A stretch of DNA of 39,180 bases. Source: a virus. The notes under the pieces are model-generated. The model ran no database searches. It was not told where the DNA came from and saw nothing but the letters and a program-made list of their open reading frames with translations. The stretch is from positions 1 to 39,180 of IMG/VR virus record IMGVR_UViG_3300030101_000862. One strand, given 5' to 3'. Below, piece after piece: positions 1 to 39,180 of the stretch (position 1 is the first letter of the stretch; every line of letters starts with the position of its first letter). The position numbers were made by a program, and so were the translations under genes.

Positions 1-27
1 TTGAAGTTCTATCCTAACCATTCATTG

Positions 28-60
28 GAGAGCATGGGTAACACCATGCTCTCTTTTTTT
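28..60 (+). terminator. Rho-independent terminator
   Basis: A perfect 10-bp stem (GAGAGCATGG at 28-37, CCATGCTCTC at 44-53) closes a 6-nt loop GTAACA and is followed directly by seven T (54-60). This is a textbook intrinsic terminator for + strand transcription arriving from left of the window. The next gene starts about 20 bases later, so expression of the genes downstream needs read-through or a promoter I could not identify. Confidence 0.9.
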
Positions 61-78
61 GTAACTATGGGAGATACT

Positions 79-237
79 ATGCAGAAAGTTTATAAGAGTC
101 GTACTCAATCGGGTGTTATTGGTTACTTTACCAATGGCTTCTTGGTTATCCCTCTTACTGAGAAAGAGTACAATATGACAGATGAAGAGCATACTAAGAC
201 ATGCAAAGCAAGAGGTTGGTTGTATGTCGCAAGATGA
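79..237 (+). CDS. Small phage protein, 52 aa, unknown function
   Basis: I do not recognise this protein. It is the first gene after the terminator at 28-60. I chose ATG 79 because GGGAG at 69-73 sits 5 nt upstream. An in-frame ATG at 67 would add four residues (MGDT) but has no Shine-Dalgarno site. The product is short and mixed in charge, with no membrane segment and one Cys near the end. Its 3' end overlaps the next gene by 14 nt, as is common along this arm, which suggests translational coupling at the head of the early gene string. Confidence 0.6.
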   Translation: MQKVYKSRTQSGVIGYFTNGFLVIPLTEKEYNMTDEEHTKTCKARGWLYVAR

Positions 238-439
238 ATACATCTGTAATGTTTGTGGTATCGAGGAGGTTATACCTGCTCGTTATCAACTTGGTTATCG
301 TTCGTGTTTGAAATGTGGACAGGTTACGGCAGGTAAGCGTAAGTTTACAATCGTACCAATGCACAAGTCTAACTACGTTGTGATATCCAACAAGAAAGAA
401 CTTAAAGGTATCAATAACAAAGGAGGTTTGTATGAATGA
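224..439 (+). CDS. Small zinc-ribbon-like protein, 71 aa
   Basis: Two CxxC pairs, C8/C11 and C28/C31 (CNVC and CLKC), are spaced by 16 residues. This is the classic four-Cys layout of a small zinc ribbon and suggests a nucleic-acid- or protein-binding early phage factor; the function is inferred. The tail is basic (AGKRKF, NKKELKG). I chose ATG 224 over the upstream in-frame ATG at 182 because AGAGG at 211-215 precedes it at good spacing, and because the zinc motif begins soon after. It overlaps the preceding gene by 14 nt and the following one by 8 nt. Confidence 0.7.
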   Translation: MSQDEYICNVCGIEEVIPARYQLGYRSCLKCGQVTAGKRKFTIVPMHKSNYVVISNKKELKGINNKGGLYE

Positions 440-530
440 TATCACATGGTGGATTATATGGGGGGCATTAGCGTCAGCTACTGTCTCTGTATTAGACATC
501 TACTTTGAATGGGGTTTGTTCAGCTTATGA
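432..530 (+). CDS. Tiny membrane peptide, 32 aa
   Basis: A 32-codon frame begins MNDITWWIIWGALASATVSV, which is one hydrophobic, Trp-rich segment followed by a short tail. It has a perfect AGGAGG at 421-426, 5 nt before ATG 432. It overlaps the previous gene by 8 nt and shares ATGA with the next gene, so it fits the operon exactly. I infer a single-pass membrane peptide of unknown role. The small size is the main doubt. Confidence 0.6.
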   Translation: MNDITWWIIWGALASATVSVLDIYFEWGLFSL

Positions 531-733
531 TTATCTATGGACACCCTGTAACTAAACGTAAGGTAATCGAATGGATACTAGCACTTGTCGTTACGGCAGG
601 TGTTGGTTTCCTTCTTGCCTTTGTAATTATCAACCTGTTGTTAGGTTGTGAGACATGGGATGAAAGTCTTTGGACTGAATACAACTCATGCCTAACCTTA
701 CAACACATTATAGAAGGAGTAACTAATGACTAA
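527..733 (+). CDS. Single-pass membrane protein, 68 aa
   Basis: A start at ATG 527 overlaps the stop of the preceding gene (ATGA). This seems more likely than the in-frame ATG at 509, which would overlap deeper and has no better ribosome site. Residues about 17-40 (IEWILALVVTAGVGFLLAFV and on) form one clear transmembrane helix, preceded by a basic TKRK that predicts N-in topology. The roughly 28-residue tail contains two Cys and would be periplasmic. The function is unknown. It may be a partner of the 32-residue membrane peptide just upstream. Confidence 0.65.
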   Translation: MIIYGHPVTKRKVIEWILALVVTAGVGFLLAFVIINLLLGCETWDESLWTEYNSCLTLQHIIEGVTND

Positions 734-917
734 GGCTACGTTGAAACTCTTCATGCTGAGAACGCATCAAGGTGGAGTACCAGTACGAGATGATAAGGGC
801 GACATCATCTTCTACTCAGACAAGCAAGTCGCCAAGAGGACTAGGGTCGGCAAACAAGTCGTATCCTATGGCTTTGACCATCGCAAGTATAACCATAACA
901 GAAAGGAAGGTGCGTAA
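726..917 (+). CDS. Small basic phage protein, 63 aa
   Basis: The start is well supported by AGGAG at 714-718 before ATG 726. The product is Lys/Arg-rich, with a segment (GGVPVRDDKGDIIFYSDKQVAKRTR) resembling a small beta fold. I do not recognise the family. It overlaps the upstream gene by 8 nt and shares one base with the start of the MoxR-like ATPase gene, so it is co-translated with the ATPase module. Confidence 0.65.
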   Translation: MTKATLKLFMLRTHQGGVPVRDDKGDIIFYSDKQVAKRTRVGKQVVSYGFDHRKYNHNRKEGA

Positions 918-1909
918 TGCGAGCAACATTGTTGAAGGAAACTATTAGAAATCTGTTCCCAACCAAACGGACTATCGCTATCGAAGGTAGCCCGGGTGGA
1001 GGTAAGACAACCATCGTGCAAGAAGTTGCCAAGGAGTTGGGTGTCGGATACATCGAGAAGCATATGCCAACCATGTTGGTGGAGGACTTTGGTATCCTCT
1101 ATCCGAATGGTGATGACATGCTTCACTACAAGCTACCCGATTGGTTTCCATACGAGGGCAGGGATGACATACCCAATGAAGGTATCCTGTGTTTCGATGA
1201 CAGAAACCAAGCGAGTGCAGACTTGCAGAAGGTGTTGGCTAACATCTGTCAAGCTAGGAATCTACACGGCAAGCCAATGAAGAAAGGTTGGATGGTCGTG
1301 TCTACTGGTAACAGACAAGCAGACAGGGCAGGTGCTAACAGAGTGCTGTCTCACTTGCGTAATCGTGAGACTGTGTATGAGTTGGAGACACACCTTGATG
1401 ACTGGACATCATGGGCGATTGACCACGGAGTGAAACCTGTTGTCATATCATTCATTCGATTCCGTACTGCATTGCTACATGACTTTGATCCACAGAGAGA
1501 TGTGAACCCATCACCTCGTAGTTGGGTCGAGGGTGTTGCTGACATGATTGGTGTTGTACCACCCGAAGCAGAGTACGAGACATTCAAGGGTGCTGTTGGT
1601 GAAGGTTGTGCCGCTGAGTTCAGTGGCTTCTTGAAGATTGAACGGAAGCTACCTAACCCCGATACAATCATTCAGTCACCAATGTCTGTGACTGTACCCG
1701 ATGACCCTGCTACTTGCTATGCACTTACTGGTGCATTGGGTGAGAGAGCAACCACAGAAAACTTTGGAAACATCGTGAAGTTCGCTGAACGTATGTCGCC
1801 CGAGTTCTCGGTGTTGTGTGTATCGTATGCAAGTCGTAAGAACCCCGACCTTGCATCACATGAAGCGTTCACGAAGTGGGCGATTAACCATCAAGACGTT
1901 CTATTCTAA
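917..1909 (+). CDS. MoxR-type AAA+ ATPase
   Basis: This is an AAA+ ATPase of the MoxR/RavA kind (330 aa). Such proteins act as ATP-driven remodelling chaperones, usually paired with VWA-domain proteins. Walker A is GSPGGGKT at residues 24-31. Walker B is LCFDD at 91-95, where the usual DE is DD. The following NQA matches the MoxR 'NRA' element, and VSTGNR at 128-133 is sensor 1. Arginines near 146-149 (LRNR) could serve as fingers. Downstream come a helical protein and a metallopeptidase/VWA protein in the same operon, the usual partners of this ATPase in phages. The physiological substrate is unknown. Confidence 0.88.
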   Translation: MRATLLKETIRNLFPTKRTIAIEGSPGGGKTTIVQEVAKELGVGYIEKHMPTMLVEDFGILYPNGDDMLHYKLPDWFPYEGRDDIPNEGILCFDDRNQASADLQKVLANICQARNLHGKPMKKGWMVVSTGNRQADRAGANRVLSHLRNRETVYELETHLDDWTSWAIDHGVKPVVISFIRFRTALLHDFDPQRDVNPSPRSWVEGVADMIGVVPPEAEYETFKGAVGEGCAAEFSGFLKIERKLPNPDTIIQSPMSVTVPDDPATCYALTGALGERATTENFGNIVKFAERMSPEFSVLCVSYASRKNPDLASHEAFTKWAINHQDVLF

Positions 1910-1919
1910 GGAGGTAACT

Positions 1920-2771
1920 ATGAAGTTGAGCGATAAAGCATTGCTAGTTCAGTTGAACATTTCTCAATGGACAGCAAGAAAATATGACAAGAGGGCTACC
2001 GAACAGGTAGCCCAACAGAATGCCAGTGCATTGACAGCAGGTAGGTACAACAAATCGTTGCTACCAATGAACGATGCTCTGACTAACATTCATCAGAAGT
2101 CTACCCTAATCCGTAAGAAGTTCTACACGAACACCTTACCTTGGGGTATCGAAGGCACGATGATGTTGCCATCAGCTAACTACCTAAACTTTATGACAGA
2201 GTTTAGGAAAGAGAAGAGCGAGTGGCAACAACTTGTTGATACATTCTACCAAGAGTATCCAAGACTGCATGCAGATGCACAGAGATTTCTTGCAGGGTTG
2301 TACAACAAGGCTGACTATCCTGCTCTGCATGATATCCAACGTAAGTTCAAGATGGACATGGCTGTGTTTCCAGTACCATCCAATGACTTCCGTGTGAGTA
2401 TTGGTGACGAGGAGTTGGAGAAGATACAGCAAGACGTTGAGTCGAGAGTACAAGATGCGGCTCAACAAGCTATGCAAGAAGCTTGGCAGAGATTGTATGA
2501 CCGAGTGAAACACATGGCTGAGAAACTTGCCGACCCTAAGTCTGTGTTCAGAGATACCTTGGTAGAGAATACTAAGGAAGTCTGTTCAATACTTAGTCGG
2601 TTGAACTTTGCTGACGACCCGAACTTGGAAGCCATGCGACAACAAGTTGAGGGGAGTTTGGCTAACAACCACCCAGAAAGTTTGCGTAATGACCCCGACC
2701 TCAGACGTACCAAGGCTGAGGAAGCGAAGGCTATTATGGATAAGATGGGTGCATTTATGGGAGGTAACTAA
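1920..2771 (+). CDS. Conserved helical phage protein of the MoxR-VWA module
   Basis: The protein is 283 aa, mostly helical, with a coiled-coil-like stretch near residues 165-215 (EELEKIQQDVESRVQDAAQ and on). I recognise the general sequence type (opening MKLSDKALLVQLNISQW) as a conserved phage protein found between MoxR ATPases and VWA proteins. It may belong to the DUF3150-like group, but I could not test this. ATG 1920 follows AAGGAGGTAACT. A longer frame from 1818 would overlap the ATPase gene by about 90 nt and lacks a ribosome site. Its stop overlaps the next start by 1 nt. I infer an adaptor between the ATPase and the VWA protein. Confidence 0.75.
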   Translation: MKLSDKALLVQLNISQWTARKYDKRATEQVAQQNASALTAGRYNKSLLPMNDALTNIHQKSTLIRKKFYTNTLPWGIEGTMMLPSANYLNFMTEFRKEKSEWQQLVDTFYQEYPRLHADAQRFLAGLYNKADYPALHDIQRKFKMDMAVFPVPSNDFRVSIGDEELEKIQQDVESRVQDAAQQAMQEAWQRLYDRVKHMAEKLADPKSVFRDTLVENTKEVCSILSRLNFADDPNLEAMRQQVEGSLANNHPESLRNDPDLRRTKAEEAKAIMDKMGAFMGGN

Positions 2772-3901
2772 TGGACTTAGAAAGAAGAATCGCCAAGGCA
2801 AAGACGGCACTCATACTTGAGCATCCGTTCTTTGGTAACTTGGCAATGAACATGCCCTTTGAATTATCAGAGGATGTTCCAACAGCGGCTACCAATGGTA
2901 GCCGTGTGTTGTTTAACCCTAGCTTTTGTGAGCCATTGAAAGACGATGAACTGTTGTTCCTCGTTGCTCACGAAGTTTGTCATCCTATGTTCGAACACAT
3001 CTTTCGGTTGAATGGTCGTGACCCGAAGCGTTGGAACTATGCAGGTGATGCTGTCATCAATCCAATGCTTGAAGACGAGGGCATTGGCAGGTTCATCGAA
3101 GGTGGTGTCATGGACAGAGACTTGCTCAAGCAAGGTGGTGGTACTACCGATGGTGTCTACAACTTGTTGCCACCAATGCCCGAAGATGGTGATGGTGGGT
3201 ATGGTAACGGAATGAAACCATACGATGACATCGAAGATGCAGGGGAGAACTCTTCCCCTGCTGAGATTGAGCAGAAGAAAGCAGAGTGGAAAGTCAAAGT
3301 TGCTCAAGCGGCTCAGTCTGCAAAGATGATGGGCAAACTATCAGCAGGACTTGAACGATTCGTTGGTGACTTGATGAAGCCACGAGTGAATTGGAAAGAT
3401 GTCATGCAGAGGTTTCTTGTCAAGCAACGTACTGACACGAGGACTTGGGCAAGACCAAACAGGAGGTTCTTGTCACAAGGTATGTATCTACCGAGCGTAT
3501 CGGGTGAAGCACTAGGTGAACTATGCTTTGCTATCGACACATCGGGTTCGATTGGCGAGGAGGAACTCACTCAGTTTGCGAGTGAGATTACTAAAGTCTA
3601 CCAAGACTTATCGCCTACCAAGATACATGTCATCTACTTTGACTCTGTTGTCTGTCACTACGACTGCTTTGAAGATGATGAGCCAGTAATCAAACCACAT
3701 GGTGGTGGAGGTACTGCGTTCAGTCCTATCTTCAGATTCATGCAGGACAAGGACATTGATCCTGTTGCTTGTGTCGTACTCACAGACCTGTGTTGTGACG
3801 ACTTTGGTGACGAGCCTGCGTATCCAGTCTTATGGGTATCCAACATGAAAGGCACTGCCCCTTGGGGTGAGGTCGTATACATGGAGGGTGTCCATGACTA
3901 G
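2771..3901 (+). CDS. Metallopeptidase-like/VWA protein (DUF2201 type)
   Basis: The 376-aa product combines two domains. The N-terminal part carries H67-E-V-C-H71, a zincin HExxH motif, with D93 in a following WNYAGDAVIN segment as a likely third ligand. The C-terminal part is a VWA domain with an intact MIDAS core D256-T-S-G-S, a downstream Thr in HGGGGTAF, and Asp in VVLTDLCCDD. This pairing is typical of the DUF2201 metallopeptidase/VWA family. VWA proteins are the usual clients or adaptors of MoxR ATPases, and the ATPase gene lies two genes upstream. Peptidase activity is likely but not shown; the substrate is unknown. GGGAGGTAACTA precedes ATG 2771. Confidence 0.87.
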   Translation: MDLERRIAKAKTALILEHPFFGNLAMNMPFELSEDVPTAATNGSRVLFNPSFCEPLKDDELLFLVAHEVCHPMFEHIFRLNGRDPKRWNYAGDAVINPMLEDEGIGRFIEGGVMDRDLLKQGGGTTDGVYNLLPPMPEDGDGGYGNGMKPYDDIEDAGENSSPAEIEQKKAEWKVKVAQAAQSAKMMGKLSAGLERFVGDLMKPRVNWKDVMQRFLVKQRTDTRTWARPNRRFLSQGMYLPSVSGEALGELCFAIDTSGSIGEEELTQFASEITKVYQDLSPTKIHVIYFDSVVCHYDCFEDDEPVIKPHGGGGTAFSPIFRFMQDKDIDPVACVVLTDLCCDDFGDEPAYPVLWVSNMKGTAPWGEVVYMEGVHD

Positions 3902-4091
3902 GCAACTCGTAACTGAACACGACATAGATGAGGTGTTTGAATACGCAAGTAAGGAGATACTCAACGGCTATATGTTTATGCACAGAGCCAATGGGTATCT
4001 CTACTTCAAACATAAAGTAACAAGAGGGTACATCGAAATACCCGACAAAGAAATAGCTTATCCACAAGGAGGTAACAATGGGTCAAGTTAA
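3894..4091 (+). CDS. Small phage protein, 65 aa, unknown
   Basis: I chose ATG 3894 because GGAGGG at 3883-3888 lies 5 nt upstream. It overlaps the end of the VWA gene by 8 nt, while the earlier in-frame ATG at 3867 lies deeper in that gene. The protein has an acidic helical start (TEHDIDEVFEYASKEI) and a beta-like, aromatic centre (YMFMHRANGYLYFKHKV). I know no family for it. It may be an accessory part of the MoxR-VWA module by position only. Confidence 0.6.
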   Translation: MTRQLVTEHDIDEVFEYASKEILNGYMFMHRANGYLYFKHKVTRGYIEIPDKEIAYPQGGNNGSS

Positions 4092-4263
4092 AAATCTCTG
4101 CATTGAAGCAGAGACAATGTTGGTCACATGCCTAGATGAATATGGCATGACCAATGAACAAGCGTTCGAGAAGATACGCAAGGAACTAGGTACTATGGCA
4201 GAAGAACATGTCCGTAGTTTAATTAAACAATGGAACAAAGGAGATAGCACATGGCAACAGTAA
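4078..4263 (+). CDS. Small helical phage protein, 61 aa
   Basis: AGGAGGTAACA directly before ATG 4078 is one of the strongest ribosome sites in this arm. The product is amphipathic and helical (NEQAFEKIRKELGTMAEEHV) with two Cys, and has no recognisable domain. It overlaps both neighbours by 13-14 nt. The function is unknown. Confidence 0.65.
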   Translation: MGQVKNLCIEAETMLVTCLDEYGMTNEQAFEKIRKELGTMAEEHVRSLIKQWNKGDSTWQQ

Positions 4264-4943
4264 GATTTAGCCAACAACTGCAAGACGATATCGTCAAGAA
4301 TGCAGAGAGAATGTTTGATGACAACATCGAACAAGCAAAGAAGAACTACCCCAAAGACTGGGGTAAGAAACTGTATGACAGTTTGTTCTCAGCAGATATC
4401 CAAGCAAAGATGAATGCTTTGCCCGATGGATTCTTTGGTAAGGTTGAATGCCTAACACTTACAGGGTTCAAGAATGCACCCGAAGATGTATGGCAGACAG
4501 CACATACCAAGGTAGAAACATGGAAGCATGTAGACTTACGTTTACAACTACCAAGTCCGTTACCATTTCCACCACAGAAAGAGTGGCAAGGTAAGATAGA
4601 TAGTGGGTACTACATGGACTACTCAAGGTGTGAGATTGATTACCACAATGAGAAGTTTGAATGGCTACATGAACCATTCAAGAAGTATACCCAAGGTATC
4701 TTCAATGCAGAAGCTAAGAAGGATGAGTTTGTAGCAGGGGTCAAGCAGATTGTGACTACCTATACAACACTAGCACCTGCGTTGAAAGCATGGCAACCAT
4801 TGTGGGATTTGTTACCCGATGATGCCAAGGAACGTCACAAGAAAATTACTGAGAAGGTCAAGCCAAAGACAGCAGAAGATATTGGTGTAGACCTAAACAG
4901 TATGACGGCTCAAGTAACATTCAATAAACTAACAAGAAAGTAG
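4251..4943 (+). CDS. Conserved phage protein, possibly Nmad5-like
   Basis: The protein is 230 aa and opens with a helical region (FSQQLQDDIVKNAERMFDD). The middle is Pro-rich, and the C-terminal segment LKAWQPLWDLLPDDAKERHK resembles a motif I associate with the Nmad5 group of phage proteins, proposed to relate to nucleotide modification. That match is from memory and is weak. No catalytic residues can be named. It is overlapped at its start by the previous gene (13 nt) and precedes another unknown by 8 nt. Confidence 0.6.
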   Translation: MATVRFSQQLQDDIVKNAERMFDDNIEQAKKNYPKDWGKKLYDSLFSADIQAKMNALPDGFFGKVECLTLTGFKNAPEDVWQTAHTKVETWKHVDLRLQLPSPLPFPPQKEWQGKIDSGYYMDYSRCEIDYHNEKFEWLHEPFKKYTQGIFNAEAKKDEFVAGVKQIVTTYTTLAPALKAWQPLWDLLPDDAKERHKKITEKVKPKTAEDIGVDLNSMTAQVTFNKLTRK

Positions 4944-4951
4944 AGGTAACT

Positions 4952-6067
4952 ATGGAAGTAAATAACAAACAACAACTCATCGAGTACATCAAACAAGAGA
5001 TGGGTAATGAGAGACGATACATGTCTTACGCAGATGGTAACAATGGTGGTCGTAGGCTAGAAACCTATGACCAATTTGCCAAGGAGTTTGCAAGGTGTCG
5101 TAACAAGTCGAAGGGTCGTAAGATATCGGCAAGCTTCAGACTGTTTCAGACAGTACAACAAGGTGTCACATGTTATGACATTCACATTGAAGGGTATGGC
5201 AGTCAAGCTTTCATGCGTATAACACCTGACAACATAGTGGAGTTTGTTGCACCACCACAAGCAGTATGGCAACACTCACAATCTATCGTGTCATCAGCGT
5301 ATCGTTGGATACCATTCATGTTCGAACGACACAAGAAAGGTTTGTATCGGGTACAACACACAGGTCATCATGCCAAGGCAATGGTTAAGAGAGTAGAAGA
5401 ATGGTACAAAAACCAACTAGCAAAAGCTGAGATGTTGTCTGACAATGTTGGCGAAGCTATATGCAATGACTTCAAGTCTTCATGCTACATGTCATCATAC
5501 AGCATACAAAGCAGGATGATGAAGGAATCACCTGCATACTTTCAAGGTCTGAAGTTCAACATCATTACTGGTGAGTGTCTCAATCGTAGACCCGATGACA
5601 AGTTCGTTGAGAAAGCTGACGAACGTAAGGTATGGCGACAAGCACTAGCCAAGTTCAAGCGTGGTATCAAAGCAAGGGCAAAGGTTCGTGCCTTTGATCC
5701 ATTGATTGAGAAAGTGTGGGCAGAGAGACAAGGGCAGAGTACATACCATTGGAAGCAACCCGATTGGTCTAGTCAACCTTGGCTTGACTTGCTTGAAAAA
5801 TCAATACGAGACAACGAGTTCTCAAAAGAGTTGTTGATTGGTTTCTGTTCTACACCATCGAGTGGATACTACCAACAGTCCAAGCCTACAAGCAAGGAAG
5901 TGTTTGATGGTGTCCACAAGATACTGACAGACATGTCGGTTGAATTGCGTAGACGATTCGATGTCTTTGAGAAAGAAGGACATGATGAGAAGCGTGAGGA
6001 TAAGTACAGGTTCTCATCTTATATGAGTGACCGAATGTTAACAATAGAGGAAGCGAGGAAACTATGA
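4952..6067 (+). CDS. Hypothetical phage protein, 371 aa
   Basis: AGAGGTAACT precedes ATG 4952. The protein is rich in basic and aromatic residues, with no signal peptide and no membrane segment. The central part is strongly basic (RQALAKFKRGIKARAKVR, residues about 228-245), which could contact nucleic acid. I recognise no family. Its stop overlaps the next gene by 4 nt, so it is coupled to the Ntn-hydrolase-like gene. Coding status is secure from length and context; the function is not. Confidence 0.7.
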   Translation: MEVNNKQQLIEYIKQEMGNERRYMSYADGNNGGRRLETYDQFAKEFARCRNKSKGRKISASFRLFQTVQQGVTCYDIHIEGYGSQAFMRITPDNIVEFVAPPQAVWQHSQSIVSSAYRWIPFMFERHKKGLYRVQHTGHHAKAMVKRVEEWYKNQLAKAEMLSDNVGEAICNDFKSSCYMSSYSIQSRMMKESPAYFQGLKFNIITGECLNRRPDDKFVEKADERKVWRQALAKFKRGIKARAKVRAFDPLIEKVWAERQGQSTYHWKQPDWSSQPWLDLLEKSIRDNEFSKELLIGFCSTPSSGYYQQSKPTSKEVFDGVHKILTDMSVELRRRFDVFEKEGHDEKREDKYRFSSYMSDRMLTIEEARKL

Positions 6068-6522
6068 CAGTAATAGCATGGGATGGAAAGACCCTTGCTA
6101 CTGACAGAATGGCTAATGATGGCTCTCAGAAATGGGAGTCATCAAAGGCTTGGTATGGCATGAGCAAGGAGAAAGAAGTAGTAATCATTACAGGTGTTGG
6201 ACTAGCACACTACATCAGACAACTATCGGAATGGTATCAACAAGGTATGCCCGATATCATGCCCGATGTAGCACCTAGTCAAGCAAAGCTAATCGTTGTG
6301 AAGAAAGATGGACTGTATGAATTATCGTACAAGATGTTGATACCAAACACAGCACCATACTCTGCGTTCGGAGATGGGAAGGAGATAGCACTTGGTGCGT
6401 TAGCAATGGGTGCTACTGCAAGTCAAGCTGTAAACATTTGTAACGAACACTCTTTACAATGTGGTAAAGGTGTGGAATTATTCACTTTACATGGAGGTAA
6501 CGATGAGCAGAAAGAATGCTAA
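6064..6522 (+). CDS. Proteasome-beta/HslV-like Ntn hydrolase
   Basis: The 152-aa protein begins MTVIAWDGKTLATDR, which aligns with the start of proteasome beta and HslV subunits. Removal of Met would expose Thr2 as the N-terminal nucleophile, Asp14 matches the conserved Asp of the 'ADRR' segment, and Lys28 is a plausible partner of the catalytic Thr. The C-terminal part (FGDGKEIALGALAMGATASQ and the following helix) fits the family's conserved gly-rich strand and helix. Phage members are known by homology, but their substrates are mostly unknown. It is encoded downstream of a MoxR ATPase, though not beside an HslU-type unfoldase. It is shorter than HslV (about 175 aa). Confidence 0.78.
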   Translation: MTVIAWDGKTLATDRMANDGSQKWESSKAWYGMSKEKEVVIITGVGLAHYIRQLSEWYQQGMPDIMPDVAPSQAKLIVVKKDGLYELSYKMLIPNTAPYSAFGDGKEIALGALAMGATASQAVNICNEHSLQCGKGVELFTLHGGNDEQKEC

Positions 6523-6799
6523 GTATAAACGAGGTAACATACTAAAGAAAGCAGACAAGCTAACATCAGTAGACAGACAAGACGACCACGGAGACTTTGC
6601 AGATAATGCTAGAGTTACAGCAGAGTTGTGGACTACATACAAGGGGGTTGAGTTTAACCCCCACGATGTACCAGTCATGTTGGCTTTACTGAAAGTAGCT
6701 AGGATAAAACAGAACCCCGAACATGTTGATAACTATGTGGACATGTGTGGCTATGGTGCATTAGCAGGAGAACAAGTTCCTGCAAGGGGGAAGCAATGA
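6503..6799 (+). CDS. DUF6378-like phage protein
   Basis: The 98-aa product has the layout I associate with DUF6378: an N-terminal RxDxxGDFxxNA...LW stretch (residues 25-43), then HDVPVMLALLKVARIK (54-69), and a closing HVDNYVDMCGYGAL (74-87). Its biochemical role is not established. It is common near phage replication genes. ATG 6503 follows GGAGGTAACG, better than an in-frame ATG at 6461. It overlaps the Ntn-hydrolase gene by 20 nt and the polymerase gene by 4 nt (ATGA). Confidence 0.8.
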   Translation: MSRKNAKYKRGNILKKADKLTSVDRQDDHGDFADNARVTAELWTTYKGVEFNPHDVPVMLALLKVARIKQNPEHVDNYVDMCGYGALAGEQVPARGKQ

Positions 6800-8670
6800 G
6801 AGTAATCACGATTGACTTTGAAACATACTATAGTCGTGAGTATTCCCTATCCAAGATGACAACTGAAGCCTACATCAGAGACCCAAGGTTTGAGGTTATT
6901 GGTGTAGGTGTAAAGGTAGATGATAACCCACCCGATTGGTATAGTGGGGAGGATGTCGGTAGGTTTCTGAACTCACTAGACTATTCGGAAGATGCTATCC
7001 TTGCACACAATACTGCGTTCGATGGTGCTATCCTATCTTGGTTGTATGGTATTAAGCCTAAGTTTTGGTTTGATACTTTGTCTATGGCTAGACCATTCCA
7101 CCATGCAAATGTGGGGGGGTCTCTCAAGGCATTGGCAAACTTCTATAACCTTGGTCAAAAAGGGGATGAGATTATACAAGGTCTTGGTAAGAAACGCAAT
7201 GACTTCTCACCACAAGAACTTGACAGGTATGCTGACTATTGTTTGCAGGATATAAACTTGACATACAAACTGTATGAAAAGCTAAGACAGAAAGTACCTG
7301 TGTCTGAACTTATGATTATAGACCAAACAATTCGTATGTATACTGAGCCTACTATACAACTAGATAAGCAGGTTCTAGCTGACCATCTACAAAAGGTTAA
7401 GGATGACAAGCGACAACTGATTGAATCACTAGCACTTAAAGGTATTAGTGAGGACAGAGTTAAGAAGGCTCTGATGTCTAATCAAATCTTTGCAAAGATA
7501 CTAGAAACTGTTGGTGTAGAACCACCGATGAAGACTAGCCTACGCACTGGTAAAGAAACCTATGCGTTTGCAAAGACAGACAAAGAGTTTACTGCTTTGC
7601 TCGACCATCCTAACCCAAAGGTTCAAACTCTAGTGGCGGCGAGACTTGGTACAAAGTCTACCATCGAAGAGACTAGGACTGAAAACCTTATGAAAGTGGC
7701 AGACAGGGGAGCATTACCTATTATGCTCAACTACTATGGCGCACACACAGGTAGGTTTAGTGGTGGTGATAAGCTGAACTTACAGAACTTACCTAGAAAT
7801 GGTGCGATTCGTAAGGCTATTACTGTACCCGAAGGGGATGTAATGATTGCTTGTGATTCGTCACAGATAGAAGCCCGTATGGTTGCGTACATTGCAGGAC
7901 AAGATGATCTTGTGCAAGCGTTCCGTGAGGGGCGTGATGTGTACAGTGAGTTTGCATCCGAAGTCTATGGTAAGAAAGTTACAAAAGATGATAAGATTCA
8001 AAGGTTTGTAGGGAAAACTTGTATTCTTGGACTCGGGTATGGTATGGGTCATGTAAAGTTTAGAGCCACTCTTGCTCTTGGGCAAGGTGGTATAGCTGTA
8101 GATATAGATGAGAACGAAGCCAAACGTATTGTAAACTTATACCGACAAAAGAACCATAAGATAGTATCACTATGGCATAGCTGTGGTCATGCTTTGAATG
8201 GTATGGTGTCGAGTGCATCGGGTAACATATGTGACCTACTACCTTATGATAAGGATGGTATAGTTTTACCTAATGGACTGAGAATAAAATACAATGCGTT
8301 GCGTAATACGGCTGATGGTTTTGAATATATATCTGACGCTAGGACTTTCCGTAAGCTTACACAGAAAAGACTAATGACTGGTGAACAGCAGAAGATCGAC
8401 TGGACTAGGATTTACGGAGGTAAAGTTACAGAGAATGTGGTACAGGCTTTGGCTAGGATTGTAGTCGCAGAACAGATGGCATCAATCGGACAGTCATATC
8501 ATGTTGCTTTTCAAGTACATGATGAAGTTATTATCACTACCCGGGAACACGACACAACACACGCACGACAACTTGTTGAGAGAAAGATGTCTACCCCACC
8601 GCGCTGGGCAAAGGACTTGCCTGTTGCATGCGAGTCGGGTGTAGGCTATAATTATGGAGAAGCGAAATGA
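6796..8670 (+). CDS. Family A DNA polymerase with 3'-5' exonuclease
   Basis: This is the replicative DNA polymerase of the phage (624 aa). The exonuclease motifs are intact: D7-F-E9 (Exo I), H71-N-T-A-F-D76 (Exo II), and Y148-x3-D152 (Exo III). The polymerase motifs are A at D354 (DSSQIEAR), B at K407-T-C-I-L411-G-L-G-Y415-G, and C at H575-D576-E577. Position L411 corresponds to E. coli Pol I Phe762 and T7 Tyr526, so this is a Leu762-type enzyme. It has no 5'-3' exonuclease domain, as in T7. ATG 6796 follows AAGGGGGAAGCA; the frame extends upstream to 6745 without a site. A primase-helicase, SSB and nucleases lie downstream. Confidence 0.96.
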   Translation: MRVITIDFETYYSREYSLSKMTTEAYIRDPRFEVIGVGVKVDDNPPDWYSGEDVGRFLNSLDYSEDAILAHNTAFDGAILSWLYGIKPKFWFDTLSMARPFHHANVGGSLKALANFYNLGQKGDEIIQGLGKKRNDFSPQELDRYADYCLQDINLTYKLYEKLRQKVPVSELMIIDQTIRMYTEPTIQLDKQVLADHLQKVKDDKRQLIESLALKGISEDRVKKALMSNQIFAKILETVGVEPPMKTSLRTGKETYAFAKTDKEFTALLDHPNPKVQTLVAARLGTKSTIEETRTENLMKVADRGALPIMLNYYGAHTGRFSGGDKLNLQNLPRNGAIRKAITVPEGDVMIACDSSQIEARMVAYIAGQDDLVQAFREGRDVYSEFASEVYGKKVTKDDKIQRFVGKTCILGLGYGMGHVKFRATLALGQGGIAVDIDENEAKRIVNLYRQKNHKIVSLWHSCGHALNGMVSSASGNICDLLPYDKDGIVLPNGLRIKYNALRNTADGFEYISDARTFRKLTQKRLMTGEQQKIDWTRIYGGKVTENVVQALARIVVAEQMASIGQSYHVAFQVHDEVIITTREHDTTHARQLVERKMSTPPRWAKDLPVACESGVGYNYGEAK

Positions 8671-8912
8671 TAAATGAAGATGAACTGCCTAACGAATTTA
8701 AGGCACATAATAATAAGAAACAAAGGATACTTGAGATACTTGGCAAGGTATCCAATGCCGTAAAGGAGAACCCCTCGGCAGAAGAACTACTTGTCATGGT
8801 AAAGTTAGACGGAGAGTATGTAAGGTTTTCTAGTATGTTAGAAAGCAGTACAGAAACCATAGCTATACTTGAAATGCTCAAGCATGATATAATCAAGAGG
8901 ATGTCTACATGA
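8667..8912 (+). CDS. Small acidic helical protein, 81 aa
   Basis: It starts at an ATGA overlap with the polymerase stop and ends in an ATGA overlap with the Cas4-like nuclease gene. The product is helical and charged, with no Cys and no membrane segment (for example KKQRILEILGKVSNAVKE). I know no family. The tight coupling to the polymerase on one side and a recombination nuclease on the other suggests a replication accessory role, by context only. Confidence 0.65.
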   Translation: MINEDELPNEFKAHNNKKQRILEILGKVSNAVKENPSAEELLVMVKLDGEYVRFSSMLESSTETIAILEMLKHDIIKRMST

Positions 8913-9559
8913 CATTATCACATTCATTCTCGTCTATTAAGATGTACGAGAACTGCCCTAAACGATACTACCATCAAAGGGTAACTAAAGAAGTAAAGGA
9001 TACAGGTAGTGATGCCACTATCTATGGTGAACGAGTACACGAAGCACTTGAACATAGACTAGATAAACAGGTGGCATTACCTACTGAGTCAGAAGCCTAT
9101 GAACCTCTATGTAAAAGCATAGAGGATATGGGTGGAACTTTACAGGTAGAGCAGAAGCTAACACTAAATGAAAACCTTACACCAACAACTTGGTGGGAGA
9201 AGGATGCTTGGTTACGATCCATACTTGATGTTCTTATTTTGTTTGATGATAAGGCTATCGTTATGGATTGGAAGACAGGTAAACGCAGACCCGACTTCTC
9301 ACAGTTAGAGATGTTTGCGTTGCAGGTGTTCCAACATTTTCCTAGCGTAAAGAAAGTACAGTCAACTTTTGTATGGCTGAAGGATATGGCACTAGACTCA
9401 CATACATATAGTAGAGTAGATACAGATGACATGTGGGTAAAGTTATTAAGTAAAACAGAACGAATTAACCAGTCATTTACAAATAATAATTGGCCACCAA
9501 AACCTAGTGGTTTATGTAGGTTTTGCCCTGCAAAAAATATTTGTGAATATTCAACTTGA
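8909..9559 (+). CDS. Cas4/RecB-like PD-(D/E)XK nuclease with Fe-S cysteines
   Basis: The 216-aa product starts with SFSSIKMYENCPKRYYHQ, the typical N-terminus of PD-(D/E)XK nucleases of the Cas4/AddB/RecB type. H44 lies in GERVHEALE, and the active site is D107 (LDVL), D120-W-K122 (MDWKTG). Cys16 together with C203, C206 and C212 (CRFCPAKNIC) makes the four-cysteine set that holds a 4Fe-4S cluster in Cas4 and AddB. It probably resects DNA ends in phage replication or recombination. There are no cas genes here, so a CRISPR role is unlikely. Confidence 0.9.
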   Translation: MTLSHSFSSIKMYENCPKRYYHQRVTKEVKDTGSDATIYGERVHEALEHRLDKQVALPTESEAYEPLCKSIEDMGGTLQVEQKLTLNENLTPTTWWEKDAWLRSILDVLILFDDKAIVMDWKTGKRRPDFSQLEMFALQVFQHFPSVKKVQSTFVWLKDMALDSHTYSRVDTDDMWVKLLSKTERINQSFTNNNWPPKPSGLCRFCPAKNICEYST

Positions 9560-9583
9560 CATATATGTAAAGATAATTATATT
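9556..9583 (+). promoter_or_regulatory. Candidate sigma70-like promoter
   Basis: TTGACA (9556-9561) is a perfect -35 hexamer. TATATT (9578-9583) lies 16 nt further and matches the -10 consensus at five of six positions. The stretch is the only AT-rich gap between genes in the replication block. The -10 abuts the ATG of the VRR-NUC gene, so a transcript from here would start inside that gene and would mainly serve the helicase and later genes. The fit could be chance in AT-rich DNA. Confidence 0.3.
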
Positions 9584-9913
9584 ATGAGTAATACCCCCGA
9601 GGGAAAAATTAAACGTAAGTTAGATAAGAAGTTAAAAGAACTTGGTGTTTGGTTTTACAGTCCACAGAGTGGGCCTTTCGGTAAGGCAGGCATACCCGAT
9701 AGGGTAGCCATAGTCGAGGGTAAATTTGTAGGTATAGAATGCAAGGCTGATAAAACAAAGAAGCCGACTGCATTGCAAACCAAAACAATGGAGGACATAG
9801 AAGTGAACGGTGGTAAATGTTTTTTAGTCTACAGTGAAGAAACTATACAGGAGGTTGTAGACTATATAGAGAAGGCACAGGATTGCAGAAGTTTTTGGAG
9901 AGATAACAGATGA
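9584..9913 (+). CDS. VRR-NUC domain nuclease
   Basis: The 109-aa product covers a whole VRR-NUC domain, the small PD-(D/E)XK nuclease fold found in phage resolvase-like enzymes and FAN1. Key residues are GIPDR (D39), IECKA (E52, K54) and TALQ (Q65), with a glutamate near the N-terminus (E7). A structure-specific endonuclease acting on replication or recombination intermediates is the likely role. The ribosome site is weak. It starts 24 nt after the Cas4-like gene and overlaps the SNF2 helicase gene by 4 nt. Confidence 0.88.
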   Translation: MSNTPEGKIKRKLDKKLKELGVWFYSPQSGPFGKAGIPDRVAIVEGKFVGIECKADKTKKPTALQTKTMEDIEVNGGKCFLVYSEETIQEVVDYIEKAQDCRSFWRDNR

Positions 9914-11460
9914 TTGTTATTGAACAAGCAAAGGCTCTTGCTATCAAGCCAAAGCACCCTAATCAGATATTGCAAACTATACCTACAGCTCGCATGCTAA
10001 AGTATGACGGAGCAGAACTCGTTGTAGCACCACACAAGCTAGATGAAGTTAAGGTACTACGCAATCTAGGATTCCAAGCACCATCACCAATCTTACATTA
10101 TTATAATTGGGAGGGTAGGTTTACACCCTACGAACACCAACGTATGACTTCTGCTTTTCTTACTATGCACAGAAAGGCATTGGTACTTAATGAGATAGGA
10201 ACTGGTAAAACACAGTCAGCATTGTGGGCATCAGATTATCTTATGGAGATAGGAGAGATTAAGAAGGTTCTAATTATATCACCACTGTCTACACTTGAGA
10301 GAGTATGGGGTGATGGTATCTTTATGAACTTCCCTAATCGTACATCAGTAACCTTGCATGGAACAAGTGCAAGAAGGAAGAAGTTACTCAAGACAGAAGC
10401 AGACTTCTATATTATTAATCACGATGGTTTCAATATTATATCCGATGATGCTGTCAACATGTTTGACCTTGTTATTGTAGATGAAGCCGCCGTTCTTAGA
10501 AACCCATCGACAAACAGATTCAAGACGCTCAGGAAGTTTATGGACAAACACCCGAGAACTCGTTTGTGGTTGATGACAGGTACACCCACCCCGAATGATC
10601 CCACCGATGCTTGGGCATTAGCCAAGCTAGTGGATAGTCCACACTGCACCAAAACATATACTGCTTTCAGAGAAGCCGTGATGATGAAGATAGGTCAGTG
10701 GAGATGGATACCAAGACCCGAATCAATAGAGATAGTAAAGCACATCCTGTATCCTGCTGTTAGGTATACAAGAGATGAATGCTTTGACCTACCCGATACA
10801 GTCTATCAGACAAGAAAGATAGACCTCACCCCCGAACAGAAGAAACATTACTCAATCATGCTGAAACATTTTGTAACACAGCTTGAGGAAGAAGGAACAA
10901 TCACTGCTGTCAATGAAGCCGTGAAGCTACAGAAACTTGTACAGATAAGTTGTGGTGTAGTGTACGGAGATGATGGCAGGCATATCGAAGTAGATTGTTC
11001 GCCAAGAGTCAAAGTTGTTAAAGAAATTATAGAGGAAGTAGGAGGTAAGGTTATAGTTTTTGTTCCCCTTACAGGAACATTAAACATGTTGGAAAGAGAA
11101 CTCTCAAAGACATGGGATGTAGCCGTTGTTAATGGAGAAGTATCAGCTTCAAAACGAAACACTATCTTCCATAACTTTCAGAATGAAAAGAATCCACATG
11201 TACTAATTGCTCACCCTGCGACTATGGCACATGGTCTAACTCTTACCGCCGCATCTACTGTGGTGTGGTATGGGCCAGTGACTAGCAACGAGCAGTACAT
11301 TCAAGCGAATGGTCGTATTGAAAGGATAGGTAAGAAACATGTCTCTAACGTCATACACATAGAGTCAACAGACCTAGAGTATAAGATGTATGAGAGGCTT
11401 AAAAATAAACAAAAGCTACAAGGTCTTTTACTAGACCTTATACAGAAGGAAACGAGGTAA
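9910..11460 (+). CDS. SNF2-family superfamily 2 helicase
   Basis: The protein is 516 aa with both RecA-like lobes. YEHQ (74-77) is a Q-motif-like element, NEIGTGKT (94-101) is motif I, DEAA (191-194) is motif II, and TGTP (223-226) is motif III. The second lobe ends with QANGRIERIG, the motif VI arginine cluster typical of SNF2/Rad54-like enzymes. It probably translocates on duplex DNA to assist replication or recombination. The polymerase, nucleases and SSB surrounding it support that. It overlaps the VRR-NUC gene (ATGA). Confidence 0.92.
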   Translation: MIVIEQAKALAIKPKHPNQILQTIPTARMLKYDGAELVVAPHKLDEVKVLRNLGFQAPSPILHYYNWEGRFTPYEHQRMTSAFLTMHRKALVLNEIGTGKTQSALWASDYLMEIGEIKKVLIISPLSTLERVWGDGIFMNFPNRTSVTLHGTSARRKKLLKTEADFYIINHDGFNIISDDAVNMFDLVIVDEAAVLRNPSTNRFKTLRKFMDKHPRTRLWLMTGTPTPNDPTDAWALAKLVDSPHCTKTYTAFREAVMMKIGQWRWIPRPESIEIVKHILYPAVRYTRDECFDLPDTVYQTRKIDLTPEQKKHYSIMLKHFVTQLEEEGTITAVNEAVKLQKLVQISCGVVYGDDGRHIEVDCSPRVKVVKEIIEEVGGKVIVFVPLTGTLNMLERELSKTWDVAVVNGEVSASKRNTIFHNFQNEKNPHVLIAHPATMAHGLTLTAASTVVWYGPVTSNEQYIQANGRIERIGKKHVSNVIHIESTDLEYKMYERLKNKQKLQGLLLDLIQKETR

Positions 11461-11462
11461 CT

Positions 11463-11870
11463 ATGGAACTAACTACAGATAAAGTTATTGCCACATACCT
11501 CAAGTTGAGAGGACAGAAGGAAGCTATAGAAGCTGAGACCAAAGAAAAGGTTGCAGATATAAAAGCTAATCTTCTCAAACTTGAAGCGTGGCTAAAAGAA
11601 AAGATGGATGCTGATGGTGAAACTTCTAAGAAGACACCATTTGGTACAGCGTTCATAACGACTACCGACTTTGCCCAAGTGGGAGATTGGGATGCAGTCC
11701 TAGGCTTTATAAAGAATAATGAAGCGTGGGATATGCTAGAGAAAAGAGTCAGTAAGACAGCAGTGCGTGGCTATATTGATGCCAACAAAGCTGTTCCCGA
11801 TGGTGTTAATTATGGCACACGAATAGATGTCAATGTCCGTAAGCCTGTGAATAAGGCAGACGACAAATGA
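11463..11870 (+). CDS. Coiled-coil phage protein, possibly Gam-like
   Basis: The protein is 135 aa. A long charged helix (about residues 12-50) is followed by TPFGTAFITTTDF (57-69), a D-W-D segment, and a closing NVRKP. This order (long coiled coil, beta hairpin with a 'TPFG' turn, then a basic tail) resembles Gam-type DNA-end-binding host-nuclease inhibitors, but the match is by architecture only. I recognise it as a common conserved phage protein of the replication block. GAGGTAACT precedes ATG 11463. Its stop overlaps the next gene by 4 nt. Confidence 0.68.
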   Translation: MELTTDKVIATYLKLRGQKEAIEAETKEKVADIKANLLKLEAWLKEKMDADGETSKKTPFGTAFITTTDFAQVGDWDAVLGFIKNNEAWDMLEKRVSKTAVRGYIDANKAVPDGVNYGTRIDVNVRKPVNKADDK

Positions 11871-12559
11871 TTGCACCGAAGATTTCTATCAAAGGCCAAC
11901 AGTTTCGTGCTGTCAGTGGTGACGAGGAGACTGTACTCGACAAGAGTATAGATGTTGTCATTGTCGGTGCGAACCCAAAGCTATCCAAATCTTGGTATGC
12001 AGAGGAATGGTCAGAAGATAGTCAATCTTCTACTCCCGATTGCTACTCACTAGATGGTGTGTATCCAAACAAGAACAGCCATGCCATGCAGAATGACATG
12101 TGTGTTTCTTGCCCACAGAATGCTTGGGGTTCTAGGACTACACCGACAGGGAATAAAGTTAAGGCTTGTGTCGATCAGAAACGATTGGCAGTTGTCTTAG
12201 CAGAGGGCCCATTTAGTGAAGCATACTTACTACAAGTTACTCCTGCGTCTTTGAAGAACTTGAATGCTTATCAAAAAGAATTGTCCATGCGTGGTATTGC
12301 ACCCGAGATAGTAAGGACAAGGATAGAGTTTGATACACTAGCCGCTTTCCCGAAGCTACGATTTAGCTTCCGTGGATTCAATAGTGATAAGAACCAAACT
12401 CTTGTCGATGAGCATTTGGGGACTAAACAGACTAGGATTGTCACAGGAGAACTTGCTGTTGAAACAGGACAGTCCGCCCACGGATTCGATGATTTCGGTT
12501 TTGTCGAAGAAGATGGATTTATATTAACCAATGAACTAGGAGGTTCAGACTATGAATAA
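11867..12559 (+). CDS. Conserved four-Cys phage protein next to the SSB
   Basis: The protein is 230 aa. Four cysteines, C59, C79, C82 and C101, form a likely metal site (PDC, CVSCPQNAWGS, KAC). The surrounding segment VGANPKLSKSWYA and the WGS element are conserved in my memory of similar phage proteins found beside gp2.5-like SSBs. The function is not established. A DNA-binding or SSB-partner role is a reasonable inference from position. The C-terminus is acidic (DDFGFVEEDGF). It overlaps the SSB gene by 8 nt. Confidence 0.7.
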   Translation: MIAPKISIKGQQFRAVSGDEETVLDKSIDVVIVGANPKLSKSWYAEEWSEDSQSSTPDCYSLDGVYPNKNSHAMQNDMCVSCPQNAWGSRTTPTGNKVKACVDQKRLAVVLAEGPFSEAYLLQVTPASLKNLNAYQKELSMRGIAPEIVRTRIEFDTLAAFPKLRFSFRGFNSDKNQTLVDEHLGTKQTRIVTGELAVETGQSAHGFDDFGFVEEDGFILTNELGGSDYE

Positions 12560-13298
12560 AACTTTTACAACCGCTAAAGGGATTGCGTACTACCCTTACA
12601 TCAGTGCGCCCGACACTAAGTTTGATGAGCAAGGACACTACAAAGTGAACCTTTGTTTGTCAGAGGAAGATGCTCAGCCTGTGATTGAAGTTATCAAGCA
12701 GACTGTTGTTGAAGGTATTAAGGCTTTGAAGAAAGACAAGCCTAATATGGAAATCAAACAAGCACCACTTCCGTTTAGTAAAGAGGTGGATGAAGATGGT
12801 AATCCTACAGGTAATGTGATTATCAAATTCAAATCTAAAGCCGCATATAAACCTGCTGTCTTTGATAGTAAGGGTAACATGATGACCAACTCTAATATCT
12901 ATGGTGGGTCAGAACTCAAGGTCAATGGCTCATGTGCTTTCTTTCACACAGCTATGATCGGTGCAGGTGTATCAATCAGACTCAGAGCAGTACAAGTCAT
13001 CTCATATGTAGAGGGTGCTAGTGGTGCTAATAAGTTTGGCTTTGATGAGGTAGACGGATTCACCATAGAGGAAGATGTTTCTGTGAGTGAGACTTCTCCT
13101 GCTGCAGCTGCAGCGGAAGAACCAACTCCTGCTCCTGCCAAACCAAAGGTAGTGCAAGCTATTAAACCTGTGCAACAAGCGAAGCCTGTTGAAACACCAA
13201 AGGTAGTCGAAGAGCCAAAGGCGGCAAAGACTGTCAGTGGTGCTGATGACCTAGCCGCAGAGATCGCACAACTCGTAGGAGATGTGGACAATGGCTAA
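12552..13298 (+). CDS. T7 gp2.5-like single-stranded DNA-binding protein
   Basis: Residues 1-175 match T7 gp2.5 in layout: FTTAKGIAYYPYISAPD at the start, YKVNL, then VFDSKGNMM and IYGGSELKVNGS, and a final GASVSIRLRAVQVI strand. It is also close to the DUF2815-type phage SSB group. Residues about 178-235 form an Ala/Pro/Lys-rich disordered linker. The tail DDLAAEIAQLVGDVDNG is mildly acidic but lacks the terminal Phe that T7 gp2.5 uses to contact polymerase and helicase-primase. It coats ssDNA during replication. AGGAGG precedes ATG 12552. Confidence 0.88.
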   Translation: MNKTFTTAKGIAYYPYISAPDTKFDEQGHYKVNLCLSEEDAQPVIEVIKQTVVEGIKALKKDKPNMEIKQAPLPFSKEVDEDGNPTGNVIIKFKSKAAYKPAVFDSKGNMMTNSNIYGGSELKVNGSCAFFHTAMIGAGVSIRLRAVQVISYVEGASGANKFGFDEVDGFTIEEDVSVSETSPAAAAAEEPTPAPAKPKVVQAIKPVQQAKPVETPKVVEEPKAAKTVSGADDLAAEIAQLVGDVDNG

Positions 13299-13575
13299 CA
13301 CACCACCTCTTGATTTCAAGAAAGTGGAAGCCTTACGAAAGCATATGCTTTTGACCACAGGTAACATGGCACAACTTCTTGGTGTGTCTCGTATGACTTA
13401 TTATGGTTGGGTTAAGGGTAACAAAATCCGTAAGAACAATGATAAGAAAGTACGAAGCACACTCAAGGAACTGCTTGATGTTATGACAGAAGGGTGGCCT
13501 GCACCCGATGTTATAGCTATGGAACAGAAGTATAGATTCCAAAGGCTTCTTGAGGTTATTGACAAAACAGGGTAG
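13291..13575 (+). CDS. HTH DNA-binding protein
   Basis: The protein is 94 aa. TTGNMAQLLGVSRMTYYGWV (about residues 21-40) is a clear helix-turn-helix of the Cro/C1 or XRE-like type, followed by a basic stretch (KGNKIRKNNDKKVR). ATG 13291 lies 9 nt after AGGAG (13277-13281); the ATG at 13282 touches that site and is less likely. It could be a regulator of the phage transcription program. The inverted repeat at 13584-13621 directly after it is a candidate target. It overlaps the SSB gene by 8 nt. Confidence 0.8.
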   Translation: MANTPPLDFKKVEALRKHMLLTTGNMAQLLGVSRMTYYGWVKGNKIRKNNDKKVRSTLKELLDVMTEGWPAPDVIAMEQKYRFQRLLEVIDKTG

Positions 13576-13583
13576 TATAACAA

Positions 13584-13621
13584 AGGGGAGAGTAGTTGAG
13601 ACTGCATTAATGCTCTCCCCT
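13584..13621. promoter_or_regulatory. Inverted repeat between the HTH and primase genes
   Basis: AGGGGAGAG (13584-13592) and CTCTCCCCT (13613-13621) form a perfect 9-bp inverted repeat around a 20-nt centre. The centre ends in, and overlaps by one base with, a second perfect palindrome GCATTAATGC (13604-13613). TATAACA occurs on both flanks. There is no T tract on either strand, so it is not a standard terminator. It fills the largest gap in the left arm and may be an operator, an RNA processing hairpin, or an attenuator of the primase gene. Confidence 0.6.
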
Positions 13622-13639
13622 ATAACATAGGTAGGTAAT

Positions 13640-16495
13640 ATGAACACGCTAGAGTTTCTCAAGCGAGTCCTACCGATAGAAGGGTTTTATGTAACCACTG
13701 TTATCAACCAAGATGGTCGGAAACAGGGTTTCTTTGAGTCGGTAGAAGAACTTGCACATACATGTGAAAGATTAGATAGCACAGGTAACAACACTTATTT
13801 CGCTATATCTTCTTTCAATGCTAAAGGTAACAGAAAACAAGACAACGTTAGGGCTACTAAGGTTGTAGCTATAGATGTGGATTGTGGTGAAGGAAAGCCA
13901 TACGCATCTTGGAAAGAAGGATTACAAGAACTAGGTAAGTTTGTACACACAATGAGTTTACCCAAGCCGATGATAGTATATTCGGGTAATGGGTTACATG
14001 TGTATTGGGTACTTACAGAAGAACTAGAACCACAAGATTGGAAGCCACTAGCCAATGCTATGAAGCAAGCGGCATTGGATAAAGAGTTTAAGATAGACGC
14101 AGGACTCACAGCTAACAGTGCGTTAGTGCTAAGACCTGTTGGTACACACAATCCAAAGAATGGTAATGAAGTAAAACTTTTGGTAGACGCAGAACCAGTA
14201 GAGGTTTCTGCTCTGACCGAATCACTATCTTATTTCTACCGTGATGTGCCCGGGCCGCAAGAAGGTCACACTCGTGACAACACGTTGCTTGAAAATCTTG
14301 TGTCTAAACAAGAGTTCCCACTTGCTGTTGGTTCAATAGTTAAATCTAAATGTAAGCAGATTGACTGGGCAGTAGACAATCAAGACAAAGTTGATGAACC
14401 ATTATGGTATGACCTAATAGGTGTAGCCGCTTTCTGTAATGATGCAGAGAAGACAGCAGTAGAGTGGAGTCAACGTCATCCTAAGTTTGATTATCAAGCT
14501 ACTATAAGTAAACTTAACCATTGGAAAGATTCAGCTAGTGGCCCAACAACTTGTGGTAAGTTTGAAATAGATAGACCGAACGGGTGTAGAGGATGTGTAT
14601 ACAAAGGTAAGATAGGATCACCTGCAAGACTAGGTGTTCAGTATCAAGAAGCACCACTATCAGCAGAAGCACCCGATGCTCAAGCCAATCAGATACCAAT
14701 ACCAAAACCATTTAAGAGAACACAAGATGGTATAAAAGTTACCATAGATGATACAGATATAGATGTCTGTAAGTTTGATATATACCCTGTCAGCTATGGA
14801 CTCGATGAATCACTAGGGTATGAAACAGTTAGATACCACTGGAATAGACCTCATATGGGGTGGCAAGACCTTATACTAAGACAGGCATATCTAACAGAAG
14901 GCAATCGTGAGTTTGCTACAGCTATAGCAGATCAAGGGATTGTGTTATATAACAAAAGACAAACGGAGTATTTTCAGCTTATGTTAAGAACATATATGGA
15001 TGAGTTGAGGCAAATCCGTACTATGACTAACTTATATTCTACTATGGGTTGGAAAGAGAAGAATACGGCATTTGTCTTAGGCGATACACTTCTAAAGCGT
15101 ACAGCAGAAGGAGTGACAGAAGAATCAATCAGTCTTGCATCGGGCATACAGAAGCAAGGCGCAGACTTATTTACAAGTAAGGGTGATGCGGAACAGTGGA
15201 TAAACCTAACATCAGTGTTAGAAAAAGCAGGTTTGAAATCACATATGTTTACTTTAGGTGTTGGCTTTTCAGCACCATTGTATAACTTCACAGGACTCAA
15301 GGGATTAACTGTATCTCTCTACGGCCCAACTGGTGGTGGTAAAACACTAGCACAATACTGGGCGCAGTCTATCTACGGCAACCCCGACAAGCTACACTTT
15401 GCGGCTAAGTATACACAGAACAGTCTGTTCTCACGACTTGGTACATACGCTAACCTGCCGCTGACAATAGATGAAGTAACTATGATGCAGGATAAAGAGG
15501 TCGGTGACTTCTGTTATTGGGTATCACAGGGTAGAGATAAAGCTAGGCTGAATCGTAATGCTGAAGAAAGAGATGCAAAGACATGGGCAACACCTGTCAT
15601 AGTATCTACCAACAAGTCTCTACAAAGTAAGCTGATAGCGTCTGGTCTGGATACAGATGCACAAATGGCTCGTTTACTAGAACTTACTGTGCCATCTGTA
15701 CCTTTGTTTACTCGAGGCTCTGAAGCAGGTCGTAAAATATATGAAGCTGTCCATGCTCATTATGGGTCAGTAGGAAGACAATATATCATAAACTTATTGT
15801 CAATGGGTGAAGAAGGTATCCAGTCTGCAATAGCTGAAGCATCAGATAACTTCCATAAGAAGTACAAAGCTAAGTTCAGTGGTGAAGAAAGATACTGGGA
15901 ACAGTCAATCATACTGGCAGACTTAGGTATGAAACTAGCTAGCGAGTGGGGATTGATTAAGTTTGATTACACACAAGCTACCGAGTGGGTACTGGCACAG
16001 ATAGGTGCTATCCGTAGAACAGTACAAGAGAACCAAGTTGATTGCTTTGATCTTGTTGCTGAGTATATGGCTGACTGTGCTGATACATCTGTAACCATCA
16101 TGCACACTGTAGGACAGAAACCACAACCCGACTTCTCTAGGATACCAAGGGGTGACATCCGAATCAGATTGGATGTGTTTAGAAAATCACCTGCCGAAGT
16201 ATTTGATAAGGGTACTATGATGATTGATAGGACTCACTTTAGGAAATGGTTGTCTGTGCGGGGCGCTGATTACAAGTCATTCAAACAGGAACTTACTGTA
16301 GAGAATGCGTTAGCTACACCACGTTCAGAGAAAGCATCACTAGGTAAGGATACTCCAATCAAACTAGCACAAAGCTATGTCATAGGATTCAATCTAACAC
16401 ACCCAAGATTCCAAAGTCTGCTTGAGAATGCAGACACAGCGGCTGATGATATGGCATATGGACAGCTACAGGTAGTGAAAGATAAAGACGTTTGA
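13640..16495 (+). CDS. Primase-helicase fusion (AEP-like primase, DUF927-like ATPase)
   Basis: The protein is 951 aa. The N-terminal third looks like a RepB/AEP-type primase: VVAIDVDCG (about 74-82) gives the acidic metal site, and YSGNGLHVYWVL (about 114-125) the conserved His strand. Cysteines in TTCGKFEIDRPNGCRGCVYKG form the zinc-like segment usual after phage primase domains. The C-terminal half has Walker A GPTGGGKT at residues 562-569, a LTIDEV Walker B, and VIVSTNK as sensor 1, as in DUF927-like SF3/D5-type helicases. It primes and unwinds at the fork, with the family A polymerase encoded upstream. AGGTAGGTAAT precedes ATG 13640. Confidence 0.88.
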   Translation: MNTLEFLKRVLPIEGFYVTTVINQDGRKQGFFESVEELAHTCERLDSTGNNTYFAISSFNAKGNRKQDNVRATKVVAIDVDCGEGKPYASWKEGLQELGKFVHTMSLPKPMIVYSGNGLHVYWVLTEELEPQDWKPLANAMKQAALDKEFKIDAGLTANSALVLRPVGTHNPKNGNEVKLLVDAEPVEVSALTESLSYFYRDVPGPQEGHTRDNTLLENLVSKQEFPLAVGSIVKSKCKQIDWAVDNQDKVDEPLWYDLIGVAAFCNDAEKTAVEWSQRHPKFDYQATISKLNHWKDSASGPTTCGKFEIDRPNGCRGCVYKGKIGSPARLGVQYQEAPLSAEAPDAQANQIPIPKPFKRTQDGIKVTIDDTDIDVCKFDIYPVSYGLDESLGYETVRYHWNRPHMGWQDLILRQAYLTEGNREFATAIADQGIVLYNKRQTEYFQLMLRTYMDELRQIRTMTNLYSTMGWKEKNTAFVLGDTLLKRTAEGVTEESISLASGIQKQGADLFTSKGDAEQWINLTSVLEKAGLKSHMFTLGVGFSAPLYNFTGLKGLTVSLYGPTGGGKTLAQYWAQSIYGNPDKLHFAAKYTQNSLFSRLGTYANLPLTIDEVTMMQDKEVGDFCYWVSQGRDKARLNRNAEERDAKTWATPVIVSTNKSLQSKLIASGLDTDAQMARLLELTVPSVPLFTRGSEAGRKIYEAVHAHYGSVGRQYIINLLSMGEEGIQSAIAEASDNFHKKYKAKFSGEERYWEQSIILADLGMKLASEWGLIKFDYTQATEWVLAQIGAIRRTVQENQVDCFDLVAEYMADCADTSVTIMHTVGQKPQPDFSRIPRGDIRIRLDVFRKSPAEVFDKGTMMIDRTHFRKWLSVRGADYKSFKQELTVENALATPRSEKASLGKDTPIKLAQSYVIGFNLTHPRFQSLLENADTAADDMAYGQLQVVKDKDV

Positions 16496-16694
16496 TAAAA
16501 TAAGATTACCTAATGGTAGATACCTTTATCTTAGGTTGGATACTCCGCCATACAAGTTTGCACACCCTAAAACCATAGAGCGTATAAACAAGAAATTGTT
16601 TAGCGCAGAGCGAATTTGGCAGAAAAGACAGGAGTATCTGAAAAAACAAGCCTCTGAGAAGCCCGTACAGAGGCGAAACGACCCTTCTAGGTAG
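16482..16694 (+). CDS. Candidate small protein without a standard start codon
   Basis: An open frame of about 70 codons runs through the gap after the primase. It reads KTFDKIRLPNGRYLYLRLD and on, ending in a Lys/Arg-rich tail. No ATG or GTG is in frame. ATA 16482 sits 8 nt after AGGT; TTG 16536 would give 52 aa; or ribosomes may shift +1 from the primase end, which it overlaps by 14 nt. The residue pattern looks coding, but the start is unresolved. The minus-strand terminator lies inside its 3' part. Confidence 0.4.
   Translation: MKTFDKIRLPNGRYLYLRLDTPPYKFAHPKTIERINKKLFSAERIWQKRQEYLKKQASEKPVQRRNDPSR
16641..16674 (-). terminator. Rho-independent terminator of the structural operon
   Basis: Read on the minus strand, GCCTCTG and CAGAGGC (16668-16674 and 16650-16656) form a 7-bp stem with an 11-nt loop, followed by TTGTTTTTT (complement of 16641-16649). 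It lies 33 bases after the stop of the giant gene and should end right-arm transcription. There is no T run on the + strand, so it is one-directional. Confidence 0.8.
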
Positions 16695-16706
16695 TTTAGT
16701 ACCCCC

Positions 16707-19700
16707 CTAATTTGCCTCTACTCCATAGATATCTAGCAATTCATTGATGGTTGGGCGTATCGTAGTTGGTGCAAACTTCCTATATCTGTTCACACTATTC
16801 TTCTTAGCAGACTTCAATGATTTATTTGCAGAGCCAACAAAGTCTTTAAAGTAGAACTCTGTACCTTTGGTATCTCTGTTATATTCTTTTACAAAGTTTA
16901 AGATTCTACGAACCTCATCTCTGTCACCTTCTAGTTTAGCTTTAATATAGGCTTGCTTGTAGTGAGCCTTCATGTCTTGAACATAGGCTTGAGTCTGCTT
17001 TGTCATTCTAATGATATCGTTCTGCACCATAACTTGATATGGATAGAAACCCATCATTCTAAATACAGAAGTCATAACACCTACATCATTATCCAAGACT
17101 GTACCATCTGCTCTAGTAATCTTTCCATCGTGTAGATAAGTCATACCATCAACCAAACCTCTTACAGCAGAAGATGGTGCATCTCTAAGTATATCTGCGA
17201 ATCGTGTTGTTCCATCTTTCAGGCCCACAGTCTCTGCACCATACCTGAGAAGTTGTGCTCCTGTGCCAAACAACCCTGCCATCCCAGAGTACACTGGCCC
17301 AAAGAAGTTCTCTGCTTCTCTCCAATACTCTCCAGCATGACTCTTTGCTTTGAAAGCACCCGACAATGGAATCAAATCACCAAAGCCAAGTCTTGTAGAT
17401 ATTGTTGCTCCTGTCCACTGGTCAAGAAATCCTCGCATGAAGTACGGCGAAGCGCCGGGGATAAAAGCATCAACAAGCCGTGCAGTTTCTTCCTCTACGC
17501 TTTTCATCTTGATACCAAACTTCTGAGCAAGAGTATCAATCAAGTCCATCAAGTCGTCAGCAAATGGTAGTCCTTTCATACCTGCCATCAAGAACAGCAT
17601 AGTCAACATAGCTATTCTGCCCTTCTTATCCATACCTTTCATCAACTGTACGCTAACAATCACAAACTGTTTATACATGAAGATATATTGTAGGAAGTTA
17701 CCTCTAGCCATCTCGGGTCTGTTATACATAGCGTATTCACCCTGTGATGTATTCACTGCTTTCGTAGCAAACTCTTGAGATTGAAGCGCTACTTCAGCAG
17801 CTTCGGCTTCCGGAAGGTTAGAGATATTAGTTCCAAATCGGTTGGATGCTAGTATTCTTTCTCGTTCCATTCTATAAGCAGCTAAGAAAGTGGTACGTCT
17901 GTTAAGTTGTTCTGTGTAAGAAAACGCAGACATCCATGTTTTAATTAAACCATTATAGTTATTACTACTTCTTCCGCCTCGTGATGTACCAACAAGCGCA
18001 TTAAATTGTGCAGCCTGCAACACACCTGCGGCTGTAGCATCTAGCATAGCGTCAGCTTCATCAGGAGTTAGACCGTGCTGTTGTTGTAGTCTAGTAGCTT
18101 CTGCTTGTAGCGCTGGGTCTCGCGTTGGATTAGCAACCCGAACCATGTAGTCATAGTTAGATAACCTAAAGTTACCAGCATTATAAACTGCTCTACCCAT
18201 AGCACCTGCAGATTTAGCTAAACCAAAACCACCACCATAACCTCTGTTTGGATTATAACTACCAAGATAAGGTATAGCGTGAGTAACCATAGACATCATG
18301 TTTACTGCAGCAGTAGCAATAGAACCACCAAGTTGTAGTAGTACAGCATATAGTTTAAACCTAGAACCAATCTCACCAGATAGAATGTCTTCTGTTGAAT
18401 CTTGAATATTTGCTGCATCTGCATAGAACTGCAGTAATTTTTTAGCTTCTTCTCTGTACGCTTCACCACGACCTTCGTTTGGTATAGCGTTACCATTTCT
18501 ATCTTTAGCTTGAACAGGAGCATTTTGATCAGCCATATGACTATACTGATATGCGTAAGCATCATATGCTTTTCTAGCTGTTTCTCTTTGTGCTTCTGTG
18601 CCTCGTGTTGTAGCTTCTTCTAGTCTCTGTAGTTTTTCAGGATCACCTCTAAACTTACTGTTGCTTGCCATAATATCGTTTAGCTGCCATGAGTAAGTAA
18701 TCTTACCTGCTACATGAGCTTGTGTTTCTAAGTGTTCTGCAACACTTCTGATAACATCTTTATCCCAACCTACGTTACCTGACCTCTGCAAACTTTTTCT
18801 TGCAGTAGACTGAACACCAGTTAGAGCTGTAATAATACGTTGTCGTTCTTGAGGTGTAAGACCAATATCTAAACGCTGAACCACACTCATAAACTCTGTA
18901 AGATTCATAGAGTTAGTAAGTGGTTGTGACTGTCTAGCTTCTGATACTTGTGCTCTAAACTGTATGTTTCTAGTTTGCCCAGACTTATCTCTCATTTGAT
19001 AAGTTATAGGGTTATTACTCTCTGCTACCATATCTTGCAGTTTGACAGCTATATCTTTTGCATCTTGTTCAGCTGCAGTCTGGAAAAATGGTATAGAACC
19101 AGCGTATGTTTCTTCTAACTCAACAGCTTGACCTGTGCTTGCGTCATATGCCTGCATACGAACTTGCCACTTACCTCGTCTGGTAAATGGTACATACCCT
19201 GTTACAAGAGTACGTCTTGCAGAAAAGTCAGCATTAATAGCCCTTGTATCTAACAAGAACAAGTTTTGAATAGCATTAGTTACATCGAAAGAAGTATCTT
19301 TGTTAAATTGTAAAGCTCTCAACCTTGGTAAAGCATCAATGATATCTCTATACCTATCAGTCTGAAACTCTGCAGTGTTATCAAATGTTGGATTACCATT
19401 GGCGTCTGTACTTCTACCAAACCAGTCATCTATCTTTTTATCTTCCCACATAGCTCTGTTGACAGCAGCTAAGAACCTATTAGCTTTCTGTATTGAATCA
19501 TCAATAGGCCCATCTAACGTAGCATTCTCTTGGTATAGACTAGAGTATTCTTCTATAACTCTTCTAAATACAGCAACGTCTGCCTCACTTGGTATTGCAC
19601 CACCTTCTCCTACAAAGTTTGAAAAGTTTTCTAGTGCCTGTTCTCTTTGTCCTTTGACTGCATCCATATTAGCCATAAGAACATCAATGGCAGCTTGATT

Positions 19701-22700
19701 TACAGCTGCTCTGTTTTCAGAGTAAATACGCCATGTGTTATCAGTGACAGTAAAATTCTTGAATACATCTTGTTGCATAGAGTTTGTAACAGTAAACCCT
19801 CGTTCAAACTCTTCTCTGGATACTGTACCCATTTCTTCTAGTCGTTGACGAACAGCTTCATTTATTTGTGGATCGCCTGAATCCATACCCTGCATAAGGT
19901 TATCTAAATCTTTTATAATCTGGTCTGTGTTTTGGTTTGCTTTAAGTAACGCACCATAAGCAAGCATCTCTCCTGCCTGCTCAAGCTCAAGTTTAGTTGG
20001 CCCTTTACTACTAAGCCCCATCCAATCTGGTGTATGTGTAAACGCTGTAAGTCTTTCATACTCAGACATTGCTCGTCTTGTTTTACCAGATTGATTCTGA
20101 AAAATTTTGAATATGTCTGACAAACCCTCACTACGTTGGGCTTTATTATCTAAGGTCTGTAATGCTTCAGACATCTCAGCAAACATTCGGCTTACTGCTT
20201 TGCCTTTACCCCTTGGAAGATTTTTTACTAGCTCAGCTACACTATCAAACCCACCATACTTTCCTGATCTACGATTGAAAGCATCAGCTTGAAAAAAGTT
20301 AGTAGCGTGGTCAGCTCGTATATCTTCTATTTGGAATCGACCATACTCACTTTCTGATTGTAGGTCTTTTAGGTTAAGAGCTAACTGTTGCGCGCCTACA
20401 ACACCTCTGCCACCTGAGCGTAAGTTCTTACGAGATTGATTTAGGAAGTACCGGGTAAGATCAGGATCGCCTTCTACAAAACCACCTAGACCTATAACCT
20501 CAAGTACAGATTTAATTACATTTTTAAGTCGAGCTATCATGCTGACATCAAGTGCAGCAGCTCGTTCAGCAAGCACTTCTTCAACAGCTTCTAGTAAATC
20601 TATCTTAGGATTAGCTCTTCGTATAATATCAGCTGCAGCTCTGACATGACCATCCGTTTTGTATATTTCACGGAATATAAAATCTAGTCTGTTACGAGGC
20701 ATGAACGCACGAAAACCAAAGTGACCTAATGCTTCGTGAGCAACAGTCAATCTGATCTGTTCTTTAGTTCGTGCATAGTCACTAAAAATAATAACTTGAT
20801 CACCAACAGAATAACCAACAGCTTCTACTGTATCAAAGTCACCAAGTGGTCTACCTGCTTTGGCACGATTATATAGTTCGGGATTGGTTCTAGCCAGTTC
20901 TTGTACGTTAGCTACAACAGTAACAGTTGGTTTTACTTTTAGTTTTTTAAGGACTTGTTTAATAACAAGGTCTATCTCACCTCTACCCAAAGGTTCTGTA
21001 GGCTTACCATCTGCCCTACGGAAATTACCATCTTCAGCTTTAGAATCCATTTCCCGCATAATTTCAGCGGTAGGTTGTAGCCTGTTTACTCTTGCGTTTT
21101 CACGCTGAGTACGTTTACCTTTCTTGAGTAGACGCTGACCTTCTGCCTCTTGTGACCTTCTTTCGGTCTGTGTTTCAGGCGTTGGGTCAGGTACAATACG
21201 ACCATTATATAATCTTTTAGTTTTTAGATTACCCCTAGCATCAAAGAAATCTCTAAGTGAATAACCATTAGCCATCAAATAATTTCTATCTGAGTTAGCA
21301 AAAATAGTTTGGATACGGTTAAGCTCTCTACTACCAGTAGATGTGCCGCCCTCTTGAGTTCGTTGTTCTACAGAAGCCCTGTCAGATGTAAGCTCAACTA
21401 CAGGATTATAACCACTGAATGATTTAAACTCATATCTTTCTAGGTGTGAGGTAAGTATATCTTCTAACAGCCTAGAGTTTTCTAGCTGTATCTGTGCTGT
21501 TTTTTCAGCAGCAACTTTTCTACCTTTTTTACCCAGAGCTGTTTCATATGCTTTTCTAAAAGCATCAAAGTCAATCTTATCTCCAGCAGCTTGTTGTCTT
21601 CGTAGAGCATTAAGTACCCTATCAGCAGTATCTTGTCCTAGCACCTCACCTTGAGTTTCTTGTGAGATAGCTTGGTTAATAGCTTCTTGCTGTGGTGATG
21701 TATACCACGCTGGCATATTAGTAAGAGCCACTTGAACTTCAGCAAGTAGATGATTTTTAGTAGCATACTCTAACCAAGGTTTGTTCTTACCTTTGTTAAA
21801 ACCTCTAGTAAATGTACCTTCTAGTGGCTGTGCGTTAGCTTGAGTTACAAACGCATCATGTAATGCTTTACGTTGCTGTGGTGTAAATTCAGTTTTATTT
21901 AGATACTCAATAGCACTAGCTTGAATACCTTGTTTAGTAAGGTTTGAGTCAACTTCAAAGAATGCAAAAGCCATGAGCTGGTGTGCATATGACCATGCTT
22001 CACCATGCTTGGTAAAATCAGTAGTTGTGTCAAACTTAGCTTTGAACTCATTGAGTTCTTCTTGTGCTGTTAGCTTTAGGTTGTAGTAGTTATCATCAAC
22101 AATTTGTTGTGCAATATCACCATTTACAGCATTACCAGCTACTAACTGACTCCACTGTTCTTTAGCTTGTTGAGGTAATCTATCTAGTGGTACAGTACCA
22201 GCAGGTGCTAGGTTGTTCCATGCTTCTATAGGTGTTTGACCTGTAACATCAATATAAACTGGGCTTATACGAGAGTCTGATTCCTGAGCTTGTTTTTGAC
22301 GAGTTTCTTGGCGAGCTTCCCGAAGCGCTCGTTGTTCTTCTTGTTGATTCGCTGTTGTCTGGCGTACTGACGCTTTTCTGAGGCGCTCTTGACCCCTACT
22401 CTGGTCGGCAACTTGGCCCCCTTGGGTGTCTCTTCCTCGAACTGCGCTGCCAGATTCGGTTTGTTGGCGTACAGCCACTTCTTCTGTGCTTCCGACTTGA
22501 ACGGCATCTGTCCTCCTTTGTGGTGTTGGTAATGATGGGTATGAAATAAAAGTCTCCCCTGTTTCAGGATCAACTCGTTCTGTACCTCTACCTACTCTTT
22601 CGATAGGTGCTTGCCCTGTAAGCATTGCTCCTGTTATAGGTTGACCTGTTTCTTCTACTACTGGCCCTGCTGATAGTCTTCTACGAGGTCTATCAAAACT

Positions 22701-25247
22701 TTCTATAATACCTTCCATCTCTGCAATAATATTATCTTGTTCTGCCAAATCGTTATTATCTATAGCAACTTGAAAGTCATCTATAAACTCTTGGATGTTT
22801 TCCATAGGTATATTATTAGCTACCATCTGATTAACCAGTGGTGTTATCTCAGGAGCAGGAGCTTCAGGAAATGGTAATCTCATCTGCCCTTCTTGTTCTA
22901 GCTCAGCAATAGTAGGCTCTGCAGCAACAGCCGCTTGACCCCTTCGTAATGCCTCTCGTCTTGCACTAAACTTACGTTTAGGTGCAGCCATTCCCGGCAA
23001 ACTTAGTTGTGTAGGTGTTCTCTGTGGCACAGCAATTTGTGCTTGCTCACGAGCTTTACGCTCCTCAACTTCTTGAGTAAGCCTTTCGTTTTCTTTTAAT
23101 ATCTGTTCTACCCTAGCATTTTCTAACTGAGCCACTTGCTCATTTAGTCTTTGCTGTTCAGCTAAATCAAACTCTTGCTGTCTTTGTGCTCGTTCAGCTT
23201 CTTCTGCTCTAAGTCTTTGTTGCTCAGCAAGTTGATTCTGTTGCTCTTGGATTCTTGTGTTAGCAGCCTGTAGAAGTTGTTGTCCTATGGCTGTCTCTTG
23301 TGCTGCCGGGGTAGCCAAGTCTTGTGTTGTTTGCGCTACATCAGGAGTTGGTAGCGTTAGTTGTCCTGCTGCTTCTAGCTCAGCTTGTGTAGGCTGTGGT
23401 TGTGCGTTAGCTTGCTGTGCTGCAGCCAATGCTTCACCAGCTGTCTGTTGAGGTTCTGATAATCTATTTAGTTCAGCCGCAGTTGTTTGTTCAGGTGGGA
23501 ACATAATCCCTTGCTGACCTTCAGCTTGACCCGGAATAACCTGTTGGTTTGTCTGAACTACTGTATCTAACGGCTCTCCCGCCCTAATACCTTGTGCACC
23601 TGCAACAAAATCAGGAGGCCCAGACACTCTAGTAACCGCTGGGGTAGGAGCAGGGAGAGCCGCAGCACCGCCTGCACCCGGCAACTGACCCTGTGGAGGA
23701 GTCTCAGAGCCTACAATTTCGCCGTCAAGGGGAGGAGCAGGTAGTAATTTTTGATCCGCTTGTGGATTATCTTTATTAAGTATGTTAGTTGGTTCGCCTG
23801 CTTTGAGTAAATTAGCGCCACCACCTAGTGGGCCACCAATAGCAAAGCCTGCTGCAAAAGAGTTAATTAGTCGTCTAGTAGTTTCTTCATCGCCAAACGA
23901 TTGATCTGTACCATATAAGAGTAAAGATTCTTGACCAAGTTCTGTAAGACCTTCAAGTGTACCACCGACTCCGACACCTTTACCTACTCGTTTAGCAACA
24001 CCACCTGATTTAAGAACATTTGGCCCAAGTCCAAAGATACGACTTGCCAAGAAAAATTCTGGTATTACTTCCATAGCTGCATATGGTATAGCCAATCCTG
24101 CTGCTGTACCTCTATCACCTACGCCTGTATCTCTTACTTCGCCATAGATATCAGCAACACCCATAGCATAAGAACTAATAACTGATCCGCCAAACGCACC
24201 GCCTGCTACAGCTTGTCCTTTACCTATCTTACCTGCTTTTAGTGCGCCTACACCTACAGAGTCTTCAAATTTTTGTTTACCTAAACGCTTGAGAAACTCT
24301 TGTCCTGTCATAGCTGTGCCACCGGGGGTGACTATAAAAGCATTTGGGTTTTTAATTTTTGCTGCAGCGGTTAGACCTGAAAACTCACGAAGAAGTTTTT
24401 TCTCACCTTTGGAAAGAGCTTGACCTTTCATGTATTTTTTAGCAGCTGATGCTACCGCTAGTTTTACTGAGTCTTTACCTAGTAGTGCATATATAGCACC
24501 ACCAGTTGCTGTAAATGGGTTAGCACCACCACCTGCGACTGCACCTGCACCTGCACCAGCCAAAGCAAATGCAATAGACTCTATTAAGTTTGGCCCTTGT
24601 TGTGCAAAGTTAGCAACGAACCAGTCAATAGCACCACCTTTAAAATATTCACCATCTTCACTCTTAAACTCTCTTTGAAATGGTTGGTTGTAGTATAACT
24701 CTTTGACTGCATTATCTACTAACTCTTGACCATAATCTTCAAACCCAAGAAACTGAGCACCTCTACCAGCAAGAAGTTTTAAGTTATCTGTACCAATCTC
24801 AAAGTTTCTTGCAAACAAAGTACCCAAACTAGGGTCTTCAATATTATTCATAAATGTTTTGTAAGAATCAGGAGATACAAACTGCCAATCACCATCAGGC
24901 TGTTTAGCCCTAGGTCGGTCTAGATATCCTCTGGATTCTGCATCTAGTGCTGATTGTTTGTCATCAGCATTATACAATGCACCATTAACAAACATCTCGT
25001 TTGTCGATGGGTTAAACAACACAAGTGGCCCAGTCTCAGGTGGTTTATCAAATCCACCCAGTAAAGCACCCTCTAGTTGTTTGTCTAGTTCTTGTTGTTG
25101 TACGAGTTGATCAGCAAGTCCTGCTTTTAATCCTTGGAGTCCTGACCCCATAACGACAGGCTCGAAAGGATTACCAGCTCCGGGCGCAGATGTAGCGTCA
25201 TAAAATGAGCTGTCAAATGCTTTTAGCCCTGCTTTTTTTGGAGCCAT
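16707..25247 (-). CDS. Giant internal virion/DNA-ejection protein (PLxRFG-type, zincin-like)
   Basis: The protein is 2846 aa and is last in the structural operon, at the T7 gp16 position. The N-terminal ~480 residues hold Gly/Ala-rich membrane-type segments (about 220-245) and EGLTELGQESLLLYG (about 425), as in phage ejection proteins. Residues about 640-745 are a Q/E/R-rich coiled coil. H1504-E-A-L-G-H1509 in LTVAHEALGHFGFR resembles the zincin-like motif of large phage polyvalent proteins, but it has three residues between HE and H, not the usual two. Hydrophobic helices lie near 2296-2320 and 2540, and GLPFADDLMDLID (about 2560) with TRLGFGDLIP matches the C-terminal block of PLxRFG-domain proteins. 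Residues 914-995 are low-complexity Q/R/E-rich and overlie a nested gene. Confidence 0.85.
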   Translation of the reverse strand: MAPKKAGLKAFDSSFYDATSAPGAGNPFEPVVMGSGLQGLKAGLADQLVQQQELDKQLEGALLGGFDKPPETGPLVLFNPSTNEMFVNGALYNADDKQSALDAESRGYLDRPRAKQPDGDWQFVSPDSYKTFMNNIEDPSLGTLFARNFEIGTDNLKLLAGRGAQFLGFEDYGQELVDNAVKELYYNQPFQREFKSEDGEYFKGGAIDWFVANFAQQGPNLIESIAFALAGAGAGAVAGGGANPFTATGGAIYALLGKDSVKLAVASAAKKYMKGQALSKGEKKLLREFSGLTAAAKIKNPNAFIVTPGGTAMTGQEFLKRLGKQKFEDSVGVGALKAGKIGKGQAVAGGAFGGSVISSYAMGVADIYGEVRDTGVGDRGTAAGLAIPYAAMEVIPEFFLASRIFGLGPNVLKSGGVAKRVGKGVGVGGTLEGLTELGQESLLLYGTDQSFGDEETTRRLINSFAAGFAIGGPLGGGANLLKAGEPTNILNKDNPQADQKLLPAPPLDGEIVGSETPPQGQLPGAGGAAALPAPTPAVTRVSGPPDFVAGAQGIRAGEPLDTVVQTNQQVIPGQAEGQQGIMFPPEQTTAAELNRLSEPQQTAGEALAAAQQANAQPQPTQAELEAAGQLTLPTPDVAQTTQDLATPAAQETAIGQQLLQAANTRIQEQQNQLAEQQRLRAEEAERAQRQQEFDLAEQQRLNEQVAQLENARVEQILKENERLTQEVEERKAREQAQIAVPQRTPTQLSLPGMAAPKRKFSARREALRRGQAAVAAEPTIAELEQEGQMRLPFPEAPAPEITPLVNQMVANNIPMENIQEFIDDFQVAIDNNDLAEQDNIIAEMEGIIESFDRPRRRLSAGPVVEETGQPITGAMLTGQAPIERVGRGTERVDPETGETFISYPSLPTPQRRTDAVQVGSTEEVAVRQQTESGSAVRGRDTQGGQVADQSRGQERLRKASVRQTTANQQEEQRALREARQETRQKQAQESDSRISPVYIDVTGQTPIEAWNNLAPAGTVPLDRLPQQAKEQWSQLVAGNAVNGDIAQQIVDDNYYNLKLTAQEELNEFKAKFDTTTDFTKHGEAWSYAHQLMAFAFFEVDSNLTKQGIQASAIEYLNKTEFTPQQRKALHDAFVTQANAQPLEGTFTRGFNKGKNKPWLEYATKNHLLAEVQVALTNMPAWYTSPQQEAINQAISQETQGEVLGQDTADRVLNALRRQQAAGDKIDFDAFRKAYETALGKKGRKVAAEKTAQIQLENSRLLEDILTSHLERYEFKSFSGYNPVVELTSDRASVEQRTQEGGTSTGSRELNRIQTIFANSDRNYLMANGYSLRDFFDARGNLKTKRLYNGRIVPDPTPETQTERRSQEAEGQRLLKKGKRTQRENARVNRLQPTAEIMREMDSKAEDGNFRRADGKPTEPLGRGEIDLVIKQVLKKLKVKPTVTVVANVQELARTNPELYNRAKAGRPLGDFDTVEAVGYSVGDQVIIFSDYARTKEQIRLTVAHEALGHFGFRAFMPRNRLDFIFREIYKTDGHVRAAADIIRRANPKIDLLEAVEEVLAERAAALDVSMIARLKNVIKSVLEVIGLGGFVEGDPDLTRYFLNQSRKNLRSGGRGVVGAQQLALNLKDLQSESEYGRFQIEDIRADHATNFFQADAFNRRSGKYGGFDSVAELVKNLPRGKGKAVSRMFAEMSEALQTLDNKAQRSEGLSDIFKIFQNQSGKTRRAMSEYERLTAFTHTPDWMGLSSKGPTKLELEQAGEMLAYGALLKANQNTDQIIKDLDNLMQGMDSGDPQINEAVRQRLEEMGTVSREEFERGFTVTNSMQQDVFKNFTVTDNTWRIYSENRAAVNQAAIDVLMANMDAVKGQREQALENFSNFVGEGGAIPSEADVAVFRRVIEEYSSLYQENATLDGPIDDSIQKANRFLAAVNRAMWEDKKIDDWFGRSTDANGNPTFDNTAEFQTDRYRDIIDALPRLRALQFNKDTSFDVTNAIQNLFLLDTRAINADFSARRTLVTGYVPFTRRGKWQVRMQAYDASTGQAVELEETYAGSIPFFQTAAEQDAKDIAVKLQDMVAESNNPITYQMRDKSGQTRNIQFRAQVSEARQSQPLTNSMNLTEFMSVVQRLDIGLTPQERQRIITALTGVQSTARKSLQRSGNVGWDKDVIRSVAEHLETQAHVAGKITYSWQLNDIMASNSKFRGDPEKLQRLEEATTRGTEAQRETARKAYDAYAYQYSHMADQNAPVQAKDRNGNAIPNEGRGEAYREEAKKLLQFYADAANIQDSTEDILSGEIGSRFKLYAVLLQLGGSIATAAVNMMSMVTHAIPYLGSYNPNRGYGGGFGLAKSAGAMGRAVYNAGNFRLSNYDYMVRVANPTRDPALQAEATRLQQQHGLTPDEADAMLDATAAGVLQAAQFNALVGTSRGGRSSNNYNGLIKTWMSAFSYTEQLNRRTTFLAAYRMERERILASNRFGTNISNLPEAEAAEVALQSQEFATKAVNTSQGEYAMYNRPEMARGNFLQYIFMYKQFVIVSVQLMKGMDKKGRIAMLTMLFLMAGMKGLPFADDLMDLIDTLAQKFGIKMKSVEEETARLVDAFIPGASPYFMRGFLDQWTGATISTRLGFGDLIPLSGAFKAKSHAGEYWREAENFFGPVYSGMAGLFGTGAQLLRYGAETVGLKDGTTRFADILRDAPSSAVRGLVDGMTYLHDGKITRADGTVLDNDVGVMTSVFRMMGFYPYQVMVQNDIIRMTKQTQAYVQDMKAHYKQAYIKAKLEGDRDEVRRILNFVKEYNRDTKGTEFYFKDFVGSANKSLKSAKKNSVNRYRKFAPTTIRPTINELLDIYGVEAN
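22265..22507 (-). CDS. Nested gene: MPFKSEAQ-family small phage protein
   Basis: An 80-aa protein is read in a different frame from the giant gene around it. It starts MPFKSEAQKKWLYANKPN and continues with EEETPKGAKLPTRV. That is the pattern of a conserved free-standing small phage protein (MPFKSxAQxxxxYA..., then TPKGxKLPxRV). The rest is Lys/Arg/Asn-rich. ATG 22507 has a perfect AGGAGG 4 nt upstream. About 60 of 80 codons end in G or C, unlike the AT-rich genes nearby, and local GC is about 55% by hand count. These facts together argue for a real gene, not a shadow. The molecular role of the family is not known to me. Confidence 0.82.
   Translation of the reverse strand: MPFKSEAQKKWLYANKPNLAAQFEEETPKGAKLPTRVGVKSASEKRQYARQQRINKKNNERFGKLAKKLVKNKLRNQTLV
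22512..22517 (-). promoter_or_regulatory. Shine-Dalgarno site of the nested gene
   Basis: The minus strand reads AAAGGAGGACAGATG. The AGGAGG core lies 4 nt from the nested start codon and inside the coding sequence of the giant protein. It decides the start of the nested gene over the upstream in-frame ATG at 22573, which has no such site. Confidence 0.8.
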
Positions 25248-25253
25248 GTTTTC

Positions 25254-27695
25254 TTACCTCTTATACGAATTAGTGCCTGTTCCATCTACTGACGTAACTT
25301 TTTGTTCTACAAATCTGTATGAATCTTGACCATTGATGTCGGTAAATTTTTGTTCTTGTAATATAAAGGTATCTTTACCTTTGGTAATAACAATTCCGCC
25401 ATCGCCAGTCTGTTGTATTTTAACGGTGTTGTCTGCTTTATATTTTTCTTTTAGTAGATCAAACTGTGCTTTGAGTCTTTCTCTATAATTAGCGGCATTG
25501 TCTTTATACTGTTGTTCAACAATAGCAAGAGTGCTCTTATAGTCTAGCATAGCTAGTTCGCCTCTAAGCGTAGCTTGTGATCCTCTATATCCTTGGTCAA
25601 AAGCTAGCTGTAACGTGTTGCTAAGAGTTTTTGAATCCATAGTTTTATATGGTTTACCACCAATCGTGACATCATACTTACCATCAGATCGTGGATTAAT
25701 ACGGATATCTAGTCCTGAATATTGTGACCACACCATAGCAGCTCTGTCTACACTACCTTTAGTAAGGTCTGACAGTGCTTGCATACCTTGTAGGTATAAA
25801 ATTTTATTCTCAGCTTTGTTAGCTTCAAGCATACCTTTAGTACGAGTATCAGTAGCTGCTATCTCTGCATTTGTAGCAAGCTGACTGAGTTCTTTAGCAC
25901 GAGCTAAATCAGTACCGCCAGTATTCATAATTTGAGCAAAACGTCTGTAATAATCTGCTAACTCGTTTTGATATTTTATATTAGCGTTAGTTTGATTAAT
26001 AATTATCTCTCGTTCTTGAAGGTAATTACGCAGCTCAAAACCAATTGCTGATGGGTCTTTTTGATAAAATGCAGGAGGTTTAGGCTCTGCTTTAGTCTCA
26101 GGTACATTATCTTCTGGTTTTGGTTTTGTACCATCGTCAACACCAGCTTGCTCTACATTTTTAAGACTGCTGACATCTCCACTTGCTGTACCTACATTAC
26201 CAGTATTTGCAGATTTTGCATCTGTATCTGTCTGTACATCAGTAGTAAGACCAGCGATCTGGTTGTTTGTAGTTGTGGTAGTTGTAGTATTGTTAGTAGT
26301 TGTTTCGCTAGTAGCTTGGTTGTTTTGAAACGGTTTGTTGTTTGTTGTGGTAATCGTTGTACCACCTGTCTTCTCTAAAATTTTATTGTATATACTAATA
26401 ACAGCTCGGTTATAATCAGTATTAGTCAGTGCATCGTCATGGGCTGTAGTCGGCGTTCCTCGCTTTAAAACAGACCCCATACCACCTTGATAACCTGCAC
26501 CAAGCAAGTTCATAGGCACACCCATATACATTCCCATTTTTAAATATAAAACACCAGCGGCTGGGCTTTGCTTGTTACCTTTCTGCATAGCCGTAGCTAG
26601 ATCAACTTCTTGTTGGGTGATTTTATATTTTTCAATATTAGCTGGGTTTGTAAAGAATGCTTTTATGTCATCAAAAGTACCGGGCATAACTTGCATAATG
26701 CCTTGAGCACCTTTTGTTGAATCTTTGCTGGTAGCTCCATAAGAACTTTCCATAGCCATAATTGCCATAGCAAAGTCAGGATTAACTCCTATTGCTGCAG
26801 CTAGGTTTCTAACTTCCTGTACTTTTATGTCATTAAACGCATTGATTAGTACATTATCAGTAGTCAGCTCAGCAATTCGTTTATCAGCTTTAGCCGGAGA
26901 TTCTCTATAAATCTGCAAATCTTTACGTTTAGGAGCATCGGCTTTAAATTTATTATACCAACCTGTTGGATCAACTGCAGCTTCAGTTAACTGGTTAGGG
27001 TTTTGAAGAAAATAGTTTTTAGCTTCTTCTGTACGAAACCATTTAGACGCTTCTGCAGATTTACTTCTTTCTTTTGCTTCTTTTTTATTATCAAAAAAGT
27101 AACCGTATAGACGACCAGCAGGAGAACCTGCAAGCCTATCACCATAACCTGTAGCAGCACGATCACCTAACCTATTAAATAATGCACTAAACTCACTATC
27201 AGCAAAAAGTTTTTGAATATCTTGTACAAACGCTGATGAGTCTTTATCAATTTGTGTTATATCAACAGTACCTGACTGCCCAATATTACCAAAGTCTAAT
27301 TCTTTATTAGGATCAAAGTCAGGAACAGACAGTGCATTACTTGCTGTTTCAGCGTCATCAATAACAATCTGATCGTCACCAACAATAGATTCCTCTTGAC
27401 CCGGAGGTACAACAGGTTGAGGTTTTTCTTCTATTTTCTTTTCTGGCTCTTTAGGTGGGGGTACAGTAATATACTCACCGCCAAACCCGTCCAAACTTAA
27501 ACCTGCTGAACCTTGAGTTAAAGCTGGAACAGTAGGAAGTGTAGGTTTTTCAAGATTTTGTAAAGCAAGTCTTTCTTGGTCACGAGTAAAATTTGCCCGT
27601 TGCAGAGCTTGTAGTCTGTTCTCAGCTTCTGCACCCTCAACAAACTTATCTTGATTTAAGTTTCCTGCTATATTTCCAATGAGTCCTAATACCAT
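25254..27695 (-). CDS. Internal virion protein with lytic transglycosylase domain
   Basis: The protein is 813 aa. The central part contains an SLT-type lytic transglycosylase: E316 in AIMAMESSYGA is the catalytic Glu, followed by GAQGIMQVMPGTF, the conserved GxMQ element. It would open peptidoglycan during DNA ejection. Residues about 445-485 are a Thr/Asn/Gln-rich linker, and the C-terminal part is helical, with a YDVTIGGKPYKT strand segment. It lies at the T7 gp15 position; in T7 the transglycosylase is at the start of gp16. The SD for the giant gene overlaps its stop (AGAGGTAAG). Confidence 0.87.
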   Translation of the reverse strand: MVLGLIGNIAGNLNQDKFVEGAEAENRLQALQRANFTRDQERLALQNLEKPTLPTVPALTQGSAGLSLDGFGGEYITVPPPKEPEKKIEEKPQPVVPPGQEESIVGDDQIVIDDAETASNALSVPDFDPNKELDFGNIGQSGTVDITQIDKDSSAFVQDIQKLFADSEFSALFNRLGDRAATGYGDRLAGSPAGRLYGYFFDNKKEAKERSKSAEASKWFRTEEAKNYFLQNPNQLTEAAVDPTGWYNKFKADAPKRKDLQIYRESPAKADKRIAELTTDNVLINAFNDIKVQEVRNLAAAIGVNPDFAMAIMAMESSYGATSKDSTKGAQGIMQVMPGTFDDIKAFFTNPANIEKYKITQQEVDLATAMQKGNKQSPAAGVLYLKMGMYMGVPMNLLGAGYQGGMGSVLKRGTPTTAHDDALTNTDYNRAVISIYNKILEKTGGTTITTTNNKPFQNNQATSETTTNNTTTTTTTNNQIAGLTTDVQTDTDAKSANTGNVGTASGDVSSLKNVEQAGVDDGTKPKPEDNVPETKAEPKPPAFYQKDPSAIGFELRNYLQEREIIINQTNANIKYQNELADYYRRFAQIMNTGGTDLARAKELSQLATNAEIAATDTRTKGMLEANKAENKILYLQGMQALSDLTKGSVDRAAMVWSQYSGLDIRINPRSDGKYDVTIGGKPYKTMDSKTLSNTLQLAFDQGYRGSQATLRGELAMLDYKSTLAIVEQQYKDNAANYRERLKAQFDLLKEKYKADNTVKIQQTGDGGIVITKGKDTFILQEQKFTDINGQDSYRFVEQKVTSVDGTGTNSYKR

Positions 27696-27704
27696 CCTAG
27701 ACTC

Positions 27705-29099
27705 CTATACCGCTATAGTACCAAATTGATTTTTCTTTTCATCATCAGGTTTTATGTTGGGTATATTACTGTCAAACGTTGGCATTGGAGGAATATTATT
27801 TGTCTTAAGACCTGCTGATCCTGATATTGTCTTAGCATCTTTTTCTTTTTCAGCATCAGTCTTACCTCGATTTACTGCAAATGCGCCAAAGAATTTTTGG
27901 ATATTATCTTTCTTTGCCTGAGCAGCATTTTGAGCAGCAGTATCTTGCCCAGCATAGAAATTAGCTAGTCCTAGTTGAGCATTAGCCGCACCTGTAGGCG
28001 CGTTAGGAATAAGACCAACACCTGTGCTCATAACTTGATTTTGAAGATTTTGACCTGTCAAGAAACCTCTATCAAATGCAGATTGTACGTTTGCACCACC
28101 TGATAGTGCTGCTCGTCTACGTTCACCTGCAGACGTACCACCCATAGTCAAACCTGCTTTACGTTCAAACTCTCGTAGCTTACGTCCTTCTGCAATAGCA
28201 GCTTTGTTAGCTGATTGTAGAGCAAAATAGTTTGGATCATAATATCCAGCTTGCACCATATATTGTTTAGCTGCATCTAGTTTTTGATTAAACGCTGCTT
28301 CATCTCTTTGTTTAAGAGTTTCTAGTTCTGCTTTGTATTGTTCAATAGCTGCTTGTGTTTCTGGACTTGTATCTGGTGTACCAACAATAGCTTCTGCAGC
28401 AACAGCACCACCAACTTGAAGCGCAGCATTAGCCAACACTTCTGGATTAGTAAGTCTATCTACTAGCATTTCGCCAGCGTTACTCAAACCTGCTTTCATA
28501 GTTGCGGTAAAACTTTTATCAGCCACTTGGTTAGATAATGTAGTTGCTGCATCTCCTACAGAACTAGCGCTAGAACCACCAGCAAAATTTGCATTTTGAA
28601 GCTGTGCACCGCTAGTGTTTGATAGCGTAGTGCCCGTTGTACCGCCAGTTGTTGTGTTTAAACTTGCATTTTGTACCTGTGGTAGACCACTAGAAGTAGC
28701 CGTTGTTGTTGGTTGAGCCGCTGGGTTACCAAACATTCCCGGTTTAGCAGCCGCTGTGTAACCACCGATACCACCTCCGATAAGTCCTGAGATAGCACCT
28801 GCTTTTACATTACCGCCTGTAACTTTAGCTGTAATAGCACCAAGTCCTGCACCAACAATCGCTGAGCTGACAACAGCTCCTGCTGTAGTAGCCATAGCTG
28901 CTGATACGGCTGTACCTAAAATAGCTGATGATGCGATAGAACTTGCAATTATCGGTGCTGCAATAGGAATAGCAACTGCTGCAACAACAGCAATTACTTT
29001 TTTAACTCCGCCACCATGATGTGTCATAGGAACGGGAGTAATAGTAGCCTCGCTAGTAGGGCCTACCGAAACTACTAAAGGATTGATTATAGTTTGCAT
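27705..29099 (-). CDS. Glycine-zipper internal virion protein (gp14-position)
   Basis: The protein is 464 aa. Residues about 33-120 are highly hydrophobic and Gly/Ala-rich (for example VIAVVAAVAIPIAAPIIASS, then GLIGGGIGGY), a glycine-zipper-like segment suited to insertion in the outer membrane or tail channel. The middle is Thr/Ser/Asn low-complexity. Residues about 235-300 form a Gln/Lys/Glu-rich helix. By order it matches T7 gp14, an ejection-channel protein, though it is more than twice as long and homology is not demonstrable by eye. AAGGAGGTCTAA precedes ATG 29099. Confidence 0.72.
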   Translation of the reverse strand: MQTIINPLVVSVGPTSEATITPVPMTHHGGGVKKVIAVVAAVAIPIAAPIIASSIASSAILGTAVSAAMATTAGAVVSSAIVGAGLGAITAKVTGGNVKAGAISGLIGGGIGGYTAAAKPGMFGNPAAQPTTTATSSGLPQVQNASLNTTTGGTTGTTLSNTSGAQLQNANFAGGSSASSVGDAATTLSNQVADKSFTATMKAGLSNAGEMLVDRLTNPEVLANAALQVGGAVAAEAIVGTPDTSPETQAAIEQYKAELETLKQRDEAAFNQKLDAAKQYMVQAGYYDPNYFALQSANKAAIAEGRKLREFERKAGLTMGGTSAGERRRAALSGGANVQSAFDRGFLTGQNLQNQVMSTGVGLIPNAPTGAANAQLGLANFYAGQDTAAQNAAQAKKDNIQKFFGAFAVNRGKTDAEKEKDAKTISGSAGLKTNNIPPMPTFDSNIPNIKPDDEKKNQFGTIAV

Positions 29100-29582
29100 T
29101 TAGACCTCCTTCGTTAAATCCTGTCTTAGTAGTGAATACTTTCGTTCAAAGCCCTGTGCCTGCAATATCTTTTCCATAGCTGGTGCGACTAAGCATTCTA
29201 TTTTAGTAACTCCACAAATCTGTGCCCAACCACAGACCTGCTTCCAAAATCTTTTCATATTATGGCGTAAATCTTTTCCGCCTAAAGCTAGTACATTCAT
29301 AGCAGTAAATTGAGGATAGTAAACAAGTTCTAGTGCTAACACCAACTTTACATCTGGTACTTCACCATCATCGTTTTTAACTGCAATAACATATATCTGA
29401 CCTTTGAGACCACGATCATATATATCTTCTACAGTCATTTCACCGTGCATAGCTCTATCAATACATTCTTGAAACAGTGGGATACATGCCCCCCAGTATT
29501 TATCATACAATTCTTTAGTAGATAATAGCTGAGCGTTGTATTGTTTTTGTTCTTGTTCTTGTTGCACTACTTGTAACGTCAT
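29100..29582 (-). CDS. GNAT-like virion-associated protein (gp13-position)
   Basis: The protein is 160 aa. The C-terminal half has the order of a GNAT acyltransferase fold: LVLALELVYYPQ strand, VLALGGKDLRHNMKRFWKQV as the CoA-binding loop and helix region, then CGVTKIECLVAPAMEKILQAQGFERKY. The usual pyrophosphate loop is not clear, so it may be catalytically inactive. Phage proteins of this kind sit in front of the ejection proteins at the T7 gp13 position. It overlaps the upstream gene by 1 nt. Confidence 0.68.
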   Translation of the reverse strand: MTLQVVQQEQEQKQYNAQLLSTKELYDKYWGACIPLFQECIDRAMHGEMTVEDIYDRGLKGQIYVIAVKNDDGEVPDVKLVLALELVYYPQFTAMNVLALGGKDLRHNMKRFWKQVCGWAQICGVTKIECLVAPAMEKILQAQGFERKYSLLRQDLTKEV

Positions 29583-30409
29583 TAAACCTCACCACCTTCT
29601 TCATATTGTTTAAGCATCTTGTCAAAAAACTCTGTACCTTTTGCTTTCACAACATTTTTAGGGATGACATATTCTCCGCCTTCCATCTCTGCATTATTAA
29701 CACCAGCTACTTTTACTGGTATGCCACCTTGTGCATGTGATGGCCCAACAAGTACACCACCTTCATTCATCATTTGTGTTGGCTGTGGCTGCATCATTTC
29801 TGCACCTTCAATCTGTACATCAGCTTCCATAGCTTTTGCCGCCATAATAATGGCAGTAATTAATCCTTCATCATATTGCTCAGGAATCTCTTCAGCTGGA
29901 ATTATACCTCGTTGGATAGCCATTTGTCGAATCTGAGGATACATAGCTGGATTTTGTTGTACTGTTCTAGCAAGCTGTATAATCGTATTAAGCTCATTAG
30001 CGTCTAACTCACCTGATTGAATACCTGCCTCAATAGCTGCTCTTATCCTAGCTACCATTTCTGGATTTTGTGACATTGTTTGGTTTATTTGTCCATCCAT
30101 CATAGCTGGGTTTATAGGCCCTTGTGGCATCTGTGGTTGTAATCCTGCTGGTGGAGTTGGAACCATACCACCATCTTGCATTACCATAGGCTGCATCCTA
30201 AAATCCAAAGCTGGATACTGCGGATTAGTTGCTTGCACACCTGTAGCTATTTCACCTAACGCTCCCTGTGAAACGGGAGGTGCAGGCATTGTTATTAGTG
30301 TTTCAATCGCTGGTGGTAAATCCAATGACACAGAGTCAGGCACAGCCGGACTTACCAAATCAGGAGCTTGAGCTTGCATCATAGGATCAGTTGTAGGTTT
30401 CATTACCAT
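29582..30409 (-). CDS. Virion-associated protein, Pro/Met-rich with Gly motif
   Basis: The protein is 275 aa. The first ~120 residues are Pro/Met/Gln-rich and probably disordered. Residues about 115-190 are helical. The C-terminal block NEGGVLVGPSHAQGGIPVKV and GGEYVIPKNVVKAKGTEF is a motif I associate with marine podovirus virion proteins; the role is unknown. GGACGG lies 5 nt before ATG 30409. A second in-frame ATG follows two codons later. Confidence 0.7.
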   Translation of the reverse strand: MVMKPTTDPMMQAQAPDLVSPAVPDSVSLDLPPAIETLITMPAPPVSQGALGEIATGVQATNPQYPALDFRMQPMVMQDGGMVPTPPAGLQPQMPQGPINPAMMDGQINQTMSQNPEMVARIRAAIEAGIQSGELDANELNTIIQLARTVQQNPAMYPQIRQMAIQRGIIPAEEIPEQYDEGLITAIIMAAKAMEADVQIEGAEMMQPQPTQMMNEGGVLVGPSHAQGGIPVKVAGVNNAEMEGGEYVIPKNVVKAKGTEFFDKMLKQYEEGGEV

Positions 30410-30411
30410 GT

Positions 30412-30771
30412 TTACCGTCCTTTCAGTTGTTTAATTAAAAAATTAAGTGTAGCTCGTATTTCAGCTACATCGCCAGCTAGCGTCTGTACATCAAGAATAA
30501 GTTTTTCTACATCATCTAATGCTGCTACGTCTTGACTGCTTATTGTAAATCCTGCGCCTTTTGCAGACACTTGCTGCATTTTTTGTTGGCCCATTTCATT
30601 TACTGTTACTTGACCTTGAGTTACAGCTTTACTTACGGTGTCAACTTCACCACGAAGTCCAGTTAACAATTCTACATTTTCTTTTACTGCACCAATAAGT
30701 ACAGTTTGGTAATCTGTAAAACCCCCTTGTGGTACTGCTGGTACACTTGTAAACCTGTTAGCTATGCTCAT
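30412..30771 (-). CDS. Small helical protein after the nozzle gene
   Basis: The protein is 119 aa. It is amphipathic and helical, rich in Gln, Val and Ala, with no Cys and a basic end (FLIKQLKGR). Heptad-like spacing over residues about 80-112 suggests a coiled coil. It shares ATGA with the nozzle gene. I infer a tail or virion-associated helper and know no family. Confidence 0.65.
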   Translation of the reverse strand: MSIANRFTSVPAVPQGGFTDYQTVLIGAVKENVELLTGLRGEVDTVSKAVTQGQVTVNEMGQQKMQQVSAKGAGFTISSQDVAALDDVEKLILDVQTLAGDVAEIRATLNFLIKQLKGR

Positions 30772-33173
30772 GCTGTCCTCAATCCATATGGGGTCTCACC
30801 TATATGTATCGCCCGTATTCTTGACGAACCGGATACCCCGACTTCAAATGTATCACTTCTATACCCGCTTGGCAATCTAAATACTTCGTCAGAACTTACT
30901 GTTCCTTGAAAGATCAACTGCTTATCAACAAACAATTTGAAAGTAACTGGTAGTACACCTGTTACATCTAGTGGGAATCTAGTTTGTCCATCGGCATTAA
31001 TAGGATAAGCATTTAAAGTACCAATATTATTTACAGCTGTACCTGCATCTGTATAGTCTGTAGGCCCATTAATTGTACCTAGTTGGATACTTTTAGACCA
31101 TACACCATTATTAAAAGCAGGTAATGTATTATTAAAAGCTTGTATATTTTCAGCTTCAGCATTAGGTGTTTCAAAATCTGCAATAACCCTAGCTGCACCA
31201 AGATTCATAAAATCTTTAGTTACAATAGTTTTTGACTTCCATTCTAGTGGAGAAAGCACTTGTTGTTTATTATCCCACTCATAAAGATTACCTTGATTAT
31301 CACCAATGTAATACATAATACCTGTTTGGTAATCAGTACAAGCGGCTGAAAAAGTATAGTTTACACTTACAAAAAATCCGCCTACTTTATCATCTCGTTC
31401 ATAGATAAATGATTCACTAGAGTGAGAACCAAAATACTTGCCGTTATAGTAATGACCAATAAGAGTAGAAGGGTTGAGTTCTTCATTCCAAGTATCCCAA
31501 TCGTGAATAAGTTTTGTTACAAGATCAATACCAGCTGAAGGTGCATAACTAGCAAGACCGCCGTGTGTAGCCCATAAAACTCCATAACCCATATTAACAA
31601 CAGATTTTTTAGATAAGCATGGGTATAATGTATCAATACGAGCAGACACCATAGTAGCAGGATCATTACCTGATACTTGATATGGATACTCTTTTGTAAG
31701 AACAAGAATAAAACCTTGTATAGGTTCTATTGATACAATGTCAGAATCAAACGTTAATCTAAAACGCTCTGGCCAAGCATGTGGTTTATCAGGAAAAGAA
31801 AAACATAACTGGTTATCAAAAAACCCAATAAGAATATTGTTGTGTGCTGCACGAATTCCTTTCATACCGGAAGGTGGTGGGTCATTATCTTCAGAATCTA
31901 ATACCCTAGATAGACCTGATATAAGAAAATCATCTGTAAAGGTAAAACTACCGCCATCACCCCAGTATCTAGCAGGTAAATCTAAATTTTCAGAAACATC
32001 ATGGAACACAGTGCCGTTAGTATCAGCAGTTTCAGATATAGCGTTACCACTGTCAGAAAATGTAAATGTATACTTATCAACAATAGATGCTACAGAAAAC
32101 TCACCGTTCATACTACCACTGTCTGTAGTCATACCAGACAGTTTAAATCTATCATCCACAATAAAATTATGTGGTTCTGCCAAAGTTAACGTGACTACAC
32201 TACCAACTCGTTTTACTTTAGTGGTAGTTGTTGGAAACCACAGAGTAGCCAATAAAAAATATTCTGTTGCTGCTGAAGAAACAACAGTTCGGTATAATCG
32301 TATACCTCGTATAAAATTTTGTGCAGGCACAGAAGGTTTTGCAGTAGGTAAATTAGTTACATTTACAGTTTGACCTTCTTTAATATATACCTCGTTTGAT
32401 GGTAGAGATGGTATAGCTTCTTCATCCCAAGGTGTAACCCATGTATAAACATATGTTCTAATCTGTGTGTTACCTGCAAGCTCGGAACGACCAGTTGTAT
32501 TTCCTGTTTTTGCAACCTGATCACCGGGGCTAAAGTATGTAAAATCTGTAGAATTAAGAACAGTAACTTCTACGTTTGTGGCATTAAAAGACTTAGCTTC
32601 GTCTGACGTACCAAAATCTCTAACTGATACAACATTACCTGAGCGTAAGTTGTGAGATGCTCCTCCGTAAAATGTTGCAGTATTACCACTATCTCGCTCA
32701 TAGTGTGTCGAACTTACAACACTAAATGTTACAGCAGTAGCTGTTGGAGTTGTTTCAGGTAGTGGTAAACCAAGATCGTAGTAACCGTTGGTTACAGGAT
32801 ATGGAGCACTTCCGTTAGTAGCTAGATCGTAATTAGATACTTTGGGTGTACCATCGCCTGTATAATAAAATCGTTGTTCAGTATCTTCTGTGTTAGAAGT
32901 AGTAGTCCAAGGAGCAGATGCTGTAGCAATATCTACATCATTGAGGTATGTAAGGAATACATTGTTACCGTTAGTAGGATTAGTAAGCTTATATAGTGTT
33001 TGAATTGTGCCCGTTCGCCCGACATTCTCAACAAGCTTTGGAGTCCTATAAGGTATAAGATCACCAGAATACAGTTTAACATTGAAAGCATTTTGGGCAG
33101 CTCCATCAGGAAGTAACTCTGAAGATACTTTTGGAGCTTCTCCTAGAAACTTTGTTAGCTTTACTGACCCCAT
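30768..33173 (-). CDS. Tail nozzle protein (T7 gp12/tubular protein B-like)
   Basis: The protein is 801 aa, beta-rich, with the N-terminal pattern of podovirus tail tubular B/nozzle proteins: KLTKFLGEAPKVSSELLPDG with NAFNVKLYSGDLIPYRTP. Later repeats of short beta strands and a segment with AHNNILIGFFDNQLCFSFPD and SYAPSAGIDLVTK fit a propeller-like nozzle. It forms the tip of the tail tube through which DNA leaves. The endolysin gene overlaps it by 1 nt upstream. The match is by sequence pattern, and T7 gp12 is of similar length (794 aa). Confidence 0.82.
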   Translation of the reverse strand: MGSVKLTKFLGEAPKVSSELLPDGAAQNAFNVKLYSGDLIPYRTPKLVENVGRTGTIQTLYKLTNPTNGNNVFLTYLNDVDIATASAPWTTTSNTEDTEQRFYYTGDGTPKVSNYDLATNGSAPYPVTNGYYDLGLPLPETTPTATAVTFSVVSSTHYERDSGNTATFYGGASHNLRSGNVVSVRDFGTSDEAKSFNATNVEVTVLNSTDFTYFSPGDQVAKTGNTTGRSELAGNTQIRTYVYTWVTPWDEEAIPSLPSNEVYIKEGQTVNVTNLPTAKPSVPAQNFIRGIRLYRTVVSSAATEYFLLATLWFPTTTTKVKRVGSVVTLTLAEPHNFIVDDRFKLSGMTTDSGSMNGEFSVASIVDKYTFTFSDSGNAISETADTNGTVFHDVSENLDLPARYWGDGGSFTFTDDFLISGLSRVLDSEDNDPPPSGMKGIRAAHNNILIGFFDNQLCFSFPDKPHAWPERFRLTFDSDIVSIEPIQGFILVLTKEYPYQVSGNDPATMVSARIDTLYPCLSKKSVVNMGYGVLWATHGGLASYAPSAGIDLVTKLIHDWDTWNEELNPSTLIGHYYNGKYFGSHSSESFIYERDDKVGGFFVSVNYTFSAACTDYQTGIMYYIGDNQGNLYEWDNKQQVLSPLEWKSKTIVTKDFMNLGAARVIADFETPNAEAENIQAFNNTLPAFNNGVWSKSIQLGTINGPTDYTDAGTAVNNIGTLNAYPINADGQTRFPLDVTGVLPVTFKLFVDKQLIFQGTVSSDEVFRLPSGYRSDTFEVGVSGSSRIRAIHIGETPYGLRTA

Positions 33174-33688
33174 TACTTTTCAACCATTCCTAGCGCAACC
33201 TCTGTTGCCTCATCGTTTCGCCTAGTCCAACCCCTACCAAACGCATCAAAGTGATTTAGACCCTCATAAAAACTTTGCCTTATTTCTTTAAACTTTTCTA
33301 TCATATATTTTGTGTCTTGCCCTGCAACAAGTTCTAATGTCTTTGGCCCTATTACGCCGTCCGGGCTAGCGCCACAACATTTTTGTACACCTTTAGAACT
33401 TCTGCTTACTCCAGAATTAACAGCCCAATCGAACGTAACGTAGTCCAAACCGGAAGGTAGTTCATCACAGCCTGCTTTTATCCAGTAGTTATTGAGATAT
33501 ATTGGAGCAACATCTTCTGGTGTAAGCTTCATCATATCTTGTTTATCAACTTCATACCCTAGCCATTCTTCGTAGACTTTTTTAGTAACTCCGAGGTTTG
33601 TCATACCCCCCGGATCGCGTTCGTGATTTACAAATCCACCTTCGTGCTTCAACAGAAGCTGTAGTGATTTATCAAAGTTTTCTCTCAT
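33173..33688 (-). CDS. Endolysin, GH108 (N-acetylmuramidase) type
   Basis: The protein is 171 aa. LLLKHEGGFVNHERDPGG puts the catalytic Glu at E16, and NLGVTKKVY follows; both are hallmarks of glycoside hydrolase family 108. The C-terminal region with GASPDGVIGPKTLELV is the peptidoglycan-binding domain of this family. It has no signal peptide, so it should need the holin encoded just upstream. The two genes share ATGA. Confidence 0.93.
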   Translation of the reverse strand: MRENFDKSLQLLLKHEGGFVNHERDPGGMTNLGVTKKVYEEWLGYEVDKQDMMKLTPEDVAPIYLNNYWIKAGCDELPSGLDYVTFDWAVNSGVSRSSKGVQKCCGASPDGVIGPKTLELVAGQDTKYMIEKFKEIRQSFYEGLNHFDAFGRGWTRRNDEATEVALGMVEK

Positions 33689-34080
33689 TTAGTGATTCCT
33701 TTTTGCTTTTCATATGTCCTGAGTCCTCCGATTCCGAGCATACCGCCCAAAACAGTTAGGAGTGTACCCATGTCAAATTCAGGTAACTCAGGTAGTTCTG
33801 CACCAGCAAAAGATGCACCAAATATAATTAGGTCTTTGATTATAAAATGGTATGCAAAAGCAATCGCACAGACCCAGCCAACCGCTGGACGCCAACCGCC
33901 TTTGAATAGTGAACCAGATGCTGCTTCAGCCTTATTGACCTCAATCTGGGCGAGCGCTATCTGCTGGGCATGTTTATCTGCCATTGTAGCCAAGTCATGT
34001 GCCAACTTAGCTTTTTGATCTTTGTCTTCTACAAACTTGTCAAGTAAACCAGTGACTGGCCCTATTAGACTTTGTAACAT
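33685..34080 (-). CDS. Holin, 3TM GTA type
   Basis: The protein is 131 aa. A helical N-terminal half (about 1-58) leads to GGWRPAVGWVCAIAFAYHFI (about 60-80), the conserved first membrane segment of the GTA-type 3TM holin family. Two further hydrophobic stretches follow (IFGASFAG and LLTVLGGMLGIGGL), and the tail is basic. It would form the inner-membrane hole that releases the adjacent endolysin. Confidence 0.87.
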   Translation of the reverse strand: MLQSLIGPVTGLLDKFVEDKDQKAKLAHDLATMADKHAQQIALAQIEVNKAEAASGSLFKGGWRPAVGWVCAIAFAYHFIIKDLIIFGASFAGAELPELPEFDMGTLLTVLGGMLGIGGLRTYEKQKGITK

Positions 34081-34082
34081 AA

Positions 34083-34307
34083 TTACTCCTCAATAAGTTC
34101 TACTATATCATAACTCCCATCTGAATTTTTTTCCAGCTTTACTTTTAATTCTTTACATTTCCACTGGTTATCAAAGTTTACACCGCCGTTAACGTTACGT
34201 TTAATTGTCCTTTTTGTAGACAAACACTCTGATAATCTATCATAGGGTGTGTATTCTATAGCTTCTCCGTTACTATATAGAAGTAAAACAAAAACTAACT
34301 CAATCAT
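34083..34307 (-). CDS. Small exported or membrane-anchored protein, 74 aa
   Basis: A short hydrophobic N-terminus (IELVFVLLLY) could be a weak signal or anchor. Two Cys (C28, C51) flank a basic segment, and the tail is acidic. It shares 4 nt with the gene upstream and lies 2 nt from the holin gene. An outer-spanin-like or lysis-accessory role is possible from position, but there is no lipobox. Confidence 0.62.
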   Translation of the reverse strand: MIELVFVLLLYSNGEAIEYTPYDRLSECLSTKRTIKRNVNGGVNFDNQWKCKELKVKLEKNSDGSYDIVELIEE

Positions 34308-34714
34308 TGCGAATCTCCATATCCGTTAGACCTAAGTTTTTCTATTCTATCTTCTAAATCGTTAATTCTTTTTTCATAAAACTCCAAGGTTAATTTTTGT
34401 TGTTGGTCAAATGGAGCTTTTCCACTTTCTATCTGCATCTGTAACTTTTCTAATTCTTTTGCTAAATGCTCAATAAGCATAAACTGCTCAGAGTCTGCAG
34501 GTAAGCTGCCCATTTCACCTCTAGGCCATTTAATTCGAAACTCTGTGTTTTTTTCTAAATCAGATTCCATCAAAGTAATTCTAGTTTCAAGAGTATTTAA
34601 CCTTTCTACAATACCAAAATATGCCCATGTTGCTAACGCAGCGCCTGCAATCAGGCTTATCATATTACGAAGTGGTAAAGATACCTCGGTGTTTTCACTT
34701 AATTTTGTAGCCAT
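34304..34714 (-). CDS. Membrane-anchored coiled-coil protein (possible inner spanin)
   Basis: The protein is 136 aa. One membrane segment near residues 17-34 (NMISLIAGAALATWAYFG) is followed by heptad-rich helices (ERLNTLETRITLMESDLEK; then EHLAKELEKLQMQIESG and EKRINDLEDRIEKLR). A short N-terminal tail, one TM and a long periplasmic coiled coil is the layout of an inner-membrane spanin. Its position next to the holin and endolysin fits, but sequence alone does not prove it. Confidence 0.68.
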   Translation of the reverse strand: MATKLSENTEVSLPLRNMISLIAGAALATWAYFGIVERLNTLETRITLMESDLEKNTEFRIKWPRGEMGSLPADSEQFMLIEHLAKELEKLQMQIESGKAPFDQQQKLTLEFYEKRINDLEDRIEKLRSNGYGDSQ

Positions 34715-34732
34715 ATCATCTTTTTATACCAC

Positions 34733-34933
34733 TTATTTGTAAATTTCAGTACCCTTTTTTACTTGTTGTAGTTTACACACAGCAGTAATCTTTTGCTTTT
34801 TTTCGCCCGGTATAGGGGGCTGGCGCATTAATCTACCAGCGAAATACCTACACCTATTAACATCATACCAATAAGTTATTGGTGGTTGTAGTGAAGCACC
34901 TGCATATACATACAATGCAAACACTGTTATCAT
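34733..34933 (-). CDS. Small protein with hydrophobic start, 66 aa
   Basis: I chose ATG 34933, which shares ATGA with the upstream EF-hand gene; a TTG-started frame at 34960 is longer but has no site. ITVFALYVYAGASL may be a signal or anchor, followed by two Cys (C28, C53) and a Lys/Gln-rich tail. Function unknown. It shares the general form of the 74-aa protein two genes downstream. Confidence 0.62.
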   Translation of the reverse strand: MITVFALYVYAGASLQPPITYWYDVNRCRYFAGRLMRQPPIPGEKKQKITAVCKLQQVKKGTEIYK

Positions 34934-35253
34934 TTCCCGTTCGTACTGCGTTGTGTCCAAGCAGTCGTCCCCATATAGGTAGCAACCACACCACCACCTG
35001 TAAGGTAAAATAAATTACTAATATCAGCTAATGCGTTAACTCTTTCTATTGGTATAAAAAACATAGCTGCAGTAAATACACCCATTGCAATTAAAGAAAA
35101 CCTAGCCATCCTAAGTTGAGCTAGGTTTTTTCGTGAAGCATCTTCTGTTTGTTTAATTTCTTTGACATGACCAAGTTCTTCATCAGTAACTATACCGTCA
35201 CCATCTTGATCATACTCAGCATATATAGATTCTTTTTGTAGTTTCTTTGGCAT
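34930..35253 (-). CDS. Membrane protein with an EF-hand loop
   Basis: The protein is 107 aa. D15-Q-D17-G-D19-G-I-V-T-D-E-E26 is a perfect 12-residue EF-hand calcium loop, in a cytosolic N-terminal tail. Two membrane helices follow (about residues 52-68 and 75-97). ATG 35253 overlaps the preceding stop by one base; a TTG directly upstream is also in frame. A calcium-responsive membrane protein in a lysis region is unusual. Its function is unknown. Confidence 0.72.
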   Translation of the reverse strand: MPKKLQKESIYAEYDQDGDGIVTDEELGHVKEIKQTEDASRKNLAQLRMARFSLIAMGVFTAAMFFIPIERVNALADISNLFYLTGGGVVATYMGTTAWTQRSTNGK

Positions 35254-35723
35254 CAAATAATTCCTTTATATCTAAGAATCCAAACGCCACCTACTAAAAT
35301 TCCTAACCCTAATACCACAAACAATATTATTAAGAACCATGTTTGAAAACTTTCTACAAACGAAGCCCACTGTCGTTCTTTTTCTTTTGCTGCCTCTTGC
35401 CTTTTCTTCCTAGCCTCTACGCAAAACCTTACATAATCACTATGTAAACCGGGTCTGCCTAGATATATCATCATTTGTTTTAGTTCATTTTCTTTTTGTT
35501 TTATTTCCTCAAGAGCCATAAACTCTTCTAAATCGCTCTCATCCTTTCCAGTAAAGTTTGACCATATACTGTTCTTTTTCTTGTTTGCATGTTTGGCTAG
35601 ATCATCTGTAGCATGTGTAAAAGCCGCAATCTGTTTACCAACAGAAGTTAGTTCGCGGCCGTTTTCAACTGCCTTGCGGATAACGGCATATGCCGCATTT
35701 GCTGCTGCTACATATTCTAACAC
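35253..35723 (-). CDS. Tail-anchored coiled-coil membrane protein, 156 aa
   Basis: It starts at GTG 35723 after AGGTATGTCCT. The N-terminal ~115 residues are helical and highly charged (for example EEFMALEEIKQKENELKQMM). The C-terminus has one strong membrane helix (about 128-150, WFLIILFVVLGLGILVGGVW). I recognise the general type from marine phage genomes, but no function is known. Placed in the small-membrane-gene group upstream of the holin. Confidence 0.66.
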   Translation of the reverse strand: MLEYVAAANAAYAVIRKAVENGRELTSVGKQIAAFTHATDDLAKHANKKKNSIWSNFTGKDESDLEEFMALEEIKQKENELKQMMIYLGRPGLHSDYVRFCVEARKKRQEAAKEKERQWASFVESFQTWFLIILFVVLGLGILVGGVWILRYKGII

Positions 35724-35732
35724 AGGACATAC

Positions 35733-35945
35733 CTAACCTTTCTTCTTATCCATATCTTTTTTCTTTGATCGAATAATCTGATCTTTTAATGCAGCTGGTA
35801 ATTTCATCTGCGCTGAAGTCAACTCAGGTACTTCTCTACCATCTTTATACATGATTTTCTTTTTCTTCTTTACTTCACCGCCATAGCCATACAGCTGTGT
35901 GCCCATCTTCAGCTTCTTTTTATCTTTCATTTTAAAACCCGGCAT
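35733..35945 (-). CDS. Lys-rich small protein, 70 aa
   Basis: The product is about one-third Lys, with patches KDKKKLK, VKKKKK and DMDKKKG, and a GTQLYGYGGEV segment between. It could be nucleic-acid- or membrane-binding. Its ribosome site is exceptional (see the site at 35948-35960), so it is probably made in large amounts. No family is recognised. Confidence 0.66.
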   Translation of the reverse strand: MPGFKMKDKKKLKMGTQLYGYGGEVKKKKKIMYKDGREVPELTSAQMKLPAALKDQIIRSKKKDMDKKKG

Positions 35946-35947
35946 TT

Positions 35948-35960
35948 GATCACCTCCTTA
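35948..35960 (-). promoter_or_regulatory. Full-length anti-16S Shine-Dalgarno site
   Basis: The minus strand reads TAAGGAGGTGATC, which pairs without mismatch with the 3' end of bacterial 16S rRNA (GATCACCTCCTTA). The GGAGG core lies 7 nt from ATG 35945. The site also contains the TAA stop of the upstream gene. Confidence 0.85.
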
Positions 35961-36140
35961 TGTTGTTAGGGTTACAATTATAGAAAGTAGTATTACTATA
36001 ATAGCACCTGCTGATCCTAGTAACACACGCTCTAATCTGTTAATTCTAAACAGAATCATTTCATACCGTTCAGCACACACAGCCTCATGCTGTAGTAACT
36101 CGGTATTAATCTCTGCTGTTGTCATACGTTTTTTACTCAT
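35958..36140 (-). CDS. Tail-anchored small membrane protein, 60 aa
   Basis: I chose ATG 36140, preceded by AAGGTG and overlapping the end of the upstream gene by 8 nt; a longer frame from 36212 would lie mostly inside that gene. The N-terminal 38 residues are helical and charged, and the C-terminal ~20 (LLGSAGAIIVILLSIIVTLT) form one membrane helix. Function unknown. Confidence 0.63.
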   Translation of the reverse strand: MSKKRMTTAEINTELLQHEAVCAERYEMILFRINRLERVLLGSAGAIIVILLSIIVTLTT

Positions 36141-36300
36141 CTTCACCTTTCGCCGCTGCTGTTTGGTCTTCAACGACTGGCGGCTTTTCATAAAGCGGTG
36201 GTTCATCAACAACGACTCCCTCGCTTACAAACTCATCGCCTCGTAAAAATTTGCCATCGGGCATCATAACAAGAGGTGTTCTTTTTATTTCTTTTTTCAT
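36133..36300 (-). CDS. Small protein, 55 aa, Pro/Glu-rich tail
   Basis: The frame MKKEIKRTPLVMMPDGKFLR and on starts at ATG 36300 in an ATGA overlap with the upstream gene. It ends in an 8-nt overlap with the next one. The second half is Pro/Val/Glu-rich (EPPLYEKPPVVEDQ) and probably disordered. I know no family. The precise overlaps on both sides support it as a gene. Confidence 0.6.
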   Translation of the reverse strand: MKKEIKRTPLVMMPDGKFLRGDEFVSEGVVVDEPPLYEKPPVVEDQTAAAKGEDE

Positions 36301-36650
36301 AGATAATCTACTTCATCCCAAGATTTTTTATCTTCATTCCAAACGTATTCTTTTCCGTCATCAGGGTAAGAAACGGGGGGTTCCCACAATCCAGTATCTT
36401 TTGATAATAACCAACTTGGAAAAGGTTGTTCAGCATAAAAGAAATCACCTTCTTTATCATAATTTCCGCCGACTGCTGCATAATTTTTTCTTAGAGGAGT
36501 TCCTCCTAGTTGGTGTTTATTACCAAATGTATTATATGAAGTTTGTATCCATTCTCCCGGTACAGTATCTACATAGCTATCAATAAATTCTTTCTCAGCA
36601 ACAATTACTTCTAATACCTTTCCATCTAATACTTTTGCATAATGAGCCAT
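36297..36650 (-). CDS. Conserved marine-phage protein near tail-fibre genes
   Basis: The protein is 117 aa. AHYAKVLDGKVLEVIVAEKE, then SYNTFGNKHQLGGTPLRKNYA and QPFPSWLL, is a pattern I recognise from many cyanophage and other marine phage genomes, usually beside fibre genes. It is Trp/Tyr-rich and probably beta. The role is not established; a tail-fibre accessory is likely from position. Confidence 0.75.
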   Translation of the reverse strand: MAHYAKVLDGKVLEVIVAEKEFIDSYVDTVPGEWIQTSYNTFGNKHQLGGTPLRKNYAAVGGNYDKEGDFFYAEQPFPSWLLSKDTGLWEPPVSYPDDGKEYVWNEDKKSWDEVDYL

Positions 36651-36653
36651 ATT

Positions 36654-38156
36654 TTATACCTCGTACCTTATAATAACAATTCCAGAGCCACCATTTCCAG
36701 CTAAAGAATCGAATCGTCCAGACGAACCGCCTCCGCCGCCAGTGTTTGCGCCACCGTTTCCGCCGGGCGATGCACCAGCAGGTGATCCATTTCCAGAAGC
36801 AGGAAGACCATTAGCACCAGTATTTCTGCCAGCCCCGCCAGTTCCGGCACTAGCACTAGAAGATGAGCCATCGCCTGCTCCGCCTCCGCCGCCTGCGCCG
36901 CCATTTCCAGAGCGAGAACCATTTAATCCAGAAGGTACAACTCTTGCACCTCCACCGCCTCCAGCGTAAAAGTGGTTGCCTCCATCAATATTAGATTGAA
37001 CACCAACTCCTCCATCACCAGTAGCAGAACTACTATTATTCCCACCATTTCCTACTGCGCCAGCGCCGCCGCCTCCGCCGCCTCCGCCATATGTAGAACC
37101 GTGGTTAGGGCCGTTACTAGCTCCACCAGCAAAACCTTGATTTGCCGTACCAGCACCGCCAGAAGAACTGTCTGTTCCTCCGCCACCGCCAGAGCCGCCT
37201 GAGTCACCAGCAACATTAGAATAACGTCCGCCTCTTCCGCCGCCAATAGAAGTTATGGCTGATGAAAAACCAATAGACGAATTACCACCGTTGTTTCCTC
37301 TTGTGCCGTTGCTGTTTCCTAAAGCTGTATTTTTTGCACCGCCAGCACCAACAGTTACAACAAAAGAACCCGGTGAAACTGTCACTGCTGCTTCAGCAGA
37401 ACCGCCCCCACCAGAAGTAGCTCCTGACACATTAGTTCTAAAACCGCCTGCGCCGCCACCTCCAGAGTGTTGGATACCGCCTGATCCGCCTCCAGCAACT
37501 ACTAAATATTCTACATTGCCAGTTCCAGATTGTACTACAAAAGCTCCTGACGAAGTAAAAGTATGTACTTTATAGGTTGTTCCGCTAATAGTAGCTGTTG
37601 ATTCAGTACCACCAGTAGCTGAAAAGGTATTAGACATTTGAATCCATTGAGTACCATTCCAATGTCTTACTACTTTTTCACTAGTATTATAGTACGCATC
37701 TCCTGTATTTGGAGAGCCGGGATTAGAACTAGCATTAGGAAAACGAATACGCCCACTATTTAATAGAAGTGTACCATCGCTTATATCATTGCTATCTAAA
37801 TCAAGATTACCACCAAGAACCGGAGAGGTATCATTTACAACTTCAGTTCCTTGACTTAAAATAGTTTCAAATAATGCAGCGGTAGGTCTGAGTTCTATCC
37901 TATCACCGATAGAAAAAGAACGAGCTGTAGTATTATCTTGTGCTCGTACAACTGTCATAGAATCAGTAGAACGAGCTGTAACTTTTATAATTTCAAGATT
38001 ATTGGATGTGTCAACAAGAGTAGCAAAGAAAAAATCACCACTACCTAAAGTTGGAAATCGAGCACCTTGTCCGGAGTCAACAGTAACTGTAGTGGCAGAA
38101 CTATTAATACCTGCTGAAAGAGTTCCGAACCCGTTATTTGTTACTTTAACTCCCAT
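36654..38156 (-). CDS. Glycine-rich tail fibre / receptor-binding protein
   Basis: The protein is 500 aa. Residues 1-100 resemble virion-attachment segments of marine phage fibres (TLSAGINSSATTVTVDSG with RAQDNTTARSF). A short domain with GDAYYNTSEKVVRHWNGTQW follows (about 150-175). From about 205 to 500 it is dominated by Gly/Ser/Ala/Asn, beginning YLVVAGGGSGG and closing GNGGSGIVIIRYEV, the frame of glycine-rich fibre domains. Such domains can form polyglycine-II bundles with variable receptor-binding loops, as in phage S16. The codons for Gly make reverse-strand Pro frames, which are not genes. Confidence 0.85.
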   Translation of the reverse strand: MGVKVTNNGFGTLSAGINSSATTVTVDSGQGARFPTLGSGDFFFATLVDTSNNLEIIKVTARSTDSMTVVRAQDNTTARSFSIGDRIELRPTAALFETILSQGTEVVNDTSPVLGGNLDLDSNDISDGTLLLNSGRIRFPNASSNPGSPNTGDAYYNTSEKVVRHWNGTQWIQMSNTFSATGGTESTATISGTTYKVHTFTSSGAFVVQSGTGNVEYLVVAGGGSGGIQHSGGGGAGGFRTNVSGATSGGGGSAEAAVTVSPGSFVVTVGAGGAKNTALGNSNGTRGNNGGNSSIGFSSAITSIGGGRGGRYSNVAGDSGGSGGGGGTDSSSGGAGTANQGFAGGASNGPNHGSTYGGGGGGGGAGAVGNGGNNSSSATGDGGVGVQSNIDGGNHFYAGGGGGARVVPSGLNGSRSGNGGAGGGGGAGDGSSSSASAGTGGAGRNTGANGLPASGNGSPAGASPGGNGGANTGGGGGSSGRFDSLAGNGGSGIVIIRYEV

Positions 38157-38165
38157 GCTAGACTC

Positions 38166-38513
38166 CTATTCTTGAAGTAGGTTTGGATCAAGAGCATTGA
38201 TTTCATCATCTGTCATAGATAGTTTTCTATAAGCAGAAATTTTATTATCTATATCAGTTTGAGCTTTAGTAGTTAGTTCTGTTTGTTTTGTTTGTACCTC
38301 TGTCCAAGTTGGTGCAGTTGTATCTTCTTTCCAAACAGTTTTACTTTTTGTTCCACCCATAGGTTTTAAGTTTTTAAACTCTGTTGCGGTTGTTGGTGGT
38401 TCTCCTTGATAACCTATAAAATTATCAAACGCACAAAGAGCATCATCAATATGAACCTTAGTTCTTTTATTGTTTTCGTCTTCATGCCATCTATATCCAT
38501 TGTATATTGCCAT
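38166..38513 (-). CDS. Small phage protein between fibre genes, 115 aa
   Basis: TAAGGAGGTATG lies just before its ATG 38513. The product has a WHEDENNKRTKVHIDDALCAFDNF start and a helical end (TDIDNKISAYRKLSMTDDEI). It could be a fibre-assembly or fibre-cap protein by position. I recognise no family. Confidence 0.62.
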   Translation of the reverse strand: MAIYNGYRWHEDENNKRTKVHIDDALCAFDNFIGYQGEPPTTATEFKNLKPMGGTKSKTVWKEDTTAPTWTEVQTKQTELTTKAQTDIDNKISAYRKLSMTDDEINALDPNLLQE

Positions 38514-38526
38514 ACTACATACCTCC

Positions 38527-39180
38527 TTACTTTAATATCTCATCAACAAAACAATAAAATGCTTTTGCTTGTATTCTACTATCATCTCCGTTATTTGGGT
38601 TTAAAACATTACCAGGTCTATTAGACCCTCCCCCTCTTGGCCTCCATCCCCATATTACATTGTGAGTTCCAGCATCTAAACTTGAACGGTCTACTTTTTT
38701 AAGGCCCCAATGCATTGCTTGTTCACCGTTGTCTGTATAACCAACACCATAAAAAGCATCAGCACCATCAGTGCCATGTGTGGTTCCTGTGTCTATATCA
38801 AAATAAACACCTGAAAAATCTGAGTTAGTGCCATAAGAAGGAGCCATCCAAGTAAGATATATAGCTGACGTTGCATCGTCATGTACTTTTGTAAAACTGC
38901 CTGACCAAACATTCCCACTATCACTAGTGCTGCTGTGTGAATATCTAGTAGTGTTAGGCCCTATACACGTTCTCTTTACAAAGTTTTGAGTTATATTACC
39001 AAAAGAAAACGTACCATCACCATCGGACAATAAAGCCTGACCTGAAGTACCATTACCAGAAACATTAATTTCTGAAGCACCTACAGCGTTAGCTGCAATA
39101 GAATCTGCATTTACAGCATCGGTAGCAATCATAGAATTTACAATTTCATCAGCTGTAATAGTTCTAAGATCAACTAAACC
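38527..39180 (-). CDS. Tail fibre C-terminal part (5' end outside window)
   Basis: The frame is open to the right edge, so the N-terminus is missing; about 217 residues are visible. The visible start has repeats of the type ADEIVNSMIATDAVNADSIA and NAVGASEINVSGNGTSGQALLSDGDGTFSF, common stem segments of marine phage fibres. A globular Gly/Trp-rich end follows (FYGVGYTDNGEQAMHWGLKK, WGWRPRGGG). An internal ATG at 39132 is in a stem repeat and is not the start. Confidence 0.78.
   Translation of the reverse strand, partial: GLVDLRTITADEIVNSMIATDAVNADSIAANAVGASEINVSGNGTSGQALLSDGDGTFSFGNITQNFVKRTCIGPNTTRYSHSSTSDSGNVWSGSFTKVHDDATSAIYLTWMAPSYGTNSDFSGVYFDIDTGTTHGTDGADAFYGVGYTDNGEQAMHWGLKKVDRSSLDAGTHNVIWGWRPRGGGSNRPGNVLNPNNGDDSRIQAKAFYCFVDEILK

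Follow-up and report, generated by a model that had tools for sequence, protein, structure and literature searches.

A conserved small frame nested out of frame in a giant phage gene, and the exchangeable slot that holds it

Can a complete, conserved gene lie out of frame inside a much larger phage gene, and what would maintain it there? The question is raised by a viral stretch of 39,180 nucleotides (IMG/VR record IMGVR_UViG_3300030101_000862, positions 1 to 39,180; here called the window), in which an earlier note, made from the letters alone, had pointed to an 80-codon frame within a giant structural gene. To our knowledge, good support for a long gene nested on the same strand is rare, and the examples are usually single young cases.

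The giant host gene and the frame nested in it

The host is a single open reading frame (ORF) of 2846 codons (Table 1), and it scores 170.4 bits against the NCBIfam model NF032893 (cut-off, 100), which makes it a member of the PLxRFG group. Its neighbors include genes for a transglycosylase-domain protein, an internal virion protein, a holin, an endolysin, and a tail fiber. Very large phage proteins of the PLxRFG type are treated as polyvalent or ejected virion proteins (Iyer et al. 2017, PMC5512222), and by analogy with that literature the giant of the window may be ejected as well. Sequence entropy along the giant is lowest at residues 560 to 800, homologs align poorly across the linker, and the slot is flanked by two conserved blocks of the giant. 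Near residue 1530 of the giant (window positions 16707 to 25247), there is a zinc-metallopeptidase-like motif of the HExxxH type, VAHEALGH; no Pfam model matches this motif.

The nested frame begins with an ATG at 22507, continues for 80 codons, and ends with a TAA at 22265, overlapping giant residues 914 to 995. The particulars that the earlier note had listed all proved exact on rechecking: this start and length, an AGGAGG 4 nt upstream, the overlapped residues, G or C in the third position of 60 of the 80 codons, and GC counts of 99/180 (22321 to 22500), 19/60 (22681 to 22740), and 20/60 (22081 to 22140). The GC contrast that it had drawn from these counts is weaker than stated, since both comparison patches are low ones and GC rises to 56% in stretches of 80 codons elsewhere in the giant. 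The third position of the nested gene coincides with the GC-rich first codon position of the giant, at which GC is 0.57 outside the nest and 0.76 inside, so the contrast follows from dual coding. High GC was therefore rejected as a mark of recent transfer, and a foreign or recent arrival is likewise unsupported, the nest being an old one in the window's clade, which comprises 29 giants.

ORF length was rejected as evidence for a gene in the same way: when the giant was shuffled with genome-like synonymous codons, a +1-frame ORF of at least 80 codons starting with ATG appeared in 911 of 2000 shuffles (46%). What speaks for a nested gene beyond chance is homology, together with the start signal and the pattern of substitutions. 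Of 51 distinct nested starts, 40 (78%) follow a Shine-Dalgarno (SD) core, compared with 107 (4%) of the 2645 control ATGs that these giants have in that frame; at 11 of the 51 nested starts, the standard core is missing.

Table 1. Features of the window and of related records discussed in the text
Feature	Position	Strand	Remarks and basis
Giant host gene, 2846 aa, PLxRFG-domain protein of the injected/polyvalent type	16707..25247	-	ORF, NF032893, homologs in viral contigs
PLxRFG (tail-700) domain, giant residues 2146-2797	16857..18812	-	NF032893; also phrog_11358
Low-complexity linker holding the slot, giant residues about 545-1000	22248..23615	-	Translation, entropy, alignment
Nested 80-aa gene, MPFKS family	22265..22507	-	+1 frame relative to the giant; translation, homologs, same-frame nesting, selection
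Shine-Dalgarno sequence AGGAGG	22512..22517	-	Exactly 4 nt ahead of the nested ATG; sequence
Giant halves in L150	L150:1073-3661 and L150:6755-12445		Divided at the slot
76-codon ORF with GGAGG, Erwinia phage	NC_016767.1 29540-29767 (L343:2501-2728)		Also in Pavtok and Stean (L344, L345)

Relatives of the nested product and selection on both frames

A scan of viral contigs with the 80-amino-acid product found 106 relatives. Among the best 80 of these 106, nesting in a giant ORF is seen in 35, without exception in one and the same frame; the rest are free-standing, overlap a neighbor partially, or form the N-terminal domain of a larger protein. The nested product has the family motif MPFKSxAQ...P..A...LPxxV, and residues M1, P2, S5, Q8, P17, A20, and P34 are invariant in 52 MPFKS sequences. 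Free-standing relatives begin at the same M as the nested gene, and their presence in viral contigs bears out the earlier view that MPFKSxAQ...KLPxRV is the pattern of a free-standing small phage protein. The profile of phrog_1375 matches the nested product at E=0.0046 and one relative at E=0.0004; taken together, MPFKS proteins and those of a second family, MPLKKG, give weak to moderate profile matches to PHROG 1375 and PHROG 2423. Because these groups were built from called genes, nested members are not expected there. All 23 nest-bearing records examined have a single MPFKS copy, with no second free-standing copy and no clear MPLKKG copy alongside it; the record of L111 has one weak MPLKKG-like match.

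Three records have the MPFKS motif as the N-terminal part of proteins of 425, 118, and 168 amino acids (L015:10001, L022:10001, and L061:10001, respectively), two of them being phage contigs of about 200 kb, and the 425-amino-acid protein has a weak match to M48-type zinc peptidases. In Prochlorococcus phage P-RSP2, a free-standing MPFKS gene (HQ332139.1, 6855-7034, minus strand; L001:12001-12180) is missing from the annotation, and both of its ends are covered by other annotated ORFs.

Does selection act on the nested frame, on the giant frame, or on both? Among four closely related giants, synonymous differences in the giant frame per comparable codon amount to 0.042 on the nested gene versus 0.320 +/- 0.063 (standard deviation) elsewhere; in a set of eight giants, the values are 0.133 and 0.399 +/- 0.040. 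The nested stretch is the minimum of giant-frame synonymous change along the whole giant. Difference rates at giant codon positions 1, 2, and 3 are 0.236, 0.177, and 0.156 inside the nest versus 0.127, 0.080, and 0.304 outside, the inversion that one expects when constraint comes mainly from the nested frame. Nested identity is 0.79, compared with a mean of 0.29 (maximum, 0.42) after synonymous recoding of the giant frame; likewise, identities to the window's protein of 0.61 to 0.86 compare with only 0.25 to 0.34 under such recoding. In every pair compared, the nested protein is conserved more than the overlapping giant reading. The latter is a Q/R/E-rich linker that changes faster in amino acids than the nested protein, as fits the by-product that the earlier note had seen in it. 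The giant frame is itself under selection, since in L122 the insert is gone and the giant frame continues uninterrupted. Dual selection thus acts on both frames. Homologs, same-frame nesting, the SD sequence, and synonymous suppression all agree with the initial proposal of a complete conserved gene nested out of frame, and the nested ORF is a real gene maintained by natural selection.

A slot in which small genes are exchanged

How stable is the association between giant and insert? Giants were re-collected through their C-terminal region, the nested gene not being used. Those without MPFKS mostly hold another small gene (MPLKKGSSNKVVSANV..., the MPLKKG family) at the same place, in the same frame, and with its own SD sequence. 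On a tree of 48 giants, 37 have MPFKS, 8 have MPLKKG, 2 have neither, and 1 is split at the slot; a nested small gene therefore occupies the slot in 45 of 48, and at least eight insert changes are required. All 29 giants of the window's clade have MPFKS. The giants of L119 (MPLKKG), L127 (MPFKS), and L122 (neither) are 87 to 94% identical, with 87% between L119 and L127. Those of L154 (MPLKKG) and L159 (MPFKS) are 79% identical and differ in their inserts: the SD sequence and ATGCC are common to both, and the coding part downstream is replaced. The slot content is thus absent or replaced between similar giants, a point that the earlier note had proposed to check for residues 914 to 995, and the slot is a site where small genes are exchanged among otherwise similar giants. 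Since L122, L129, and several others have no nested gene, it is not indispensable everywhere. The two families are apparently separate, as homology between MPFKS and MPLKKG is not supported by hhalign (probability, 0.5%); predicted helices span residues 6-15, 17-26, and 42-75 in MPFKS and 9-26 and 38-53 in MPLKKG, the MPLKKG model being of moderate confidence.

A separate survey from the giant N terminus gave 48 MPFKS, 12 MPLKKG, and 10 none by profile, with 10 further giants cut off before the slot. The 10 without a profile match include L325, with a diverged MPFKS-like ORF and a perfect SD sequence; L323, which is apparently similar; and L322, which is split, its N-terminal giant gene stopping at the slot (host end at 12556). 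In L150, the giant also stops at the slot; a second gene continues it beyond about 3 kb of other genes. The nested ORF of L323 and L325, at about giant codon 743-750, is strongly diverged (LKSQKQLRFLQRSNPQLAEKL...LPESL) and lies below the profile threshold; in L325, AGGAGGT stands ahead of a GTG start.

The nest is also found in giants without detectable homology to that of the window, namely, L029/L033 and L071/L080 (both MPFKS) and L208/L209 (MPLKKG), of which L071/L080 have a weak LPD1 domain and L208/L209 an LPD38 domain. Altogether there are at least four families of host giants, between which no homology is detectable, and the nested frame is identical (+1) in all of them. A reason for the shared frame may be that the giant reading can meet a stop only where the nested third position is T, and such a T can nearly always be avoided by synonymous choice. 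We consider it rather probable that this is a recurrent exchangeable slot, in which at least two unrelated packaging-module gene families are placed in a disordered linker of at least four giant families without detectable homology, sharing the +1 frame, and replace one another behind a ribosome-binding site (RBS) that stays in place, so that phages would routinely hide a functional gene from annotation in their largest virion gene. MPFKS and MPLKKG are absent from the giants of eight cultured phages. The cultured Erwinia phages PEp14, Pavtok, and Stean have an SD-led conserved ORF in the +1 frame of a DarB-like giant, near codon 821; it is 64-74% identical across the three phages, and its codon-position pattern suggests selection. 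This ORF is possibly a third nested family, a lead from three sequences.

Proposed function, origin, and comparison with known systems

The nested product is basic, with 21 K+R versus 6 D+E. Its translation has neither the hydrophobic segment nor the lipobox cysteine of an embedded lysis gene, and it contains no nuclease or other significant Pfam domain. AlphaFold models it as three helices (mean pLDDT, 87); this fold has no PDB match and no solved relative, and in BFVD it matches only uncharacterized phage proteins, so assignment of function by fold was dropped. Free-standing MPFKS genes adjoin or lie near terminase or portal genes in L021, L072, L076, L077, and phage 023Pt_psg01, and a large free-standing group (L018, L023, L026, L031, and relatives) has a primase-like gene on one side and ribonucleotide reductase on the other. 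In nearly all cases, the start of free-standing MPLKKG is only a few bases away from the end of a large ORF, which is recognized as the portal in most of those tested, and GroES comes next where tested. Judging from the gene neighborhood of its free-standing relatives, the nested product is probably a small basic helical protein of the head or packaging module. In the group next to ribonucleotide reductase (L018/L023/L026/L031), MPFKS shares bases with the 3' end of an ORF of roughly 100 codons, and the two frames are related as they are in the giant nests.

We put the probability at roughly 80% that a functional gene with its own RBS lies inside the giant message, that its product belongs to the packaging module, and that the linker is a tolerant site of insertion and exchange. 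Ribosomes would start at the nested gene's own RBS within the message, and other ribosomes would translate this stretch in the giant frame, as disordered linker; translation by internal initiation is most likely, given the conserved SD sequence. Made together with the giant virion-ejected protein from one message, the product would work around the portal and terminase in the head/DNA-packaging module. Small genes would enter and be swapped at the tolerant linker, and after insertion, synonymous choice in the small gene would keep the giant frame open.

How did the nest arise? The earlier note had allowed either insertion or fusion of two ORFs around the gene. We infer the direction of origin, and insertion into the tolerant linker has the better support, since otherwise similar giants have exchanged the insert and hold MPFKS, MPLKKG, or none. 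A fusion would have joined two proteins of about 900 and 1900 amino acids around a pre-existing small gene, with the exchanges coming later; it concerns origin only and is compatible with the function proposed above. The slot does lie between two conserved blocks, and the division of the L150 giant into two genes there, like the end of the L322 N-terminal gene, would suit such a history. However, L150 falls within the fused giants on the tree, next to L111, so that a secondary split is simpler, and unrelated giants show the same nesting; we retain fusion as the less likely of the two origins. It is improbable that the insert is a selfish mobile element spreading by homing, as out-of-frame HNH endonucleases do in phage methylases (ShiLan, PMC11855218). 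Patchy presence, exchange between similar giants, and the shared arrangement, with a gene lying out of frame within a host ORF, are what this would predict, but the product of 45-90 amino acids has no nuclease or other significant Pfam domain, the insert is old and fixed in the window's clade, it has a standard RBS, and its relatives sit in packaging modules.

Two further explanations deny a separately started product. The stretch could be a fossil, a once free-standing gene that was inserted and lost its translation, leaving the giant frame to use it as a linker. A few giants have indeed lost the nested gene without visible harm to the giant frame, but the nested frame is open and conserved over very diverged giants, its SD sequence is maintained, and synonymous suppression and the substitution pattern track the nested frame, all of which make a fossil highly unlikely. 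Programmed frameshifting into the +1 frame would replace internal initiation by a protein made of the giant's N-terminal 900 residues and an MPFKS tail. The +1 frame of the window is open for 28 codons upstream of the ATG, and L150 shows that the N-terminal half can exist alone; against this, relatives have only a short open stretch ahead of the ATG, of variable length (about 5 to 46 codons), the SD sequence and start codon are conserved, and free-standing relatives start at the same M. We accordingly give frameshifting very little credence and prefer internal initiation from the gene's own RBS.

Gene callers do not normally put a small gene inside a long one. Members of these families are probably missing from protein databases wherever they are nested, and the slot would be overlooked by standard annotation. 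With dozens of relatives, two unrelated insert families, losses, a split giant, and pairs of similar giants that differ in their inserts, one can trace directly how a nested gene arrives, is exchanged, and is lost.

Embedding as such has a familiar example in the lambda spanins, in which Rz1, embedded in Rz, is the lipoprotein partner in lysis. The MPFKS nest resembles this pair (PMC5295617, PMC6139136) in being a small phage gene that has a start of its own and lies in a different frame within a longer gene on the same strand; it differs in its basic helical product without membrane or lipoprotein signal and in its host, a giant virion-type gene. The hosts themselves are like the known PLxRFG/polyvalent giants (NF032893; PMC5512222), the window's being a PLxRFG-domain protein and others carrying LPD domains; a word search of PMC5512222 found no nested or overlapping genes described in such giants. 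The inserts have counterparts in PHROG 1375 and PHROG 2423, matched by MPFKS and MPLKKG proteins, respectively, and neither is annotated with a function. The closest architecture is that of phage DNA methylases with out-of-frame HNH insertions (ShiLan domain), where the insert is an HNH endonuclease of 160-195 amino acids with no detectable RBS (PMC11855218). There, too, a complete gene lies in another frame of a phage gene, the host frame stays open as a low-information loop, and presence among relatives is patchy (PMC11855218). In contrast, the inserts described here are basic proteins of 45-90 amino acids from two unrelated families, with an RBS, one copy per genome, and long fixation in the window's clade; the nested product is predicted to form three helices and has no HNH or other nuclease match in Pfam. 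A description of the MPFKS nest was not found in the literature searched, which is part of the whole literature. Fully nested phage genes are known; a nest that serves as an exchangeable slot in several unrelated giants appears to be new.
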